Source: Lysobacter sp. (GTDB taxonomy: Bacteria > Pseudomonadota > Gammaproteobacteria > Xanthomonadales > Xanthomonadaceae). From it: a stretch of DNA of 64,000 bases. This document shows positions 1 through 64,000 of the stretch, piece by piece. Within the stretch, counting starts at the first letter, position 1. The number at the start of each line of letters is the position of its first letter. Made by a program: the position numbers and the translations under genes. The notes under the pieces are model-generated. The model searched no databases. It was not told the DNA's origin and saw nothing but the letters and a program-made list of their open reading frames with translations. The stretch is taken from the NCBI GenBank assembly GCA_013141175.1, contig JABFRN010000001.1:248001-312000 (forward strand). Direction: 5' to 3'.

Positions 1-45
1 GCGCGCCCAGAACGGGATGCGGAACCAAGCCGAGATCAAGCCCAT
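1..45 (-). CDS. Probable dicarboxylate/amino acid:cation symporter, N-terminal fragment
   Basis: Reading leftward from an ATG at 45, the frame is open to the window edge and gives MGLISAWFRIPFWAR. A GGAGA lies about six bases upstream of this ATG on the minus strand, a good ribosome binding site. The short N-terminus, a cytoplasmic stretch with Trp-Phe-x-Ile-Pro-Phe-Trp before the first membrane helix, resembles the start of GltP/DctA-type sodium or proton symporters. Only 15 residues are visible, so the family is an inference from that resemblance. The gene is divergent from the alkaline phosphatase and the 150 bases between them should hold both promoters. Confidence 0.4.
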   Translation of the reverse strand, partial: MGLISAWFRIPFWAR

Positions 46-197
46 GTGCGGTCTCCGGCGCAGCGCGCGCCCGTGAATCGATCACGCACGATAGCGGAGC
101 ACAGCGGGCCCCGCGAGACCGGATGCAGCATGACCGCATTCCACGATTGCAACGTCGGGCGGGCATAATCGCTGCTTTCGGCCAAACCACCGCGCCC

Positions 198-1892
198 ATG
201 TCCTTTCGCCACGCCCTGCTCGCCTTCGCCTGCACCCTCGCAGCCACGTCCTGCTCCACCGTCCCCGCCGCCGCTCCGCGCGCTTCGGCACCGATCGGGG
301 TCGTCGATGTCCCGCAGATCGTGCGCCCCGGCGGCGAAACCCCGGCCTGGTGGTTCCGCGCGGGCGCTGCGCAGGCGGCATCGCGCGGTGCAATGTCCGG
401 CAAAGCGAAGAACGTGATCCTGTTCGTCGGCGACGGCATGAGCCTGACCTCGGTCGCAGCGGCACGGATCCTCGACGGTCAGCGCAAAGGCGGCTCCGGC
501 GAGGAGAACATGCTGAGCTGGGAAGCGTTCCAGCACACTGCGCTGAGCAAGACCTACAACACCGACAGCCAGACGCCGGACTCCGCCGGCACGATGTCGG
601 CGATGGCCACCGGCGTGAAGACCCGCGCCGGGGTGCTGAGCATCGGCCAGGACGCCGAGCGCGGCGACTGCGCCGGCTCACTGCGCTCGCCGATGCTGAG
701 CCTGTGGGAACTGGCCGCCAGCACCGGCCTCGCGACCGGCGTGGTCACCACCACCCGGGTCACCCACGCCACCCCGGGCGCGACCTTCACCCATTCGCCC
801 GACCGCAACTGGGAAAACGATGCAGAGCTGTCCTCGGCCGCGATCGACGCCGGCTGCGCCGATATCGCCCGCCAGTTCGTCGAATCGCCCTACGGTCACG
901 GCCCCGATGTGCTGATGGGCGGCGGTCGCGCGAATTTCTTTCCGGCAACCGAACGCGACCCCGAATACGACGACAAGGTCGGCCTGCGCCTGGACGGCCG
1001 CGATCTGGCGTCCGAGTGGAAGCAGCATCATCCGGCCGGCACCTACGTCTGGAACGCCGCGCAGTTCGCCGCCGCGCCGAAAACTGGGCCGCTGCTGGCG
1101 CTGTTCGAGCCCAGCCACATGCAGTACGAACACGACCGGCCGAAAGACCGTGCCGGCGAGCCTTCATTGGCGGAGATGACCCGCAGCGCGATCGAGCGCC
1201 TGCGCGTGGATCCGCAGGGCTACGTGCTGCTGGTCGAAGGCGGTCGTATCGACCACGCCCACCATTCCGGCAACGCCTACCGCGCGCTCACCGACGCGAT
1301 CGCGTTGAGCGAAGCGGTCGCGGTGGCGACCTCGATGACATCGGCGGACGACACGCTGATCCTCGTCACCGCCGATCACGCGCACACCATGACCTTCGCT
1401 GGCTACCCGGTGCGCGGCAACGCGATCCTGGGCAAGGTCAAGGGCAGCAGCGGCGAAGGCAGCAACCCCAGCGGATACGCCACCGATGCCGCCGGCCAGA
1501 CCTATACCACCCTCAGCTACGCCAATGGCCCGGGTTATGCCGGCGCCACCGACCAGCAGCCGGAAGGTCCCAAAACGTTTCTGCACGAAGTCAGCGGCTA
1601 TCAGGAAGCGAAAGACGGGCGCCCGGATCTGGGCGAGGTCGATACCGAAGCTCCGGACTACATGCAGGAAGCGATGATCCCGCTGTCGAACGAAACCCAC
1701 GGCGGCGACGATGTCGGCATCTGGGCGCGCGGCCCGGGCGCGGACGCGGTGCGCGGCACGATCGAACAGAACGCGATCTTCCACATCCTGCTGCAGGCCA
1801 CACCCGCGCTGCGCGAGCGTCTTTGCGCGGCAAAGCTGTGCAACGCGGACGGCGTGCCGGTGGAGTTGCCGAGGCCGGCGCAGTTCAGGTAG
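198..1892 (+). CDS. Alkaline phosphatase (PhoA family), exported, possible lipoprotein
   Basis: The protein has 564 residues from the ATG at 198, chosen because a signal peptide starts right there. An in-frame ATG at 123 would put 25 non-hydrophobic residues before it. The signal ends near Cys19, possibly a lipidation site, though the lipobox is imperfect. Family motifs are clear: GDGMS around Asp79 (metal ligand), DSA with the phosphorylated Ser at about 119, then IDHAHH, TADHAHT and ETHGGDD, which supply the other zinc ligands. It should hydrolyse phosphomonoesters in the periplasm to release phosphate. The gene stands alone and ends in a hairpin (1888-1916) facing the convergent hemJ-like gene. 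Confidence 0.93.
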   Translation: MSFRHALLAFACTLAATSCSTVPAAAPRASAPIGVVDVPQIVRPGGETPAWWFRAGAAQAASRGAMSGKAKNVILFVGDGMSLTSVAAARILDGQRKGGSGEENMLSWEAFQHTALSKTYNTDSQTPDSAGTMSAMATGVKTRAGVLSIGQDAERGDCAGSLRSPMLSLWELAASTGLATGVVTTTRVTHATPGATFTHSPDRNWENDAELSSAAIDAGCADIARQFVESPYGHGPDVLMGGGRANFFPATERDPEYDDKVGLRLDGRDLASEWKQHHPAGTYVWNAAQFAAAPKTGPLLALFEPSHMQYEHDRPKDRAGEPSLAEMTRSAIERLRVDPQGYVLLVEGGRIDHAHHSGNAYRALTDAIALSEAVAVATSMTSADDTLILVTADHAHTMTFAGYPVRGNAILGKVKGSSGEGSNPSGYATDAAGQTYTTLSYANGPGYAGATDQQPEGPKTFLHEVSGYQEAKDGRPDLGEVDTEAPDYMQEAMIPLSNETHGGDDVGIWARGPGADAVRGTIEQNAIFHILLQATPALRERLCAAKLCNADGVPVELPRPAQFR

Positions 1893-1916
1893 GGCGGCCC
1901 GAAGGCCGCTTCTACC
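1888..1916. terminator. Hairpin between convergent genes
   Basis: Outer arms GGTAG (1888-1892) and CTACC (1912-1916) enclose inner arms GCGGCC (1894-1899) and GGCCGC (1904-1909). It overlaps the phosphatase stop codon and lies before the convergent HemJ-like stop. There is no T-run, so it may be a REP-like palindrome or a two-way transcription barrier rather than a classical terminator. Confidence 0.5.
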
Positions 1917-1937
1917 GACGCAGGGCGGCATCCACGA

Positions 1938-2390
1938 TCAGAACGGCTTCGCAAGCACCAGGTAAACGACCGCGATCAGCGCGAACACCGGCACTTCGTT
2001 GATCCAGCGCATCGCCTTCGACGAAGGCAGCGCGCGCCCCTTGTCGACGCCCTTCAACCAGCGCCCGCAAACGATGTAATACGCGAACATCAGCGCGACC
2101 AGGGTCAGCTTGGCGTGCATCCAGCCGCTGCCGGGGGCGACCATCGTCGGGAAATCCGCGAACATCCGGTAGCCCAGCCACAGCACGAGCCCCAGCACCA
2201 GCGCGATCGCGAACATGGTGTGGCCGAAGCGGTACAGCCGCCGCCCCATCAGCACGAGACGCTCGCGCACCGCGGGCGCATCGCCGACTTCGGCGATGTT
2301 CACCAGGATCCGCGGCAGATAGAACACCGTCGCCATCCATGCGATCACGAACACGAGATGAAACGTCTTGATCCAGAAATAGGCCTGCAT
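1938..2390 (-). CDS. hemJ: HemJ-type protoporphyrinogen IX oxidase (CopD/UPF0093 family)
   Basis: This 150-residue integral membrane protein has four hydrophobic segments. It carries the HemJ signatures: an early conserved His in KTFHLVFVIAW, the FYLPR motif at the end of helix 1, GWMHAKL before helix 3, and CGRW on the following loop. HemJ oxidises protoporphyrinogen IX to protoporphyrin IX in haem synthesis, in bacteria that lack HemG and HemY. The ATG at 2390 was preferred over a TTG at 2408 because it starts at the usual N-terminus just before the first helix. No other haem gene is nearby. Distinguishing it from other CopD-like proteins rests on these motifs. Confidence 0.82.
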   Translation of the reverse strand: MQAYFWIKTFHLVFVIAWMATVFYLPRILVNIAEVGDAPAVRERLVLMGRRLYRFGHTMFAIALVLGLVLWLGYRMFADFPTMVAPGSGWMHAKLTLVALMFAYYIVCGRWLKGVDKGRALPSSKAMRWINEVPVFALIAVVYLVLAKPF

Positions 2391-2475
2391 GGGATCGATC
2401 CGGGGCAATTGGGCGCCGACATTAACAGATGCATCCGGATCCTTCAGATCGATGGCGGGTCAAGTCTCGCGAAAC

Positions 2476-2503
2476 AATGAGAAAGAACGGGATGCGTCTC
2501 ATT
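2476..2503. promoter_or_regulatory. Inverted repeat, possible activator-binding site
   Basis: AATGAGA (2476-2482) and TCTCATT (2497-2503) are perfect inverse complements around a 14-base spacer, giving arm centres about two helical turns apart. The site lies about 170-200 bases upstream of the sigma-54 promoter, where enhancer-binding proteins usually sit. The binding protein is unknown; this is inference from symmetry and position. Confidence 0.4.
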
Positions 2504-2674
2504 TTGCCCTCGATTGTCACCTCGCTGTTGTAGAGCCGACGAAAAGTTGACCCTCCGCGTCGTCGACACGCGCCAAGACCGTCGAGCGGCCTCTGATCGG
2601 ACTGCCCGAACATGTCCGCAGCAAACGCGGCCCGGCAGCGCAGCCTGCAAAGTCCGGATCCCGGAGATCCTGGA

Positions 2675-2692
2675 CTGGCACGGAACCTGCTT
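2675..2692 (+). promoter_or_regulatory. Sigma-54 (RpoN) promoter of the Roadblock/GTPase operon
   Basis: The sequence CTGGCACGGAACCTGCTT matches the RpoN consensus (TGGCACG-N4-TTGCW) at all but one position. The invariant GG is at 2677-2678 and the invariant GC at 2689-2690, exactly ten bases apart. Transcription would start near 2702, about 23 bases before the GTG at 2725 and 80 bases before the alternative ATG at 2782. RpoN promoters need an ATP-dependent activator, so the operon is probably switched on by a specific signal. Confidence 0.78.
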
Positions 2693-2724
2693 GAGAATCA
2701 TTCACAACCATACCGGAACCCGCC

Positions 2725-3174
2725 GTGTCGGCCGCCCTCAAAGTGATTGAATCTTCGAACTCGCAAGTGACCGACGTGAGCATGCCAGCACGCATGAACT
2801 GCCAGAACGTGCTGGTGGCCTTGCTTGAACGGAAACCGGCAGTCCTCTTCGCATCAATGGCCACTGTCGACGGCCGCAGCTATGCGCACGCCAACAGCAC
2901 CGCAAGCAAGGCCAATGCGCAGCGCTCGGCGGCGATCATGAGCTCGCTGATGGGCTTGATCGAATCCTTCAGTCGCGAATCCCTCAACAGTCGCGCGCTG
3001 TACAACAGCATCGCCACCGAGCACGGTTCCATCGTCATGGTGCGGATTCCATCGAAAGCGAAGCTGCACACGCTCTGCGTATGCGCGGACGCGAGCGAAA
3101 ACCTCGCGATGACCATCCGCAGTGCACTCGATACCGCCGCACTGCTCGCCGGAGAAGTCGACGCCATCTATTGA
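2725..3174 (+). CDS. Roadblock/LC7 domain protein (first of two)
   Basis: This 149-residue cytoplasmic protein has the Roadblock/LC7 pattern of alternating helices and strands from about residue 25 to 140. It ends in a long helix rich in Ala and small residues. Roadblock proteins dimerise and bind small GTPases, for example MglB with MglA, or CvnB in Streptomyces conservons. The start is uncertain: a GTG at 2725 gives the longest product, while the ATG at 2782 would remove 19 residues outside the core domain. It is the first gene after the sigma-54 promoter and heads an operon with a second Roadblock protein and a GTPase at 4784. Confidence 0.75.
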   Translation: MSAALKVIESSNSQVTDVSMPARMNCQNVLVALLERKPAVLFASMATVDGRSYAHANSTASKANAQRSAAIMSSLMGLIESFSRESLNSRALYNSIATEHGSIVMVRIPSKAKLHTLCVCADASENLAMTIRSALDTAALLAGEVDAIY

Positions 3175-3315
3175 TGGTGCCCGACAGGCACCACAGCCGT
3201 AGCGTCTTCGGGCTTCCGCCCGAGAACCAGCCGCTTCGCGCGAATCGTTTCGCCACGCGTTCCGCAGAAAAACCCGCTTCCCACCGTTTCACACACAGCA
3301 TAGGACCCGAACACC

Positions 3316-3672
3316 ATGGCCAAGATTTCCCTCGAACCGCTGCGCAACCTCGACGGCTACCTCGCCGCCGCCCTCGTCGATGCCGACAGCGGCATGCTGC
3401 TGGCCGGCGACGGTTCGGGCGTGAACCTCGAACTTGCCGCTGCCGGCAATTCCGAAGTCGTACGCTCCAAGCGCAAGGTCGCCAACGCGCTGAAGCTCAA
3501 CGACACCATCGAAGACATCCTCATCAGCCTGACCAAGCAGTACCACATCATCCGTCCGCTCGAATCGAACCAGAAACTGTTCCTCTACGTGGTGCTGGAT
3601 CGCTCCAAGTCCAATCTCGCGATGGCGCGCCACGAACTGCGCACGTTCGAGAAGAGCGTCGACTTCTCTTGA
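3316..3672 (+). CDS. Roadblock/LC7 domain protein (second of two)
   Basis: A 118-residue protein made up almost entirely of one Roadblock/LC7 fold. It has an N-terminal helix, the strand pair [16 protein letters not shown], a central helix, a second strand set around YHIIRPL and LFLYVVLD, and a C-terminal helix. It shares little obvious sequence with the Roadblock protein 141 bases upstream, so the pair may form a heterodimer or act at different steps on the GTPase encoded downstream. It probably tunes that GTPase by scaffolding or as an activating protein, as MglB does for MglA. The partner assignment is inferred from gene order. Confidence 0.8.
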
Positions 3673-3775
3673 TGCAATCACCGACGCGGTGCGGGTTTCC
3701 CCGCACCGCCGGCCACGCAGGCGTCGCAATGGCGTCTGCGCACGCCCCCTCCCAGAATCGTCTTCGACGGAAGCC

Positions 3776-4708
3776 ATGATCCGCTTCGATATCGCCATCG
3801 CCGCACTCAGCGAGCAGGCCGAACAACGCATCCGGATCGCGGCCATTCTGCTCGCCGCCTACCGCATCCGCGCACAGGTCCGCACCTGGGACGGGACGCG
3901 CTGCGGCGCGCTGGTGGCCGATGTGTCCGATGCCTACGGCCGCCAAGCCGTTGCCCTCGCGAAACGGCGCGGCACCCCGATGCTGCTGTTCGGAGCCGAT
4001 GGGCAGGCACCGGAACCCGGCATCGCATTGACCACTGAAGCCAACCCCGCGCCGATACTGGCGCAGACCCTGCGCGAGCTGCTGGGCGCCGTCGAACCCG
4101 TCGATGGACAGGCCATCGCGGCCGGCGGCCCGACACCAGCGCTGTGCCGCCTTGCCGAACCCGAGTTCAGTGGGCGGGCTGTCGATGCGACCTATGGCGG
4201 TCGGATCGTTCGTATCCGTCCGGAAGCAGGCCGCGTGTATGCCCCGACGTTCAGCGACCTGCTGTCCGCGCGCGACAGTTTCGCCAGCGCCGAATGGCAC
4301 CTCAGCACTGCGGACGGCGAAACCCCGGCAACTGACGACGGCGGCGCCAACCGCAGCCTGGAGGCATTCCTGCTGCAGGCCGCTTTCCAGGGCCGCGACC
4401 AGTTGCCTGCGTTTCCTCCGGGTCGCTACCAGCTGAAGGAATGGCCCGACGTGGGCTCGGCGCCCGAGCTGGTCGGTGCGCTGAAGATCGCGAAATTGCT
4501 GCTGCGCGAGGCCGCAAGCGCGGAAGAACTGCTGGCATGCAGCAAGGTCGGCGCGCGGGATATCAATGCCAGCCTCTGGGCCTATCGAGCGGCCAATCTG
4601 CTCGACGCGCAGGGCGAATCCGCCGGTGGCGAACCACCACCACGACCGTCCGCAGGCGCCTTCTCGGGAATCCTGGCGCGCATCGCCAGCCGTTTCGGGC
4701 TGGGCTAG
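3776..4708 (+). CDS. Unknown protein of the Roadblock/GTPase operon, possibly receiver-like plus winged helix
   Basis: This 310-residue soluble protein is not one I recognise. Residues 1-110 alternate strands and helices like a Rossmann or degenerate receiver domain, beginning IRFDIAIAALS and reaching TPMLLFGADG. Near the C-terminus, a stretch containing ASAEELLACSKVGARDI resembles the short winged-helix-like end of DUF4388/PATAN-type proteins that accompany bacterial Roadblock-GTPase systems. Both readings are weak. The start at 3776 has a GGAAG just upstream; in-frame codons before it encode an Arg-rich stretch unlike a real N-terminus. It lies between the second Roadblock gene and the GTPase, so a scaffold or output role in the same system is likely. 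Confidence 0.6.
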   Translation: MIRFDIAIAALSEQAEQRIRIAAILLAAYRIRAQVRTWDGTRCGALVADVSDAYGRQAVALAKRRGTPMLLFGADGQAPEPGIALTTEANPAPILAQTLRELLGAVEPVDGQAIAAGGPTPALCRLAEPEFSGRAVDATYGGRIVRIRPEAGRVYAPTFSDLLSARDSFASAEWHLSTADGETPATDDGGANRSLEAFLLQAAFQGRDQLPAFPPGRYQLKEWPDVGSAPELVGALKIAKLLLREAASAEELLACSKVGARDINASLWAYRAANLLDAQGESAGGEPPPRPSAGAFSGILARIASRFGLG

Positions 4709-4783
4709 GCGCGACTGCCATGACAGGGGTCCTGGCCGCACGTTCGGCAAGGACGCACACGAAACGGAACAGTGGGAGAGGCT

Positions 4784-5311
4784 GTGTCATTCGATAGCGC
4801 AAAACTGGTATTCGCCGGCCCGGTCGGCGCTGGCAAGACCACCGCCATACGATCGTTGTCGGACTTCGAGCCCGTATCGACGGAAATGCCGCTGACCGAT
4901 GGTCCGATGGGCGAAAAGACCACGACGACGGTCGCACTGGACTTCGCGCCGGTGTCGCTCGAAGACGGCACGCCGCTGCATCTCTACGGCCTGCCCGGCC
5001 AGGAACACTTCTCGCACATGCGGCCGATCGTGATGGCCGGCGCGGTCGGCGTGATCGTGGTGTTGCCCGGCGACAACGCGCGGATTTCCGACGAATGCGA
5101 GCGCTGGCTCCGCACGATCCGCGATATCACGACCGACGCTGGCGTGGTGATCGGCATCACCCGCACCGACCTGGTCGGCAACTTCCGCATGGACACCATC
5201 CGCGACGCCGTGCGCCGCTGCGGCCCGCCGGTCCCGGTCTTCACTTTCGACGCCCGCGACCGCGAGCAGACTTCGCATCTGGTCCGGGCGCTGCTGCTGT
5301 CACTCGATTGA
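4784..5311 (+). CDS. COG2229-type small GTPase (MglA/CvnD-like)
   Basis: A 175-residue single-domain P-loop GTPase. The G1 loop GPVGAGKTT starts near residue 11. The usual DxxG of G3 is replaced by YGLPGQEHF, as is common in this group, and G4 reads TRTDL. The group (COG2229) is best known as CvnD in Streptomyces conservons, which are encoded beside a Roadblock protein, and is related to MglA. I chose the GTG at 4784, placed five bases after GGGAG; another GTG at 4772 would add four residues and lacks that spacing. It is probably the switch of the operon, with the two Roadblock proteins as regulators. Its stop overlaps the TTG start of the next gene. Confidence 0.82.
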   Translation: MSFDSAKLVFAGPVGAGKTTAIRSLSDFEPVSTEMPLTDGPMGEKTTTTVALDFAPVSLEDGTPLHLYGLPGQEHFSHMRPIVMAGAVGVIVVLPGDNARISDECERWLRTIRDITTDAGVVIGITRTDLVGNFRMDTIRDAVRRCGPPVPVFTFDARDREQTSHLVRALLLSLD

Positions 5312-6246
5312 GCGCCGATACGCACGAGATCGTCTCGGCGTTCGCGCAGGCCGGGCTCGATCTGCACGGAACGCTGCGCGAGATGCTCGACGAGCATCCC
5401 GCTCATCGCACCGAACGGCGCGGCTGCGGCTATACCCAGGCCTCACGATTCCTGTCGACCTTCATCAACCAGCCACGTCGTCCCGACCAATCGCTGGATT
5501 TCGGTCTGTTCGCCGAATGGCCGAAAGCGCGGACCGAAGCGTTGGCGCGGCAAGCCATCGCTGCCGGCTGGGCGCGGGGTTGGCGGCGCTTGGACCGATG
5601 CGACCCCGCGATGCGCGCGCACCTGCTTCCGGAATCGCTGGCAGCGCAGCTCGCAACGCTGCCGAAAATCCTCGCCGACATCGAAGCCGGCCTGCAGCAC
5701 GAGGAAAGCCGCCTGCTGATGACGCTGATCCGGCAGATCCTCGCGCCCGAGGCGCCCGCTGCGCCGTCGATAACGGAAATGAGCGAGAAGCCCGAGATCG
5801 GCAGCTGCTCGCGGGCGGAGGAGTTTTTTCTTGAAATCGCGCACGGCCGCGTGCGCCGCAACGGACGCGTCAATGTTTTCGTCGACAACGCCTGCCAACC
5901 GCTGCTGGTGGAAAAATTGGGGCTGGGAGAATCCCATTCGGCGATGGCGGTGGCGCCGGTGACGATCTGCGATGTGGTGCTGCCGCCGGGGTCGCTGTTC
6001 GCGCTACGCTATCCCGACGAAACAAAGCCGAAACGCGATATCGCCTGCGGGCACTTGCTGCCCATCGAAGCGATCACGCAGGCGCGTTTTCTGCGCCTGA
6101 CCACGCTGGCCGTATCGACTGCCATACGCCGCCGGGCATTCAGCGCGCAGTTCGAAGCGCAATTGCGCGGCGACATGCTTTCGCCAGCGAGTACCACCAT
6201 CGACGACCTGCGGCAGTTCGCGCTCGACAATCTGGCGCGCGGCTGA
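5308..6246 (+). CDS. Unknown protein, last gene of the Roadblock/GTPase operon
   Basis: I do not recognise this 312-residue protein. The frame overlaps the GTPase stop (TTGA), which suggests a coupled TTG start at 5308; the frame is open further upstream but there it shadows the GTPase gene. The first half is mainly helical. The second half contains a compact alpha/beta region with VNVFVDNACQPLLVEKLGL and VTICDVVLPPGSLFALRY, which could be a small beta domain, then a helical C-terminus. There is no signal peptide, membrane helix or known catalytic motif. Position and coupling suggest it is an effector or partner of the GTPase. Confidence 0.62.
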   Translation: MSADTHEIVSAFAQAGLDLHGTLREMLDEHPAHRTERRGCGYTQASRFLSTFINQPRRPDQSLDFGLFAEWPKARTEALARQAIAAGWARGWRRLDRCDPAMRAHLLPESLAAQLATLPKILADIEAGLQHEESRLLMTLIRQILAPEAPAAPSITEMSEKPEIGSCSRAEEFFLEIAHGRVRRNGRVNVFVDNACQPLLVEKLGLGESHSAMAVAPVTICDVVLPPGSLFALRYPDETKPKRDIACGHLLPIEAITQARFLRLTTLAVSTAIRRRAFSAQFEAQLRGDMLSPASTTIDDLRQFALDNLARG

Positions 6247-6258
6247 CAGCCGCTCTCG

Positions 6259-7146
6259 ATGATACGCATCCCTGCTTGCTTCCACCCCGACTACGCCCCC
6301 GACGAGATCCCATTGTTGGCGCGACTGGGCACGACTGCCGCGAAACTGGAAAGACTCGGCCTGGCGGAACTGATTCCTCCCCGACCCTTCGACACGGAAC
6401 TTCTCCTCGGCCTGCATGATGAGCGCTACCTGCGTGCGTTCCTGTGCGGCGAAGAACCGATGGCGTCGAGACAGGGCATTCGCTGGTCGCCGCGCGTGCG
6501 CGACGCCGCCTTGGCGATGCTCGGTGGCCAGCTGGCGGCATCGGACACGGCGCATCGCGAAGGCATCGCCATGAACATCGCGCGCGGTTTCCATCATGCG
6601 GCACCGGCCTCCGGCAGCGGCTACTGCCCATTGAACGGCCTCGCCCTCCTCGCGCATATCGACAAAGACCGCAGGGTGATGGTCATCGATTGCGATGAAC
6701 ACGGCGGCAACGGGACCGAGGAATTCGCAGCGCGGCTACCCAACCTTTACAACGTCTCGATTTTTGGCACCCGCTTCGGATGCCGCGGAGGTACGCGCTC
6801 GTGGGCCATGCAGGTCCGCGCGCGCGAGCAGGGCTTTCGGCATTATCTGGATGCGCTTCGGGAAGCCGAAACGCTCGTCGATGCACATCGCCCGGATCTG
6901 CTGGTGTATCAGGCCGGCGCGGACTGCCACGAAAACGACCCCAAGAGCCAAGTGGGTCTGACCACGATGCAAATGTTCCAACGCGATATCGCCGTATTCA
7001 GGATCGCACGCATGCGCGGCATTCCTGTCGTCTTCGTCGTAGCCGGCGGTTATCAGGACGCCGAACGCGTGGCGCGACTCAATGCCAATACGGTGCGTGC
7101 CGCGCGCTGGGTCTGGCGCCAGCATTCGCCTACCAACCATACTTGA
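6259..7146 (+). CDS. Histone deacetylase family protein (zinc-dependent deacetylase)
   Basis: This 295-residue protein belongs to the class of AcuC, acetylpolyamine amidohydrolases and eukaryotic HDACs. Visible motifs are GFHHA (catalytic His pair near 112-113), IDCDEHGGNGT (zinc ligands near Asp146 and His148), and GADCHENDP, which holds the third zinc ligand. It should remove acetyl groups from protein lysines or small amines; the substrate cannot be read from sequence. It starts 12 bases after the GTPase operon, so it may be co-transcribed with it. The length is typical of the short bacterial members. Confidence 0.88.
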   Translation: MIRIPACFHPDYAPDEIPLLARLGTTAAKLERLGLAELIPPRPFDTELLLGLHDERYLRAFLCGEEPMASRQGIRWSPRVRDAALAMLGGQLAASDTAHREGIAMNIARGFHHAAPASGSGYCPLNGLALLAHIDKDRRVMVIDCDEHGGNGTEEFAARLPNLYNVSIFGTRFGCRGGTRSWAMQVRAREQGFRHYLDALREAETLVDAHRPDLLVYQAGADCHENDPKSQVGLTTMQMFQRDIAVFRIARMRGIPVVFVVAGGYQDAERVARLNANTVRAARWVWRQHSPTNHT

Positions 7147-7177
7147 TCAACACGGGCATACGCCCTGCGAGATAAGC

Positions 7178-7978
7178 ATGCCCACTACGCCATCCGTTGC
7201 AGGCCCTCCGATGCCCGCGCTGTTCATCGGCCACGGTTCGCCGATGAACGCGATCGACGACAACGCATGGTCGCGTGCGTGGCATGCGCTGGGCACGCGG
7301 CTGCCACGCCCTCGCGCGATCCTGTGCATCTCCGCGCACTGGGAAACGCCGGGGCCATGGCTCACCGGAAGCGCCGCACCGCCGACGATCCACGACTTCG
7401 GCGGGTTCCCGCAGGCGCTGTTCGATGTGCGTTATCCGGCGCCGGGCGCTCCCGCGCTGGCGCAACGTGTGGTCGAACTGCTGGGCGAGGATGCGTCGGC
7501 GCGCATCCACCCCGAACGCGGGCTCGATCACGGCGCATGGGGCGTGCTGCGACCGATGTATCCCGACGCCGATATTCCCGTCGTCCAGCTCGGCATCGAT
7601 TCGCGCCGGCCGGGCGCATGGCATGTCGCGCTGGCGCAACGCTTGGCGCCGCTGCGCGACGAAGGCGTGCTGGTGATCGCCAGCGGCGACATCGTCCACA
7701 ACCTGCGGCTGTTCGACTGGCACGACCAGACCCCGCTGCCGTGGGCGCTGCGTTTCCGCGATCGCGTCAATGCGCTGATCCGCGAGGGGCATCTCGCCGC
7801 GCTCGCCGATTGGCCCGCGCTGGGCGAAGATGCGGTGCTCTCGATTCCCACCCCCGAGCATTACCTGCCGCTGCTGTACGCGCTGGCGTTGGCGCGCGAC
7901 GGCGATGCCCTGGAATTCTTCAACGATGATGTGATCGGCTCGCTGTCGATGACCTCGCTACTGATCGGACACGCATGA
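7178..7978 (+). CDS. ygiD: 4,5-DOPA dioxygenase extradiol family protein (YgiD-like)
   Basis: A 266-residue protein of the LigB-fold extradiol ring-cleavage family. It shows the expected GHGSPMN near the N-terminus, SAHWET, LDHGAWG, and SGDIVHN, which carry the metal-binding and catalytic His residues. E. coli YgiD opens the ring of L-DOPA; other members act on related catechols. The ATG at 7178 was chosen because the family motif GHGSPMN normally lies within the first twenty residues; the open frame extends 32 codons further without family resemblance. The next gene overlaps its stop by ATGA. Confidence 0.88.
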   Translation: MPTTPSVAGPPMPALFIGHGSPMNAIDDNAWSRAWHALGTRLPRPRAILCISAHWETPGPWLTGSAAPPTIHDFGGFPQALFDVRYPAPGAPALAQRVVELLGEDASARIHPERGLDHGAWGVLRPMYPDADIPVVQLGIDSRRPGAWHVALAQRLAPLRDEGVLVIASGDIVHNLRLFDWHDQTPLPWALRFRDRVNALIREGHLAALADWPALGEDAVLSIPTPEHYLPLLYALALARDGDALEFFNDDVIGSLSMTSLLIGHA

Positions 7979-8589
7979 CTCAGGCACGCATGACGCCGCA
8001 CGACAAGACCTACGACCGCGATTACTTCGACCGCTGGTATCGCGATGCCGGTATCGGCGGACGACAGCGCCTGCAGCGCAAGGTCGCGTTGGCGGTGGCC
8101 ACCGCCGAATACCATCTTGGACGCCCGATCCGCAGTGTGCTGGATATCGGCTGCGGCGAAGGCGTGTGGCGCGCCCCGCTGCTGAAACTGCGCCCCAAGC
8201 TGCGTTATCTCGGCTTCGACAACAGCGAATATGCGATCCGACGCTACGGCGCACGCCGCAACCTGCATTTCGCGCGCTTCGGCGATTTCGAAATGCTGCG
8301 CCCCTGCGCGCCGGTCGACCTGCTGATCTGCAGCGATGTGCTGCACTACCTGCCGACGCGCGAACTCGACCGGGGCCTGCCGGGTCTGGCGGAACTCTGC
8401 GCGGGCGTCGCGTTTCTGGAAGCGTTCACCGCCAGCGACGCGACCGAAGGCGACAACGTGGGTTTCCAGGGCAGGCCAGCCCGGTTCTATCGGCAGCGGC
8501 TGGCGGCGCTGGGTTTCGGCACGCTCGGGTCGCACTGCTGGCTGTCGCCGATGCGTGTCGACGACGCCGCCGCATTGGAACTCGGCTGA
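7975..8589 (+). CDS. Class I SAM-dependent methyltransferase
   Basis: A 204-residue methyltransferase with motif I VLDIGCGEG near residue 60, an acidic residue at the end of the second strand (GFDNSEYA), and motif IV-like LLICSDVLHYL. The C-terminal lobe is short. The substrate is unknown. The ATG at 7975 overlaps the dioxygenase stop by ATGA, so the two are translationally coupled and may act in one pathway, for example on catechols or other phenolics, though that link is inference only. Confidence 0.85.
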   Translation: MTQARMTPHDKTYDRDYFDRWYRDAGIGGRQRLQRKVALAVATAEYHLGRPIRSVLDIGCGEGVWRAPLLKLRPKLRYLGFDNSEYAIRRYGARRNLHFARFGDFEMLRPCAPVDLLICSDVLHYLPTRELDRGLPGLAELCAGVAFLEAFTASDATEGDNVGFQGRPARFYRQRLAALGFGTLGSHCWLSPMRVDDAAALELG

Positions 8590-8593
8590 CGCC

Positions 8594-8986
8594 TCAGGGC
8601 TTCGCGGGTTTGCGAGGGCGCTTGGCAGCGGCTTTTTTCTTCGCGGGCTTGGCGCCGGCACTGCGCAGCGCCGCTTCCAGCGCCAACCGCGCCCAGGGGC
8701 GCATCGCCTCGGGCGAATCCATGGCGTCGTCGGGCGGAGTCCAGTAACTCGCCACCGTCACCGGCTTGTCCTTGCCGTCGTACACGAACGGCCTGCCGCC
8801 GGCGTCGGCGAACAGGTCACGACTCGACGCGTCCGCCTTCAGGTACAGCGTGCCTTCGACCTCCAACGCCACGATCAGGCCATCAGCGTACAAGCCCGCC
8901 CCGCCGAACATCCGACGGACGGTGATCGCGCCCAGCGGCTCGAGCAGTTCGCGGAACCAGGCGATGTCTTCGTCTCGTGCAGTCAT
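8594..8986 (-). CDS. TfoX/Sxy N-terminal domain protein
   Basis: This 130-residue protein consists of a TfoX N-terminal domain (about residues 5-100) with the hallmark VRRMFGGAGLYADG and FVYDGKDK-like strands. It has a Lys/Ala/Pro-rich tail that could bind nucleic acid. Full-length TfoX/Sxy controls competence genes in gamma-proteobacteria; single-domain members like this one have no settled role. The ATG at 8986 gives the conserved start; the frame is open much further upstream but that is the shadow of the opposite strand. It converges on the methyltransferase, whose stop is four bases away. Confidence 0.83.
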   Translation of the reverse strand: MTARDEDIAWFRELLEPLGAITVRRMFGGAGLYADGLIVALEVEGTLYLKADASSRDLFADAGGRPFVYDGKDKPVTVASYWTPPDDAMDSPEAMRPWARLALEAALRSAGAKPAKKKAAAKRPRKPAKP

Positions 8987-9094
8987 GCGACAAGCGTAGC
9001 TGAACTGCGGGACTGCGGCACAGGTCGCACTACAGGCCTGAGGATGGGGTATGCTGCAGCGCACCATTTCATGGTCGAGATCAGGGGTTAGCCG

Positions 9095-10432
9095 ATGCTG
9101 CTGTATCAGATGCAAGAACTGGGTCGTGCCTGGATGGCGCCGGTCACCTACTGGGCCGAAGCCAACGCCCGGATGTTCTCCGCGCCCGGCAGTTGGATGT
9201 CGAGCCTGCCGCAGGCGCAGCGTTTCGCCGCCGCCAACGAATTGCTGTATCGCATCGGCAAGGATTACGAAAAACCCAGGTTCGGCATCCACAGCGTCAC
9301 CGACGACGGCCTCGGCGGTTCGGGCATGGTGTTTCCGGTGGTCGAGCGCGAAGTGCTGCGCACGCCGTTCTGCCGCCTGCTGCGCTTCAAGCGCTTCTCC
9401 GACGACGCCGATGGCATCGTCGACCTGAAGAACGATCCGCCGGTCCTCGTGGTCGCGCCGCTGTCGGGCCATCACTCCACGCTGCTGCGCGACACGGTCA
9501 AGACCCTGCTGCGCGATCACAAGGTGTACATCACCGACTGGATCGACGCGCGCATGGTGCCGAAGGACGCCGGTGCGTTCACGCTCGACGATTACGTCAT
9601 CACCATCCAGAATTTCATCCGCCACATCGGCGCCGAAAGCCTGCATGTGATCAGCGTCTGCCAGCCGACGGTACCGGTGCTGGCCGCCGTCTCGCTGATG
9701 GCCGCGCGCGGCGAAACCACGCCGCGTTCGCTGGTGATGATGGGCGGGCCGATCGACAGCCGCGAATCGCCGACTGCGGTAAATACGCTGGCCACCGAAA
9801 AACCGATCGGCTGGTTCGAGCAGAACCTCATCCACGTCGTGCCGGCGAACTACCCGGGTCGCGGTCGCCGCGTGTATCCCGGCTTCCTGCAGCACTTGGG
9901 CTTCCTGGCGATGAATCCCGAACGCCACGTGATGTCGCACTGGGATTTCTATCAGGATCTGGTCAAGGGCGATCTCGACGACGCCGACGCGCATCGCCGG
10001 TTCTACGACGAATACAACGCGGTGCTGGACATGCCGTCGGAGTATTACCTCGACACCATCCGCACCGTGTTCCAGGAACACCTGCTGCCACGCGGGCTGT
10101 GGGACGTGGCCGGCGAACGCGTGAAGCCGTCGGCGATCCGCAACACCGCGCTGATGACCATCGAAGGCGAACTCGACGATATTTCCGGCCTGGGCCAGAC
10201 CCGCGCCGCGCACAAACTGTGCACCGGCATCGCCGAAGCCGATCGCGTGCATCTCACCGCACAGGGCGCCGGCCACTACGGCATCTTCAGCGGCCGACGC
10301 TGGCGCGACCAGGTCTACCCGCAGGTCCGGGATTTCATCGCGAAATACGCCGCGCCAGCAGCGACTCCCGCAGCCAAAACCGTGAAGTCCGTCAAAGCGG
10401 CAAAACCCGCCCCGCGCCGCAAGGCGCGCTGA
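9095..10432 (+). CDS. phaZ: Intracellular polyhydroxyalkanoate depolymerase
   Basis: A 445-residue alpha/beta hydrolase of the intracellular PHB depolymerase family. The nucleophile motif is VCQPTVP with Cys189 in place of the usual Ser, as in Ralstonia PhaZ1. A later EGELDDISG probably holds the catalytic Asp and GAGHYGIF the His. It lacks a signal peptide, consistent with attack on native cytoplasmic PHA granules. The last 35 residues are Ala/Lys/Pro-rich and may help granule or nucleoid association. No PHA synthase or phasin gene is nearby, and its own promoter should lie in 8987-9094. Confidence 0.92.
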   Translation: MLLYQMQELGRAWMAPVTYWAEANARMFSAPGSWMSSLPQAQRFAAANELLYRIGKDYEKPRFGIHSVTDDGLGGSGMVFPVVEREVLRTPFCRLLRFKRFSDDADGIVDLKNDPPVLVVAPLSGHHSTLLRDTVKTLLRDHKVYITDWIDARMVPKDAGAFTLDDYVITIQNFIRHIGAESLHVISVCQPTVPVLAAVSLMAARGETTPRSLVMMGGPIDSRESPTAVNTLATEKPIGWFEQNLIHVVPANYPGRGRRVYPGFLQHLGFLAMNPERHVMSHWDFYQDLVKGDLDDADAHRRFYDEYNAVLDMPSEYYLDTIRTVFQEHLLPRGLWDVAGERVKPSAIRNTALMTIEGELDDISGLGQTRAAHKLCTGIAEADRVHLTAQGAGHYGIFSGRRWRDQVYPQVRDFIAKYAAPAATPAAKTVKSVKAAKPAPRRKAR

Positions 10433-10586
10433 CGCTATCTGCTGCTGCGGCGTCCGGAAGCTCCGGAACCGCCGCATCGCGCACGCCTTGGCCGCCATCG
10501 GTCGGACAGGCGGGCCTGCCGGCTTGACTCCGTCATGGGCCAAGGCCACAGTCGGTCGCAACCGTATCGACATGTGATGTCCCCGT

Positions 10587-11231
10587 ATGGCTTCACGCCA
10601 TCTCCCGCTTGCTGTCCTGATGACGCTCATGACCATGACCAGCTGCCAAAGCGCTTCCGCACCCGACCCTCGCCCGCAGGCCGCCATGGCCGCGCCCGTC
10701 CCCGATGTCCATGCCAAGGTGAACCCGGCACCGAAACGCGGGTATGCGCTTGCGCTGCGTTTCACGGGTCTGCCGGCCGCCGTGACCCGCCTGTCGCTCA
10801 CCGCGAATTACGAGGTCGACAATCTCGAGTGCGTGCCGGTGGATTACACCAAGGCCATGGGCGGCGTCCGCCTGCCTCCGGAGCAACGCATCGAATTGAC
10901 CCTGCAACGCATCGACGACAACACCTACGCGGCCACGGTGCATGAAGACGCGTTTCTCGACGAGGACTATTACGATCTCGGCATCTGCCATTGGGCGCTG
11001 GGCACCGCGAGCGTGCATTTCCACTCGCCTTCCACCCAGTTCGTCGGCGGAATCTCCGCGGACCAGCTGACGGCGGAAGCGGAAGTGACCGAGCATTACC
11101 TCGTCCGCGATTTCGCGCAGAAACCTCCGGTCGGCGACGTGGTCTTCGGTGAAGACTCTCCGGATTTCTATCTCGCCAGCCTCGGCCCGCAATTCAAACT
11201 CACCATCAGTGCCCGCAGGGAAGCGCCATGA
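10587..11231 (+). CDS. Putative periplasmic lipoprotein, candidate immunity protein (X-Tfi) for the downstream lipase
   Basis: A 214-residue protein with a lipoprotein-like signal ending at Cys20 (MTSC), then an Ala/Pro-rich linker and a soluble domain I do not recognise. Its stop overlaps the ATG of the lipase effector gene (ATGA). In Xanthomonas and Stenotrophomonas the antibacterial type IV secretion effectors are typically preceded by a gene for a periplasmic lipoprotein that neutralises them, and this gene fits in position, size and localisation. Immunity function is inferred from that layout, not from sequence similarity. The lipobox is not perfect (Met at -3), so lipidation is likely but not certain. 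Confidence 0.72.
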   Translation: MASRHLPLAVLMTLMTMTSCQSASAPDPRPQAAMAAPVPDVHAKVNPAPKRGYALALRFTGLPAAVTRLSLTANYEVDNLECVPVDYTKAMGGVRLPPEQRIELTLQRIDDNTYAATVHEDAFLDEDYYDLGICHWALGTASVHFHSPSTQFVGGISADQLTAEAEVTEHYLVRDFAQKPPVGDVVFGEDSPDFYLASLGPQFKLTISARREAP

Positions 11232-12505
11232 CGATCAGCAGCCGCGACTACGCCGCACTGAGCGAACATTCGTACCGGCATCCGCAGACGCCGGCGAACG
11301 ATTCGGTCAAGATCGAAGGCGTCGACTACCGCATCCTGGCCAACAGCGACCAGCCCAACGGCTATCAGGGCACGATCTACCAGCGACTCGACACCCGCGA
11401 GATCGTCGTCGCCCATCGCGGCACCGAGCCGAACCGGAGCGCGGGCGAGACCTTCCGCGACCTGGTGCGCACCGACGGCGGCATGGTCACCCACAGCATC
11501 AACAACCAGTCCCAGGACGCGATCAACCTGACCCAGCGCGCGCTCGAATTCGCGCGCCAGGAAGGCGAGCGCAGCGGTCGCACGCCGCCGGTCACGGTGA
11601 CCGGACATTCGCTGGGCGGCACGCTTGCCCAGATCACCGCGCACCGTTTCGACCTGCACGGCGAAACCTTCAATGCCTACGGTGCCGCAGCGCTGCGCCA
11701 GGGCGTGCCCGAAGGCGGCAACAACGTCGTCAACCACGTGCGCGCCACCGATGTGGTCAGCGCCGGCGCACCGCATTACGGCCAGGTCAGGATCTATGCC
11801 ACCCAGCAGGACGTGGATGCACTGAACAACGCCGGCTACAACAACCGGGAAACGCGCTGGGACCTTCGCAATCCGCTCAGCGTAGCGGCGAACCGTGGAC
11901 TCCCCGCGCACGAGTTGGGCGCCTTCATCCGCGAAACCGGCGGCGGCCCGCTGATGACCGAAGCCAACCAGCGCTTGGCACAGGATCATCACAACCAGAT
12001 CGACAAGTACCGCGACGACGTCCAGGCGATCCGTACCGGCATCACCGTGGGCTCGGACGCAACCCGCGACGGCATCAACATCATGCGCGGACGCTGGGAC
12101 CGGGTGTTCACGAACCACAGCACGCGCGCGGACCTGGGCGACGGGGCGCTGATGAGCGACAACCCGATGGTCGGCCAGACCTATGCCGCACTCGCGCGCA
12201 GCAGCGATCCGGCGGTGCAGAACGCGGATGCGCGTACGGTCGCCGGCATCGTCACCAACGCACAGCAGCAGGGCCTCACCAATATCGATCACGTCACCGG
12301 CAACGGCAATGGCACGCTCTACGCAGTGCAGGGGCGCTCGGTGGAGGATCCGGCCGCGCGCGTGGCGCCGGTCGATCTCAGCGCGGCGCAACAGCAGCCG
12401 CTCGCGGCCAGCTCGCAGCTCTCAGCAGCGCAGCAGACCGCACAGCCCGACCCGCAATTGGCGCAACAGGATCAGCCGCAGCGCGCAGCCGCGATGCGTT
12501 CCTGA
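11228..12505 (+). CDS. Lipase-family type IV secretion effector with C-terminal XVIPCD (X-Tfe)
   Basis: This 425-residue protein has two parts. Residues 1-240 are a class 3 lipase-type alpha/beta hydrolase: HRGTEP near 63, nucleophile elbow GHSLGG with Ser128, probable Asp175 (RATDVVS) and His228 (PAHELG). Residues about 308-425 match the Xanthomonas VirB7-interacting/VirD4-interacting conserved domain: GLTNIDHV near 350, LYAVQG, DPAAR, and a long Gln/Ala-rich tail. The XVIPCD directs effectors to VirD4 of the Xanthomonadales killing type IV secretion system. The protein should be delivered into rival bacteria and attack membrane lipids. There is no signal peptide, as expected. No vir genes lie in the window. 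Confidence 0.88.
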   Translation: MTISSRDYAALSEHSYRHPQTPANDSVKIEGVDYRILANSDQPNGYQGTIYQRLDTREIVVAHRGTEPNRSAGETFRDLVRTDGGMVTHSINNQSQDAINLTQRALEFARQEGERSGRTPPVTVTGHSLGGTLAQITAHRFDLHGETFNAYGAAALRQGVPEGGNNVVNHVRATDVVSAGAPHYGQVRIYATQQDVDALNNAGYNNRETRWDLRNPLSVAANRGLPAHELGAFIRETGGGPLMTEANQRLAQDHHNQIDKYRDDVQAIRTGITVGSDATRDGINIMRGRWDRVFTNHSTRADLGDGALMSDNPMVGQTYAALARSSDPAVQNADARTVAGIVTNAQQQGLTNIDHVTGNGNGTLYAVQGRSVEDPAARVAPVDLSAAQQQPLAASSQLSAAQQTAQPDPQLAQQDQPQRAAAMRS

Positions 12506-12529
12506 TCGTACGTTCCGTCAGCCGGCCTC

Positions 12530-12563
12530 AAGAAAAAAGCCGCAGCGATGCGGCTTTTTTCTT
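12530..12563. terminator. Bidirectional intrinsic terminator
   Basis: A perfect 15-bp stem (12530-12544 with 12549-12563) closes on the GNRA loop GCGA. The arms begin AAGAAAAAAG and end CTTTTTTCTT, so each strand has a T-run after a GC-rich core. It lies between the lipase effector and the convergent haloperoxidase-like gene and can stop transcription from both sides. Confidence 0.92.
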
Positions 12564-12613
12564 GTCCGGCGCAACATCCCGGCCCCCGCGACGCGGGGAC
12601 CGGGACATCGCAC

Positions 12614-14044
12614 TCAGTTGCCTGCGGTGCCGTTGATGTAGGCGCGGCTGAGCGTATACGCCTGCGCACCGATCTTGCGGCCGAGGACACGCGCTTCGAC
12701 GTCGCCATCCTGGAAGTGGATGCCGCCATAACGACGCGAAATGCCCGCTTCGTCCGCAGCCGCCGTGAACGTCGGCCAGCTCAATACCACATCATGCGCC
12801 GGCACAAGACCCGGCTCCACGCGCGAACTGCCAGCCGGCACCGTGACCGCCGCGCCGAAGTAATCGCTGCCGGTGTAGCGCTTCAGCACTTCCGCAGCGG
12901 ACGCACTGAAAATGCTGTGGCCGGAAACGTATTCGGCGAACGGCGGCGTGACCACGGTAGCGGCCTGATACGGCCGCCAGTTCTGGCCGAGGATGACCCG
13001 GGTCCCCAGCCCTTCGCCGGCCCACGCGAAGATCGGGCGGTTCTTGAACAGGAAATGCACGGCGGAGACCGGGCGGATGTAATCGAACTGACGCTTGTAG
13101 CCCCATGACGTGATGCTGGCATCGAGCACCGCGTTGGTCATCGCGAACGTCATCTTCACGTCCTGGCCCAGCGTGTGGTGATCGCGTTCCGACACGTGCT
13201 TCGCGAACAGCACCCAGTGGCCGGGCGGCAGTTCCGACGAAGGACCATCCGCCCAGTATTCGGCGATGGTCTTCTGGCGATCGTTGAGCGTCGCGCTGTA
13301 GTAGACCACCTGCAGCGCCTGCTGCAGATAAGCGAACGTGCCGAAGCGCGCGGGCGCTTTCACCGGGAACTGATCGTATCGGCTCAACGCGAACGGTTTG
13401 ACAAGGGACCAGTGCGGCGCGATGAATTTCTGCAGCACGAAGCCGCCGCTGCCGTCCGGCACCGCCAGCGGCTGCCAATGGTTCGGGTCGACGATCTGGG
13501 TGGGGCTGTTCACCGGCAGATAGCCGGTGTAGTCGCTGTAGGGCGCGCCACCGTTGACGTTGCCGAGCTGATTCGAACCGTCCGCATGGCGGTACTGGAT
13601 CAATGCGGCGGCGGCCACGTTGCCCACACCCTGCGGCGTGGCGATATTGCCCGTGGTGTCGGTCGGGTCGTAGCCGAGGCCGGCCATTTCGGCAGCGAAT
13701 TGTGCCTGCCGGGTCGGGAACAGATCGACCAGCACGCGGTAGGCGGCGAAACTCATCGCCTTGCGGCGGTTGGCATCGGTGCGCTCGCTGGCCGGACGGC
13801 GCAGTTCGCCACCGAGCTGGGTCCCATTGGCCTTGTTGTCGTACGCCGCCCAGGCGTCGTACATGGCGGTGTTGGTGATCGCCAGCATGCGCGCGACCAT
13901 CGGCGGGCCCGGATGGGTCACGCGGATGGCTTCGAGCGCTTCGTCGTTCCAGTCGGTGACGACGGTGGCAGCTTGGGCGGCACCTGCGGTGCCGAGCAAC
14001 AAAGCACAGGCCAGGGCGAGCCTGGTCCGGATTCCATGTGTCAT
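12614..14044 (-). CDS. Vanadium-dependent haloperoxidase/PAP2-like exported protein
   Basis: This 476-residue protein has a cleavable signal peptide (about 1-27, ending AQA). Its body matches the vanadium haloperoxidase and type 2 phosphatidic acid phosphatase superfamily: KRQFDYIRP, EYVSGHSIFSA, and GGIHFQDGD near the C-terminus supply the Lys, Arg, Ser-Gly-His and His that bind vanadate or phosphate. Without vanadate such proteins often act as acid phosphatases, so the true activity is open. The ATG at 14044 follows GGGGAA and begins the signal peptide; the open frame extends further upstream without a plausible N-terminus. It is a single gene. Confidence 0.85.
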   Translation of the reverse strand: MTHGIRTRLALACALLLGTAGAAQAATVVTDWNDEALEAIRVTHPGPPMVARMLAITNTAMYDAWAAYDNKANGTQLGGELRRPASERTDANRRKAMSFAAYRVLVDLFPTRQAQFAAEMAGLGYDPTDTTGNIATPQGVGNVAAAALIQYRHADGSNQLGNVNGGAPYSDYTGYLPVNSPTQIVDPNHWQPLAVPDGSGGFVLQKFIAPHWSLVKPFALSRYDQFPVKAPARFGTFAYLQQALQVVYYSATLNDRQKTIAEYWADGPSSELPPGHWVLFAKHVSERDHHTLGQDVKMTFAMTNAVLDASITSWGYKRQFDYIRPVSAVHFLFKNRPIFAWAGEGLGTRVILGQNWRPYQAATVVTPPFAEYVSGHSIFSASAAEVLKRYTGSDYFGAAVTVPAGSSRVEPGLVPAHDVVLSWPTFTAAADEAGISRRYGGIHFQDGDVEARVLGRKIGAQAYTLSRAYINGTAGN

Positions 14045-14394
14045 TGAATGATTCCCCAAAGAGTTTGATTGCTGAACGCGACAGTCGACGCTGCCTGCGG
14101 AGGGCGTCCCACGCGCCTTCCAGAACATACCGGCAGCACCTACAGCGACGTCAGTCGTGAGCGTTTCACGAATATTGCAGTGTGATTCCCGGAAACGGCC
14201 GGGACCTCTGAACAAAAAAACAGCAGGGTTCCACATCACTCCCTACGGCAAGCTTCCATTCCATTGTTAGCGAAGACGCCGAAAGCGGACTTTACAGGTC
14301 ATGACCGCTCCGGACCCGGGTTCGCAAGCCTATCCGGGCAGCAAGCCGCTACGAAGAACCGATTAGAATGACGCTTTGTCCGACCGGCCCCGCC
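14045..14394. other. 350-bp divergent intergenic region
   Basis: This lies between the haloperoxidase-like gene and parC. I see no gene or RNA. A TAGAAT at 14364-14369 is a plausible -10 element for parC and would place the start of transcription about 20 bases before the ATG at 14395; no good -35 is visible. A run of eight A residues lies near 14213-14220. Confidence 0.5.
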
Positions 14395-16638
14395 ATGCCC
14401 GACACCGCACGACCCGCCTTCCACGGTTTCGAACAGATCCCGCTGCGCGAATACGCCGAACGCGCGTATCTCGACTACTCGATGTACGTGGTCCTGGATC
14501 GCGCCCTGCCCTTCCTCGGCGATGGCCTGAAGCCGGTGCAGCGCCGGATCATCTTCGCGATGAGCGAGCTGGGCCTGAACGCCGGGGCCAAACCGAAGAA
14601 ATCCGCGCGTACCGTCGGCGATGTCATCGGCAAATACCATCCGCACGGCGACAGCGCCTGCTACGAAGCGCTGGTGCTGATGGCGCAGCCGTTCTCGTAC
14701 CGCTATCCGCTGATCGACGGCCAGGGCAACTTCGGTTCCAGCGACGACCCGAAATCGTTCGCGGCGATGCGTTACACCGAATCGAAACTCACGCCCATCG
14801 CCGAAGTGCTGCTCGGCGAAATCGGCCACGGCACGGTCGATTGGGATCCGAACTTCGACGGCACGCTGGAAGAACCCACCTGGCTGCCGGCGCGGTTGCC
14901 GCACCTGCTGCTCAACGGCACCACCGGCATCGCGGTGGGCATGGCCACCGACGTGCCGCCGCACAATCTCAACGAGATCGTCAGCGCCTGCGTCCGCCTG
15001 CTCGACGATCCCGACGCCACCGTGCGCGACCTCTGCGAACACGTGCGCGGCCCGGATTACCCGACCACCGCCGAAATCATCACCCCCATCGCCGATCTGC
15101 AGGCGATGTACGAGACCGGCCACGGCAGCGTGCGCGCGCGCGCGACCTACCTTCGCGAACAGAACAACATCGTGATCACCGCGCTGCCGTACCAGGTCAG
15201 CCCGAGCAAGGTGATCGAGCAGATCGCGCAGCAGATGCGCGCGAAGAAGCTGCCGTGGCTGGAAGACCTGCGCGACGAGTCCGACCACGCCAACCCGACC
15301 CGGATCGTGATGATTCCGCGCAGCAACCGCGTCGATGTCGAACAGCTGATGGGGCATCTGTTCGTCACCACCGATCTGGAGAAAAGCTACCGGGTCAACA
15401 TGAACGTGATCGGCCTCGATGGCCGTCCGCAGGTGAAAAACCTGAAGATGCTGCTGTCGGAATGGCTGGTGTTCCGCATCGACACCGTCACCCGCCGCCT
15501 GAAGCACCGCCTGGACAAGGTCGACCGCCGCCTGCACCTGTTGGAAGGCCTGCTGGTCGCGTTCCTCAATCTCGATGAAGTGATCCGCATCATCCGCGCC
15601 GAGGACGAACCGAAACCCGCGCTGATCGCACGCTTCGGGCTGAGCGAAGACCAGGCCGACTACATCCTCGACACCAAGCTGAAACAGCTGGCGCGACTGG
15701 AAGAGATGAAGATCCGCGGCGAACAGGACGAACTCGCCGCCGAACGCGACAAACTGATGTCGATCCTCGACAGCAAGTCGAAGCTGAAGAAGCTGGTCAA
15801 GGACGAACTGCTGGCCGACGCGAAGAAATTCGGCGACGCGCGGATGTCGCCGCTGGTCTCGCGCGAAGCCGCGCAGGCGATCGACGAGACCGAGTTGGTG
15901 CCCAGCGAACCGATGACCATCGTGCTGAGCGAGAAAGGCTGGATCCGCGCGGCCAAAGGCCATGACATCGATGCGGCGGGATTGAGCTATCGCGACGGCG
16001 ACAGCCTGCTGTGCGCGGTACGCGGACGCAGCACCCAGCAGGTCGCGTTCCTCGACAGCACCGGCCGCAGCTATTCGTCGCTGGCGCACACACTGCCCTC
16101 GGCGCGCGGCAACGGCGAACCGCTGAGCGGGCGTTTCTCGCTGCCGGCGGGCGCGTCCTTCCAGACCATGGCCGGCGGCGCCGACGACGCGCGCTTCGTG
16201 CTGGCGTCGTCGCACGGTTACGGCTTCGTCACGAAGTTCGAGAATCTCACCGGTCGCAACAAGGCCGGCAAGGCGATGCTGTCGCTCACGCCGGGATCGG
16301 TCGTGCTGCAGCCGGCACAGGCGGGCAATCTCGACACCGATCGCATCGTCGCCGTGACCAGCGCCGGTCATCTGCTGGCGTTTCCGATCGCGGAGTTGCC
16401 GGAACTCGACAAGGGCAAAGGCAACAAGATCATCGAGATCCCGAAAGCCAAGCGCAGCACCGAGCGCGTGATCGCGATCGCGGTGGTGCCGCCCGGCGGC
16501 ACGCTGTCGGTGAAATCCGGCGCGCGCACGATGTCGCTGTCGTTCAAGGAGCTGGAACCCTACCTCGGCGCACGCGGCAGCCGTGGTGGCCTGCTGTCGC
16601 GCGGCTGGCAGAAAGTCGATGCACTGACGGTGGAATGA
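14395..16638 (+). CDS. parC: DNA topoisomerase IV subunit A
   Basis: A 747-residue ParC. It shares the GyrA/ParC breakage-reunion core: [10 protein letters not shown], the helix [14 protein letters not shown] with Ser and Glu at the fluoroquinolone-determining positions (wild type), and [10 protein letters not shown] with the catalytic Tyr. A shorter C-terminal beta-propeller domain fits ParC rather than GyrA. With ParE it decatenates daughter chromosomes. The ATG at 14395 is preferred over one at 14368, which overlaps a probable -10 element and adds nine atypical residues. Its stop overlaps the start of tpm. Confidence 0.95.
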
Positions 16639-17297
16639 TGGATCCCGATTTCTGGCACCAACGCTGGCGCGACAACGACATCGGCTTCCACCAGGAGCAG
16701 CCGACACCGCTGCTGCAGAAACACTGGCCCGCCATCGCTGCATCGGCGGGCAGTCGCGTGTTCGTCCCACTGGCGGGAAAATCGGTCGATATGCTGTGGC
16801 TCGCATCGCAGGGCCATCGCGTGCTGGGCGTCGAACTGTCGCCGCTCGCGGTGGCGCGGTTTTTCGCCGAGCACGCGCTGGAACCCGACGTCATCGAATC
16901 GCGTTACGGCACGCATTACCGCGCCGGCGACATCGAACTGATCTGCGGCGATGTCTTCGCGATGGACGAAGCCGTCCTCGCCGACTGCACGGCGGTCTTC
17001 GATCGCGCCGCACTGATCGCTCTCCCCCCGGAACTGCGACAGCGCTACGTCGATGAACTCTACGCACGCCTGCCGGTGGCATGCCGCGGCCTGTTGATCA
17101 CGCTCGAATACCCGGCGCACGAAAAAGAAGGTCCGCCGTTCACCGTGACCGAAGCCGAAGTCCGCGAACGCTACGCACCGCATTGGACCATCGACCTGCT
17201 GGAACGCCGCGATATCCTCGCGACCGAACCGAAGTTCGTCGACCAGGGCGTGAGCGCGCTCGACACCTGCGTCTACCGCCTGCAACGCAACGACTGA
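16638..17297 (+). CDS. tpm: Thiopurine S-methyltransferase
   Basis: A 219-residue protein matching bacterial TPMT: N-terminal DPDFWHQRW, RVFVPLAGKSVDMLWLA (SAM site), GVELSPLAV, and FDRAALIALPPELR. Bacterial members methylate thiopurines and, in some species, selenium or tellurium oxyanions. Two adjacent ATGs (16635, 16638) overlap the parC stop; the second gives the family-typical N-terminus. Overlap implies translation coupled to parC, although no functional link is known. Confidence 0.92.
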   Translation: MDPDFWHQRWRDNDIGFHQEQPTPLLQKHWPAIAASAGSRVFVPLAGKSVDMLWLASQGHRVLGVELSPLAVARFFAEHALEPDVIESRYGTHYRAGDIELICGDVFAMDEAVLADCTAVFDRAALIALPPELRQRYVDELYARLPVACRGLLITLEYPAHEKEGPPFTVTEAEVRERYAPHWTIDLLERRDILATEPKFVDQGVSALDTCVYRLQRND

Positions 17298-17331
17298 AAC
17301 CGCTCACCCATACCACCCATCCGGATCGCTC

Positions 17332-19686
17332 ATGAAGAAGTGGCTCAAACGCATCGCACTGTGGCTGCTGGTCCTGATCGTCGTCGGCCTGGGCACCGGT
17401 TGGTGGCTGATGCGCGGCAGTCTGCCGACGCTCGACGGCGAGCTCGCGCTCGATGGCCTGTCCGCGCCGGTGACGATTCAGCGCGATGCGCTGGGTGTCG
17501 TGACCATCGACGCGGCGAACGAAATCGATGCGATGCGCACGCTCGGCTATGTGCATGCGCAGGAACGGTTCTTCGAGATGGATCTGATGCGCCGCGTTTC
17601 GACCGGCGAACTGTCCGAGCTGTTCGGACCGATCGCGATCGAGAAGGACAAGACGCAGCGCGTGCACCGCATCCGCGCGCGGGTCGAAGCCGATCTCGCG
17701 GCGATGAGCGCCGATAAACGCCCGCAGCTGCAGGCGTATACCGACGGCGTGAACGCCGGTCTCGGCGCACTGCGCGTGCGCCCGTGGCCGTATCTGCTGC
17801 TGCGCCAGCAGCCGAAACGCTGGGAACTGGGCGACGCCGCGCTCACCGGGTTCGCGATGTATTTCGATCTGCAGGATGCCGGCAATCATCGCGAACTGGC
17901 GCTGTGGAAGATCAAACCGCACCTGCCGCCTGCGCTTTACGCGCTGTTGACGCGCGACGGCACGCGCTGGGACGCGCCGCTGGTCGGCAGCGCACGCGGC
18001 GATGCGACGCTGCCGGCCGCCGACGAGGTGGATCTGCGGAAACTGCCCGGAACGCCGGCGAAGCGCCACGACGTGGCCGCCGACGACATCGTCCCCGGCA
18101 GCAACAACTTCGCGGTCTCCGGCGCACTCACCGCCGATGGCCGCGCGATCGTCGCCGACGATATGCATCTGGGCTTGCGTGCGCCGGGCATCTGGTTCCG
18201 CGCACGGCTGCGCTACGCCGATCCGCGCGCGCCGGGCGGCAAGGTCGATGCCACCGGTTTCACCCTGCCCGGCCTGCCTGCCATCGTCGTCGGCAGCAAC
18301 ACCCACGTGGCGTGGGCGTTCACCAACAGCTATGTCGATACCGCGGACTGGAAGCTCGAAACCGCTTGCGGCGCGAAGCCGACCGACGCCTGCGTGAAGC
18401 CGGTCGTCCATAGCGAAACCATCCGTGTGGCCGGCGCGGCACCGGTCGACTTCGAGGTCGAAGAAACCGCATGGGGTCCGGTGCTGCATCACGATGGCGA
18501 CACGCTGTTCGCGCTGCGCTGGAACGCGCATCTCAAGGGCGCGCTCGATTTCGGCCTGACCGATTTGCTGATCGCCCGCGATCTGGATCAGGCGATGGCA
18601 TTGACCGACCGCAGTGCGATGCCGACCCAGAATCTGCTGATCGGCGATTCCACCGGGCGGATCGCCTGGCGCCTGATCGGCCCGCTGGCCGCACGCGGTG
18701 CCGACTGCAACGGCGCGCTGCCGCTGACGGCATCGCAGGATTGCCCTGCATGGACGATCGCGACGGATCGATCGCCGAACATGGTCGACCCCTTCTACGA
18801 CCGACTGTGGAGCGCCAACAACCGCACCATGGACGGCACGGCGCTCGCCCAGGTCGGCGACGGCGGCTTTGCCTTCGGCGCGCGCGCGCGCCAGATCCGC
18901 AACGACCTGTTTTCGCGGAAGATATTCGCCGAACGCGACCTGCTCGCCGTGCAGCTCGACGATCGCGCGGTCTTCCAGACCCAGTGGTGGACGCTGCTGC
19001 GCGATACCGCAGCACGCACGAAAACGCCGGCGCTGAGCGAATTGTCCGAAGCATCGAAACACTGGGAAGGCCGCGCCAGCGTCGACTCCGTCAGTTACCG
19101 CATCGTCCGCGCATGGCGGCTCGCGGTGCACGCGCGTGTGGCCGAAGGCCTGACCGCGCCCGCGCATGCCGCCTTGGGCGAGAAGTTCGACATGCCCGCC
19201 TTCCAGCAGCTGGAAGGCACGGTGTGGCCGCTGGTCACGCAGCGCCCGCCGCATCTGTTGTCGAAGAAATACGCGACGTGGGACGCGCTGCTGGAAGACG
19301 CCGCGAAGGACATCCGCGACGAACTGAAGGCGCAGGGCCCGCTCGCCCAGCGCACCTGGGGCGAGCGCAACACCGCCGCGATCTGTCATCCGCTGGCCAA
19401 AGCGATTCCGCTGATCGGCAAGTCTCTGCTGTGCATGCCGCCGGATCGGCTGTCGGGCGATGGCGGCATGCCGCGCGTGGTCGGCCCCGACTTCGGCGCC
19501 TCCGAACGCATGGTCGTATCGCCGGGCCACGAAGCCGACGGCATCACCCATATGTCCGGCGGCCAGAGCGGACATCCGCTGTCGCCGTTCTGGGGCGCCG
19601 GCCACGACGACTGGGTGCATGGCCGGCCGACGCCGTTTCTCCCCGGAAAAACCGAGTACACGCTGAAACTCCAGTCGACGCCTTGA
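17332..19686 (+). CDS. Penicillin acylase family protein (Ntn-hydrolase)
   Basis: A 784-residue protein of the penicillin/cephalosporin/AHL acylase family. A hydrophobic segment at about residues 7-24 is a signal peptide or anchor, so it acts in the periplasm. The precursor should cleave itself before Ser257 in GSNNFAV, freeing the catalytic N-terminal Ser of the beta subunit; SNTHVAW and a later Asn-rich segment match the oxyanion region. Members cleave amide bonds of beta-lactams, acyl-homoserine lactones or acylated siderophore precursors; which one cannot be told here. It starts 34 bases after tpm. Confidence 0.88.
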   Translation: MKKWLKRIALWLLVLIVVGLGTGWWLMRGSLPTLDGELALDGLSAPVTIQRDALGVVTIDAANEIDAMRTLGYVHAQERFFEMDLMRRVSTGELSELFGPIAIEKDKTQRVHRIRARVEADLAAMSADKRPQLQAYTDGVNAGLGALRVRPWPYLLLRQQPKRWELGDAALTGFAMYFDLQDAGNHRELALWKIKPHLPPALYALLTRDGTRWDAPLVGSARGDATLPAADEVDLRKLPGTPAKRHDVAADDIVPGSNNFAVSGALTADGRAIVADDMHLGLRAPGIWFRARLRYADPRAPGGKVDATGFTLPGLPAIVVGSNTHVAWAFTNSYVDTADWKLETACGAKPTDACVKPVVHSETIRVAGAAPVDFEVEETAWGPVLHHDGDTLFALRWNAHLKGALDFGLTDLLIARDLDQAMALTDRSAMPTQNLLIGDSTGRIAWRLIGPLAARGADCNGALPLTASQDCPAWTIATDRSPNMVDPFYDRLWSANNRTMDGTALAQVGDGGFAFGARARQIRNDLFSRKIFAERDLLAVQLDDRAVFQTQWWTLLRDTAARTKTPALSELSEASKHWEGRASVDSVSYRIVRAWRLAVHARVAEGLTAPAHAALGEKFDMPAFQQLEGTVWPLVTQRPPHLLSKKYATWDALLEDAAKDIRDELKAQGPLAQRTWGERNTAAICHPLAKAIPLIGKSLLCMPPDRLSGDGGMPRVVGPDFGASERMVVSPGHEADGITHMSGGQSGHPLSPFWGAGHDDWVHGRPTPFLPGKTEYTLKLQSTP

Positions 19687-19746
19687 GAAAATGCGGCACG
19701 ACTTCCGGCTGCGAACCACCGCGCGGACCGCTCAACACGCGATCGC

Positions 19747-20580
19747 TCAACTACTGCGCAGGAATCCCAGCAGCGCTGTGTTGAACGCGTCCGCATGGCT
19801 GGTATTGCAGCCGTGCGGCGCATGTTTCAACACATGCAGCTCGCTGTGCCCGATCGTCGCATGGGTCAATGCACCCGAACCCTCGAACGGTACGACCGCA
19901 TCGGAGTCCCCATGCAGGACCAGCGTGGGAACGCTGATCCGCTTCAGGTCCTCGCGGAAATCGGCGGTGCTGAACGCGTGCATGCAACCAAGAGCTGCGA
20001 TCTGGTTCGACTGCAGACACAATCCGATCGTCGCTTGCCGCTGAACTTCGTTGACCTGCAGTTCACCGTCGACCGAAAAGAACTTGCGGGTGAATCCGTC
20101 GAAGTAGGCATGCCGGTCGGCCTTGAGGCCCGCTGATTTCTCTTCCGCCTTCTCGGGTGTCAGCGGACCCTGGGGATTGTCCGCCGACTTCATCAGGCAG
20201 GGCGTCACCGCTGCGGCGAACACCACGCCGCCCAGTCGGTCCTGCCCGTGCAGGCTGACGTAACGCGCTACTTCGCCGCCGCCCATCGAAAATCCGACAA
20301 GGACCGCATCGTGCAGATCGAGATCGACGATGAGCCCTGCCAGGTCGTCGGCAAGCGTGTCGTAGTCGTAACCATGCTCCGGTTTTTCCGAACGTCCGAA
20401 GCCGCGACGGTCATAGGCGATGACCCGGAAGCCAGCGTCCTGCAGCGCGGGAACCTGCGCCGCCCACGACTCGCCGGACAACGGCCAGCCGTGGATCAGA
20501 ACGACGGGACGACCGCTACCGCCGGTATCCTGCACATGGAGCTGAGCGCGTCGGATCCGCTGCACGCTTGAAGTATCCAT
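19747..20580 (-). CDS. Alpha/beta hydrolase, non-haem chloroperoxidase type
   Basis: A 277-residue single-domain hydrolase. It shows HGWPLSGESW (oxyanion region), YDRRGFGRS, the nucleophile elbow GFSMGGGEVARY, DSDAVVPFEG with the catalytic Asp, and KHAPHG with the His. These features match the cofactor-free bacterial chloroperoxidase/esterase group. The ATG at 20580 is preceded by AAGGAG at ideal spacing. It lies alone between two unrelated genes and its substrate is not known. Confidence 0.88.
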   Translation of the reverse strand: MDTSSVQRIRRAQLHVQDTGGSGRPVVLIHGWPLSGESWAAQVPALQDAGFRVIAYDRRGFGRSEKPEHGYDYDTLADDLAGLIVDLDLHDAVLVGFSMGGGEVARYVSLHGQDRLGGVVFAAAVTPCLMKSADNPQGPLTPEKAEEKSAGLKADRHAYFDGFTRKFFSVDGELQVNEVQRQATIGLCLQSNQIAALGCMHAFSTADFREDLKRISVPTLVLHGDSDAVVPFEGSGALTHATIGHSELHVLKHAPHGCNTSHADAFNTALLGFLRSS

Positions 20581-20710
20581 CGTTGACTCCTTGGCTCATT
20601 GCGAATTTCATGAGCTTCGGAGTCTACGCGCGGTCGATGGGAACAGATTGAATGCGTCCCCACTCTGCAGATCGCACGCTATCGCACCGATTTCGCGCGA
20701 TCCGCACGAT

Positions 20711-22423
20711 TCATGCGCTTGCGTTCGCCGAATGGTGAACACCAGCCACCGCGCGACCGGACGGGTCTGCCGCATTCGCGAACGACGCATCCCAGGCAAT
20801 CGCAGCAGGCGACGAACACGCGATCGATTTTCCGCCGGGCACGGTGTTCGCGCAGCCCTCGCCCGGGAACGCTTCATCGAAAATCCGCCGGTAGAAATAC
20901 GCTTCCTTGGTCTGCGGCGGATTGATCGGAAAGTGCTTTTCGGCGTGTGCGAAATCCGCATCGCCGACCTGCGCTTCGGCATGCGCTTTCAAACCATCGA
21001 TCCAACCGTAGCCGACGCCGTCGCTGAACTGTTCCTTCTGCCGCCACAGGATTTCCGGGGGCAGATAACCTTCGAAGGCTTCGCGCAGCACCGCTTTTTC
21101 CATCTTCCGCGTGCCCGATGCCTTGTCGATCATCTTGTTCTGCGCATCCATCCGCATCGCCACGTCCAGGAATTCGGTGTCGAGGAACGGCACCCGCGCC
21201 TCGACGCCCCAGGCCATCATCGATTTATTCGCGCGCAGGCAATCGTAGTTGTACAGCGCGTCGAGCTTGCGGATGGTTTCGGCGTGGAACTCGCGCGCGT
21301 TCGGCGCCTTGTGGAAATACAGGTAACCGCCGAAGACTTCATCGCTGCCTTCCCCGGAAAGCACCATCTTCACGCCCATCGCCTTGATCCGGCGCGCGAG
21401 CAGGAACATCGGCGTGGAGGCGCGGATCGTGGTCACGTCGTAGGTTTCGACATGGCGGATCACTTCCGGCAACGCATCGAGACCTTCCTCGAACGTATAG
21501 GTGAAACCGTGGTGCACGGTGCCGAGCGCTTTGGCCGCGACTTCCGCCGCAGCGAGATCCGGCGAACCCTTCAGGCCGATGGCGAAGGAATGCAGGCGCG
21601 GCCACCAGGCTTCGGTCTCGTCGCCGTCTTCGACGCGGCGCCGGGCGAAACGCGCGGCGCAGGCGGCGACCAGCGAAGAATCGAGTCCGCCCGACAGCAG
21701 CACGCCATAGGGCACGTCGCTCATCAGCTGGCGATGCACCGCAGCCTCGAACGCTTCGCGCAGTTCGCGCGCGGACACCTGCACCCCCGCGGTGGCGTCG
21801 TAATCGCGCCACGCGCGTTCGTAGTAGCGATGCAACTGGCCATCGGCGCTGTCGAAATAGTGGCCGGGCGGGAACTGGGCGACATCGTCGCAAATCCGCA
21901 CCAGCGCCTTCATTTCCGAAGCCACCCAGACGCGACCGTCTGCATCGTGCCCCCAGTACAGCGGGCACACACCGATGGGATCGCGGGCGATGATGAAACG
22001 GCCCGCAGCGCGATCCCACAGCGCGAACGCGAAAATGCCGTTGAGGCGATCGAGCCAGGCGCCGATGTCGCCGCCTTCGCGGGCCTTGCTCTCGGCGTAC
22101 AGCGCGTTGATGACTTCGCAATCCGAGCCCGACTGGAATGCGTAGGGCTTGCGCAGAGCACCCTCGAGCGAACGGTGGTTGTAGATTTCGCCGTTCACCG
22201 CGAGGGTGAGATCGCCATCTTCGGAATGCAGCGGCTGCGCGCCGCCGGTCGGATCGACGATAGCGAGGCGCTCATGCACCAGCAGCGCGCGGGGTTCGAC
22301 GTGCACGCCGGACCAGTCGGGACCGCGATGACGCTGCCGCGCGGACAGCGACAGCGCGAGGGGGCGCAGCGGGCCGAGATCGGCGCCGGGACGAAGATCG
22401 AAAACGCCGAGAATCGAACACAT
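20711..22423 (-). CDS. asnB: Asparagine synthase B (glutamine-hydrolysing)
   Basis: A 570-residue AsnB. The N-terminal class II glutamine amidotransferase begins MCSILG, so Cys2 becomes the nucleophile; HRGPD and NGEIYNH follow. The synthetase half has the ATP loop SGGLDSS and MVLSGEGSDEVFGGY. It forms asparagine from aspartate, glutamine and ATP. An AAGGAG precedes the ATG. It follows dapE on the same strand, but a 314-base gap with its own promoter-like site (22621-22650) and a hairpin (22465-22491) suggests separate control. The last 35 residues are less conserved. Confidence 0.95.
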   Translation of the reverse strand: MCSILGVFDLRPGADLGPLRPLALSLSARQRHRGPDWSGVHVEPRALLVHERLAIVDPTGGAQPLHSEDGDLTLAVNGEIYNHRSLEGALRKPYAFQSGSDCEVINALYAESKAREGGDIGAWLDRLNGIFAFALWDRAAGRFIIARDPIGVCPLYWGHDADGRVWVASEMKALVRICDDVAQFPPGHYFDSADGQLHRYYERAWRDYDATAGVQVSARELREAFEAAVHRQLMSDVPYGVLLSGGLDSSLVAACAARFARRRVEDGDETEAWWPRLHSFAIGLKGSPDLAAAEVAAKALGTVHHGFTYTFEEGLDALPEVIRHVETYDVTTIRASTPMFLLARRIKAMGVKMVLSGEGSDEVFGGYLYFHKAPNAREFHAETIRKLDALYNYDCLRANKSMMAWGVEARVPFLDTEFLDVAMRMDAQNKMIDKASGTRKMEKAVLREAFEGYLPPEILWRQKEQFSDGVGYGWIDGLKAHAEAQVGDADFAHAEKHFPINPPQTKEAYFYRRIFDEAFPGEGCANTVPGGKSIACSSPAAIAWDASFANAADPSGRAVAGVHHSANASA

Positions 22424-22464
22424 CGAAAAAACTCCTTTGCTGGTTTTCCTGGCGCCGAAAGCAC

Positions 22465-22491
22465 GAAACCCGCGCTTCCGGCGCGGGTTTC
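22465..22491 (-). promoter_or_regulatory. Leader hairpin upstream of asnB
   Basis: Perfect 11-bp arms GAAACCCGCGC (22465-22475) and GCGCGGGTTTC (22481-22491) enclose a five-base loop. It lies 42 bases before the asnB ATG in the predicted leader. On the asnB strand a T-containing stretch follows but no true T-run, so it could be a weak attenuator, a stabilising stem or a protein-binding site. Confidence 0.5.
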
Positions 22492-22620
22492 TGGGTGTCA
22501 GGCCTGTTCTGTCGCTTATGCCTGATCGCCATCCCGCCGTGTGTATGCACGGTTATTCGCGCAATTGTTATTGCTGCGGTCGGGATTGCGAGGGGCGGCG
22601 GAACGCAAGGTCATGGCCCG

Positions 22621-22650
22621 ACCATAACCCGGTCCCAAGAGGTTTGGCAA
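22621..22650 (-). promoter_or_regulatory. asnB: Possible sigma-70 promoter of asnB
   Basis: On the minus strand TTGCCA (5/6 matches to the -35 box) and TATGGT (4/6 to the -10 box) are 18 bases apart. Transcription would begin near 22614. It would let asnB be expressed independently of the dapD-dapE genes upstream. Based on consensus matching only. Confidence 0.4.
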
Positions 22651-22693
22651 GCGGTCCTGCGAGGAAACGATGGTCCCGCTGCCGGGATCGGTG

Positions 22694-22719
22694 CTTTCCA
22701 TCGGAGCTTTCCATCGGAG
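22694..22719. repeat. Tandem duplication of a 13-base unit
   Basis: The unit CTTTCCATCGGAG occurs twice head to tail (22694-22706, 22707-22719) and is followed by a partial third copy CTTTCC. It sits 18 bases from the dapE stop, outside coding sequence. Confidence 0.85.
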
Positions 22720-22737
22720 CTTTCCGTGCACAGGGTC

Positions 22738-23886
22738 TCAACGTGGGCACAGCATGCGTTCGATCAGCGTGAAATACAGATCCGGCAATCGCTCGAGATC
22801 GGCGACCGACACATGCTCGTCGACCTTGTGGATGCTGGCGTTGACCGGGCCCATCTCTACGCAGTGCGCGCCCAACGGGGCGATGAAGCGCGCATCGGAG
22901 GTGCCGCCTGCGGTGCTTTCCTCGGGCAGCGCACCGGAAAATTCGCGCAGGACCTCGCGCGCAGTCGCGCGCAGCTGGCCTTCGGGCGTGTAGAACGGTT
23001 CGCCGCCGCGATGCCAGCGGATCTCGTATTCCAGCCCATGCGCGGTCAGCATCGCCTCGCATTCGCGCTCGATCTGTTCTGCGCGCCAGCTCGGGTTGTA
23101 GCGCAGATTGAACAGCACCTGCAGCTCACCGGGAATCACGTTGTTGGCGCCGGTACCGGCATGCACGTTGCTGATCTGGAAACTGGTCGGCGGGAAAGTC
23201 TCGTAGCCGCTGTCCCATTCGCGCGTCGACAGTTCCAGCATCGCAGGCGCGGCCTGATGGATCGGATTGCGCGCTTTTTCGGGATAGGCGACATGGCCCT
23301 GGACGCCCTTGATCGCCAGCGTGGCCGACAGCGTGCCGCGACGCCCGACGCGCAACAGATCGCCGAGCACGGCTTTCGACGACGGCTCGCCGGTGACGCA
23401 CCAGTCGATGCGCTGGCCGCGTTCGCGGAACAGCTGCGCGACCTTCGGCACGCCATCGAGCGCATCGCCCTCTTCGTCCGAGGTCAACAGCATCGCGACC
23501 GTGCCGCGATGATCCGGATACGCTGCCGCGAAGCGCTCCAGCGCAACGACGAACGCCGCCACGCTGCCCTTCATGTCGGCGGTGCCACGGCCGTACAGCA
23601 CGCCATCGCGGATCTCGGGCGCGAAGGGATCGCTCGCCCACGCTTCGACCGGTCCGGGCGGCACCACATCGGTATGCCCCAGCAACACCAGCACCGGTCC
23701 GGCGTCTTCACCGGACCCTGCGCCATGCGTGGCCCAGAGATTGTCGGTGTCGCCGTAACGCAGATGCTCGCAGCGGAAGCCGGCGCGCGCGAGCCGCTGC
23801 GCCAACAATTGCTGGCAGCCCGCATCGTCGGGCGTGATGGAACGGCGCGCGACCAGATCCTGCGTCAGCGCAAGCACATCATTCAT
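22738..23886 (-). CDS. dapE: Succinyl-diaminopimelate desuccinylase
   Basis: A 382-residue zinc peptidase-fold enzyme (M20 family). Metal and catalytic residues are visible in [35 protein letters not shown] and the late HKVDEHV. The dimerisation domain lies in the middle. It hydrolyses N-succinyl-LL-diaminopimelate, a late step of lysine and peptidoglycan precursor synthesis. The ATG at 23886 overlaps the stop of the ArsC-family gene by ATGA; the frame is open further upstream only as its shadow. dapD lies two genes upstream in the same block. Confidence 0.95.
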
Positions 23887-24242
23887 TTCGCCACTCCGAA
23901 CCGGATCTTGAAGCCATTGTCGCTGAAGCCCTGCGTGACCACGCCATCGTCGGTGACGACCAGCGGCCGGCGGATCAGCTGCGGATACTCCTTCAGCAGC
24001 AGTTTCCACTCGGCGTCGGAAGCCGGCGCTTTGCGATTCGCCGGCAACGTGCGCCATGTGGTCGACGATTTGTTGATCATCGCCTCCCAGCCGCCGAGCG
24101 CAGCTTTCCACGCGAGCAGCGTTTCCGGCGATTGCCGGTGGTCGCGGTAATCGACGAAATCGTGCGCGATCTCGAAGCGCTTCAGCCAGTTGCGGGCTTT
24201 CCTGCAGGTATCGCAGTTGTTGAGGCCATGGAGTGTCGTCAT
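23883..24242 (-). CDS. ArsC/Spx-family reductase-like protein (YffB type)
   Basis: A 119-residue thioredoxin-fold protein with an N-terminal NNCDTCRKA, two Cys in a CxxC arrangement, and the family's later RRPLVV. It belongs to the YffB branch of the ArsC superfamily, whose function is unsettled; E. coli YffB also lies beside dapE. It is therefore unlikely to be a true arsenate reductase. Both ends overlap neighbours by four bases, showing tight coupling with dapE and the upstream membrane protein gene. Confidence 0.87.
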
Positions 24243-24718
24243 CGTGATGCGTCCATTTGCCGGGCCCGATCCACGAGCAGGATCAGCTTCTCGCCGACCA
24301 TGTTTCTGGCGAACGGGTTGAACCGGAATTCCGACTTCGGCATGAACACGACCTCATCGCCCAGCCTGCATTTTTTCCGCAATCGCAGCGAGATCCGCGT
24401 CGGATTGGTCATCTGCGTCACACTGACATTCATGATCTCCGCCAGCCGGATCCGCTCTTCGATACCGCCCTTGCGCACGATCAGCGCATCGCCGGCCAAA
24501 GACACGTCATCGGCCAAGTCCCATACCAGTTTCCTGAAGATGAAGACACCGGATGCGGCCATGATCAACGGCATCAACAGAAACGGCAGCGCATCCACCA
24601 TTTCGTGAGGGCCGGAAACCAATCCGATGACCATGAAAATCAGCAGGAACCCGAGCCAGGCCACCGGCAATACCCGCTTGATGAAGAAAGTGGCGCCCGA
24701 AAGTGTTTCGCCGTTCAT
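24239..24718 (-). CDS. Unknown membrane protein within the dap block
   Basis: This 159-residue protein is not recognised. It has two hydrophobic helices in the first 65 residues (around [16 protein letters not shown] and [15 protein letters not shown]), then a soluble beta-rich domain resembling the bacterial PH-like domains found in small membrane proteins. Its start overlaps the dapD stop (24715-24718) and its stop overlaps the next gene (24239-24242), so translation is coupled on both sides. Its place between dapD and the ArsC-like gene is unusual and may be lineage-specific. Confidence 0.72.
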
Positions 24719-25560
24719 TCCGCCAGGCCTCTCAGCAACTCGTTGATGGAGGTCTTGCTGCGCGTCTTCTCGTCCACCTGCTTCACGATCACCGCGCAGT
24801 ACAGCGAATGCGAGCTGTCGGCGGCGGGCAGCTGGCCGGACACCACGACGCTGCCCGGCGGCACCGAGCCGTAGGACACTTCGCCGGTGGCGCGGTGGTA
24901 GACGCGGGTGCTCTGGCCGAGGAACACGCCCATGCCGATCACGCTGTGATGGCCAACCACGAAACCTTCGACCACTTCCGAGCGCGCGCCGATGAAGCAG
25001 TGATCTTCGATGATGGTCGGCGAAGCCTGCAGCGGTTCGAGCACGCCGCCGATGCCGGCACCGCCGGAGAGATGGCAGTGCCTGCCGATCTGCGCGCAGC
25101 TGCCGACCGTGGCCCAGGTATCGACCATCGTGCCCTCGCCGACGTAAGCGCCGATATTGACGAAGCTCGGCATCAGCACGACATCCTTCGCGATGTGCGC
25201 GCCGCGACGCGCGATCGCGCCCGGCACCACGCGCACGCCGAGCGCGCGGAAGTCGGCCTCGCCGAAACCTTCAAAACGCGCCGGCACCTTGTCCCAGAAC
25301 GGCGCGGGCTGGGCGTCGATCAATTGCATCTCCTGGGTGCGGAAATACAGCAGCACCGCTTTTTTCAACCATTCGTTGACGGTCCAGCCGCCCTGCCCGT
25401 CCGGCGCGGCGACGCGGAATTCGCCGGCTTCCAGACCGGCGATGACGCGGTCGACGGCGGGACGCACGCTGCCGGCGATATCGTCGGCGGCCAGATCGGC
25501 GCGTCGGTCCCAGGCGCTGTCGATGATGGACTGCAGTTCGGTGGCGGAATCGGTATTCAT
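24715..25560 (-). CDS. dapD: Tetrahydrodipicolinate N-succinyltransferase
   Basis: A 281-residue left-handed beta-helix enzyme. The N-terminal helical part ([17 protein letters not shown]) and [14 protein letters not shown] are typical, followed by hexapeptide repeats such as [24 protein letters not shown]. It succinylates tetrahydrodipicolinate, the step two before DapE. The ATG at 25560 matches the E. coli N-terminus. An ATG at 25605 is in frame and overlaps the glnD stop (ATGA), so a 15-residue longer product is possible. Confidence 0.95.
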
Positions 25561-25601
25561 GCGTGTCTGGAATCTGTCTGGTCGTCGGTGGGAGATCGGA
25601 T

Positions 25602-28235
25602 TCATGCAGGTACGGAAGCTTCGAGCAATGCCTGCAGGGCGGCGCGCAGCGCGTCGGCCTGGGACTCGTCGAGGGGCTGGTCCTGCGCATCGGCGATCAG
25701 GAACATGTCTTCCGCACGCTCGCCGAAGGTCGCGATGCGCGCATCGTGCACGCGCACATGCTGCTGGCGCATGACGTGGGTGACATCGGCGAGCAGCCCG
25801 GGGCGGTCGGTGCAGATCAGGCTCATCCGCGTGCTCAGGCCATTGGCCGCGGGTTCCAGGCCGATGCGCGGCGCGATCCGGAAATGTTTGAGATGGCGCG
25901 GCTGTGCGCGACGCGACGGCAGCAGCCGATCCAGATCGCCGGACAGTGCGCGGCGCAGACTCGATTCGATCTGTTCGACCGCCGGCGCGTGCTGCGGATC
26001 GCTCGGCAGCACGTGGAAGGTGTCGAAAATCAACCCTTGCGGGCCATCGAGCGCGCGCGCCTGCAGGATCGCCAGCCCCAGGCGGTCGAGGGTGATGACG
26101 ATTGCCGCGAACAGACCATCACGGTCGGGCGTATGCACGAAGACTTCGTAGCCGCCGCCGCGACCGCGCAGCAGTCGCGTGCGCGCGACGATATCGCCGG
26201 GCTCGCTGCCGTGCAGCACGGTGGCCTGCCAGACGATCTGGTCCGGACGGCTGCGCAGGAAATTCTCGCGCGGCATGCGCGCGAAGATCGCGTCGACAGC
26301 GGCATCGTCGAAGCCCTGCTCGATCAGCAGACCGCGGGCGACGTTCTGGTTCTCGACGATGCGTTCATCCGCCGCCACAGGATGTTCCAGGCCGCGACGC
26401 AGCGCGAAGCGCGTGGCGGTATGCAGATCGGCGAGCAGCCGGTCCTTCCACGCATTCCACAGCTTCGGCGAAGTGCCGGCGATATCGGCGCAGGTCAACA
26501 GATACAGGTGATCCAGCCGCTGGCGATCGGCGACTTCGCCCGCGAAACGATGGATCACGCCGGGATCGGTGATGTCCTGCTTCTGCGCGGTCACCGACAT
26601 CAGCAGATGCTTGCGCACCAGCCATTCGATCAGCGCGGTATCGGCTTCGGACAAGCCGTGCGCAAGGCAGAATTCGCGCGCGTCGACCGCGCCGAGTTCG
26701 GAGTGGTCCCCGCCCCGGCCTTTGCCGATATCGTGGAACAGACCCGCGATCAACAGCAGTTCCGGCTTGCGCAGCGACGGCCATACCGTATGCGCGGTCG
26801 AGAACCGCTCATCGGCGACGCCGCTGGAAAAGATCGCGAGATTGCGCAGCACCGCCAGCGTGTGCTGGTCGACGGTGTAGACATGGAACAGATCGAACTG
26901 CATGCGCCCGGAGACCTGCGCGAACGCGGGAATCCAGCGCCCCAGCACGCCCAGCCGCGCCATGCGCTCCAGCACCTTCACCGGCTGCGGGCCGCGCAGC
27001 AGGCCGAGGAACTGCTGTCGCAGCAGGTGGTCGGTCTCCTGATAAGGCGAAATCTTCTGCAGGGTTTCGGCCAACGTCCATGCGGTCATCGAATGCAGAC
27101 CGCGAATCCGCGGATGCGACGCCCACGCCGAGAACAGCGCGAACACCTGCGCGGTGCCGCGCAGCAGCCACGCACGGTCGCGCACCGCGAGATAGCCGCG
27201 ACGCAGCTCGAAATGGTCGTCCAGCGTTTCGGCCTCGCCCTCGCCTTCGATCTGTTCCTCGAAGCGCTGCAGCAGGCGATCGTTGATGCGCAGCACGCGA
27301 CCGGCGCTGCGATAGAAACCCTGCATCATCTGCTCGACCGCGAGATTGTCGGCATCGTCGGTATGTCCCAGGCGCGCGGCGAGCAGCTTCTGGTAATCGA
27401 AGCGCAGCCGTTCCTCGCGCCGTTTCGCGACCAGGTGCAGTCCGAAACGCAGCCGCGACAGCGCTTTGCGTTCGCGTTCCAGCGTATCGAATTCGACCGC
27501 GCCGATCTGGCCGAACGCCAGCATCGATTCGAGATTGCCGCTGCCCAGCAGCCGCTGCGCCATCCAGCGCAGGGTCTGGATATCGCGCAGCCCGCCGGGG
27601 CCGTCCTTCAGATTCGGTTCGAGATTGTCGGCGGTGTCGCCGAAGCGCGCGTGCCGCTGCGCCTGTTCCTGCACCTTGGCGCGGAAGAAGTCGCCTGCCG
27701 GCCAGACCCGCTCCGGCGAGATCGCACCACGCAGCGCATGTTGCGCGATCTCATCTGCAGCCAGCGCGCGCCATTCCATCATCGCGGTCAACACGGTCTG
27801 ATCGGCTGAGGCTTCGGTGCACTGCGCTGGCGAACGTACGGCCTGGCTGGCCTGCAGGCCGGCATCCCACAGCAGCGCGAGGAACCGCGACAGCGCGTCG
27901 CGGTGCGCCTGCTGCGCGTCGTCACCCGCCAATACCAGCAGATCGATATCGGACTGGGGAAACAGCTCGCCGCGTCCGTAGCCGCCGATCGCGAACAGCG
28001 CCAGACCGGCATCGGCCGGTACGCAGCGCGCCCAGGTCGCGCGGATCGATGCATCGACGGCGGTTGCGCGCTGCTCGACCAGTCGGTCGACATCGACCCC
28101 CTGGTCGAACTGCGCGGCCAACTGCGCATCGACCTGCGCAAGCGACGCCCGGGTCTCGGCCGTCCACGTAGCATCGCCATCGGGCGTCGAAGGGATGGAA
28201 CTGCCGGCCGGGTGCGTGGGGGCGGCAATGGTCAT
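25602..28235 (-). CDS. glnD: Bifunctional PII uridylyltransferase/uridylyl-removing enzyme
   Basis: An 877-residue GlnD with all four parts in order. The nucleotidyltransferase site is [20 protein letters not shown] (Asp96 and Asp98); a helical linker follows; the HD hydrolase motif is [14 protein letters not shown]; two ACT domains sit at the C-terminus. It adds UMP to PII under low glutamine and removes it under high glutamine, controlling nitrogen assimilation. It lies between map and dapD; the map stop is four bases upstream of its ATG. Confidence 0.95.
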
Positions 28236-28239
28236 CGCT

Positions 28240-29016
28240 TCAGAGGTCGTTGTCGTCGCCGGGCAGGCGGGTCAGGATTTCGACGCCGGTCCCGGTCACG
28301 GTCACCGTGTGTTCCCACTGCGCCGACAGCGTGCGGTCCTTGGTGACCACGGTCCAGCCATCGGGCATCAGCCGGGTATGGCGCGCGCCTTCGTTGATCA
28401 TCGGTTCGATGGTGAAGGTCATGCCGGGCTTCAGCACCAGGCCCTCGCCGGGGCGCCCGTAATGCAGCACCTGCGGGTCTTCGTGGTACACGCGGCCGAT
28501 CCCGTGCCCGCAGTATTCGCGCACCACCGAGAAACGTTCTGCTTCGGCATAGGTCTGGATGGCGTGGCCGATGTCGCCGAGCGTGGCGCCCGGCTTCACC
28601 GTGCGGATACCGCGGAACATCGCCTCGCGGGTCACCTCGACCAGCCGCTTGGCCATCACCGAGGGCGTGCCCACGTAGTACATGCGGCTGGTGTCGCCGT
28701 GCCAGCCGTCCTTGATCACGGTGACATCGATATTGATGATGTCGCCCTCCTTCAGCACCTTGGTCGGCCCGGGAATGCCGTGGCAGATCACGTTGTTGAC
28801 CGAGGTGCAGACGGTGGCCGGGAAGCCGCGGTAGCCGACGTTGGCCGGGATCGCCTGCTGCACGTTCACGATGTGGTCGTGGCAGATGCGGTCCAGTTCG
28901 CCGGTGCTGACGCCGGGCTTCACGTGCGGGGCGACGATCTGCAGCACCTCGGCGGCCAGGCGGCCGGCGACGCGCATGCGTTCGATGTCTTCTGGGGTTT
29001 TGATGGTCATGGCCAT
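28240..29016 (-). CDS. map: Methionine aminopeptidase, type I
   Basis: A 258-residue MetAP. The five metal ligands are visible in order: NIDVTV (Asp), HGDTSR (Asp), GHGIGR (His), a Glu in TFTIEPM, and a Glu near the C-terminus. It removes the initiator Met from new proteins. Start ATGs at 29034, 29016 and 29010 are possible; the one at 29016 gives the MAMTIKTPEDIE start that matches relatives. It is divergent from rpsB, the usual arrangement. Confidence 0.95.
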   Translation of the reverse strand: MAMTIKTPEDIERMRVAGRLAAEVLQIVAPHVKPGVSTGELDRICHDHIVNVQQAIPANVGYRGFPATVCTSVNNVICHGIPGPTKVLKEGDIINIDVTVIKDGWHGDTSRMYYVGTPSVMAKRLVEVTREAMFRGIRTVKPGATLGDIGHAIQTYAEAERFSVVREYCGHGIGRVYHEDPQVLHYGRPGEGLVLKPGMTFTIEPMINEGARHTRLMPDGWTVVTKDRTLSAQWEHTVTVTGTGVEILTRLPGDDNDL

Positions 29017-29059
29017 GGCCGCATTATTGCCCATCCAAGCGGTTTTCGCCCCTCTCGAC

Positions 29060-29089
29060 TTGTCCGCAACCCTCTGTTACGGCTAGAAT
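29060..29089 (+). promoter_or_regulatory. rpsB: Sigma-70 promoter of rpsB-tsf
   Basis: TTGTCC (29060-29065) and TAGAAT (29084-29089) are 18 bases apart. Transcription would start near 29096, leaving an untranslated leader of about 235 bases before rpsB. The match is good for a GC-rich genome. Confidence 0.7.
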
Positions 29090-29095
29090 CGCCGG

Positions 29096-29331
29096 GTTGT
29101 GCACCGGCCAAGGCCGGCCACGCCGCCGACAACGGGCGTCACCGTTGAATCCACACCCGCCGCAAATCTCCGTACCGGGGTGTCTTTCGCAGTCCATCGC
29201 GAAGGATCTGGCTACGGCGCAGCGGGGAGGCCCAACCCCGGAACCACGCGCTCCGCTTCACGGCGGGCGCACCGCCTTCATCCGGCCGCAATGCGGCCCC
29301 GGCGGCAGGTTCCATCATTCGGAGTTTCCCA
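29096..29331 (+). promoter_or_regulatory. rpsB: Long rpsB leader RNA
   Basis: This GC-rich segment holds no gene and can fold extensively, for instance around GGCCAAGGCCGGCC and GCCGCAATGCGGC. In gamma-proteobacteria ribosomal protein S2 represses its own mRNA through the rpsB leader, and a leader of this size and position fits. The region 29017-29331 as a whole, 315 bases, is otherwise the map/rpsB divergent promoter region. Confidence 0.5.
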
Positions 29332-30225
<894 letters not shown>

Positions 30226-30335
30226 TCGGCCCGCGTCATCGGCAAGTCATGCGGCCACGCGACACTGCGCGGTCGCACTTCCCACCCCGTCGCGTTTCGA
30301 GCTGCATCGCATGCTTGGGAAACCGGCGTCTCTAT

Positions 30336-30353
30336 GGCGGGCCTGGGCCCGCC
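30336..30353. repeat. Hairpin in the rpsB-tsf gap
   Basis: Perfect palindromic arms GGCGGGCC and GGCCCGCC lie at 30336-30343 and 30346-30353, followed by CTACA. It resembles short GC palindromes frequent between genes in Xanthomonadaceae. It may tune the ratio of S2 to EF-Ts by partial termination or mRNA protection. Confidence 0.5.
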
Positions 30354-30380
30354 CTACATTGATTCATATCGAGGTTTGCA

Positions 30381-31259
30381 ATGGCTGAAATCACCGCCTC
30401 CCTGGTCAAGGAACTGCGCGAGCGCACCGGCGCCGGGATGATGGAGTGCAAGAAAGCGCTCACCGAAAACAACGGCGATCTCGAAACGTCCGCCGAATGG
30501 CTGCGCAAGCAGGGCATCATCAAGGTCGGCAAGAAGGCCGACCGCGTCACCGCCGAAGGCCGCATCGCGATGGCCCAGGACGGCGGCAAGGCCGTGCTGG
30601 TCGAGATCAATTCCGAAACCGACTTCGTGGCCAAGGACGACAACTTCCTGGCCTTCATCGATGCCGTCGCCAAGGCCGCACTGGCTTCCGGCGCAGCCGA
30701 TGTCGAAGCGCTGAAGTCGGCGAAGATCGCTTCGGGCGAAACCGTCGAAGACGCGCGCGCAGCGCTGGTCGCGAAAGTCGGCGAGAACGTGCAGGTCCGC
30801 CGCATGGCCCGCGTCGACAGCGCCGACAACGTCGCCGCCTACGTCCACAGCGGCAAGATCGGCGTGCTGGTCGAGCTCAAGGGCGGCAACGCCGACCTCG
30901 CCCGTGGCATCGCGATGCACGTGGCGGCCATGAACCCACCGCACAACAAGGCCAGCGACGTGCCGGCCGAGTTCATCGCGAAGGAAAAGGAAATCGAACT
31001 GGCGAAGATGACCGACAAGGACAAGGCCAAGCCGGCCGATATCCTCGAAAAGATCATCGGCGGCAAGATCGCCAAGATCGTCAATGAGAACACCCTGTAC
31101 GGCCAGCCCTACGTGCTGAACACCGAGCAGACGGTCGAAGCCGCGGTGAAGGCCGCCGGCGCCGATGTCACCGGCTTCCAGCGTCTGGCCGTGGGCGAAG
31201 GCGTCGAGAAAGTGGTGGAAGACTACGCCGCTGAAGTGGCGAAGGCGATGCAGGTCTGA
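30381..31259 (+). CDS. tsf: Translation elongation factor Ts
   Basis: A 292-residue EF-Ts. It has the N-terminal UBA-like helices [19 protein letters not shown], the [10 protein letters not shown] motif that contacts EF-Tu, two core repeats, and a C-terminal module. It exchanges GDP for GTP on EF-Tu. It follows rpsB by 155 bases and ends in a strong terminator. In many Proteobacteria pyrH comes next, but here it does not. Confidence 0.97.
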
Positions 31260-31289
31260 TCGCTTTCCAACGCGAACGAGTACACGAAG

Positions 31290-31315
31290 AACCCGCAGGC
31301 GACTGCGGGTTTTTT
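31290..31315 (+). terminator. Intrinsic terminator of rpsB-tsf
   Basis: Arms AACCCGCAG-type (31290-31298) and CTGCGGGTT (31303-31311) with a GCGA loop, followed by a T-run ending at 31315. It lies 31 bases after the tsf stop. Confidence 0.93.
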
Positions 31316-31348
31316 GTTGCCTGCCCGATGCCCGGACACGCGCTCTGC

Positions 31349-31400
31349 TCTCCTTCTGCCCGCTCGCGGGGAGAAGGTGGCGCAAAGCGCCGGATGAGGG
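31349..31400. repeat. REP-like intergenic element
   Basis: The element has two adjacent stems: CCTTCT (31352-31357) with AGAAGG (31372-31377), and GGCGC (31379-31383) with GCGCC (31387-31391), followed by GGATGAGGG. This layout is familiar from short dispersed repeats in Xanthomonas and Lysobacter genomes. Its copy number cannot be checked within this window. Confidence 0.55.
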
Positions 31401-31502
31401 TCGGCGGTGGGCTTTGCTGTGCCGCGCATTGACCTTGCCGGAGTTCCGCGACAGGCTGCGGACCTGGCCGGCGGTGGGTCGCGGGCAATCGGGAGTGGCG
31501 GC

Positions 31503-33560
31503 ATGGGCGTGGGCAAGATCATCGGCTGGGGGTTGCTGTCGCTGTTCGCGGCGTTCTGTCTGGGCACGGTGGCGGTATCGCGGGGCGAAACGATCAGCGC
31601 GTTCTGGATCGTGGCGGCGGCGGTGTCGATCCTGACGATCGGGTATCGCTTCTATTCGAAATACATCGCCGAGTACGCGCTGCGCCTGGACGGGACGCGG
31701 GCGACGCCGGCATGGCGACGCAACGATGGGCTGGATTACGTGCCCACCGACAAGCGCGTGCTGTTCGGTCACCACTTCGCGGCGATCGCGGGCGCGGGGC
31801 CATTGGTAGGCCCGGTGCTGGCGGCGCAGATGGGCTATCTGCCGGGGATGCTGTGGATCCTGTTCGGCGTGGTCTTCGCCGGTGCGGTGCAGGATTTCAT
31901 CGTGCTGTTCCTGTCGACGCGGCGCGATGGGCGCTCTTTGGGCGACATGATCCGCAACGAGATGGGCAATGCCGCCGGACTGACGGCGATGATCGGCATC
32001 CTCGCGATCATGGTGATCCTGCTGGCGGTGCTGGGCCTGGTGGTGGTGAAGGCGCTGGCGATCAGTCCGTGGGGCACGTTCACGGTGGCGATGACCATTC
32101 CGATCGCGCTGCTGATGGGCGTGTATCTGCGCTGGCTGCGACCGGGACGGATCATGGAGGTGTCGATCCTCGGGCTGGTGCTGCTGCTGGCGTCGATCTG
32201 GCTGGGCGGCACGGTGGCGGCATCGCCGACGTGGGGGCCGATGTTCACGTTCGAGGGCAAGGCGCTGGCGTGGATGTTGATCGGCTACGGCTTCGTGGCG
32301 GCGGTGCTGCCGGTGTGGCTGTTGCTGGCGCCGCGCGATTACCTCAGCACATTCCTGAAGATCGGCACGGTGGCGATGTTGGCGATCGCGATCTGTTTCG
32401 CGCTGCCGGATCTGAAGATGCCGGCGGTGACGAAGTTCATCGATGGCACCGGCCCGGTGTTCGCGGGCACATTGTTTCCGTTCCTGTTCATCACCATCGC
32501 CTGCGGCGCGATCTCCGGTTTCCACGCGCTGATCAGCAGCGGCACCACGCCGAAGATGCTGGAAAACGAGCGCGATGCGCGACTGATCGGCTACGGCGGC
32601 ATGTTGATGGAAGCGTTCGTCGCGATCATGGCCCTGATCGCCGCCTGCGTGCTGGATCCGGGCCTGTATTTCGCGCTGAATTCGCCCGCCGCGCTGATCG
32701 GCACCACGCCCGAAGCCGCAGCCGCAGCGATTTCCGGCTGGGGCTTCACGATCACGCCGGAGATGTTGACCGCGACTGCCGCCGAGATCGGCGAATCCAG
32801 CGTGCTGTCGCGCACCGGCGGTGCGCCGACGCTGGCGGTGGGCATGGCGCAGATTCTGCACGGCATGATCGGCGGCAAGGGCATGATGGCGTTCTGGTAC
32901 CACTACGCGATCCTGTTCGAGGCATTGTTCATCCTCACCACCATCGATGCCGGCACGCGCGTCGCGCGGTTCATGATCCAGGAGGTGATCGGCGTGGTGT
33001 ACGCGCCGTTCCGCCGCACCGAAAGTTGGACCGCGAATGTGGTCTGCACCGGTCTGGCGGTCGCGGGCTGGGGCTGGTTCCTGTACCAGGGCGTGGTCGA
33101 TCCGCTGGGCGGCATCAATACGCTGTGGCCGCTGTTCGGGATCGCCAATCAGATGCTGGCCAGCATCGCGATGATCTTCGTCTGCGTGGCCATCGCGAAG
33201 ATGAAACGCGAGCGTTATCTGTGGATTCCGCTGTTGCCCACCGTCTGGCTGCTGGTGTGCACGATGACCGCGGGCTGGCAGAAACTCTTCCACGCCGATC
33301 CCAAGATCGGCTTCCTCGCCAACGCCGACAAGTTCGGTACCGCGCTGGCGTCCGGCGAGCTGCTGGCGCCCGCGAAATCGCTCAAGGACATGGAGCGCAT
33401 CGTGTTCAACAACCAGCTCGATGCGGCGCTGTGCGTGCTGTTCATGAGCGTGGTGACGCTGATGGTGGTGTTCGGCATCCGCGTCATACTGGCCGCGCGC
33501 CGACAGGCGCAGCCGACCGCACAGGAGACGCCGCATGTCGCGTTCGATGCCGTTCGCTGA
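31503..33560 (+). CDS. cstA: CstA-family carbon starvation/pyruvate transporter
   Basis: A 685-residue integral membrane protein with many hydrophobic helices. Family stretches include FGHHFAAIAGAGPLVGPVLAAQMGY, NB split here as GHHFAAIAGAGPLVGP, then FSGFHALISSGTTPK-like and TTIDAGTRVARFM regions. CstA and BtsT/YjiY import pyruvate or peptides in E. coli. The ATG at 31503 follows GGGAG; the open frame extends 32 codons upstream without a plausible start. The DUF466 gene overlaps its end by 26 bases, the same pairing as cstA-ybdD in E. coli. Confidence 0.92.
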   Translation: MGVGKIIGWGLLSLFAAFCLGTVAVSRGETISAFWIVAAAVSILTIGYRFYSKYIAEYALRLDGTRATPAWRRNDGLDYVPTDKRVLFGHHFAAIAGAGPLVGPVLAAQMGYLPGMLWILFGVVFAGAVQDFIVLFLSTRRDGRSLGDMIRNEMGNAAGLTAMIGILAIMVILLAVLGLVVVKALAISPWGTFTVAMTIPIALLMGVYLRWLRPGRIMEVSILGLVLLLASIWLGGTVAASPTWGPMFTFEGKALAWMLIGYGFVAAVLPVWLLLAPRDYLSTFLKIGTVAMLAIAICFALPDLKMPAVTKFIDGTGPVFAGTLFPFLFITIACGAISGFHALISSGTTPKMLENERDARLIGYGGMLMEAFVAIMALIAACVLDPGLYFALNSPAALIGTTPEAAAAAISGWGFTITPEMLTATAAEIGESSVLSRTGGAPTLAVGMAQILHGMIGGKGMMAFWYHYAILFEALFILTTIDAGTRVARFMIQEVIGVVYAPFRRTESWTANVVCTGLAVAGWGWFLYQGVVDPLGGINTLWPLFGIANQMLASIAMIFVCVAIAKMKRERYLWIPLLPTVWLLVCTMTAGWQKLFHADPKIGFLANADKFGTALASGELLAPAKSLKDMERIVFNNQLDAALCVLFMSVVTLMVVFGIRVILAARRQAQPTAQETPHVAFDAVR

Positions 33561-33747
33561 GCGCCTGCGCGCGCTCTGGGCGTTGCTCGCGCAGACCGCG
33601 CGACTGATCGTGGGCGTGCCCGACTACGACCGGTATCTCGCGCACATGCGCCAGTCGCATCCGGACACGCCACCGATGAGCCGCGAGGCGTTCTTCGTCA
33701 ACCGCCTGGATGCGCGCTACGGGCGTGGGGCGTCGCGCTGCTGTTGA
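33535..33747 (+). CDS. ybdD: YbdD/YjiX family small protein (DUF466)
   Basis: This 70-residue protein matches the family that accompanies CstA: GVPDYDRYLAHM, HPDTPPMSREAFF, DARYG and a C-terminal CC. The start overlaps cstA by 26 bases with AGGAG at good spacing, so the two are co-translated. E. coli YbdD is needed for CstA-dependent pyruvate uptake. It probably acts as a small partner of the transporter at the membrane. Confidence 0.92.
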   Translation: MSRSMPFAERLRALWALLAQTARLIVGVPDYDRYLAHMRQSHPDTPPMSREAFFVNRLDARYGRGASRCC

Positions 33748-33837
33748 GGCGCGCATGAAGAATCCCGGGTAGCATCGCAGGCAGGCGGGAAAGCTGCCTG
33801 CCAATACCGATCCGTTCAAACCGGGGAATACACTGCC

Positions 33838-35835
33838 ATGCATCGCGCTTTCACTGCACTCGCGCTCGCCCTCGTCGCCGGAACTGCTTCCGCAGCAGAA
33901 CCGGCCGAAATTCCGATCATCGATTTCGTCCGCAATCCCACCTACAGCAGCGTGAAGATTTCGCCGACCGGCGAATATCTGGCGCTGACCGTGGATCGCG
34001 GCGACGTGGATGTGTTGACAGTGCTGCGCACCCGCGATCTGGGAATCGTGAAGATCAATCAATTGCCGAACGATAAAAGCGTCGGCGCGTTCCATTGGGT
34101 GAGCCCGCAGCGATTGATGTTCGACTCGGTACGAAAGTTCGGACGTTTCGCGCAACCCTTCTCCACCGGCGAGTGGTATTCGGTGAATGCCGACGGATCG
34201 ATGCCGCGGTTTCTGGAAATGGGCAAGAAAGGCGCACGCGATCTGCAGAATGCCCGCTTCAGCATGCTCGACAATCCACAGAACGACGACGGCAAAGTGC
34301 TGATGTCGGCGATCTATCCACGCTCTTCGGAAGGCGTCAATACCGAAGTGGCCGAGGTCGATACGCTCAACGGACGTTGGAAGAGCCTCGCCCGCGCGCC
34401 GCGCGAAAACTGCGGCATGGCGCTGGACGCGCAGAAGATGCCGCGCTACGCGGTGTGCTCGGACTACAAGAATGAAGCCGGCGATTTCGACCAGGTGACC
34501 GAGCTCTACCGCCGCGAAGCGAACGGCGAGTGGGCACTGGTCAACAGCTCGAAATCCTCGGGCAAATCGCTGGAGGTGTTCGGCAGCGCGCGCGATGGCC
34601 GCATCTATGCGACCGAGAGCGACGGCAAGGCCACCACCACCTTCGGCGAGATCGATCCGGCAACCGGTGCGTTCAAACCGCTGTTCCGAGATCCGGTCTC
34701 GGACCCGTCGGGTTACATCGCTTCGGTGGATGGCAGCGAAATGGTGCTGGGCATTACCACCGAAGCTGGCGCCCCCCAGGTGACGATGATCGACAATGAC
34801 CACGCCGACGCAAAACTTTACGCGTCGCTGGCGGCGTCGTTCCCCGGCCAGTTCGTCGACTTCGCCAGCGCTACGCGCGACGGCAAGCAGATCATCGTCC
34901 AGGTCTACAGCGACACCAATCCGGGCGAGCTGTACCTGTTCGATCGCACCACCAACCAGGCGCGGTTCCTGATGCAACAGCGCAAATGGATCGACAGCAA
35001 GCGCATGGCCAGCGTGAAGCCGGTCGCACTGACCACCCGGGACGGCCTGAAGATCCATGGTTATCTCACCATCCCCAACGGCAGCGACGGCAAGCGTTTG
35101 CCGATGATCGTGAATGTGCACGGCGGCCCGATGGGTCCGCGCGACGACTGGGGATTCAACTGGGAAAGCCAGCTCTTCGCCAGTCGCGGCTACGCGGTGC
35201 TGCAGATCAACTACCGCGGCTCGGGCGGTTTCGGCAAAGGCTTCCAGGACATGGGCTACGGCGCATGGGCGACCGGGATCATGAACGATATCGTCGACGC
35301 CACGAAATGGACCATCGCCCAAGGCTACGCGGACAGGGATCGCGTGTGCATCTACGGCGGCAGTTTCGGCGGCTACGCGTCGATGATGGCGCCGGCTCGC
35401 GAGCAGGATCTGTTCAAATGCGCGTTCGGTTATGTGGGTGCGTACGACGCCGAAATCCAGATGACCAAGAGCGACACCAGCCGGTCGGAAAGCGGACGGA
35501 TGTACATGCAGCGCGCGCTGGGCAAGACCAAGGCCGAACGCGACGCGATGTCGCCGGTGAACCATGCCGCGGACATCAAGATCCCGGTGTATCTCGCCGC
35601 CGGTGCGCGCGACCCACGCTGCCCGCCGGAGAATACCGAAGCGATGAACAAGGCGCTGATCGCCGCCGGCAACCCGCCGGAAGGCATGATGATCACTTCC
35701 GGCGAGATGCACGGTTTCTACAAGGACGAGAACAAGCTCAAGCTGTATACCGAGATGCTGGATTTCTTCGCGCGGCATATCGGCGGCAAACCGGCGGGCA
35801 GCGCGGCGCCCGGAAAATCGGCAAGCGCGCCGTAA
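33838..35835 (+). CDS. S9 family prolyl oligopeptidase-like peptidase, exported
   Basis: A 665-residue protein with a signal peptide ending ASA (about residue 19), an N-terminal beta-propeller and a C-terminal alpha/beta hydrolase domain. The catalytic triad is in YGGSFGGYASM (Ser), GARDPRCPPE (Asp) and EMHGFY (His). The hydrolase part also has VNVHGGPMGPRDDWG. Such enzymes cleave short peptides, often after Pro or Ala. It should act in the periplasm or outside. It converges on a second S9 peptidase, and the two share only general family features. Confidence 0.92.
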   Translation: MHRAFTALALALVAGTASAAEPAEIPIIDFVRNPTYSSVKISPTGEYLALTVDRGDVDVLTVLRTRDLGIVKINQLPNDKSVGAFHWVSPQRLMFDSVRKFGRFAQPFSTGEWYSVNADGSMPRFLEMGKKGARDLQNARFSMLDNPQNDDGKVLMSAIYPRSSEGVNTEVAEVDTLNGRWKSLARAPRENCGMALDAQKMPRYAVCSDYKNEAGDFDQVTELYRREANGEWALVNSSKSSGKSLEVFGSARDGRIYATESDGKATTTFGEIDPATGAFKPLFRDPVSDPSGYIASVDGSEMVLGITTEAGAPQVTMIDNDHADAKLYASLAASFPGQFVDFASATRDGKQIIVQVYSDTNPGELYLFDRTTNQARFLMQQRKWIDSKRMASVKPVALTTRDGLKIHGYLTIPNGSDGKRLPMIVNVHGGPMGPRDDWGFNWESQLFASRGYAVLQINYRGSGGFGKGFQDMGYGAWATGIMNDIVDATKWTIAQGYADRDRVCIYGGSFGGYASMMAPAREQDLFKCAFGYVGAYDAEIQMTKSDTSRSESGRMYMQRALGKTKAERDAMSPVNHAADIKIPVYLAAGARDPRCPPENTEAMNKALIAAGNPPEGMMITSGEMHGFYKDENKLKLYTEMLDFFARHIGGKPAGSAAPGKSASAP

Positions 35836-35861
35836 GCCTCGCCTGCAACATCTCCGCCTGA

Positions 35862-35890
35862 AAGAACGGGCCGTTCGCCGGCCCGTTCTT
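35862..35890. terminator. Bidirectional terminator between S9 peptidase genes
   Basis: Arms AAGAACGGGCC (35862-35872) and GGCCCGTTCTT (35880-35890) form a perfect 11-bp stem with a seven-base loop. T residues end both strands of the stem. It lies in the 85-base gap between convergent genes. Confidence 0.8.
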
Positions 35891-35920
35891 GTCTAGCGGC
35901 TGCGCAGCGCACGCCGGCGA

Positions 35921-38008
35921 TCACTCGCCGATGTGTTTCTTCAACCAGCCGTTGACCGTGTCGTGCCACTGCACGCTGTTCTGCGGCTTCAGTACCCAGT
36001 GGTTCTCGTCGGGGAAATACAGGAACTGCGAATCGATGCCCCGGCGCTGCAGCGCGGTGAACACGCCGATGCCCTGCTCGACCGGAATACGGAAGTCCTG
36101 CTGGCCGTGGATCACCAGCATCGGCGTCTTCCACTTCGAGACATGGTTCACCGGGTTGAACTGCTCGTAGTTCTTCGCCACGCCATACGGGGTGCCGCCC
36201 TGCTCCCATTCGGTGAACCAGAGTTCTTCGGTGGCGTAACCCATCATCCGCTGATCGAACACGCCGTCATGGCTGACCAGGCATTTGAACGGCGCGTTGC
36301 CCTGTTCGTCGAACCAGTTGCCGGCGATCCAGTTGACCATGAAACCGCCGTAGCTGGCGCCGAGCGCGCAGGCGCGATTGCCGTCGAGGAACGCATACTT
36401 CTTCTGCGCGGCGGCCCAGCCTTTCTGCAGGTCTTCCAGCGGACGGTCGCCCCAGTGCTGGCTGATCGCATCGGTGAACTTCTGGCCGTAGCCGGTGGAG
36501 CCGTGGAAATCGATCATCACCACCGCATAGCCCTGTCCGGCGTAGGTCTGCGGGTTCCAGCGATAGCTCCAGCCATCGCCGAAGCTGCCCTGCGGACCGC
36601 CGTGGATCAGGAACGCGACCGGATATTGTTTGCCTTCCTCGTAGTTCCACGGTTTCAGCACGTAACCGTGCACGGTCTCGTCGTTCCAACCCGGGAAGCG
36701 GAACTGTTCGTACGCACCGAAGCGCACCTCGGGCAGCATCTCGCCGGCGCTTGGCGTGATCGCACGCAGCGGCGCTTTGCCGTCGGCGCTGGTGGCGTAG
36801 ATCACATCGCCGCTGTTCATCGAATTGGCGGACACGACCAGCGTGTCGCCCGCCAACTCGAACGCCGACACCGAACCGTCCTTGAAGATCGAGGTCACTT
36901 CGCCGCTGTCCACCGACACCGCGAACAGCGGGTGACGGCCGAGCTCCTGCGCGGTGGTGTAGATCGATGTGCCGTCGGCGGACAGGGTGATGCCGTCGGC
37001 GGACGCGTCCCACTTCGGCGCGAGGTCGCGCGCCTTGCCGGTGGCGAGATCCATCGCCATCAGCGCGAAGCGGTCGGCTTCGAAACCGGGGCGGGTCATC
37101 GCGCGGTAATACAGGGTCTTGCCGTCGGTGGAGAAGACGGGACCGGTGTCCCAGGCCTTGTTGGCTTCGGTCAGATTGCGCGCGGTGCCGCTGCCGTCGG
37201 CGGACACCAGGAACAGATCGAAATTGGTGTTCCACGGCTCGCTGCTGTCGGCCTTGCGCGCGGAGAGCACGAACGATGCGCCATCGGGCGACCATGCGAA
37301 TTCGCTGGTGTCTCCGAACGGTTTCGACGGCACGTCGCCGATCACGTCGGTGCCGATCAGGGTCGCGGTCTTCAGCGGTGTTTCCTTGCCCTGCGGCAGG
37401 GTCGCGACGAACACGCGGTTGAGGCGGCCGTCGTTCCAGGTGTCCCAGTGGCGGATGAACATGCGCTCGTACACCACGCCGGTGGTCTTGCGCGCGCCGT
37501 TGTCGTCGAGGCGTTTTTTGGTGCAGGCGAGATCCGATTTGCAGTCGTCGAAGGTTTCCAGCGCCAGTGCGATGCGCTTGCCGTCGGGCGACAACTTGTA
37601 GGCACCGACATCCACCGGCAGTTCGGTCAGTGGCTTCGGCGTGCCGCCGGCGGCGGGAATGGCGTACAGCTGCTGGCTGCCGGTTTTCGCGCTGAGGAAA
37701 TACACGGTCTTGCCGTCAGAGGAGAACGCCGGTGAGTTGACGTTCCAGCCTTCCGGGGTCAGCCGCTTCGGCGGCGCCGCGTCGCGGGCGGCCAGATCCT
37801 CGATCCACAGCGCGGTGGCGGATTTGTTCGCGGCGAAATCCACGCTGCGCTTGGCGAATACGACAACGCGACCATTGGGCGACAGGGTCGGCGAGGAATA
37901 ACGATCGAGCGTGGCGAGATCGCGGACCTGCAATCCGCGGGCGGCTTCGGCGGCGGCGGGCATCAGCAGGCACAGGGCCAGCCACAGGGAGGTGCGCATC
38001 GGAGACAT
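35921..38008 (-). CDS. S9 family dipeptidyl-peptidase-like peptidase, exported
   Basis: A 695-residue protein with a signal peptide (about 1-22), a WD40-like beta-propeller with several SPDGK repeats, and a C-terminal peptidase domain. The nucleophile lies in GASYGGFMVNW, with GQQDFRIP holding the Asp and ENHWV the His; IHGGPQGSFGD is the oxyanion loop. This set matches dipeptidyl aminopeptidase/acylaminoacyl peptidases. The ATG at 38008 is preceded by CAGGAAG; an ATG at 37999 is also in frame. With the neighbouring S9 enzyme, CstA and the POT transporter it may serve peptide scavenging. Confidence 0.92.
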   Translation of the reverse strand: MSPMRTSLWLALCLLMPAAAEAARGLQVRDLATLDRYSSPTLSPNGRVVVFAKRSVDFAANKSATALWIEDLAARDAAPPKRLTPEGWNVNSPAFSSDGKTVYFLSAKTGSQQLYAIPAAGGTPKPLTELPVDVGAYKLSPDGKRIALALETFDDCKSDLACTKKRLDDNGARKTTGVVYERMFIRHWDTWNDGRLNRVFVATLPQGKETPLKTATLIGTDVIGDVPSKPFGDTSEFAWSPDGASFVLSARKADSSEPWNTNFDLFLVSADGSGTARNLTEANKAWDTGPVFSTDGKTLYYRAMTRPGFEADRFALMAMDLATGKARDLAPKWDASADGITLSADGTSIYTTAQELGRHPLFAVSVDSGEVTSIFKDGSVSAFELAGDTLVVSANSMNSGDVIYATSADGKAPLRAITPSAGEMLPEVRFGAYEQFRFPGWNDETVHGYVLKPWNYEEGKQYPVAFLIHGGPQGSFGDGWSYRWNPQTYAGQGYAVVMIDFHGSTGYGQKFTDAISQHWGDRPLEDLQKGWAAAQKKYAFLDGNRACALGASYGGFMVNWIAGNWFDEQGNAPFKCLVSHDGVFDQRMMGYATEELWFTEWEQGGTPYGVAKNYEQFNPVNHVSKWKTPMLVIHGQQDFRIPVEQGIGVFTALQRRGIDSQFLYFPDENHWVLKPQNSVQWHDTVNGWLKKHIGE

Positions 38009-38295
38009 GGGACTTCCTGACGGGTTAGGCAGCGGATCGAACCGCGATGGTAGGCCTGCGGGTGGGGGGTCGCATAGCCCGAAAGACACCGTGCATACGG
38101 ATGGTGGTGCCGGCCGGATCGGCGGACTAGTCTGGGGATGCAGGCATTCCGGTACCGCGCGGACCTGCACTCTGAACGATGGATCGCTGCTGCAACGCGG
38201 ACAACGGAACTGCGAGGCATGGATCGCGCCGGCAATAAGCCAACCGCCCCAGAGCGGCCTGCCACCTGAACCGAGCAAGGGAGTTTGTCGATACC
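38009..38295. other. Divergent promoter region, S9 peptidase and AraC regulator
   Basis: These 287 bases separate the minus-strand peptidase from the plus-strand AraC gene. I see no gene here. An AraC regulator often controls its divergent neighbour, so an operator may lie here, but I could not identify a clear repeated site. Confidence 0.4.
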
Positions 38296-39048
38296 ATGCC
38301 GCTGCGCATCCATCTTTATCGAAATCTGGCCTTGTGCTTCTCGAACAATCACCAGTCGAGCCTGCACGCGCATCAGGCGCTGCAGATGACCGTCGCACTG
38401 GATGGTCCGTTCGATCTCGAGATCGAAGAAGACGGTCGGCAGGACAGGACGCCGGAAGCGCAGTTCGCCTGCATCGCCCCGCAGAAGATGCATCAGATCG
38501 GCGCGAGGACATCGACGCTGGCCTACCTGTATCTGGACACCAATCCGGTGGCCTACACGAAATGGCGCGCGGCGGGCGGAACGCCGATCCCGCCGGACGC
38601 GTCGATCCTGGCCGCGTTGCGCGATCTGGTGCGAGACCGCAACGCCGACCGCGACACCGTGGAGGCATTGGCGTATCGCTGGTGCGAACACTCGCTGCCC
38701 GGCCTGCTCGCGGTCGGACCCTCCGATCCGCGGATCGCACGAGCGCTGGATATCATCGACCATGATCTGCTGCAGGCATTGAATTACGCAGGGTTGGCAC
38801 GCCAGGTCCATCTGTCTCCCAGCCGCTTCGCGAACCTGTTCCGCGAACAGACCGGACTTCCGGTCAGGAACTACGTCCTGTGGCGACGGCTGGTGCATGT
38901 ATTCGAACGCTTGGAACACGGCGACTCGATCACCTCCGCCGCGCACAACGCCGGCTTTTCCGACTGCGCGCATTTGAGCCGCAGCTTCCACCGGATCTGC
39001 GGCGCCAAGCCCTCCGACATGAATGTCGTGCAGCTTTCCGGACATTGA
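38296..39048 (+). CDS. AraC family transcriptional regulator
   Basis: A 250-residue regulator. The N-terminal 140 residues are cupin-like with HAHQALQ and ALDGPFDLEIE. The C-terminal 95 residues carry the two AraC helix-turn-helix motifs: LARQVHLSPSRFANLFREQ, then SITSAAHNAGFSDCAHLSRS followed by FHRICGAKPS. It should bind DNA and sense a ligand through the cupin part. Divergent orientation suggests the S9 peptidase as one target; the exported-protein genes downstream are another possibility. The ribosome site is weak. Confidence 0.9.
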   Translation: MPLRIHLYRNLALCFSNNHQSSLHAHQALQMTVALDGPFDLEIEEDGRQDRTPEAQFACIAPQKMHQIGARTSTLAYLYLDTNPVAYTKWRAAGGTPIPPDASILAALRDLVRDRNADRDTVEALAYRWCEHSLPGLLAVGPSDPRIARALDIIDHDLLQALNYAGLARQVHLSPSRFANLFREQTGLPVRNYVLWRRLVHVFERLEHGDSITSAAHNAGFSDCAHLSRSFHRICGAKPSDMNVVQLSGH

Positions 39049-39272
39049 TCAGGTTTCAAGCCGGTCGCCGTTGAAGTCAGCGATCTGATTCAAGCGCTGC
39101 GATGCGGGCGCTTGCTACAACACACTCATGTACGGAAACGTATCGCATCCGCCGATGCGCACACGCGACCCGGCTCCATGTATTGCCGGTTCCATGTATC
39201 GGGTGATGCACATCGCATTTTCCGTGGTATCGCCCGTGCCGGGCCCGTTCCTGCATGTACGGAGGGATCGCC

Positions 39273-39974
39273 GTGAGAACCTGGATCGTCAGCGCTGCAT
39301 TCCTGTTGCTCGCGCTCTACCTGCTGCTGCACACCGAACCCGCCGCGACACGCGTGCAGTCGAGCGCGCTCGTGATCCAGGGAACGAAGGGGACCTACAG
39401 CGATGGTTCCCGCTCCGAACCCACCGCCGACACGCGGCTGTACTGGGCCGATGCGATGACCGGAACCATCCGTCGGAGCGCATTCGACGGCAGCGCGATG
39501 GAGATCGTCGCCGCAGAGGCGGGGTTGCCTTACGGCATGGCCTTCGATGCTGAAACGCAAGTCCTGCTGTGGACCGACTCCGCAGCGGAAACCGTGCGGA
39601 GCGTCGCTGTCGCTGGCGGTGTGCCGACGACACTGGCGACCGCGTTCGAGGAACCGTACGCGATCGATGTCTCCACCGGAACCGAATTCGCGTTCTACAC
39701 CGCGACCGCGAACATCGTGTATCGCAACACCATCGATGTGCAGACCGGACAGGAAAGCAGCATCGAACTGCTGACGCTTCCGGACGCCGAAACCATCCAC
39801 GGACTGGCGCTGGACAGCGATAACGGCGTGCTCTACGTGGGCGACGGAAACGGCCGCATGATCCGGAAATTCTCGCTGGCCGGAAAAGAAGCGCATTTGC
39901 TGCCGCATACCGACACCGAGGTGCCGCCGGATTCCACTCCGGCCGGCCCGCTGCCCGCGCTCGAACCGAATTGA
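39273..39974 (+). CDS. Exported YWTD/beta-propeller-like protein of unknown function
   Basis: A 233-residue protein with an N-terminal hydrophobic segment (about 3-18), which could be a signal peptide or anchor. It contains repeats such as RLYWADAMTGTIRRSAFDG, LLWTDSAAETVRSV and LYVGDGNGRMIRKF, spaced like blades of the YWTD/SMP-30 propeller. Only about four blades fit, fewer than a full six. GTG at 39273 is the likely start because GGAGGG lies six bases before it. It precedes the M19-like gene by 72 bases and may be co-transcribed. Its function is unknown. Confidence 0.7.
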   Translation: MRTWIVSAAFLLLALYLLLHTEPAATRVQSSALVIQGTKGTYSDGSRSEPTADTRLYWADAMTGTIRRSAFDGSAMEIVAAEAGLPYGMAFDAETQVLLWTDSAAETVRSVAVAGGVPTTLATAFEEPYAIDVSTGTEFAFYTATANIVYRNTIDVQTGQESSIELLTLPDAETIHGLALDSDNGVLYVGDGNGRMIRKFSLAGKEAHLLPHTDTEVPPDSTPAGPLPALEPN

Positions 39975-40046
39975 CGTCGAAAAGAACCGGACGTCGAAAG
40001 AAACGTTTGCCCGCACGGACATACCGCTTACGAGCAGAGGTGCGCC

Positions 40047-42185
40047 ATGAAGCAATCCAGACGGTTTCTGATCAAGCTCGCCCTGGCGGTTTCCGCCGTT
40101 CTCGGCGGCGCCGCGCACGCGACAGTCGAAGGTTATGTCGACATGCACTCGCACCTGATGGGCGAGCATGCGTTCGGCGGAAGCTGGTTCTGGGGCAGCA
40201 CCGAAGGGCCGATGCAGTCGGCGTTGGCGCGTTGCGACGGCAACTTCGGCTATCCCGCTGGAATGGGCAGCCACGCCGCAACCATCTTTCCTGGCGTCTC
40301 CGAAATACTGGGCAAGGACACCGGTTGGCATCTGTTCCGTCGACGCGGTTACGACAATCGCCGCTGCAGATATTTCCTGTGGTTTCCGATCCCGGGGACC
40401 TGCCCGCAGGAGCACTTCGAGGACTGGCCGAAGTGGGATGCGATCGCGCACCAGCAGATGTGGTTCGGGCATCTTCAGAAGGCGCACGCGAACGGCCTGC
40501 GGGTCATGGGCGTTTCGTTCGCCGAGTCGAACTTCCTGTGCCAGACAACGCCGCCGCTGCGCCGCCGCTACGATTGCGACGAAATGGCTTCGATCAAACG
40601 CCAGGCGCTGTTCCTGCGCGGCTTCGTATCCCGCAACAGCGGTTGGGTCGGGATCGCGGAAACGCCGGCGCAGGCAAGATCGCTGATCGCACAGGGAAAA
40701 CTCGCGCTGGTGATGACCGCGGAAGTCACCCGGCTGTTCCCGGACGGCGACTACATTCCGCAGCTCAACGAATTGCATGCGCTGGGCATCCGTTCGCTGC
40801 AGCTTGTCCATCATGCGGACAACCGCTTCGCGGGCACTGCGCCGATCAACAATCTGCGCACGGCCGCCACCCTGGTCGAGGCGCTGACCTTCGGCGGCAT
40901 CAACACCCGGATCAACGACACGGTCTGCAGGGATGGCAACGGCACGATCCAGATCGAAGGCATCCCTTCGTCGCAATGGATCATGCCGATCATCTATCGC
41001 CCGAAATGCGATGGCGAACTGCATCTCAACGACCAGGGGTTGACCCAGGACGGCAGAGGCCTGGTGAATGCGATGATCGATCGCGGGATGATCCTGGATG
41101 TCTCCCATCTCTCGCGAAAATCGCTGCAGCAGACGTATGGGATCGCGATGGGCAGGGGGCAGTATCCGTTGACCTATTCCCACGCGCACATGTGGGACAT
41201 GATCGAGGGTGCGGGCCACGACGAGAAAAACGAGAAGTACATCCGCGCGGACGAGATCCACATGATCACCGACACCGGCGGCATGATCGGCCTGCGTACG
41301 GGCCCGGAAGCGGCCAATCCGTACATCCGGCCGCCGCAGTCGCAGCCGGTGGTCGCCAACAGTTGCAAGGGCAGCGTGCGGTCTTTCGCGCAATCGCTGA
41401 TGTATGCGGTCGACAGGAACATCAATGTCGGCTTCGGCGGGGATTTCAATGGCTTCATCACCCAGAGCAAGGGCGTCTTCACCCGCTTCGACCGCAGCCC
41501 GCTGGGCGGTTCGCCGTTCTATCTGCCGGTCGGCTGCACCGAGGATTACCAGCAGCTCCTGGCGACGAACGGCTTCAACGATCTGCACAGGAAGGGCCTC
41601 GGCCATGTCGGCCTGCTGCCGGAATACATCGCCGATCTGAAACGCGTCGGGGTACCGGCGCAGTACATGGAGCATCTCGAAAAGCGTTCGGCGGAGACCT
41701 ATCTGCGGATATGGGAACGCAGCCTCGCGCTCGCCGGTGGCGGCATTCCGTCCAACCTCGCGCTATCGGCCACCGCCACCGCTTCCAGCACGTACTGTGT
41801 CGGCCCGCCGCAGACTTCACCGGATTGTTACGCCGCATCGCGCGTCAACGACGGCATCGGCAGCACCGCGCTCGGCGGACAATCGAGCTGGGCGAACGAC
41901 TGGGGCGTGCCGATGCCGCAGTGGGTCCAACTGACCTGGAGCGCTCCGGTCACGGCGTCGAGCGTTGTGGTGACCACGACCGCAGGCTACGCGGTGCGGG
42001 ACTACGATATCGAGTACTGGAACGGCGCGACCTGGTTGCCGTTGGCGCATCGGGTCGGCAACACCGCACTCGGCAACACGGACAATTTCGCTCCGGTCTC
42101 GACCACGCGCATGCGCATTCTCGGCTGGCAGGGACCCGCCCATCAGCCGGGCCATGTTCGGATCAACGAGTTCGCCGTCTATTGA
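40047..42185 (+). CDS. Exported M19-like peptidase with C-terminal discoidin-like domain
   Basis: This 712-residue protein has a signal peptide (about 1-26, ending AHA). Residues 30-560 resemble membrane dipeptidases: VDMHSHLMG, LQLVHHADNRFAG, GRGLVNAMIDRGMILDVSHLS, SHAHMW and GFGGDFNGF recall the His and Asp zinc ligands of M19. The equivalent of the bridging Glu is not clear. Residues 575-712 look like an F5/8 type C (discoidin) domain, with WVQLTWSAPVTASSVVV and RIRILGWQG-type strands, often used to bind glycans or surfaces. It should act outside the cell. Substrate is unknown, and loss of peptidase activity is possible. Confidence 0.78.
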   Translation: MKQSRRFLIKLALAVSAVLGGAAHATVEGYVDMHSHLMGEHAFGGSWFWGSTEGPMQSALARCDGNFGYPAGMGSHAATIFPGVSEILGKDTGWHLFRRRGYDNRRCRYFLWFPIPGTCPQEHFEDWPKWDAIAHQQMWFGHLQKAHANGLRVMGVSFAESNFLCQTTPPLRRRYDCDEMASIKRQALFLRGFVSRNSGWVGIAETPAQARSLIAQGKLALVMTAEVTRLFPDGDYIPQLNELHALGIRSLQLVHHADNRFAGTAPINNLRTAATLVEALTFGGINTRINDTVCRDGNGTIQIEGIPSSQWIMPIIYRPKCDGELHLNDQGLTQDGRGLVNAMIDRGMILDVSHLSRKSLQQTYGIAMGRGQYPLTYSHAHMWDMIEGAGHDEKNEKYIRADEIHMITDTGGMIGLRTGPEAANPYIRPPQSQPVVANSCKGSVRSFAQSLMYAVDRNINVGFGGDFNGFITQSKGVFTRFDRSPLGGSPFYLPVGCTEDYQQLLATNGFNDLHRKGLGHVGLLPEYIADLKRVGVPAQYMEHLEKRSAETYLRIWERSLALAGGGIPSNLALSATATASSTYCVGPPQTSPDCYAASRVNDGIGSTALGGQSSWANDWGVPMPQWVQLTWSAPVTASSVVVTTTAGYAVRDYDIEYWNGATWLPLAHRVGNTALGNTDNFAPVSTTRMRILGWQGPAHQPGHVRINEFAVY

Positions 42186-42380
42186 GGTGGTTGTCGCATC
42201 GTATTGGGTCTGTTGCCGCATTTTCCGGTCATGCGCCGCGGCAACGACCCGGTCTCCGCGTCGGGTGCAGGCGTCAGCACTCGCGTGCAGGTCTGTCGCT
42301 TCATGCTGCGGTCGCTTGATCGGAGCATGAGCGCCTGGCGCCATTGGAGTATTTCTCGTAACAACGCCATGGAGAACATC

Positions 42381-44435
42381 ATGCACAAGCCAACAAGAGA
42401 TTCGCGTTTCCGGCAAAAAGGACTGATGATCAAGGCTCGTATTCTGCTGCTTGTCCTGTCGGGCTCGGTATGCGCTTCCGTATTCGCGCAGTCCATCGAT
42501 GACGGCGGCCAAAGCGGAGACCCCGGTTACAGCCAGCGGGTCATTTCCAGCGACGAGGGCTGGCAACTGATCGAAGCGACCGGCGTCATCGATTCAACCG
42601 GCAAACCCTTCAGCGAGCGCTATTACACGATCGACGGACCACTCGGCATCGCGACAGCGCCGATCCCCGAGCCCATCAAGCAAGGATTGATCGACGATCT
42701 GGCATCAAGACCGGAAGGCGAAGACCAGACCTTCGTGCTCAGCGCCTCTGTGGTCGAGGAAGTGCAGCGGTCGCTCGAACAAGGCAGCCCCACGCCGGGC
42801 CTGATCGAGATCGCATCGCAACCCGACGACGGGGATCCGTCCATCCCGCTGGCGCGCAGCGACGCTGCAAGAAGGCCTTGCACGGATGCCGACATCACCA
42901 AGAGCAAGCAGTTCAGCGCCAGTTCGCCGCTGAGTCGCAGTTGGGATCTGAACGGTGGGTTCACCGGAACCGTCGCCTTGACCGGCACGGCCGAGGTCAA
43001 CGGTCTTGGCGAAATCAAGATCACCCTGAAAAAGACGCGCATCCTGTTTCTCTGCATACCTTACGGCGTGCGCTTCCGCCACGCGCGCGTGGCGGCGACT
43101 GCGATCGCCGACCCCGGCGCGACGGTCAGCGGGACGATCAGTTATTCGAATCCCGATCCGAAGGAGTGGCAGATCGCCAAACCGTTCCTGTTCTCGATCA
43201 ATTTCATGGCGGGCCCGATTCCGGTCCATGTCGGCTTCAACCTGCCGATCACGGCGGGCTTCGATGCCAACGCCATCAATGCCAGCGTCACCGGCTCGGT
43301 CACTTACAGCGGGCGGCGCAGCGTCTCCGGCTATCTCGATTACTACTGCACGCCGGACGGCTGCACCGGAACCCGGAATTTCGACACCACCGACCTGGGC
43401 TCGCAGATATTCACCGCCGGGATCACCGCCCGGATCCAGCCATCGGTGTACCTGCAAGTGGCTTTCCGCGGCTACCTGTATTCGGAGAGCGTCGCCTACG
43501 CGCAAGCCGGTGTCCGTCCCTACCTGTACGCCGATCTCTGGGGCTATTACGGCAACAACTGCGGCGACGCCGACAGCGATGGCCATTTTGAAACCGTCGA
43601 CGCGTTGACCTTCGATCTGGACTGGCAGCTGGCGATCACCGCGCAGGCGGATACCTTCCTGACCCGCGAATGGCGTCGCGAATTGTGGCGCTCGCAGCGT
43701 TGGCACGTGGGCTTCTGGGATCTCACGGAATCCGACGCGCTTTCGCCGATGCTGCAGGGCCCGGCCGTGGTGCCCGTCAACAGCGCCCAGAACTACGGCG
43801 CACGGATGCGGTCGTGCTGGCCATACACCGACAATGTCGACTACAGCCTCGACTGGGGAGATGGCAGCAGTGCGGCGTTCAACGGCCCTGCGGCAACCCT
43901 GACCGAGCACACGCACACATGGACGCAGTTGGGAGTCAAACCCCTGCGCCTGACCGCGCTTCGCGATGCGCACGGCCGGAATCTGAACCACAGCACGGCG
44001 CGCAACGTGCAGGTGAACGGCTACAGCGGACATGCGGGCATGACCTGGAAGTTGATCGAGCGCAACGGTTCCTACTCGCATGTCGGCGCCGACACGCAGA
44101 CCAATCCATACATCGGCGATACCAACCCCGCCGTTTCGCTGCCGATCCTGTGCGTCCGCATCGACGGCCGCGCGCCGCCGCCGGGCATGAGTTTCGACTA
44201 TTACAACGGCTGGGTCGCGGGCGAACTGCGCTTGACCGCACCGGTGAGCGGACTGTCGCTGACCTCGCGCGCGGTCTCCGACGGCCATTGCGCGAACATC
44301 TTCGGCCAAGGCTTCCGCATGGCCGAGTTCCACGATGGCGGCGGAGGCTGGACGTTCTGGGGACAGGGTGTACTCAGTGCCGCGAACCGCTTCTGGGTGG
44401 CGATCAACGATCAACCCGCCAACCCATGGGATTGA
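42381..44435 (+). CDS. Large exported protein with PKD-like domain, unknown function
   Basis: A 684-residue protein I do not recognise. A signal peptide follows a basic start (hydrophobic part near ARILLLVLSGSVCASVFAQ). The middle is rich in beta strands and aromatic residues, with a Cys pair around YYCTPDGC. Residues about 470-570 fit a PKD fold: VDYSLDWGDGSS followed by HTHTWTQLG. PKD domains are common in exported adhesins and hydrolases. I favour the ATG at 42381, six bases after GGAG; ATGs at 42369 and 42426 are alternatives. It lies 195 bases after the M19-like gene and ends in a strong hairpin. Confidence 0.68.
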   Translation: MHKPTRDSRFRQKGLMIKARILLLVLSGSVCASVFAQSIDDGGQSGDPGYSQRVISSDEGWQLIEATGVIDSTGKPFSERYYTIDGPLGIATAPIPEPIKQGLIDDLASRPEGEDQTFVLSASVVEEVQRSLEQGSPTPGLIEIASQPDDGDPSIPLARSDAARRPCTDADITKSKQFSASSPLSRSWDLNGGFTGTVALTGTAEVNGLGEIKITLKKTRILFLCIPYGVRFRHARVAATAIADPGATVSGTISYSNPDPKEWQIAKPFLFSINFMAGPIPVHVGFNLPITAGFDANAINASVTGSVTYSGRRSVSGYLDYYCTPDGCTGTRNFDTTDLGSQIFTAGITARIQPSVYLQVAFRGYLYSESVAYAQAGVRPYLYADLWGYYGNNCGDADSDGHFETVDALTFDLDWQLAITAQADTFLTREWRRELWRSQRWHVGFWDLTESDALSPMLQGPAVVPVNSAQNYGARMRSCWPYTDNVDYSLDWGDGSSAAFNGPAATLTEHTHTWTQLGVKPLRLTALRDAHGRNLNHSTARNVQVNGYSGHAGMTWKLIERNGSYSHVGADTQTNPYIGDTNPAVSLPILCVRIDGRAPPPGMSFDYYNGWVAGELRLTAPVSGLSLTSRAVSDGHCANIFGQGFRMAEFHDGGGGWTFWGQGVLSAANRFWVAINDQPANPWD

Positions 44436-44477
44436 TATCCACGGATCGTTGATTGCTTTCTCGAGACCCGCTTCACC

Positions 44478-44505
44478 GACCGCGCCGGCATCCGCCGGCG
44501 CGGTC
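44478..44505. terminator. Strong hairpin after the PKD protein gene
   Basis: Perfect 12-bp arms GACCGCGCCGGC (44478-44489) and GCCGGCGCGGTC (44494-44505) with the loop ATCC. It lies 42 bases after the stop codon. No T-run follows, so termination would need Rho, or the stem may protect mRNA. Confidence 0.6.
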
Positions 44506-44881
44506 GTATCGCTGATTCAACGGCGCCCGCATCCGCTTCCAGCGCCAGCCTCGCACGCAGGCTTGAGCCTGCAAGCAGCCGATCGCATATCCCGCCCGCC
44601 GCAGCGGAACGCATACGCGGTGTAGCGCGCCGGCACCAACCACGCATCTTCGCATCCGCATCGACGCGCCACGCATGCGCGTTGCGCGCTTCCGCGGGAT
44701 CGGCGCGCATCGAGTCGCGCCGCGATCGATCCGCCGGGCATGGGCGCGCGCATCAATTTCCGTGCAATACGAATGCACACGCATGCATGCCGCGACAATT
44801 CCACTCGCGGCGCATCGACGGACCGCATGCATCGACGCATGAAATTTCTTTTTCGCCATCATCCCGATCGCTCGCACAAAC

Positions 44882-44896
44882 GATCATTCGATGATC
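44882..44896. promoter_or_regulatory. Short palindrome, possible operator
   Basis: GATCAT-TCG-ATGATC is a perfect palindrome (6-3-6), about 270 bases upstream of the exported-protein gene at 45169 in an AT-richer stretch. This symmetry fits a dimeric regulator, but nothing identifies which. Confidence 0.3.
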
Positions 44897-45168
44897 AACA
44901 TCAGTGATCCGATTCAATCATGCGGCGAGCGATCGCGAGACACTGGTATCACAGACACAGATGATGAAATCAACAGTCACGTACACGAACGTGAGTCGAA
45001 CAGAACAGCACTGAAAAGCACGACATCCGAACGCAGACGCCAAGCCGTCTCCGCGCTCCGGACACGCGTCACGACCATCGTCGCCCGAAATTCCGCCGCA
45101 TCCGCGGCGGAGATGAACCCGCATGGCGGGCGATCCACTCCGCTCCACACTTCATCAGGAACAACATC

Positions 45169-46173
45169 ATGAAAAAGAAAAATGTACTGGGCGTCGCAAT
45201 CGCCTTCTCCTGCGTATTCTCTCCGATCGTTCTCGCCGAAAATTCGGAAGCCGAGACACCGCCGGAAGAATACGAGTTGGCCAGACAGACCGACCCGATG
45301 CCCGCATCCGTGAAATCCTTCATCGCACGCGTCCAGGATATCGACATGCGTTATCCGGACAGCGGCTCCGTGGACATCGATGCATTCATGGCGGCGGAGG
45401 GCGAACAGCTCGCGCTGAGCTATTGCGGCGCGATGGGATTCAAGGACGCCTGCACCGTCCAAGTGAAGGACGGCGTCGAAAGCTTCGTCGCGGTCGATGC
45501 GAAAGCCGTGGCGCGCGGGGCGGCAGGCAAGGAAAAATGGTGGCAATGGTTGTTCGACCATCTTTTCAATATCGGCGTCATCCCCGAAAAGGCCGCATGC
45601 CCCGCGCCGTACGCGTTGACCCAGATCCACATGGACGACGAGGATCGTCGCAACGCCAACGGCAGGGGCGGATGGATCGGTGCGATCACCTCGACGAACA
45701 ACACGACGTATCGCTTCTGCAAGCTCGACACGCTGACGTCGCTGCTGTATCGCCCGCTCCCCAAGACCGGCAACGAGCACGACTACGCCGTGCTGAACAT
45801 GGGCGTGCTGTGTCCTTCCGGCGCGCGCCGCGTGCTGCGCGTCGAAGAAGACGAGATCTGGCACAACACCAACAGCTCGAGCGGCGACAATTTCCCGAAC
45901 TTCCGCATCTTCAATACCTGGTTCAATTTCTACTGCCATTTCGACGGCGGCGCGAAATCGGTGCTCGGGCAGATGCAGGCGTTCCCGAAACTCGGCTTCG
46001 CGCACGGCGTCTTCGCCCCCACCGCGCTGCCGGCGCCGTTCGCCCTGCAGCACGGCTGGGTCTTCCAGGACGACGAGGACACCCTCAACTGGAACGCCTG
46101 GTTCTTCGGCAGCGGCGACAGCGTGATGTACGACGGGCGCAACACGTGGCGCGGTACGGCCAAGGTGGAATGA
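45169..46173 (+). CDS. Exported protein of unknown function
   Basis: A 334-residue protein with a signal peptide (MKKKNVLGVAIAFSCVFSPI, ending VLA near residue 23). The body has several Cys residues, aromatic-rich segments such as WWQWLFDHLF, and a C-terminal half with NFPNFRIFNTWFNFYCHFDGG-like beta strands split here as NFPNFRIFNTWF. I recognise no family. Its start follows a weak AACAACATC stretch, with the purine-rich ribosome site unclear. Being third in a run of exported proteins suggests an extracellular or periplasmic job. Confidence 0.72.
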   Translation: MKKKNVLGVAIAFSCVFSPIVLAENSEAETPPEEYELARQTDPMPASVKSFIARVQDIDMRYPDSGSVDIDAFMAAEGEQLALSYCGAMGFKDACTVQVKDGVESFVAVDAKAVARGAAGKEKWWQWLFDHLFNIGVIPEKAACPAPYALTQIHMDDEDRRNANGRGGWIGAITSTNNTTYRFCKLDTLTSLLYRPLPKTGNEHDYAVLNMGVLCPSGARRVLRVEEDEIWHNTNSSSGDNFPNFRIFNTWFNFYCHFDGGAKSVLGQMQAFPKLGFAHGVFAPTALPAPFALQHGWVFQDDEDTLNWNAWFFGSGDSVMYDGRNTWRGTAKVE

Positions 46174-46336
46174 GGGCCCGGGCGTATTGAAACCGCCCGT
46201 CCCGCCGGCCCGGCCGGGGCGAAGCCGCTGCGTAGGGGCTTCGTTCCGGCCTGCCCCGTGGCCAGGCGATGCACGGGCATGGGCGGTGACCGCCGCTATA
46301 CTCCGGGACTGCCCGCTTCCCATTCCGGAGCCCGTC

Positions 46337-47914
46337 TTGAATTCGACCGCACCCGTCTCCGTACCGGCCCACGACGAACTGTTCGGCCATCCCAAAGGCC
46401 TCTACGTCTGCTTCCTGACCGAAATGTGGGAGCGCTTCGCGTTCTACGGCATGAAGGCGCTGCTGTTCCTGTACCTGACCAAGCATCACCTGTTCACCGA
46501 CACCAACGGCTATCTGCTGCTCGGCACCTATGCCGGTCTGGCCTACGCATTGCCGCTGCTCGGCGGTCTGCTCGCCGATCGTTATCTCGGCATGCGCAAG
46601 GCGGTGGTGTTCGGCGGCATCCTGCTGGTGCTTGGGCAGCTTGGCATGGCCTATACCGGCCACGCCGCCAGCGGCACGGTCGACAGCGCGCAGCCGGACG
46701 CGTTCGCGGTGCAGATCATGTACGCCTCGCTGGCGCTGATCGGCGTGGGCGTGGGCTTCCTCAAACCGAACATCTCGACGATCGTCGGGCGGCTGTACAG
46801 CGACGCCGACCCGCGCCGCGATTCGGGGTTCACCATCTTCTACATGGGCATCAACGTCGGTGCGTGGCTGTCGTCGATCATCGTCGGTTACATCGGCATC
46901 GAATTCGGTTGGGGCTACGGTTTCGGCCTGTCCGGCGTGATGATGGCGCTGGGTCTGGTGCAGTTCGTGCTCGGCCGCAAACACCTGCTCGGACAGGCCG
47001 AGCCGGCGGATCCGGCATTGCTCAAGGCGCCGCTGTTCGCCGGCATTTCGCGCGAATGGGCGATCTATCTCGGCGGCATGGTCATGGTGGTCGCGGTGTG
47101 GCAGATCCTGCAGACGCGGATCGATCTCGGCCCGCTGTCCGCGCTCGCCGGTGGTCACGAAGTGACGCTCACCGAAGTGATCGCGGTGATCCTCGGCGCG
47201 GCGCTGTATCTGTGGTTCGTCCGCCTGCTGCTGTCGGGCATCAATGCGCGCGACAAGGGCCGGATGATCATGCTGATGATGCTGATCACGGTCAGCGCGC
47301 TGTTCTGGGGCCTGTACGAACAGACTTACGGCCCGTGGGTGGCGATGGCCGACCGCACGATGGATCTGACCACGTTCGGCATCACCTGGAACGGTCCGCA
47401 GACCACCAACTTCGGCGCGCTGTTCGTGATCCTGCTGGCGCCGGTCTTCGCTTGGCTGTGGCCGCGACTGGACAAGCTCGGCCTCAACCCCAGCTATCCG
47501 GGCAAATTCGCCTGGGGCCTGGTGTTCTGCGGTCTGGCGTTCGGCATCCTGGCGTTCTCGGCGGCCAATCCCGGCGCCGACGGCAAGGTCAGCCTGTGGT
47601 GGATGATCCTCGCCTACCTCGTGCTGGTGCTGGGCGAGATGGTGCTGTCGCCGATCGGCCTGTCGGCGGTGACGTCGCTGTCGATTCCGCGCGCGGTGGG
47701 CATGATGATGGGCGCGTGGTTCCTGTTCTCGGCGTTCGGCGAAATCATCGCTGGCCGGCTCGGGACCTGGGCCGCGATTCCGCCGGAGGCCTCGGTGGCC
47801 GATGCCTTGGCGACCTACGCCGATGTCTTCACCAAAATGATGTGGATTGGTTTGGCCGCCGGTGCGCTGCTGTTCCTCGCCACGCCGCTGTTGAAGCGCC
47901 TGACCCGCGAGTGA
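46337..47914 (+). CDS. POT-family proton-dependent peptide transporter
   Basis: A 525-residue transporter with twelve or more helices. It has the POT signatures EMWERFAFYGMKALL (the ExxER motif) and GFLKPNISTIVGRLY, and a conserved FTIFYMGINVGAW. It imports di- and tripeptides with protons. The start is TTG at 46337, placed six bases after CGGAG; no ATG fits, and the frame further upstream is not membrane-like. TATACT at 46297-46302 is a possible -10 box. With the exported S9 peptidases it could take up the peptides they release. Confidence 0.9.
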   Translation: MNSTAPVSVPAHDELFGHPKGLYVCFLTEMWERFAFYGMKALLFLYLTKHHLFTDTNGYLLLGTYAGLAYALPLLGGLLADRYLGMRKAVVFGGILLVLGQLGMAYTGHAASGTVDSAQPDAFAVQIMYASLALIGVGVGFLKPNISTIVGRLYSDADPRRDSGFTIFYMGINVGAWLSSIIVGYIGIEFGWGYGFGLSGVMMALGLVQFVLGRKHLLGQAEPADPALLKAPLFAGISREWAIYLGGMVMVVAVWQILQTRIDLGPLSALAGGHEVTLTEVIAVILGAALYLWFVRLLLSGINARDKGRMIMLMMLITVSALFWGLYEQTYGPWVAMADRTMDLTTFGITWNGPQTTNFGALFVILLAPVFAWLWPRLDKLGLNPSYPGKFAWGLVFCGLAFGILAFSAANPGADGKVSLWWMILAYLVLVLGEMVLSPIGLSAVTSLSIPRAVGMMMGAWFLFSAFGEIIAGRLGTWAAIPPEASVADALATYADVFTKMMWIGLAAGALLFLATPLLKRLTRE

Positions 47915-47994
47915 CGATGCCGCCGCTGTCCGGCGGTGCCCGCACGGGCATTGCCGGATAGTGTCCGCCTCGGGCGCCGTGTCAACATTTGCGT

Positions 47995-49053
47995 ATGCCT
48001 CCACACGATCATCATCACGACCACGCTGCGGAACACCCGCATGCTGAAGCACGCGAGCATGCCCATGGACATGGGCATGGGCATGATCGCGGCCACAGCC
48101 ACGGCTTCGCCAGCGGCACCCGTGCGTTCGCGATCGCGACCCTGATCAATCTCGCTTACACCGCGCTGGAAGCGGGATATGGCTTCCATACCGATTCGCT
48201 GGCGCTGCTGTCCGATGCGCTGCACAACTTCGGCGATGTGCTGGGGCTCGCGCTGGCCTGGGGCGCGGCGACGATGGCCAAGCGCGCGCCGACCGGGCGC
48301 CACACCTACGGCTGGCGGCGCGCGACCCTGCTTTCGCCGTTGGGCAATGCGCTGCTGCTGGTCGGGTTCAGCGGCGCGCTGGGCTGGGAAGCGGTCCGCC
48401 GCTTCGCCGATCCGCCGCAGATCCCGGCGCTGCCGGTGATCATCGTGGCCGCGATCGGCATCGCGGTGAATCTGGGTGCGGCCTGGTTCGTGCGCGATGG
48501 TCACGGTGGACACAGCCACAGTCAGGATCTCAATCGTCGCGGTGCGTTCCTGCATCTCGTGGCCGATGCTGCGGTGTCGCTGGCGGCAGTGCTGGCCGGT
48601 TTCGGCATGCTGTGGCTGGACTGGCGCTGGCTGGACCCGGCGACGGCGGTGCTGGTGGCGGTGGTGGTCGCGCTGGGCGCGTTCCGGCTGCTGCGCGACG
48701 CCTTCGAGGCGGCGATGGACGCGGTGCCGCGCGGGATCGATCAGGGCGAGGTCCAGGCCTTCCTCTCCGACCAGCCGGGCGTGCAGGCGGTGCACCATCT
48801 GCACATCTGGTCGCTGGGTGCGGGCGAGATCGCGTTGACCGCGCACCTGGTGCGCCCCGGAGCGGCGGACCACGACGCCGCTTTCGACCACGACGCCTTC
48901 CTCGACAGCGTGGTGCATGCGCTCAACGACCGCTTCGGCATCAACCATCCGACGCTGCAGATCGAACACGGGCAGACTTGCGGTCACGACCGCCACGACC
49001 TCGCCCCGCACGGCGGCGGCCCGCATCCCGGCAACCCGCACGCCGGCCACTGA
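47995..49053 (+). CDS. Cation diffusion facilitator (ZitB/CzcD-like zinc exporter)
   Basis: A 352-residue membrane protein of the CDF family, with six helices and a cytoplasmic C-terminal domain. The transport-site motifs are HTDSLALLSDALHNFGD and LHLVADAAVS, each with HxxxD spacing. The N-terminus is extremely His-rich (HDHHHDH and HAHGHGHGHD) and another His cluster ends the protein (HPGNPHAGH); both should gather zinc. It exports Zn2+, perhaps Co2+ or Cd2+, with protons. The ATG at 47995 comes two codons after an in-frame TTG. Confidence 0.93.
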   Translation: MPPHDHHHDHAAEHPHAEAREHAHGHGHGHDRGHSHGFASGTRAFAIATLINLAYTALEAGYGFHTDSLALLSDALHNFGDVLGLALAWGAATMAKRAPTGRHTYGWRRATLLSPLGNALLLVGFSGALGWEAVRRFADPPQIPALPVIIVAAIGIAVNLGAAWFVRDGHGGHSHSQDLNRRGAFLHLVADAAVSLAAVLAGFGMLWLDWRWLDPATAVLVAVVVALGAFRLLRDAFEAAMDAVPRGIDQGEVQAFLSDQPGVQAVHHLHIWSLGAGEIALTAHLVRPGAADHDAAFDHDAFLDSVVHALNDRFGINHPTLQIEHGQTCGHDRHDLAPHGGGPHPGNPHAGH

Positions 49054-49085
49054 CGGCCACCGACGGCCGGGAGCCGCGCATCGCT

Positions 49086-49091
49086 TATAAT
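49086..49091 (+). promoter_or_regulatory. frr: -10 box of the frr cluster promoter
   Basis: TATAAT at 49086-49091 is a perfect consensus -10 element, 86 bases before the frr ATG. The -35 region is weak (no good match 16-18 bases upstream). It likely starts transcription of frr-uppS-cdsA and beyond, replacing the tsf-side read-through found where these genes adjoin. Confidence 0.6.
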
Positions 49092-49176
49092 CGCCGGCCT
49101 TGGCGCTTTGGCCGCGCCGCACCACCGGCTGCGGCCCTCCACCAGACAGAAGCACCTGACGAAAACAGGAACCGGC

Positions 49177-49734
49177 ATGCTCAACGACATCAAGAAAGAG
49201 ACGCAGGCGCGCATGGCCAAAAGCGTCGAAGCGCTCCGCCACAGCCTGACCAAGGTCCGCACCGGTCGCGCTTCGCCTTCGCTGGTCGATCATCTCAAGG
49301 TCAATTACTACGGCTCGGACATGCCGCTGTCGCAGGTCGCCAGCATCGCCGTCGCCGATGCGCGTTCGCTGCTGATCACGCCCTGGGAAAAGAACATGGT
49401 GTCCGCGGTCGAGAAGGCGATCTACGCCTCCGACCTGGGCCTGACCCCGAATACCGCCGGCACCGCGATCCGCATCAATCTGCCGCCGCTCACCGAAGAA
49501 CGTCGCAAGGAGCTGTCCAAGCACGTGCACGCCGAGGGCGAAGACACCAAGGTCGCGATCCGCAACATCCGTCGCGATTCCAACCAGCAGGTCAAAGAGC
49601 TGCTCAAGGAAAAGAAGATCACCGAGGACGAAGAGCGCCGCAGCGAGGACGACATCCAGAAGCTGACCGACAAGGCGATCAAGGACGTCGACGATGTGGT
49701 GAAGGCGAAAGAGCAGGAATTGATGGCCGTTTGA
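49177..49734 (+). CDS. frr: Ribosome recycling factor
   Basis: A 185-residue RRF, exactly the usual length. It begins MLNDIKKETQARM, has KVRTGRASPSL, and ends with the long helix that completes the three-helix bundle. It splits post-termination ribosomes with EF-G. A CAGGA lies seven bases before the ATG. It starts the conserved envelope cluster, 13 bases before uppS. Confidence 0.97.
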   Translation: MLNDIKKETQARMAKSVEALRHSLTKVRTGRASPSLVDHLKVNYYGSDMPLSQVASIAVADARSLLITPWEKNMVSAVEKAIYASDLGLTPNTAGTAIRINLPPLTEERRKELSKHVHAEGEDTKVAIRNIRRDSNQQVKELLKEKKITEDEERRSEDDIQKLTDKAIKDVDDVVKAKEQELMAV

Positions 49735-49747
49735 GGCCACGTCCCGC

Positions 49748-50515
49748 ATGAGCGCTCCGCCAGCGTCCCCGCGCGTTCCGCGCCACCTCGCCGTGATCAT
49801 GGACGGCAACGGCCGCTGGGCCGAACGCCGTCGGCGCCCGCGCATCATCGGCCATCGCGCCGGCGCGCGCGCGGTGAATCTGTGCATCGACTATTGCCTG
49901 CAGCGCGGCATCGAGGCGCTGACCCTGTTCGCGTTTTCCAGCGAAAACTGGGGCCGCCCCGAGGATGAAGTCGGCGCGCTGATGAAATTGTTCCTCAACG
50001 CGCTGGAGCGCGAAGTCGATGAACTGCACCGTCGCGGCGTGCGCCTGCGCTTCATCGGCGAACGCCAGCGCTTCGCGCCCGAAATCCTGGCGCAGATGCG
50101 CGATGCCGAGCAGCGCACCGCCGGCAACCACGCGCTGCATCTGAGCATCGCCGCGAGTTACGGCGGCCGTCAGGACATCGCCCAGGCCGCCCGCGCGCTG
50201 GCCGAAGAAGTGGCCGCCGGCCGGCTGCGGCCCGATCAGATCGACGAAGCCGCCGTCGCCCGGCACATGGCGCTGGCCGACCTGCCGACCCCGGACCTGT
50301 TCATCCGCACCGGCGGCGACCACCGGATCAGCAATTTCCTGCTGTGGCAGTTGGCGTATACCGAACTGTGGTTCACCGAAATGCTGTGGCCCGAGCTGGA
50401 TGTCGCGACCCTCGACCGCGCGGTCGAGGATTTCGCCGGCCGCGAGCGCCGTTTCGGCCTGACCAGCGCGCAGGTCGCGCCCGCGCCACCCACTCACGAC
50501 AGGACCGACGCATGA
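49748..50515 (+). CDS. uppS: Undecaprenyl diphosphate synthase (cis-prenyltransferase)
   Basis: A 255-residue enzyme with the signature [16 protein letters not shown] (catalytic Asp and diphosphate site), [11 protein letters not shown], and the C-terminal [15 protein letters not shown], which binds the second substrate. It makes the C55 lipid carrier for peptidoglycan and O-antigen. Its stop overlaps the cdsA start by ATGA. Confidence 0.96.
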
Positions 50516-51354
50516 CCAAAACGCGCTTGCTGGCTGCTCTGGTCATGGCGCCGCTCGCCATCGCCGCCGTGCTGCTGCTGCCCACGCCGTGGATGGCTGC
50601 ACTGAGCGCCGCCATGTTCCTGATCGGCCTGTGGGAGTGGTTGAAGCTGGCGGAGATCGAAGACACCCTCTCCCGCAGCGTGCTGCTGGTGGTCAATCTG
50701 CTGCTGATGGTGGCCCTGGTCTGGGCTTCGCGTTCGGCCTCGGGCGGGTCGCTGGTGCTGCTGCAGATCATGGTGATGATCGGCGTCGGCTGGTGGTTCC
50801 TGGCCGCGCTGTGGCTGCGGCATTACGATTTCGCTTCGGACCACGACACCCACGCACGGGTGTTCAAACTCGCCGCCGCCACGCTCAGCGTGATCCCGGC
50901 ATGGTGCGCGCTGGCGCTGATCCACGCCAGCCAGCCGCACGGCAACCGCTGGCTGCTGGTGGCGCTGATGATCATTTGGGCGGCGGACTCCGGCGCCTAT
51001 TTCGCCGGGCGCAAGTTCGGCCGCACCAAACTCAGCCCGCGGATCAGCCCCAACAAGACCGTCGAAGGGATGGTCGGCGGCATGGTCGCCGGCATGCTGG
51101 TCGCGCTGGTCGCCGCACCGCTGGCCAACGACGCGATCACCATGAAACAGCTGCTGTACGTCGCCATCGTCGCGGTCTGGACCATCCTGTTCTCGGTGGT
51201 CGGCGATCTGTTCGAGAGCCTGCTCAAGCGCCACGTCGGCGCCAAGGACTCGGGCAACCTGATCCCGGGCCACGGCGGCGTGCTCGACCGCATCGACAGC
51301 GTGCTGGCGGCGCTGCCGGTGTTCGCGCTGGGCAAGCTGTTGTTCGGCTTCTGA
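50512..51354 (+). CDS. cdsA: Phosphatidate cytidylyltransferase
   Basis: A 280-residue membrane enzyme with about eight helices. The family signature is near the C-terminus: [13 protein letters not shown] then [19 protein letters not shown]. It makes CDP-diacylglycerol for all phospholipids. The ATG at 50512 overlaps the uppS stop; the open frame extends upstream only inside uppS. Confidence 0.95.
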
Positions 51355-51449
51355 GTCCTGAACTTGACCCGTCGCCCACGGTCCATGACCGCCATGCCCT
51401 CGCCCACCACGCGCTGCGCCACGCACGGCACCACTGCCGGAGAACGCCG

Positions 51450-52622
51450 ATGAGGCGCGTCGCCGTGCTCGGCGCCACCGGCTCGATCGGCAGCTCGGCG
51501 CTGGACGTGATCGCGCGCCACCCGGACCGACTGCAGGCGCACGCGCTGGTCGCAGGACGCAATGTCGATGCGCTGATCGCGCTGTGCCGTACCCACCGCC
51601 CGGCGCATGCCGCCATCGCCGACGAACAGGGCTACGCCGCACTGCGCGACGGCCTGTGCGCGGCCGGTCTCGACACCGAAGCCCACGCCGGCATGACCGC
51701 GATCGACGCCCTCGCGGCGGACGCGGGCAACGACACCGTGGTCGCGGCGATCGTCGGCGCCGCCGGGCTGTCGTCCACGCTCGCTGCCGCACGCGCCGGC
51801 AAGCGCCTGCTGCTGGCGAACAAGGAGTCGCTGGTGCTGGCCGGCGAACTGCTGACCGCCGCCGCACGCGACGCTGGCGCGACGATCGTGCCGATCGACA
51901 GCGAGCACAACGCGATCTTCCAGTGTTTGCCGAACGCCGAAGCGCATGCCGGCCTGAAGCGGATCCAGCTCACCGCGTCCGGCGGCCCGTTCCGGGGTCG
52001 TTCACGCGCGGAACTGACCGAAGTCACGCCCGCGCAGGCGGTGGCGCATCCGAAGTGGTCGATGGGTCCGAAGATCTCGGTCGACTCGGCCACGCTGATG
52101 AACAAGGGCCTCGAAGTGATCGAGGCGCACCATCTGTTCGGCATGCCCGGCACGCGCATCGATGTACTGGTGCATCCGCAGAGTCTGGTCCATTCGCTGG
52201 TCGAATTCGTCGACGGCTCGATGCTGGCGCAGCTCGGCCTGCCCGACATGCGCACCGCGCTGGCGGTGGGATTCGCATGGCCGGAACGCATCGCCTCCGG
52301 TGTCGCCGGGCTCGATCTGCTCGCGCATGGGCGGCTCGATTTCGAACCGCCGGACCTCGACGCGTTCCCGTGTCTGCGTCTGGCCTACGCCGCGCTCGAC
52401 GCCGGCGGCAGTGCGCCCGCCGTACTGAACGCCGCCAACGAGGAAGCGGTTTCAGCCTTTCTTCAGGGCCGGATCGGTTTCCTGTCCATCCCCGCTCTGG
52501 TCGAAGAGGCGCTGCAACACATGTCGCACGCCGCCGCCGATTCGCTCGATGCCCTGCTCGACGCCGACGCCTCCGCGCGCGCGGCGACTGTCGACGCCAT
52601 CTCACGCAAGGTGAACGCATGA
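51450..52622 (+). CDS. dxr: 1-deoxy-D-xylulose 5-phosphate reductoisomerase
   Basis: A 390-residue DXR. It has the NADPH site [14 protein letters not shown], the metal and substrate region [20 protein letters not shown], and [13 protein letters not shown]. It makes 2-C-methyl-D-erythritol 4-phosphate, the first committed step of the non-mevalonate isoprenoid route that feeds UppS. The ATG at 51450 follows GGAGAA at good spacing. Its stop overlaps the rseP start. Confidence 0.96.
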
Positions 52623-53986
52623 TCGATGCCCTGAGTTCCATCTGGTGGTTGATCGTTGCGCTCGGCATCCTGGTCACCTTCCACGAATACGGCCATTACT
52701 GGGTCGCACGCCGCTGCGGCGTGAAAGTGCTGCGGTTTTCGGTCGGCTTCGGCAAACCGCTGTGGATGCGCAAGGGCAAGGACGGCACCGAATGGGTGGT
52801 CGCCGCGATCCCGCTGGGCGGTTACGTGAAGATGCTGGACGAGCGTGAAGGCGACGTGCGCGCCGACGAGCTCGATCAAGCCTTCAACCGCAAGACCGTC
52901 TGGCAACGCATGGCCGTGGTCGTGGCCGGCCCCCTCGCCAACCTGATCCTGTGCATCGCGCTGTTCTGGCTGATGTTCGTCATCGGTCGTCCGGACTACG
53001 CGCCGGTCGTCGGTGAGACCCAGGGCATCGCAGCCGAGTCCGGAATGCGTCGCGGCGACACCCTGCTCGCGATCGGCGAGCGCGAAACGCCGACCTGGAC
53101 CGAGGCCAGCATGGCGCTGGTCACTTCGGCCATCGACCGCGCACGGACGCCGATCCGCGTCCGCACCCCCGAAGGCGCCGTGCTGACCCGCCAGGTCGAC
53201 TTCTCCAGGTTGCCCAAGGGCAACGACCTGATGCAGACCCTCGGTCGGATCGGCATCATCCCGCGCCACCAGATGCAACCGGCCGTGGTCGGCGAAGTCG
53301 TGGCCGGTTCTGCGGGCGACGGCAAACTCCGCGTCGGCGACCGGATCGTCGCCATCGGCGGCACCAAGGTCCAGTACTGGGCCGATATTTCCCCGCTGGT
53401 CGCCAGGATCGGCGAGCTCGGGGGCGGCGACATCGATCTGGTCCGCAATGGCGCCCCGCTGACCGTCGTGGTCAGCCCGAAGTCGCAAAGCATCCCGGGC
53501 GACGCCGCCGGCAGTGCCCCCACATGGCTGCTGGGCGTGCGCGCCGCCGATACCGGCAAAGCGCCGAAAGACGCGGTCCTGCGCTACGGGCCATTGGCCG
53601 CTTTCCCGGCGGCGCTGCGCGAGACCCGGTTCCAGACCGGCGAGCTGTTCGGGATGATCCAACGGGCCTTCAGCGGCCGGCTGGCGGTGCAGAACACGGT
53701 TTCCGGCCCGATCGGCATCGCCCAGGCAGCCAACGCCTATGCCAAAAACGGGGTCGCCTGGTACCTCAGCCTGCTGGCCGCACTCAGTCTGAGCCTGGCG
53801 ATTCTCAACATGCTGCCCATTCCGGTCTTGGATGGGGGGCACCTGCTGTATTACCTTATCGAGTTGCTCAAAGGCCGGCCGTTAAGCGAGCGTGCGATGG
53901 CCGCCGGGCAATATGTGGGGCTTGCCCTGTTGTTCGGGCTCATGGGCCTCGCCTTCTACAACGATCTGCAAAGGCTGATCCAATGA
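52619..53986 (+). CDS. rseP: Site-2 intramembrane protease RseP
   Basis: A 455-residue membrane metalloprotease. The zinc motif [10 protein letters not shown] has His22, Glu23 and His26 in the first helix, and [10 protein letters not shown] holds the third ligand in a later helix. Two PDZ domains lie between residues about 120 and 300. It cleaves the anti-sigma factor RseA after DegS, releasing RpoE during envelope stress. It is coupled to dxr by ATGA and precedes bamA, whose expression RpoE often raises. Confidence 0.95.
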
Positions 53987-54077
53987 CGCGACCCAGCACC
54001 ACGCGCCACCGGCAGCACGTCCCATCGCCGCCTGATCCCGATGCCGATGGAACGGCTGCACCCGTTGCGCCGATTGC

Positions 54078-54172
54078 GATCCACCGTTCCGTTTCCAGTG
54101 TTGTTTCCTGATTTTTTCGCCGACCTCCGATCCACGTCGTGATCCACCTCCTGTCGATCCACATGTTGATCC
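54078..54172. repeat. GATCCAC repeats before bamA
   Basis: GATCCAC occurs at 54078, 54129, 54141 and 54156, with a GATCC at 54168, in the 223-base gap between rseP and bamA. The last four are 12, 15 and 12 bases apart. They could be binding sites or chance reiteration; no symmetry element is obvious. Confidence 0.5.
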
Positions 54173-54209
54173 GCCCGCTCCAGCCCCGCCCCATAACCGG
54201 ACGTATTTG

Positions 54210-56666
54210 ATGACGCGCACGCCACCCCGCCGCCTGTTGGCCCTTGCCCTTGCCACGAGCCTGGCTTCGCTCCACACCGCGCCGACCCTGGCGCAAACCG
54301 CGTCCGCGCCGTCCGCCTCCAGCTTCACCGTCTCCGACATCCGTATCGACGGCCTGCAGCGCATCGGGGCCGGCACCATCTTCACGTACCTCCCGATCGA
54401 GCGCGGCGACACGATCGACTCCGCACGTATCGGCGAGGCCATGCGCGCGCTGTACAAGACCGGCTTCTTCGAGGACATCCGCCTCGATCGGGACGGAGGC
54501 ATTCTCGTGGTCACGGTCACCGAACGGCCCGCGATCAACACCCTCACGCTGTCCGGCAACAAGGACCTCAAGACCGAGGACCTGATGACGAACCTCAAGG
54601 AAATCGGTATCGCCGAGGGCGAAACCTACGACCGCCTGGCGCTGGACCGGGTCACGCTGGAACTCAACCGCGCCTACAACAATCGCGGCAAGTACAACGT
54701 CGAGATCAACCCGACCATCACCCGCCTGGACCGCAACCGCGTCGACGTCACCATCAACATCAACGAAGGCAAGGCCGCGCGCATCCGCCACATCAATCTG
54801 ACCGGCAACGAGAAATTCGAGGAAGAGCAACTGCGCGAGCGCTGGGAATCGAACGAGAGCAACTGGCTCAGCTGGTATCGCCGCGACGACCAGTATTCCC
54901 GCGAAAAACTCTCCGGCGATCTTGAAAAACTCAACGAGTTCTACCTCGACCGCGGCTACGTCGACTTCAGCGTCGACAGCACCCAGGTGGCGATCAGTCC
55001 GGACAAGAAGGACATGTACGTCACCGCCGGCATGACCGAAGGCGAGATCTACACGCTGTCCGAGGTGAAGATCACCGGCGACACCGTGCTGTCGCAGGAA
55101 CAGATCAAGCGTTACGTGCTGGTCAAGGAAGGCCAGATCTTCTCGCGCACCTTCCTGGAACTGACTTCCGACTCGATCATCGCGGCGCTCGGCAACATCG
55201 GCTACGCCTTCGCCGAAGTGAATCCGATCCCCGATATCAATCGCGAAAAACGCACCGTCGGCATCAATCTGCAGGTCGTGCCCGGCCCGCGCGTCACCGT
55301 GCGCCGCCTCGCCTTCAAGGGCAACACCCGCACCACCGACGAAGTGCTGCGCCGCGAAATGCGCCAGTTCGAGGGCGCGTGGTTCTCGCAGGCCGCGATC
55401 GACCGCTCCAAGGTCCGCCTGCAGCGGCTGGGCTTCTTCGAAAGCGGTTCGGTCGAAGTCGAAACCGTGCCCGTGGCCGGCACCAGCGACCAGGTCGATG
55501 TGGTCTTCAACGTCAAGGAAACCACGTCGGGCAGTTTCACCTTCGGCTTCGGGTATTCGCAGCTGTCGGGGCTGACCACCACCCTGCAGCTGTCGCAGAA
55601 CAACTTCCTGGGCACCGGCAACCAGATCAGCGTGGAAGTGCAGCGCAACACTTACCTGCAGCGCTATTCGTTCTCGTTCCTGAACCCTTATTTCACCGAT
55701 GAAGGCCTGTCGCTCGGCTACAACATGTGGTGGCGCGAGTTCGACAACTCCGACTTCAACACAGCGCAGTATTCGAGCACCAGCGCCGCAGCGCAGGCCG
55801 TGCTCGGCCTGCCGCTGACCGAGAACGACAGCGTCTCGCTGGTGTTCGGCATCGACCGCAACCAGATCCTGGCGTTCCCGGGCTCGTCGCCGCGAACGGT
55901 CACCGATTACATCGATGCCTTCGGCCAGAGCACGTTCCACTCCTGGCGTGCCGAGCTGGGCTGGGCGCGCGATACCCGCAACGACTTCTTCACGCCGACC
56001 TACGGTACCTACCAGCGCCTGTCGGCGGAAGTCACCCTGCCCGGCTCGACCGCCGAGTATTTCAAGCTCAATTACGAGTTCTCGAAATACTGGCCGTTGA
56101 ACCGCTACATGGTCCTGAACACGCGCGCGCAGTTGGGTTATGGCGACAGCTACGGCAGCGACAGCATCCGCGTGATGTGCCGCGCTGAAGGCAGTCCGCC
56201 GCCGATTCCGCGCAAGACCTATTCCGACGCCGATTGCGCACCGGGCACCACGCTCGACCGTGTCGTCGTGGGGACCGGCCTGCCGTTCTTCGAGAACTTC
56301 TACGCCGGCGGCGTGCGCTCGTTGCGCGGTTTCCGCGACAACACCCTGGGTCCGGTCGATTTCGCGACCGGCAGTTCGTTCCGCCAGCCGATCGGCGGCG
56401 CGGTGAAGACCACCGGTTCGCTGGAAATGTATTTCCCGGCGCTGCTCGACACCCCCGCAGCGCGCGTCTCGGCGTTCCTCGATGCCGGCAACGTCTTCAA
56501 GGATGTCGACAGCTTCGACGTGGGCGAACTGCGCGCATCGGCCGGTGTCGCCCTGCTGTGGCGCGCACCGGTCGGCCCGATCTCGATCAGCTACGCGTTC
56601 CCGCTGCGCAGCGAGGAAACCGACGATCTGGAACGGCTGCAGTTCACCTTCGGCGGCGCGTTCTGA
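54210..56666 (+). CDS. bamA: Outer membrane protein assembly factor BamA
   Basis: An 818-residue Omp85 protein. A signal peptide (about 1-30, ending LAQ) is followed by five POTRA domains (residues about 35-425) and a 16-strand barrel. The POTRA start SFTVSDIRIDGLQRIGAGTIFTYLP, here cut to IRIDGLQRIGAGTI, is typical, as are the barrel's GGVRSLRGFRDNTLGP and the C-terminal Phe. It folds outer membrane proteins with the other Bam proteins. ATG at 54210 follows an in-frame TTG. No skp gene follows, unlike in E. coli; lpxD is next. Confidence 0.97.
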   Translation: MTRTPPRRLLALALATSLASLHTAPTLAQTASAPSASSFTVSDIRIDGLQRIGAGTIFTYLPIERGDTIDSARIGEAMRALYKTGFFEDIRLDRDGGILVVTVTERPAINTLTLSGNKDLKTEDLMTNLKEIGIAEGETYDRLALDRVTLELNRAYNNRGKYNVEINPTITRLDRNRVDVTININEGKAARIRHINLTGNEKFEEEQLRERWESNESNWLSWYRRDDQYSREKLSGDLEKLNEFYLDRGYVDFSVDSTQVAISPDKKDMYVTAGMTEGEIYTLSEVKITGDTVLSQEQIKRYVLVKEGQIFSRTFLELTSDSIIAALGNIGYAFAEVNPIPDINREKRTVGINLQVVPGPRVTVRRLAFKGNTRTTDEVLRREMRQFEGAWFSQAAIDRSKVRLQRLGFFESGSVEVETVPVAGTSDQVDVVFNVKETTSGSFTFGFGYSQLSGLTTTLQLSQNNFLGTGNQISVEVQRNTYLQRYSFSFLNPYFTDEGLSLGYNMWWREFDNSDFNTAQYSSTSAAAQAVLGLPLTENDSVSLVFGIDRNQILAFPGSSPRTVTDYIDAFGQSTFHSWRAELGWARDTRNDFFTPTYGTYQRLSAEVTLPGSTAEYFKLNYEFSKYWPLNRYMVLNTRAQLGYGDSYGSDSIRVMCRAEGSPPPIPRKTYSDADCAPGTTLDRVVVGTGLPFFENFYAGGVRSLRGFRDNTLGPVDFATGSSFRQPIGGAVKTTGSLEMYFPALLDTPAARVSAFLDAGNVFKDVDSFDVGELRASAGVALLWRAPVGPISISYAFPLRSEETDDLERLQFTFGGAF

Positions 56667-56699
56667 CCACGACGCGCTGAGCTGCGGACCGCACGCCCC

Positions 56700-57722
56700 A
56701 TGCCGACGCATCACCACACCGCCGCCGCGCTGGCCGAACGCTTCGACCTGATCCTGCGCGGCGACGGCGAGCGTCGCATCGATGGCGTCGCCACGCTTGC
56801 GCGCGCCGGCGCTTCGCAGCTCGCGTTCCTGGCCAATCCCCGCTATCGCAGCCAGCTCGACGACTGCCGCGCGGGCCTGGTGGTGATGCGCGAAGAGGAC
56901 GCCGAAGGTTATGCCCGCGATGCGTTGATCGCAAAGGATCCCTACGCCGCGTTCGCGAAAATGTCCGCGTTGTTCGACCACCGCCCGGCATTCGTGCCGG
57001 GCATCCACGCCAGCGCGGCGATCGACCCGTCGGCGGAGATCGCGCCCGACGCCAGCATCGCGGCCTTCGTCAGCATCGGCCCGCGTACGCGCGTGGATGC
57101 CGGGGCCTTCATCGGCCCGGGCTGCGTCATCGGCGAGGACTGCGCGATCGGCGCCGGCAGCGAACTGAGCGCACGCGTCACCCTGGTCCGTCGCGTGCGC
57201 CTCGGCCGCAGGGTGCTGATCCATCCCGGCGCGGTGCTCGGGGCGGACGGCTTCGGCCTCGCGATGGAGCACGGCCACTGGCTCAAGGTGCCGCAACTCG
57301 GCGGCGTGACCATCGGCGACGATTGCGAGATCGGCGCCAACACCACCATCGACCGCGGCGCGCTCGACGATACCGTGCTCGAAGAAGACGTGCGCCTCGA
57401 CAACCAGATCCAGATCGGCCACAACGCGCGTATCGGCGCGCACACCGCGATGGCAGGCTGTTCCGCCGTCGCCGGCAGCGCCACCATCGGCCGCTACTGC
57501 CTGATCGGCGGCGGCGCGGGTATCCTTGGCCATCTGGAAGTGTGCGACCGGGTGGTGGTCACGGCGATGAGCCTGGTCACCAGCACGATCCGCGAGCCCG
57601 GCGAGTATTCGTCGGGTACGCCGCTGATGGACAACCGCAGCTGGCGCAAGAGCGCCGCCCGCTTCAAACAGCTTGATGCCCTGGCCCGAGACATCGGCGG
57701 GCGAAACAAGGAACCGCGATGA
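56700..57722 (+). CDS. lpxD: UDP-3-O-(3-hydroxyacyl)glucosamine N-acyltransferase
   Basis: A 340-residue LpxD. The N-terminal uridine-binding domain is followed by a left-handed beta-helix of hexapeptide repeats, including the catalytic His region IGHNARIGAHTAMAGC. It adds the N-linked 3-hydroxyacyl chain in lipid A synthesis. It starts 33 bases after bamA and overlaps fabZ by ATGA. Confidence 0.96.
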   Translation: MPTHHHTAAALAERFDLILRGDGERRIDGVATLARAGASQLAFLANPRYRSQLDDCRAGLVVMREEDAEGYARDALIAKDPYAAFAKMSALFDHRPAFVPGIHASAAIDPSAEIAPDASIAAFVSIGPRTRVDAGAFIGPGCVIGEDCAIGAGSELSARVTLVRRVRLGRRVLIHPGAVLGADGFGLAMEHGHWLKVPQLGGVTIGDDCEIGANTTIDRGALDDTVLEEDVRLDNQIQIGHNARIGAHTAMAGCSAVAGSATIGRYCLIGGGAGILGHLEVCDRVVVTAMSLVTSTIREPGEYSSGTPLMDNRSWRKSAARFKQLDALARDIGGRNKEPR

Positions 57723-58198
57723 CGTCGATCGAGACCAGCGACACCGACCTGCAGCCCGCGCTGCCGCTCAGCGCGAGCGATATCCAGAAGCTGCTGCCGC
57801 ATCGGTATCCGTTCCTGCTGATCGATCGCGTGATCGAATTCGAGCGCAACAAGCGCGTGGTCGCCTACAAGAACCTGACCATCAACGAACCCTTCTTCCA
57901 GGGCCACTTCCCGGCGCAGCCGGTGATGCCGGGCGTACTGGTGATCGAAGCGCTGGCGCAGGCCGGCGGCGTGCTCTACCAGTTGAGCAAAGGCGCCGCG
58001 ATCGAGGACAAGGTGTTCTATCTGGTCAAGGTCGAGAATGCCCGCTTCAGCAAGATCATCGTCCCCGGTGATCGCATGACCCTGGAAGTGTCGATCAAGC
58101 GCCGCATCCGCAACATGGCCTGGTACAGCGGCACGGCCAGCGTCGACGGCAACGAGGCCGCGCGCGCCGATTTCCTCTGCGCCGAAGCGCAGAACTGA
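57719..58198 (+). CDS. fabZ: 3-hydroxyacyl-ACP dehydratase FabZ
   Basis: A 159-residue hot-dog-fold enzyme. It shows [14 protein letters not shown], the catalytic His in [15 protein letters not shown] and the Glu in [10 protein letters not shown]. It removes water from 3-hydroxyacyl-ACP in fatty acid elongation, competing with LpxA and LpxD for the same substrate pool. The gene lies between lpxD and lpxA as in E. coli. Confidence 0.96.
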
Positions 58199-58210
58199 GG
58201 CGCGAAGACG

Positions 58211-58996
58211 ATGAGCCGCACCGGCATCAGTCCGCTGGCGCAGATCGACCCCGGTGCACGCATCGGCGCGAACGTGGAGATCGGGCCGTTCACGGTGATC
58301 GGTCCAGGCGTCGAGATCGGCGACAACACCCGCATCGGCCCGCACTGCAGCCTGCACGGCCCGACCACGATCGGCCGCGACAATCGCATCCACGGCCACG
58401 CCGCGATCGGCGGCGACCCGCAGGACAAGAAATTCGCCGGCGAGCGCACCGCGCTGGCCATCGGCGACGGCAACACCATCCGCGAGTTCGTCACCATCAA
58501 CCGCGGTACCGGCAGCGGCGGCGGCATCACCCGCATCGGCAACCACAACTGGTTCCTCGCCTACACCCATGTCGCCCACGACTGCCGGGTCGGCGATCAT
58601 TGCGTGTTCTCGAACAACGCCACGCTCGCCGGCCATGTCGAAGTGGGCGACCACGTGATCCTCAGCGGTTTCACCGGCGTGCACCAGTTCTGCCGGATCG
58701 GCGCGCACGCCTTCATCGGCATGGGTGCGTTCGTCAACGGCGATGTGCCGCCGTATCTGATGGTGGCGCAGGAAGACTACGGCCGGCCGCGCGGCATCAA
58801 CAGCGAAGGTCTCAAGCGCCGCGGTTTCGACAGCGAGCGCGTGGCCGCGATCAAACGCGCCTACCGCGCGCTGTACATGTCCGGCGCGAATCTGGTCGAT
58901 GCCAAGCAGCAGCTCGCCGCACTGGCCGAATCCAGTGACGACGTGCGCGCGTTCCTCGATTTCATCGAACGCGGCGAACGGCCGCTGTTGCGCTGA
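58211..58996 (+). CDS. lpxA: UDP-N-acetylglucosamine acyltransferase
   Basis: A 261-residue LpxA with a long run of hexapeptide repeats and the catalytic His in [11 protein letters not shown]. The C-terminal helical part ends near [10 protein letters not shown]. It starts lipid A synthesis by adding a 3-hydroxyacyl chain to UDP-GlcNAc. It follows fabZ by 12 bases, with a GCGAAGA stretch before the ATG. Confidence 0.96.
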
Positions 58997-59031
58997 TCCG
59001 CGCATGGGCCTCGCGCCGTGACGGAGCTCCG

Positions 59032-60210
59032 ATGAAGATCGCCCTGGTCGCAGGCGAAGCCTCCGGCGACCAGCTCGGTGCAGGTCTGATCGCCGAATTG
59101 CGGATACGCTTCCCCGACGCGGAATTCGCCGGCATCGGCGGCCCGGCGATGCGTGCGGAGGGTTTGGATGCCTGGCACGACAGTCAGGAACTTGCGGTGA
59201 TGGGGCTGGCCGAAGTGCTGGCGCATCTGCCGCGCCTGCTGCGACTGCGCTGGCGTCTGCGCAAGCGCGTATCGGCCTGGAACCCCGACGTCTTCATCGG
59301 CATCGACGCGCCCGATTTCAATCTGGGCGTGGAGAAATGGCTCAAGCATCGCGGCATCCGCACCGTGCACTATGTCAGCCCGTCGGTCTGGGCCTGGCGG
59401 GAAGAGCGCGCCGCGAAGATCGGCGAAAGCGCGGACCGCGTGCTCTGCCTGTTCCCGATGGAGCCACCGATCTACGCGAAGCACGCGGTGGACGCGCGTT
59501 TCGTCGGCCATCCACTGGCCGATGCGATTCCGCTGGAGCCCGATCGCCGCGCCGCACGGCATGGGCTGGCGGTTCCCGAACACGGACCGGTGCTGGCGCT
59601 GCTGCCGGGCAGCCGGCTCGGCGAAATCGCGAGGATGCTGCCCATCTTCCTGGATGCCGCAGACCTGATCGCGCAGCGGATTCCGTCCCTGCTGATCCTG
59701 TTGCCGGCGGCGAACGCGCAATGCGCCGCCGCCATCCGCGAACAGTTGCATCTGCAGCCGAAACTCGCGGTGCGCGTGCAGGTGCTGGATGGCGACGCGC
59801 AGCGCGCGATGATCGCCAGCGACGTGGTGCTGTTGGCATCGGGCACGGCCGCGCTCGAAGGCATGCTCTGCAAACGGCCGATGGTGGTCGGCCACCGGAT
59901 TTCGCCCACGACCTACCGCATCGTGACCCGGCTCGGCCTGCTCAAGTCGCGCTTCGTCAGTCTGCCGAACGTGCTGGCGGATGCGCCGCTGGTTCCGGAA
60001 TTGCTGCAGCACGACTGCACGCCGGACAAGCTGGCCGCCGCCTGCCTGCGCTGGTTCGGCCAACCGGACATGGTGGACGCACTGCTGCCGCGCTTCGTCG
60101 ATATCCACAGGCAATTGCGCTGCGACGCATCCGCCCGCGCCGCCGATGCGGTGGCCGCATTGATGGTTTCGACACCGGTCGACACCGCGCCTGCCACCAT
60201 CGCACCATGA
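59032..60210 (+). CDS. lpxB: Lipid A disaccharide synthase
   Basis: A 392-residue GT-B glycosyltransferase. It begins [17 protein letters not shown] and has [16 protein letters not shown] and [11 protein letters not shown] in the first half, GSRLGEI and the ASGTAALEG donor loop in the second. It joins UDP-diacylglucosamine to lipid X. It overlaps rnhB by ATGA. Confidence 0.96.
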
Positions 60211-60896
60211 GCCGACGCAGAGCTTCGCGCGACGCCGGCCCCGGGACGCTGTTCGGGGGCCGACGGCTTGAAGGCATGCCGACCACGATCGCAGGCACGC
60301 CTGCACTGCGGATCGCTGGCGTCGATGAAGCCGGTCGCGGCCCGCTGGCGGGGCCGGTGTCGGTCGCGGCCGTCATCCTCGATCCGCAGCGCCCGATCGA
60401 GGGCTTGAACGACTCCAAGAAACTCAGCGAAATGCGGCGCGAAGCGCTCTATCCGCTGATCGTCGAGCGCGCGCTGGCATGGCGGATCGAATTCGTCGAA
60501 TGCGGCGAGATCGACCGGCTCAACATCCTGCAGGCGACCCTCGTCGGCATGCGCCGCGCGATCGAGGGGCTGTCGCCATCGGCGGACGCCGCACGCATCG
60601 ATGGCAACCGCCTGCCCCGGGGCCTGCCCTGCCCAGCGGAAGCGCTGGTCGGCGGCGATGCGATCGAGCCGGCGATCATGGCCGCCTCGATCCTCGCGAA
60701 AGTCGCGCGCGACCGGCGCATGCGCGAACTGCATGCCCTGCACCCGCAGTACGGTTTCGACCGCAACAAGGGCTATCCCAGCCCGGCGCATCTCACGGCG
60801 CTGGTCGCCTACGGGCCGTGCCCGGAGCATCGGCGCAGTTACGCGCCAGTACGGGAAGCCCTGGCCGTTCGCGGCACCCCTGCCCCTGGCCGATAG
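60207..60896 (+). CDS. rnhB: Ribonuclease HII
   Basis: A 229-residue RNase HII. Acidic catalytic residues are in [14 protein letters not shown], in the later [10 protein letters not shown] and in the [13 protein letters not shown] helix. It cuts RNA in RNA/DNA hybrids, including single ribonucleotides in DNA. The N-terminal 30 residues from the ATG at 60207 are not conserved; a Met near residue 25 could be the true start. Overlap with lpxB favours 60207. Confidence 0.93.
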
Positions 60897-61094
60897 AGGA
60901 CCATCCGTCGGCGCACCCCGTGATGGAACGCACGCGCCGGGCCACGGCAGGCGTCCGCAGCCTGGACGATTGATACCATCGATCGGCTGCAGCGCACGTC
61001 AGGGCACGCGCGTCGTCCTCCCACAGAGAACGACCGCACGCGCTGCAGTCAGGGGGACGCCCGATCCCGACACTGCACCCATAAGGAGATGAAC

Positions 61095-61457
61095 ATGCAT
61101 CACGTATTCACCCGTACCGCAGCGCTCACTGCCGCACTCGCTGCAACCCTGTCCGCCGGTCTGATGACCCCTACCCCGGCGCAGGCCGCTGTTCCGACCA
61201 TCACGACCTTCGCCTGCCCGCTGGACAACGGTGGCGGTCGCTTCTACTGCTTCATCGACTACAGCTCCGGCAGCGCGGCCACCGTCGCCTGGTCCGTGTA
61301 CGGCACCGTCATCAACGATCCTGGACACAGCGACCTCTACGGATATTGCGCGATCAACGACTACCTGACGGTGACCGTCACCGTGACCAACAGCTCAGGC
61401 GCGACCTCGCGGACCAGTCGCCGGTTCCGCTGCAACGGTGGCCCGATCATCCTGTAA
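61095..61457 (+). CDS. Small exported protein of unknown function
   Basis: A 120-residue protein with a signal peptide (about 1-33, ending AQA). The mature part, about 87 residues, has four Cys, in ACPLDNG, RFYCFIDY, YGYCAIND and FRCNGG, which probably form two disulfide bonds. Thr/Ser-rich strands between them (VTVTVTNSSG) suggest a small beta sandwich. The ATG at 61095 lies six bases after AAGGAG; an ATG at 61089 touches that site directly. I recognise no family. It separates rnhB from dnaE, which are neighbours in related genomes. Confidence 0.75.
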   Translation: MHHVFTRTAALTAALAATLSAGLMTPTPAQAAVPTITTFACPLDNGGGRFYCFIDYSSGSAATVAWSVYGTVINDPGHSDLYGYCAINDYLTVTVTVTNSSGATSRTSRRFRCNGGPIIL

Positions 61458-61470
61458 TGGGCCCACCAGA

Positions 61471-61554
61471 ACGTCCATCCGCGAGGGGGCAGAGGCTCCC
61501 TCGCGGCCGGTCGCAGGGTCGAAATACGGACGTCAAGCCTTGCCGGAACGTTCC
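61471..61554. repeat. Nested inverted repeats before dnaE
   Basis: Outer arms ACGTCC (61471-61476) and GGACGT (61528-61533) surround an inner stem CCGCGAGGG (61479-61487) with CCCTCGCGG (61498-61506). A 10-base palindrome GGAACGTTCC follows at 61545-61554, 40 bases before the dnaE ATG. The stem could end transcription of the small exported-protein gene; the palindrome could be an operator for dnaE. Confidence 0.55.
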
Positions 61555-61594
61555 CCGGGCCATAACCTGACGAGCTGCGCTTGCCGGCCCGCCG

Positions 61595-64000
61595 ATGTCC
61601 TCCCGCTTCGTCCATCTCCACCTGCACAGCGAGTATTCGCTCGCCGATTCGACGATCCGCATCCCGGAACTCGTCGGCCGCTGCGTGGCGCAAGGGCAGC
61701 CGTCGGTGGCGATGACCGACCGCAACAACCTGTTCGCGCTGGTCAAGTTCTACAAGGCTGCAGAAGGTGCGGGCATCAAGCCCATCGCCGGGGCCGACAT
61801 CAGCGTCGCGGAAGGCGACGAGACGCCCTGGAAGCTGACCCTGCTGTGCCGGGACCGCAGCGGCTACCTGTCGCTGTCGCGGCTGCTCAGCCGGGCGTGG
61901 ATGGAAGGCCAGCGCCACGACGGGGTGATGGTCCGCCCGCAGTGGCTGCAGGACGCCAACGCCGGGCTGTTCGCGCTCGCCGGTCGCCACAGTCAGGCCG
62001 GGCAACTGCTTGCCGGCAATCGCCCCGATCTCGCGCTGCAGTCCTTGGCCGACTGGCAGCGGCATTTCGACGACCGCTTCCATCTCGAACTGACCCGCTG
62101 CGGTTTCGAAGCCGAAACCCCGTTCAACGCGTTCGCGCTGCACGCAGCGGCCGAGCGCGGATTGCCGGTCGTCGCCAGCAACGATGTGCGTTTTCTCGAC
62201 GCCGACGGCTTCGAGGCCCACGAAGCGCGCGTCTGCATCTCGTCCGGGCGTGTCCTCGACGATCCGAAACGCCCGCGCGACTACACCGCACAGCAGTACC
62301 TGAAAACGAACGAGGAGATGTCGGCGCTGTTCGCCGACGTGCCGGATGCGATCGACAACGCGGTCGATCTCGCCAAACGCTGCAACCTCGAACTCTCGCT
62401 GGGCAAGTACTACCTGCCGGCATTCCCGGTACCGAGCGACCACACGCTCGACAGCTGGATGCGCAAGGAAGCGCGCGACGGTCTCGAAAAACGCCTGCGG
62501 AAATATCCGATGGCCGCGGGCCACGATCGCGCCAGCTACGACGCACGCTTGGAAATCGAGCTTGGCGTGATCGTGTCGATGGGCTTCCCGGGCTACTTCC
62601 TGATCGTCGCCGACTTCATCAACTGGGGCAAAGCGCAGGGCATCCCGGTCGGTCCCGGCCGCGGCTCCGGCGCCGGTTCGCTGGTCGCATGGGCGCTGGG
62701 CATCACCGATCTGGATCCGCTGCCCTACGACCTGCTGTTCGAGCGTTTCCTCAACCCCGAACGCGTGTCGATGCCCGACTTCGACATCGACTTCTGCATG
62801 GACCGCCGCGACGAGGTGATCGATTACGTCGCCGCCAAGTACGGTCGCGACCGGGTCAGCCAGATCATCACCTACGGCACGATGTCGGCGAAGGCGGTGG
62901 TGCGCGACACCGGTCGCGTCTTGGGCTATCCGTACGGCTTCGTCGACGGCATCGCCAAACTGATTCCGCTGCAGCCGGCCGACCCGCTGTCGCTGGAAGA
63001 CGTCCTGGGCCGCAGCGAAAAAGCCAGAAAAGACCCGGAACGCGCGATCGGCGAATTCGTCGAGCGCTACAACACCGAAGAGGATTTCCGCGAACTCATC
63101 GACCTGGCGCTGGACCTCGAAGACCTGACCCGCAACGCCGGCAAACACGCCGGTGGCGTGGTGATCGCGCCGGATCCGCTGTCGGATTTCTGCCCGCTGT
63201 TCGCCGAACACGACGGCCAGGGCGGCGGCAAGAACCCGGTCACCCAGTTCGACAAGGACGACGTCGAAACGATCGGCCTGGTGAAGTTCGACTTCCTCGG
63301 CCTGCGCACGCTGACGATCATCGATTGGGCCGTGAAGGCGATCAACGCCGGGAAAGCGGCGGTCGACGCCCTTCTCGACATCACCGATCTGCCGCTCGAC
63401 GACAAATCGACTTACGAACTGTTCGCGCGCGGCGACACCGTCGCGGTCTTCCAGTTCGAATCGCGGGGCATGCGCGAGCTGCTCAAGCGCGCCAAGCCCG
63501 ACACCTTCGAAGACATCATCGCGCTCGCCGCGCTGTTCCGCCCCGGCCCGCTGGGCTCGGGGATGGATCGCGAATGGGTGGACCGCAAGCACGGTCGCAC
63601 CGAGGTCAGCTATCCGCACCCGGCGCTGGAGCCGGTACTGAAGCCGACCTACGGCGTGATCGTGTACCAGGAACAGGTGATGCAGATCGCCCAGGTGCTG
63701 GCCGGCTATTCGCTGGGCGGCGCCGACCTGCTGCGCCGCGCGATGGGCAAGAAGAAAGCCGAGGAAATGGCCAAGGAACGCGCCAAGTTCGAGGCGGGAT
63801 CGGCCGAACGCGGCGTCGATCCGCGCACCGCGACGCAGATCTTCGACCTGATGGAGAAATTCGCCGAGTACGGCTTCAACAAATCGCACTCGGCCGCCTA
63901 TGCGCTGGTCGCCTATCAGACCGCGTGGCTGAAGGTGCACTACCCGGCCGAATTCATGGCGGCGGTGCTGTCCTCGGACATGGACAACACCGACAAGGTC
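61595..64000 (+). CDS. dnaE: DNA polymerase III alpha subunit, N-terminal part (runs off right edge)
   Basis: About 802 codons of DnaE are present without a stop. The N-terminal PHP domain starts FVHLHLHSEYSLADST. The catalytic acidic residues lie in MPDFDIDFCMDRRDE, preceded by the GPGRGSGAGSLVAW loop, and the thumb and finger regions follow (GFNKSHSAAYALVAYQT near the edge). It is the main replicative polymerase. The remaining third or so (the tau-binding end) is outside the window. The ATG at 61595 gives the standard N-terminus. Confidence 0.97.
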   Translation, partial: MSSRFVHLHLHSEYSLADSTIRIPELVGRCVAQGQPSVAMTDRNNLFALVKFYKAAEGAGIKPIAGADISVAEGDETPWKLTLLCRDRSGYLSLSRLLSRAWMEGQRHDGVMVRPQWLQDANAGLFALAGRHSQAGQLLAGNRPDLALQSLADWQRHFDDRFHLELTRCGFEAETPFNAFALHAAAERGLPVVASNDVRFLDADGFEAHEARVCISSGRVLDDPKRPRDYTAQQYLKTNEEMSALFADVPDAIDNAVDLAKRCNLELSLGKYYLPAFPVPSDHTLDSWMRKEARDGLEKRLRKYPMAAGHDRASYDARLEIELGVIVSMGFPGYFLIVADFINWGKAQGIPVGPGRGSGAGSLVAWALGITDLDPLPYDLLFERFLNPERVSMPDFDIDFCMDRRDEVIDYVAAKYGRDRVSQIITYGTMSAKAVVRDTGRVLGYPYGFVDGIAKLIPLQPADPLSLEDVLGRSEKARKDPERAIGEFVERYNTEEDFRELIDLALDLEDLTRNAGKHAGGVVIAPDPLSDFCPLFAEHDGQGGGKNPVTQFDKDDVETIGLVKFDFLGLRTLTIIDWAVKAINAGKAAVDALLDITDLPLDDKSTYELFARGDTVAVFQFESRGMRELLKRAKPDTFEDIIALAALFRPGPLGSGMDREWVDRKHGRTEVSYPHPALEPVLKPTYGVIVYQEQVMQIAQVLAGYSLGGADLLRRAMGKKKAEEMAKERAKFEAGSAERGVDPRTATQIFDLMEKFAEYGFNKSHSAAYALVAYQTAWLKVHYPAEFMAAVLSSDMDNTDKV

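What the first reader, a model, noticed from the sequence alone, without database searches (positions are those of the whole stretch)
2675..6246. Sigma-54-driven operon of two Roadblock proteins, a small GTPase and two unknown proteins
Seen: a near-perfect RpoN promoter (GG and GC ten bases apart) followed by five genes in one direction: two Roadblock/LC7 proteins, an unknown protein, a COG2229-type GTPase and another unknown protein. Known: Roadblock-GTPase pairs act as polarity or signalling switches (MglB-MglA, Streptomyces conservons), and RpoN often controls pili, flagella and nitrogen functions. Inferred: a conservon-like switch in a non-actinobacterium under signal-dependent control, perhaps for surface motility or polarity. 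I know no description of this five-gene set.
Basis: partly seen in the sequence, partly recalled or inferred. Interest (0 to 1): 0.82.

Follow-up and report, generated by a model that had tools for sequence, protein, structure and literature searches.

The report
RpoN-driven GTPase–roadblock–deacylase gene cassette
A Lysobacter-like bacterium carries a compact, present-or-absent set of six genes that looks like a small-GTPase molecular switch of an already described but little-studied bacterial kind, here under a nitrogen-type (RpoN) promoter and joined to a deacetylase-like enzyme and a protein of unknown family.

Summary
The observation largely holds: an RpoN-type site at 2676-2691 (best of the 64 kb, one mismatch) and five co-directional genes A-B-C-D-E. 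The unit is six genes: a deacetylase-family gene (F, 6259-7146) belongs to it, since the nearest relative examined lacks A-F as one 4.8-kb block. The RpoN site lies upstream of A in 9 of 15 A-first loci (chance about 2% each) and in none of 10 other layouts. The GTPase, roadblock A and gene C (degenerate receiver plus probable winged helix) match the published 'Group 3 MglA' systems of beta/gamma-proteobacteria, so the core is a known kind; it is not an actinobacterial conservon. B is only a probable roadblock protein. New: the RpoN promoter and the E-F pair, kept together in 27 of 28 E loci, attached to two GTPase lineages, and sometimes kept with B where the neighbouring GTPase is gone. E has no family and no convincing fold match. 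Most likely an RpoN-induced GTPase/roadblock switch with adaptor C and a deacylase arm E-F. Pilus genes are near-universal in relatives, so the motility reading stays untested. New variant of a known kind.

The parts
2676..2691 (+). RpoN (sigma-54) promoter -24/-12 element
   Evidence: Best hit in 64 kb; site of 14.5 bits or more upstream of A in 9 of 15 A-first loci, against about 1.9% of random 510-nt pieces at 14 bits; flanks have diverged to 0.31 mean pairwise identity
2725..3174 (+). A: MglB-type roadblock protein, probable GAP/regulator of D (149 aa)
   Evidence: Profile finds solved roadblock proteins at 2e-11 to 1e-10, incl. cvnB5; D49-G50 invariant in 18 rows
3316..3672 (+). B: very conserved second, probable roadblock protein (118 aa)
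   Evidence: Pfam Robl_LC7 E 1e-3, below cut-off; PDB profile hit 7yh1 roadblock E 0.046; 47-92% identity over 22 rows
3776..4708 (+). C: degenerate receiver domain + beta middle + probable winged helix (310 aa)
4784..5311 (+). D: small Ras/MglA-type GTPase (175 aa)
   Evidence: GPVGAGKTT, GLPGQ, TRTD, DAR motifs; counts over 23 rows; Rab/Sec4 and MglA structures found
5308..6246 (+). E: protein of unknown family, confidently modelled (312 aa)
   Evidence: No Pfam/NCBIfam family above cut-off; pLDDT 91.6, pTM 0.90; no convincing fold match; H33, C40, Q44, C167, E171, E176, E202, K203, S211 invariant in 27 rows
6259..7146 (+). F: histone-deacetylase-family deacylase, sixth gene of the cassette (295 aa)
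   Evidence: PF00850 E 4e-35; H112, H113, D144, D146, H148, D222, Y265 invariant in 14 rows; next to E in 27 of 28 loci
2396..7208 (.). whole stretch absent from the nearest relative examined (G002) between hemJ and the dioxygenase gene
   Evidence: BLAST of the window against L102: blocks end at 2395 and resume at 7209, 73 nt apart in the relative

Best explanation
An RpoN-induced small-GTPase signalling cassette. Signal -> an enhancer-binding activator encoded elsewhere -> RpoN polymerase at 2676-2691 -> genes A-F as one unit (promoter: strong sequence evidence; co-transcription: inferred). D is the GTP/GDP switch (motifs shown). A is its MglB-type roadblock regulator, probably GAP (family shown, activity inferred). 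B is a second roadblock-like partner, probably a scaffold or modulator (inferred). C is the adaptor: its receiver domain looks degenerate, so it probably reads the state of D by binding rather than by phosphorylation and passes it on through a winged-helix part, perhaps to promoters (inferred). E and F are an output arm: F is a deacylase with a complete active site (shown by sequence), E its near-constant partner or paired enzyme (inferred from linkage). The D/A/C core is a member of the published Group 3 MglA systems by the features tested; the RpoN promoter and the E-F arm make it a variant.
For: D motifs fit Group 3 (PMC4316618 passages). C has the receiver-like N-terminus and probable winged-helix C-terminus described for the Group 3 'unknown' protein. 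C-profile hits in 34, A-profile hits in 36 of 37 GTPase regions taken from relatives, not all adjacent to the GTPase. A-F absent as a block in the nearest relative examined. E-F linkage in 27 of 28 loci. RpoN site in 9 of 15 A-first loci, one rpoN, nine activator-family hits of 166-235 bits. D tree: E-F carriers in both deep GTPase lineages.
Against: B-E-F stand without adjacent C-D-A in L080, L083, L089, and E-F without any of A-D within 8 kb in L097, so E-F need not serve this GTPase. 34 of the 189 sampled family genomes without E still have B. No complex was modelled. The winged helix of C rests on weak single-member hits and secondary structure. Intergenic gaps of 141, 103 and 75 nt leave room for other promoters or processing. 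The activator-family search also rang in all 14 control genomes, so it is not specific to RpoN activators. I found no experiment on this exact set. B's family is uncertain.
Confidence: 0.6

Rival explanations
1. Polarity or type IV pilus switch: D-GTP marks a pole or stimulates pili as MglA does in Myxococcus, with A/B as GAP and co-GAP.
For: MglA structures are found by the D profile (E 6e-10, though Rab/Sec4 rank higher). In Snodgrassella a mutation in an orphan mglB of a Group 3 set gave motile flares read as altered pilus-dependent motility (PMC11112851, passages).
Against: D lacks the Group 1 arginine in G2 (T48-T49 in 23 of 23 rows). pilT family in 57 of 59 genomes over the cut-off, GTPase in 24 of 59, so presence does not track pili. 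None of the six genes, nor the four flanking genes scanned, is a pil gene. C looks like a regulator.
Confidence: 0.2
2. Two unrelated neighbours: a Group 3 GTPase system (C-D-A, B) and an independent E-F enzyme pair that merely share a promoter region.
For: B-E-F without C-D-A at the locus (L080, L083, L089) and E-F without A-D within 8 kb each side (L097); in L082 only a remnant of C-D remains while A, B, E, F persist.
Against: 17 of 28 E loci hold all of A-D; E-F carriers lie in two deep GTPase lineages with different gene orders; each of 8 genomes searched whose E-F locus shows no intact C-D-A has some GTPase hit, 6 of 8 at E 4e-60 or better; all 9 E-bearing family genomes also have B; E overlaps D by 4 nt here.
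Confidence: 0.25
3. An anti-phage defence cassette (patchy presence, GTPase plus enzyme).
For: Present/absent block within one genus.
Against: No PADLOC model matches any of six proteins at E 0.01; RpoN control and a fixed chromosomal site would be unusual (recalled).
Confidence: 0.04

Closest known systems
Group 3 MglA systems of beta/gamma-proteobacteria (Wuichet and Sogaard-Andersen 2014, PMC4316618)
   Same: MglA-type GTPase with unusual G4 and DAR G5, one or two MglB, and a conserved unknown protein with receiver-like N-terminus and winged-helix-like C-terminus; reported from Xanthomonas and Stenotrophomonas.
   Different: Here an RpoN promoter, an E-F pair (unknown protein plus HDAC-family enzyme), and order A-B-C-D-E-F; the passages I read mention neither RpoN nor a deacetylase.
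Snodgrassella mgl operon (PMC11112851)
   Same: Called Group 3 by its authors; one mglA and two coupled mglB.
   Different: A third, orphan mglB; the passages read mention no E, F or RpoN.
Actinobacterial conservon (CvnA-D)
   Same: Roadblock protein plus small GTPase plus accessory protein in one operon.
   Different: No histidine kinase and no DUF742 protein found here.
Myxococcus MglA-MglB-MglC polarity module (Group 1)
   Same: GTPase with two roadblock-type partners.
   Different: G2 arginine absent, G3 GLPGQ instead of TVPGQ; C, E and F are not known from that module (recalled).

Membership tests
Group 3 MglA system | G4 deviates from [NT]KxD, often lacking the lysine; G5 is DAR | tested here: met
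   Window TRTD and DAR. Of 23 rows: lysine at the G4 place in 2, D and R of G5 in 23 (A 16, V 6, P 1 between)
Group 3 MglA system | no arginine in G2 (threonine instead); G3 GTPGQ | tested here: inconclusive
   T48-T49 in 23 of 23; G-x-PGQ in 23 of 23, but x is T in 7, L in 9 (window L)
Group 3 MglA system | conserved unknown protein: receiver-like N-terminus, winged helix at C-terminus, variable linker | tested here: met
Group 3 MglA system | one or two coupled MglB | tested here: met
   A clearly; B probable only
Group 3 MglA system | GTPase falls in the Group 3 clade of a tree with reference sequences | not tested
   The paper's reference sequences were not in hand; my tree holds only sequences fetched here
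Actinobacterial conservon | histidine-kinase CvnA and DUF742 CvnC in the operon | tested here: not met
   No kinase or DUF742 hit at E up to 1 in A-F or in the four flanking genes scanned
Group 1 MglA (polarity) | arginine next to the G2 threonine; TVPGQ in G3 | tested here: not met
   T48-T49 in 23 of 23 rows; GLPGQ in the window
Roadblock/LC7 (A) | significant profile match | tested here: met
   Family profile to solved roadblock proteins 2e-11; single-sequence Pfam below cut-off
Roadblock/LC7 (B) | significant profile match | tested here: inconclusive
   6 of 22 members match, best E 9.5e-4; PDB E 0.046; A against B profile E 0.0055, probability 6.7
Histone deacetylase family (F) | catalytic His pair, three metal ligands, Tyr (positions recalled) | tested here: met
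   PF00850 4e-35; the seven positions invariant in 14 rows
RpoN promoter | -24 GG / -12 GC ten bases apart, recurrent upstream of relatives, rpoN in genome | tested here: met
   9 of 15 A-first loci only; actual transcription not testable here

The most novel reading that the evidence does not exclude
A Ras-like GTPase/roadblock switch directly controls reversible deacylation in bacteria: B docks the E-F enzyme pair to the D-A-C switch, so that an RpoN signal sets the acylation of a target (protein lysines, a polyamine or an envelope molecule), with E a new enzyme type built round invariant His/Cys/Glu residues.
Probability: 0.2. Interest if true: 0.8.

Novelty: new variant of a known kind. 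Interest (0 to 1): 0.52.

Why it matters
Group 3 MglA systems are reported from beta- and gamma-proteobacteria, and in the papers I could search I saw no established output for them. This cassette is small, present or absent between near relatives, has one recognisable promoter, and names two candidate outputs (C and E-F). That makes the question of what these GTPases control testable with a deletion and an enzyme assay, and it would link GTPase signalling to deacetylase-family enzymes, a link for which one search found no paper.

Tried and rejected

Weak points of my own controls: the nine RpoN sites were chosen by their score, so their high core identity (0.86) is partly by construction; the independent points are how often a site occurs at that place (9 of 15 A-first loci, about 1.9% by chance) and that the flanks have diverged. 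Four of the 28 E loci (L081, L084, L091, L098, cut by contig ends) were not scanned for the site. The E scan used two short peptide patterns and can miss relatives. The D tree carries a long-branch warning that touches the lineage holding L087 and L092.

Literature: searched (open-access PMC only). Of these I read passages and one whole section of PMC4316618 and passages of PMC11112851; all others were seen as listings with the start of the abstract. In these I saw no description of the E-F pair or of an RpoN-driven Group 3 set; (roadblock + histone deacetylase + GTPase + bacteria + operon) returned 0 papers.
Full report
WHAT IS THERE. On the + strand, 2676-2691 is TGGCACGGAACCTGCT, one mismatch from the RpoN consensus (recalled), and the best such site on either strand of the 64 kb (15.7 bits, next 13.8). 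E begins on a TTG that overlaps D's stop. F starts 12 nt after E. Several relatives have a GTG start for D at the same place (L074, L076, L077, L079). Upstream lie an alkaline phosphatase gene and, on the other strand, a UPF0093 (hemJ-like) gene; downstream, after F, a LigB-type dioxygenase and a methyltransferase gene.

THE UNIT IS SIX GENES. In five same-genus relatives A-B-C-D-E-F sit between the hemJ-like and dioxygenase genes. Of five same-genus genomes without a close D orthologue, four gave both flanking genes: in G002, G006, G007 and G009 the matched parts of the two lie 74 to 83 nt apart; G005 (86% complete) gave neither. For G002, whose hemJ is 96% and dioxygenase 93% identical, the alignment stops at window 2395 and resumes at 7209, with 73 nt in between. 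So some 4.8 kb, the promoter and A to F, come or go together; the dioxygenase gene is not part of it. Close D orthologues (E 4e-90 or better) are in the window's own genome and in 5 of the 10 other same-genus genomes searched.

RPON. Of 25 loci examined (the window and 24 of the 28 E loci), a site of 14.5 bits or more lies upstream of A in 9: 9 of 15 with the order A-B-C-D-E(-F) (window, L074-L077, L079, L086, L093, L101) and 0 of 10 with other layouts (best 11.7, L087). The row for L077 in that table missed its site because I had set the gene start too far upstream; the site is in the same call's printout and scores 17.9 (same locus as L037). The six A-first loci without it are L078, L085, L088, L090, L094, L100. 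About 1.9% of random 510-nt pieces of the loci reach 14 bits, an overestimate since the pool contains the sites. Across the 9 loci the 12 core positions are 86% identical pairwise and the 120 flanking positions 31%, with invariant columns only in the site; the sites were picked by score, so only the contrast with the diverged flanks and their recurrence count as evidence. The genome has one rpoN (4 of 14 control genomes ring) and 9 strong and 2 weak hits of the activator family, none inside the window (all 14 controls ring, so this search is not specific). Perfect consensus sites stand before genes that by eye are a glutamine synthetase, an aldehyde dehydrogenase and a TROVE-like protein. The promoter is real by sequence standards in this lineage but is not part of the wider system: regions L042, L043, L044, L046 and L047 also lack it.

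E AND F. One scan of the genome collection (84,980 species by its description) with the E profile gave 28 loci: record titles name Lysobacteraceae, Rhodanobacteraceae, a few other gamma-proteobacteria (one Agitococcus) and two myxobacterial MAGs. F follows E in 27 of 28, the 28th (L101) being cut by its contig end. A-D are all present in 17 of 28; B-E-F stand without C-D-A in L080, L083 and L089 (B on the other strand in L089), E-F without any of A-D in L097, E-F with B-like hits only in L099; B-E-F-C-D-A order occurs in L087 and L092 and C-D-A-B-E-F in L095. Others are cut by contig ends. In the sampled family (window's genome included) E is in 9 of 198 genomes and 3 of 54 genera, and B in 43 of 198, among them all 9 with E; in the order sample E is in 12 of 299, one of them a marginal 4.7e-4 hit. 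A D tree of 41 rows has two lineages split at 99/99, and E-F carriers lie in both (3 of 18 and 18 of 23 rows); starred branches force at least 2 changes. Left out of the tree: same-locus duplicates L037-L041, L043, L045, L047, L054, and L062, L064, L066, L069-L072. The tool warns of long branches there. The pattern may be repeated joining, or ancient joining with losses; the different gene orders favour repeated joining. Eight genomes whose E-F locus shows no intact C-D-A (L080, L082, L083, L089, L091, L096, L097, L099) all have GTPase hits, 6 of 8 at E 4e-60 or better, the two myxobacterial ones only at 8e-10 and 3e-9. F has the complete HDAC-family active site. E is modelled with high confidence (pLDDT 91.6, pTM 0.90) as a helical N-half and a beta-rich C-half; H33, C40, Q44, C167, E171, E176, E202, K203 and S211 are invariant in 27 rows and H210 in 26 (partial L098 and L101 not in this alignment). 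No convincing fold match was found.

HOW IT PROBABLY WORKS. A signal acting through an unidentified activator turns on A-F. D cycles between GTP and GDP under A, with B as modulator or scaffold; C reads D and may act at promoters; E-F carry out or reverse an acylation-type step. Steps from sequence: promoter, D, A, receiver-like fold of C, F active site, linkage. Inferred: all interactions, direction of regulation, targets. The polarity/pilus reading cannot be excluded: PMC11112851 (passages) reports that a mutation in an orphan mglB of a Group 3 set changed soft-agar flares in Snodgrassella. But pilT-family genes are above the cut-off in 57 of 59 genomes (58 of 59 at E 0.001; the window's own included), so co-occurrence carries no information.

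NOVELTY. The core is a member of a described kind by the features I could test, except one G3 letter, and without the tree. The RpoN promoter and the E-F arm are not mentioned in what I read, and one search found no paper with the relevant words together. Hence a new variant of a known kind, of moderate interest.

Noticed in passing
L082:1767-2081: A remnant that joins the first codons of C to the last third of D, while A, B, E and F are kept; that genome has a full-length GTPase elsewhere. A natural loss of the switch core beside an apparently kept E-F arm.
   Followed up: partly
L060, L065-L068 (for example L060:7121-10903): C-D-A systems sit beside a gene fusing an ABC-type ATPase to a tyrosine-phosphatase-like domain (L060 and L065 scanned; the others by clustering), and in L060 a 2Fe-2S/flavin oxidoreductase with a globin-like domain; a LuxR-type regulator is near in L065. 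A different, recurrent partner set for such GTPases.
   Followed up: partly
L078:10090-11013: A second C-type gene follows F, giving A-B-C-D-E-F-C.
   Followed up: no
L042:5106-9478 and L043: G045 carries two sets about 15 kb apart on one contig, one complete (A-F) and one scattered (D-A on one strand, A-B-C on the other), plus three further GTPase matches elsewhere.
   Followed up: no
window 3776-4708 (C-terminus): C proteins end in a conserved short tail resembling ARIAxRFGLG after a low-confidence linker, possibly a docking or membrane peptide.
   Followed up: no
G004:C44:119149-119499: G004 has a second, equally well conserved B gene on another contig than its cassette.
   Followed up: no
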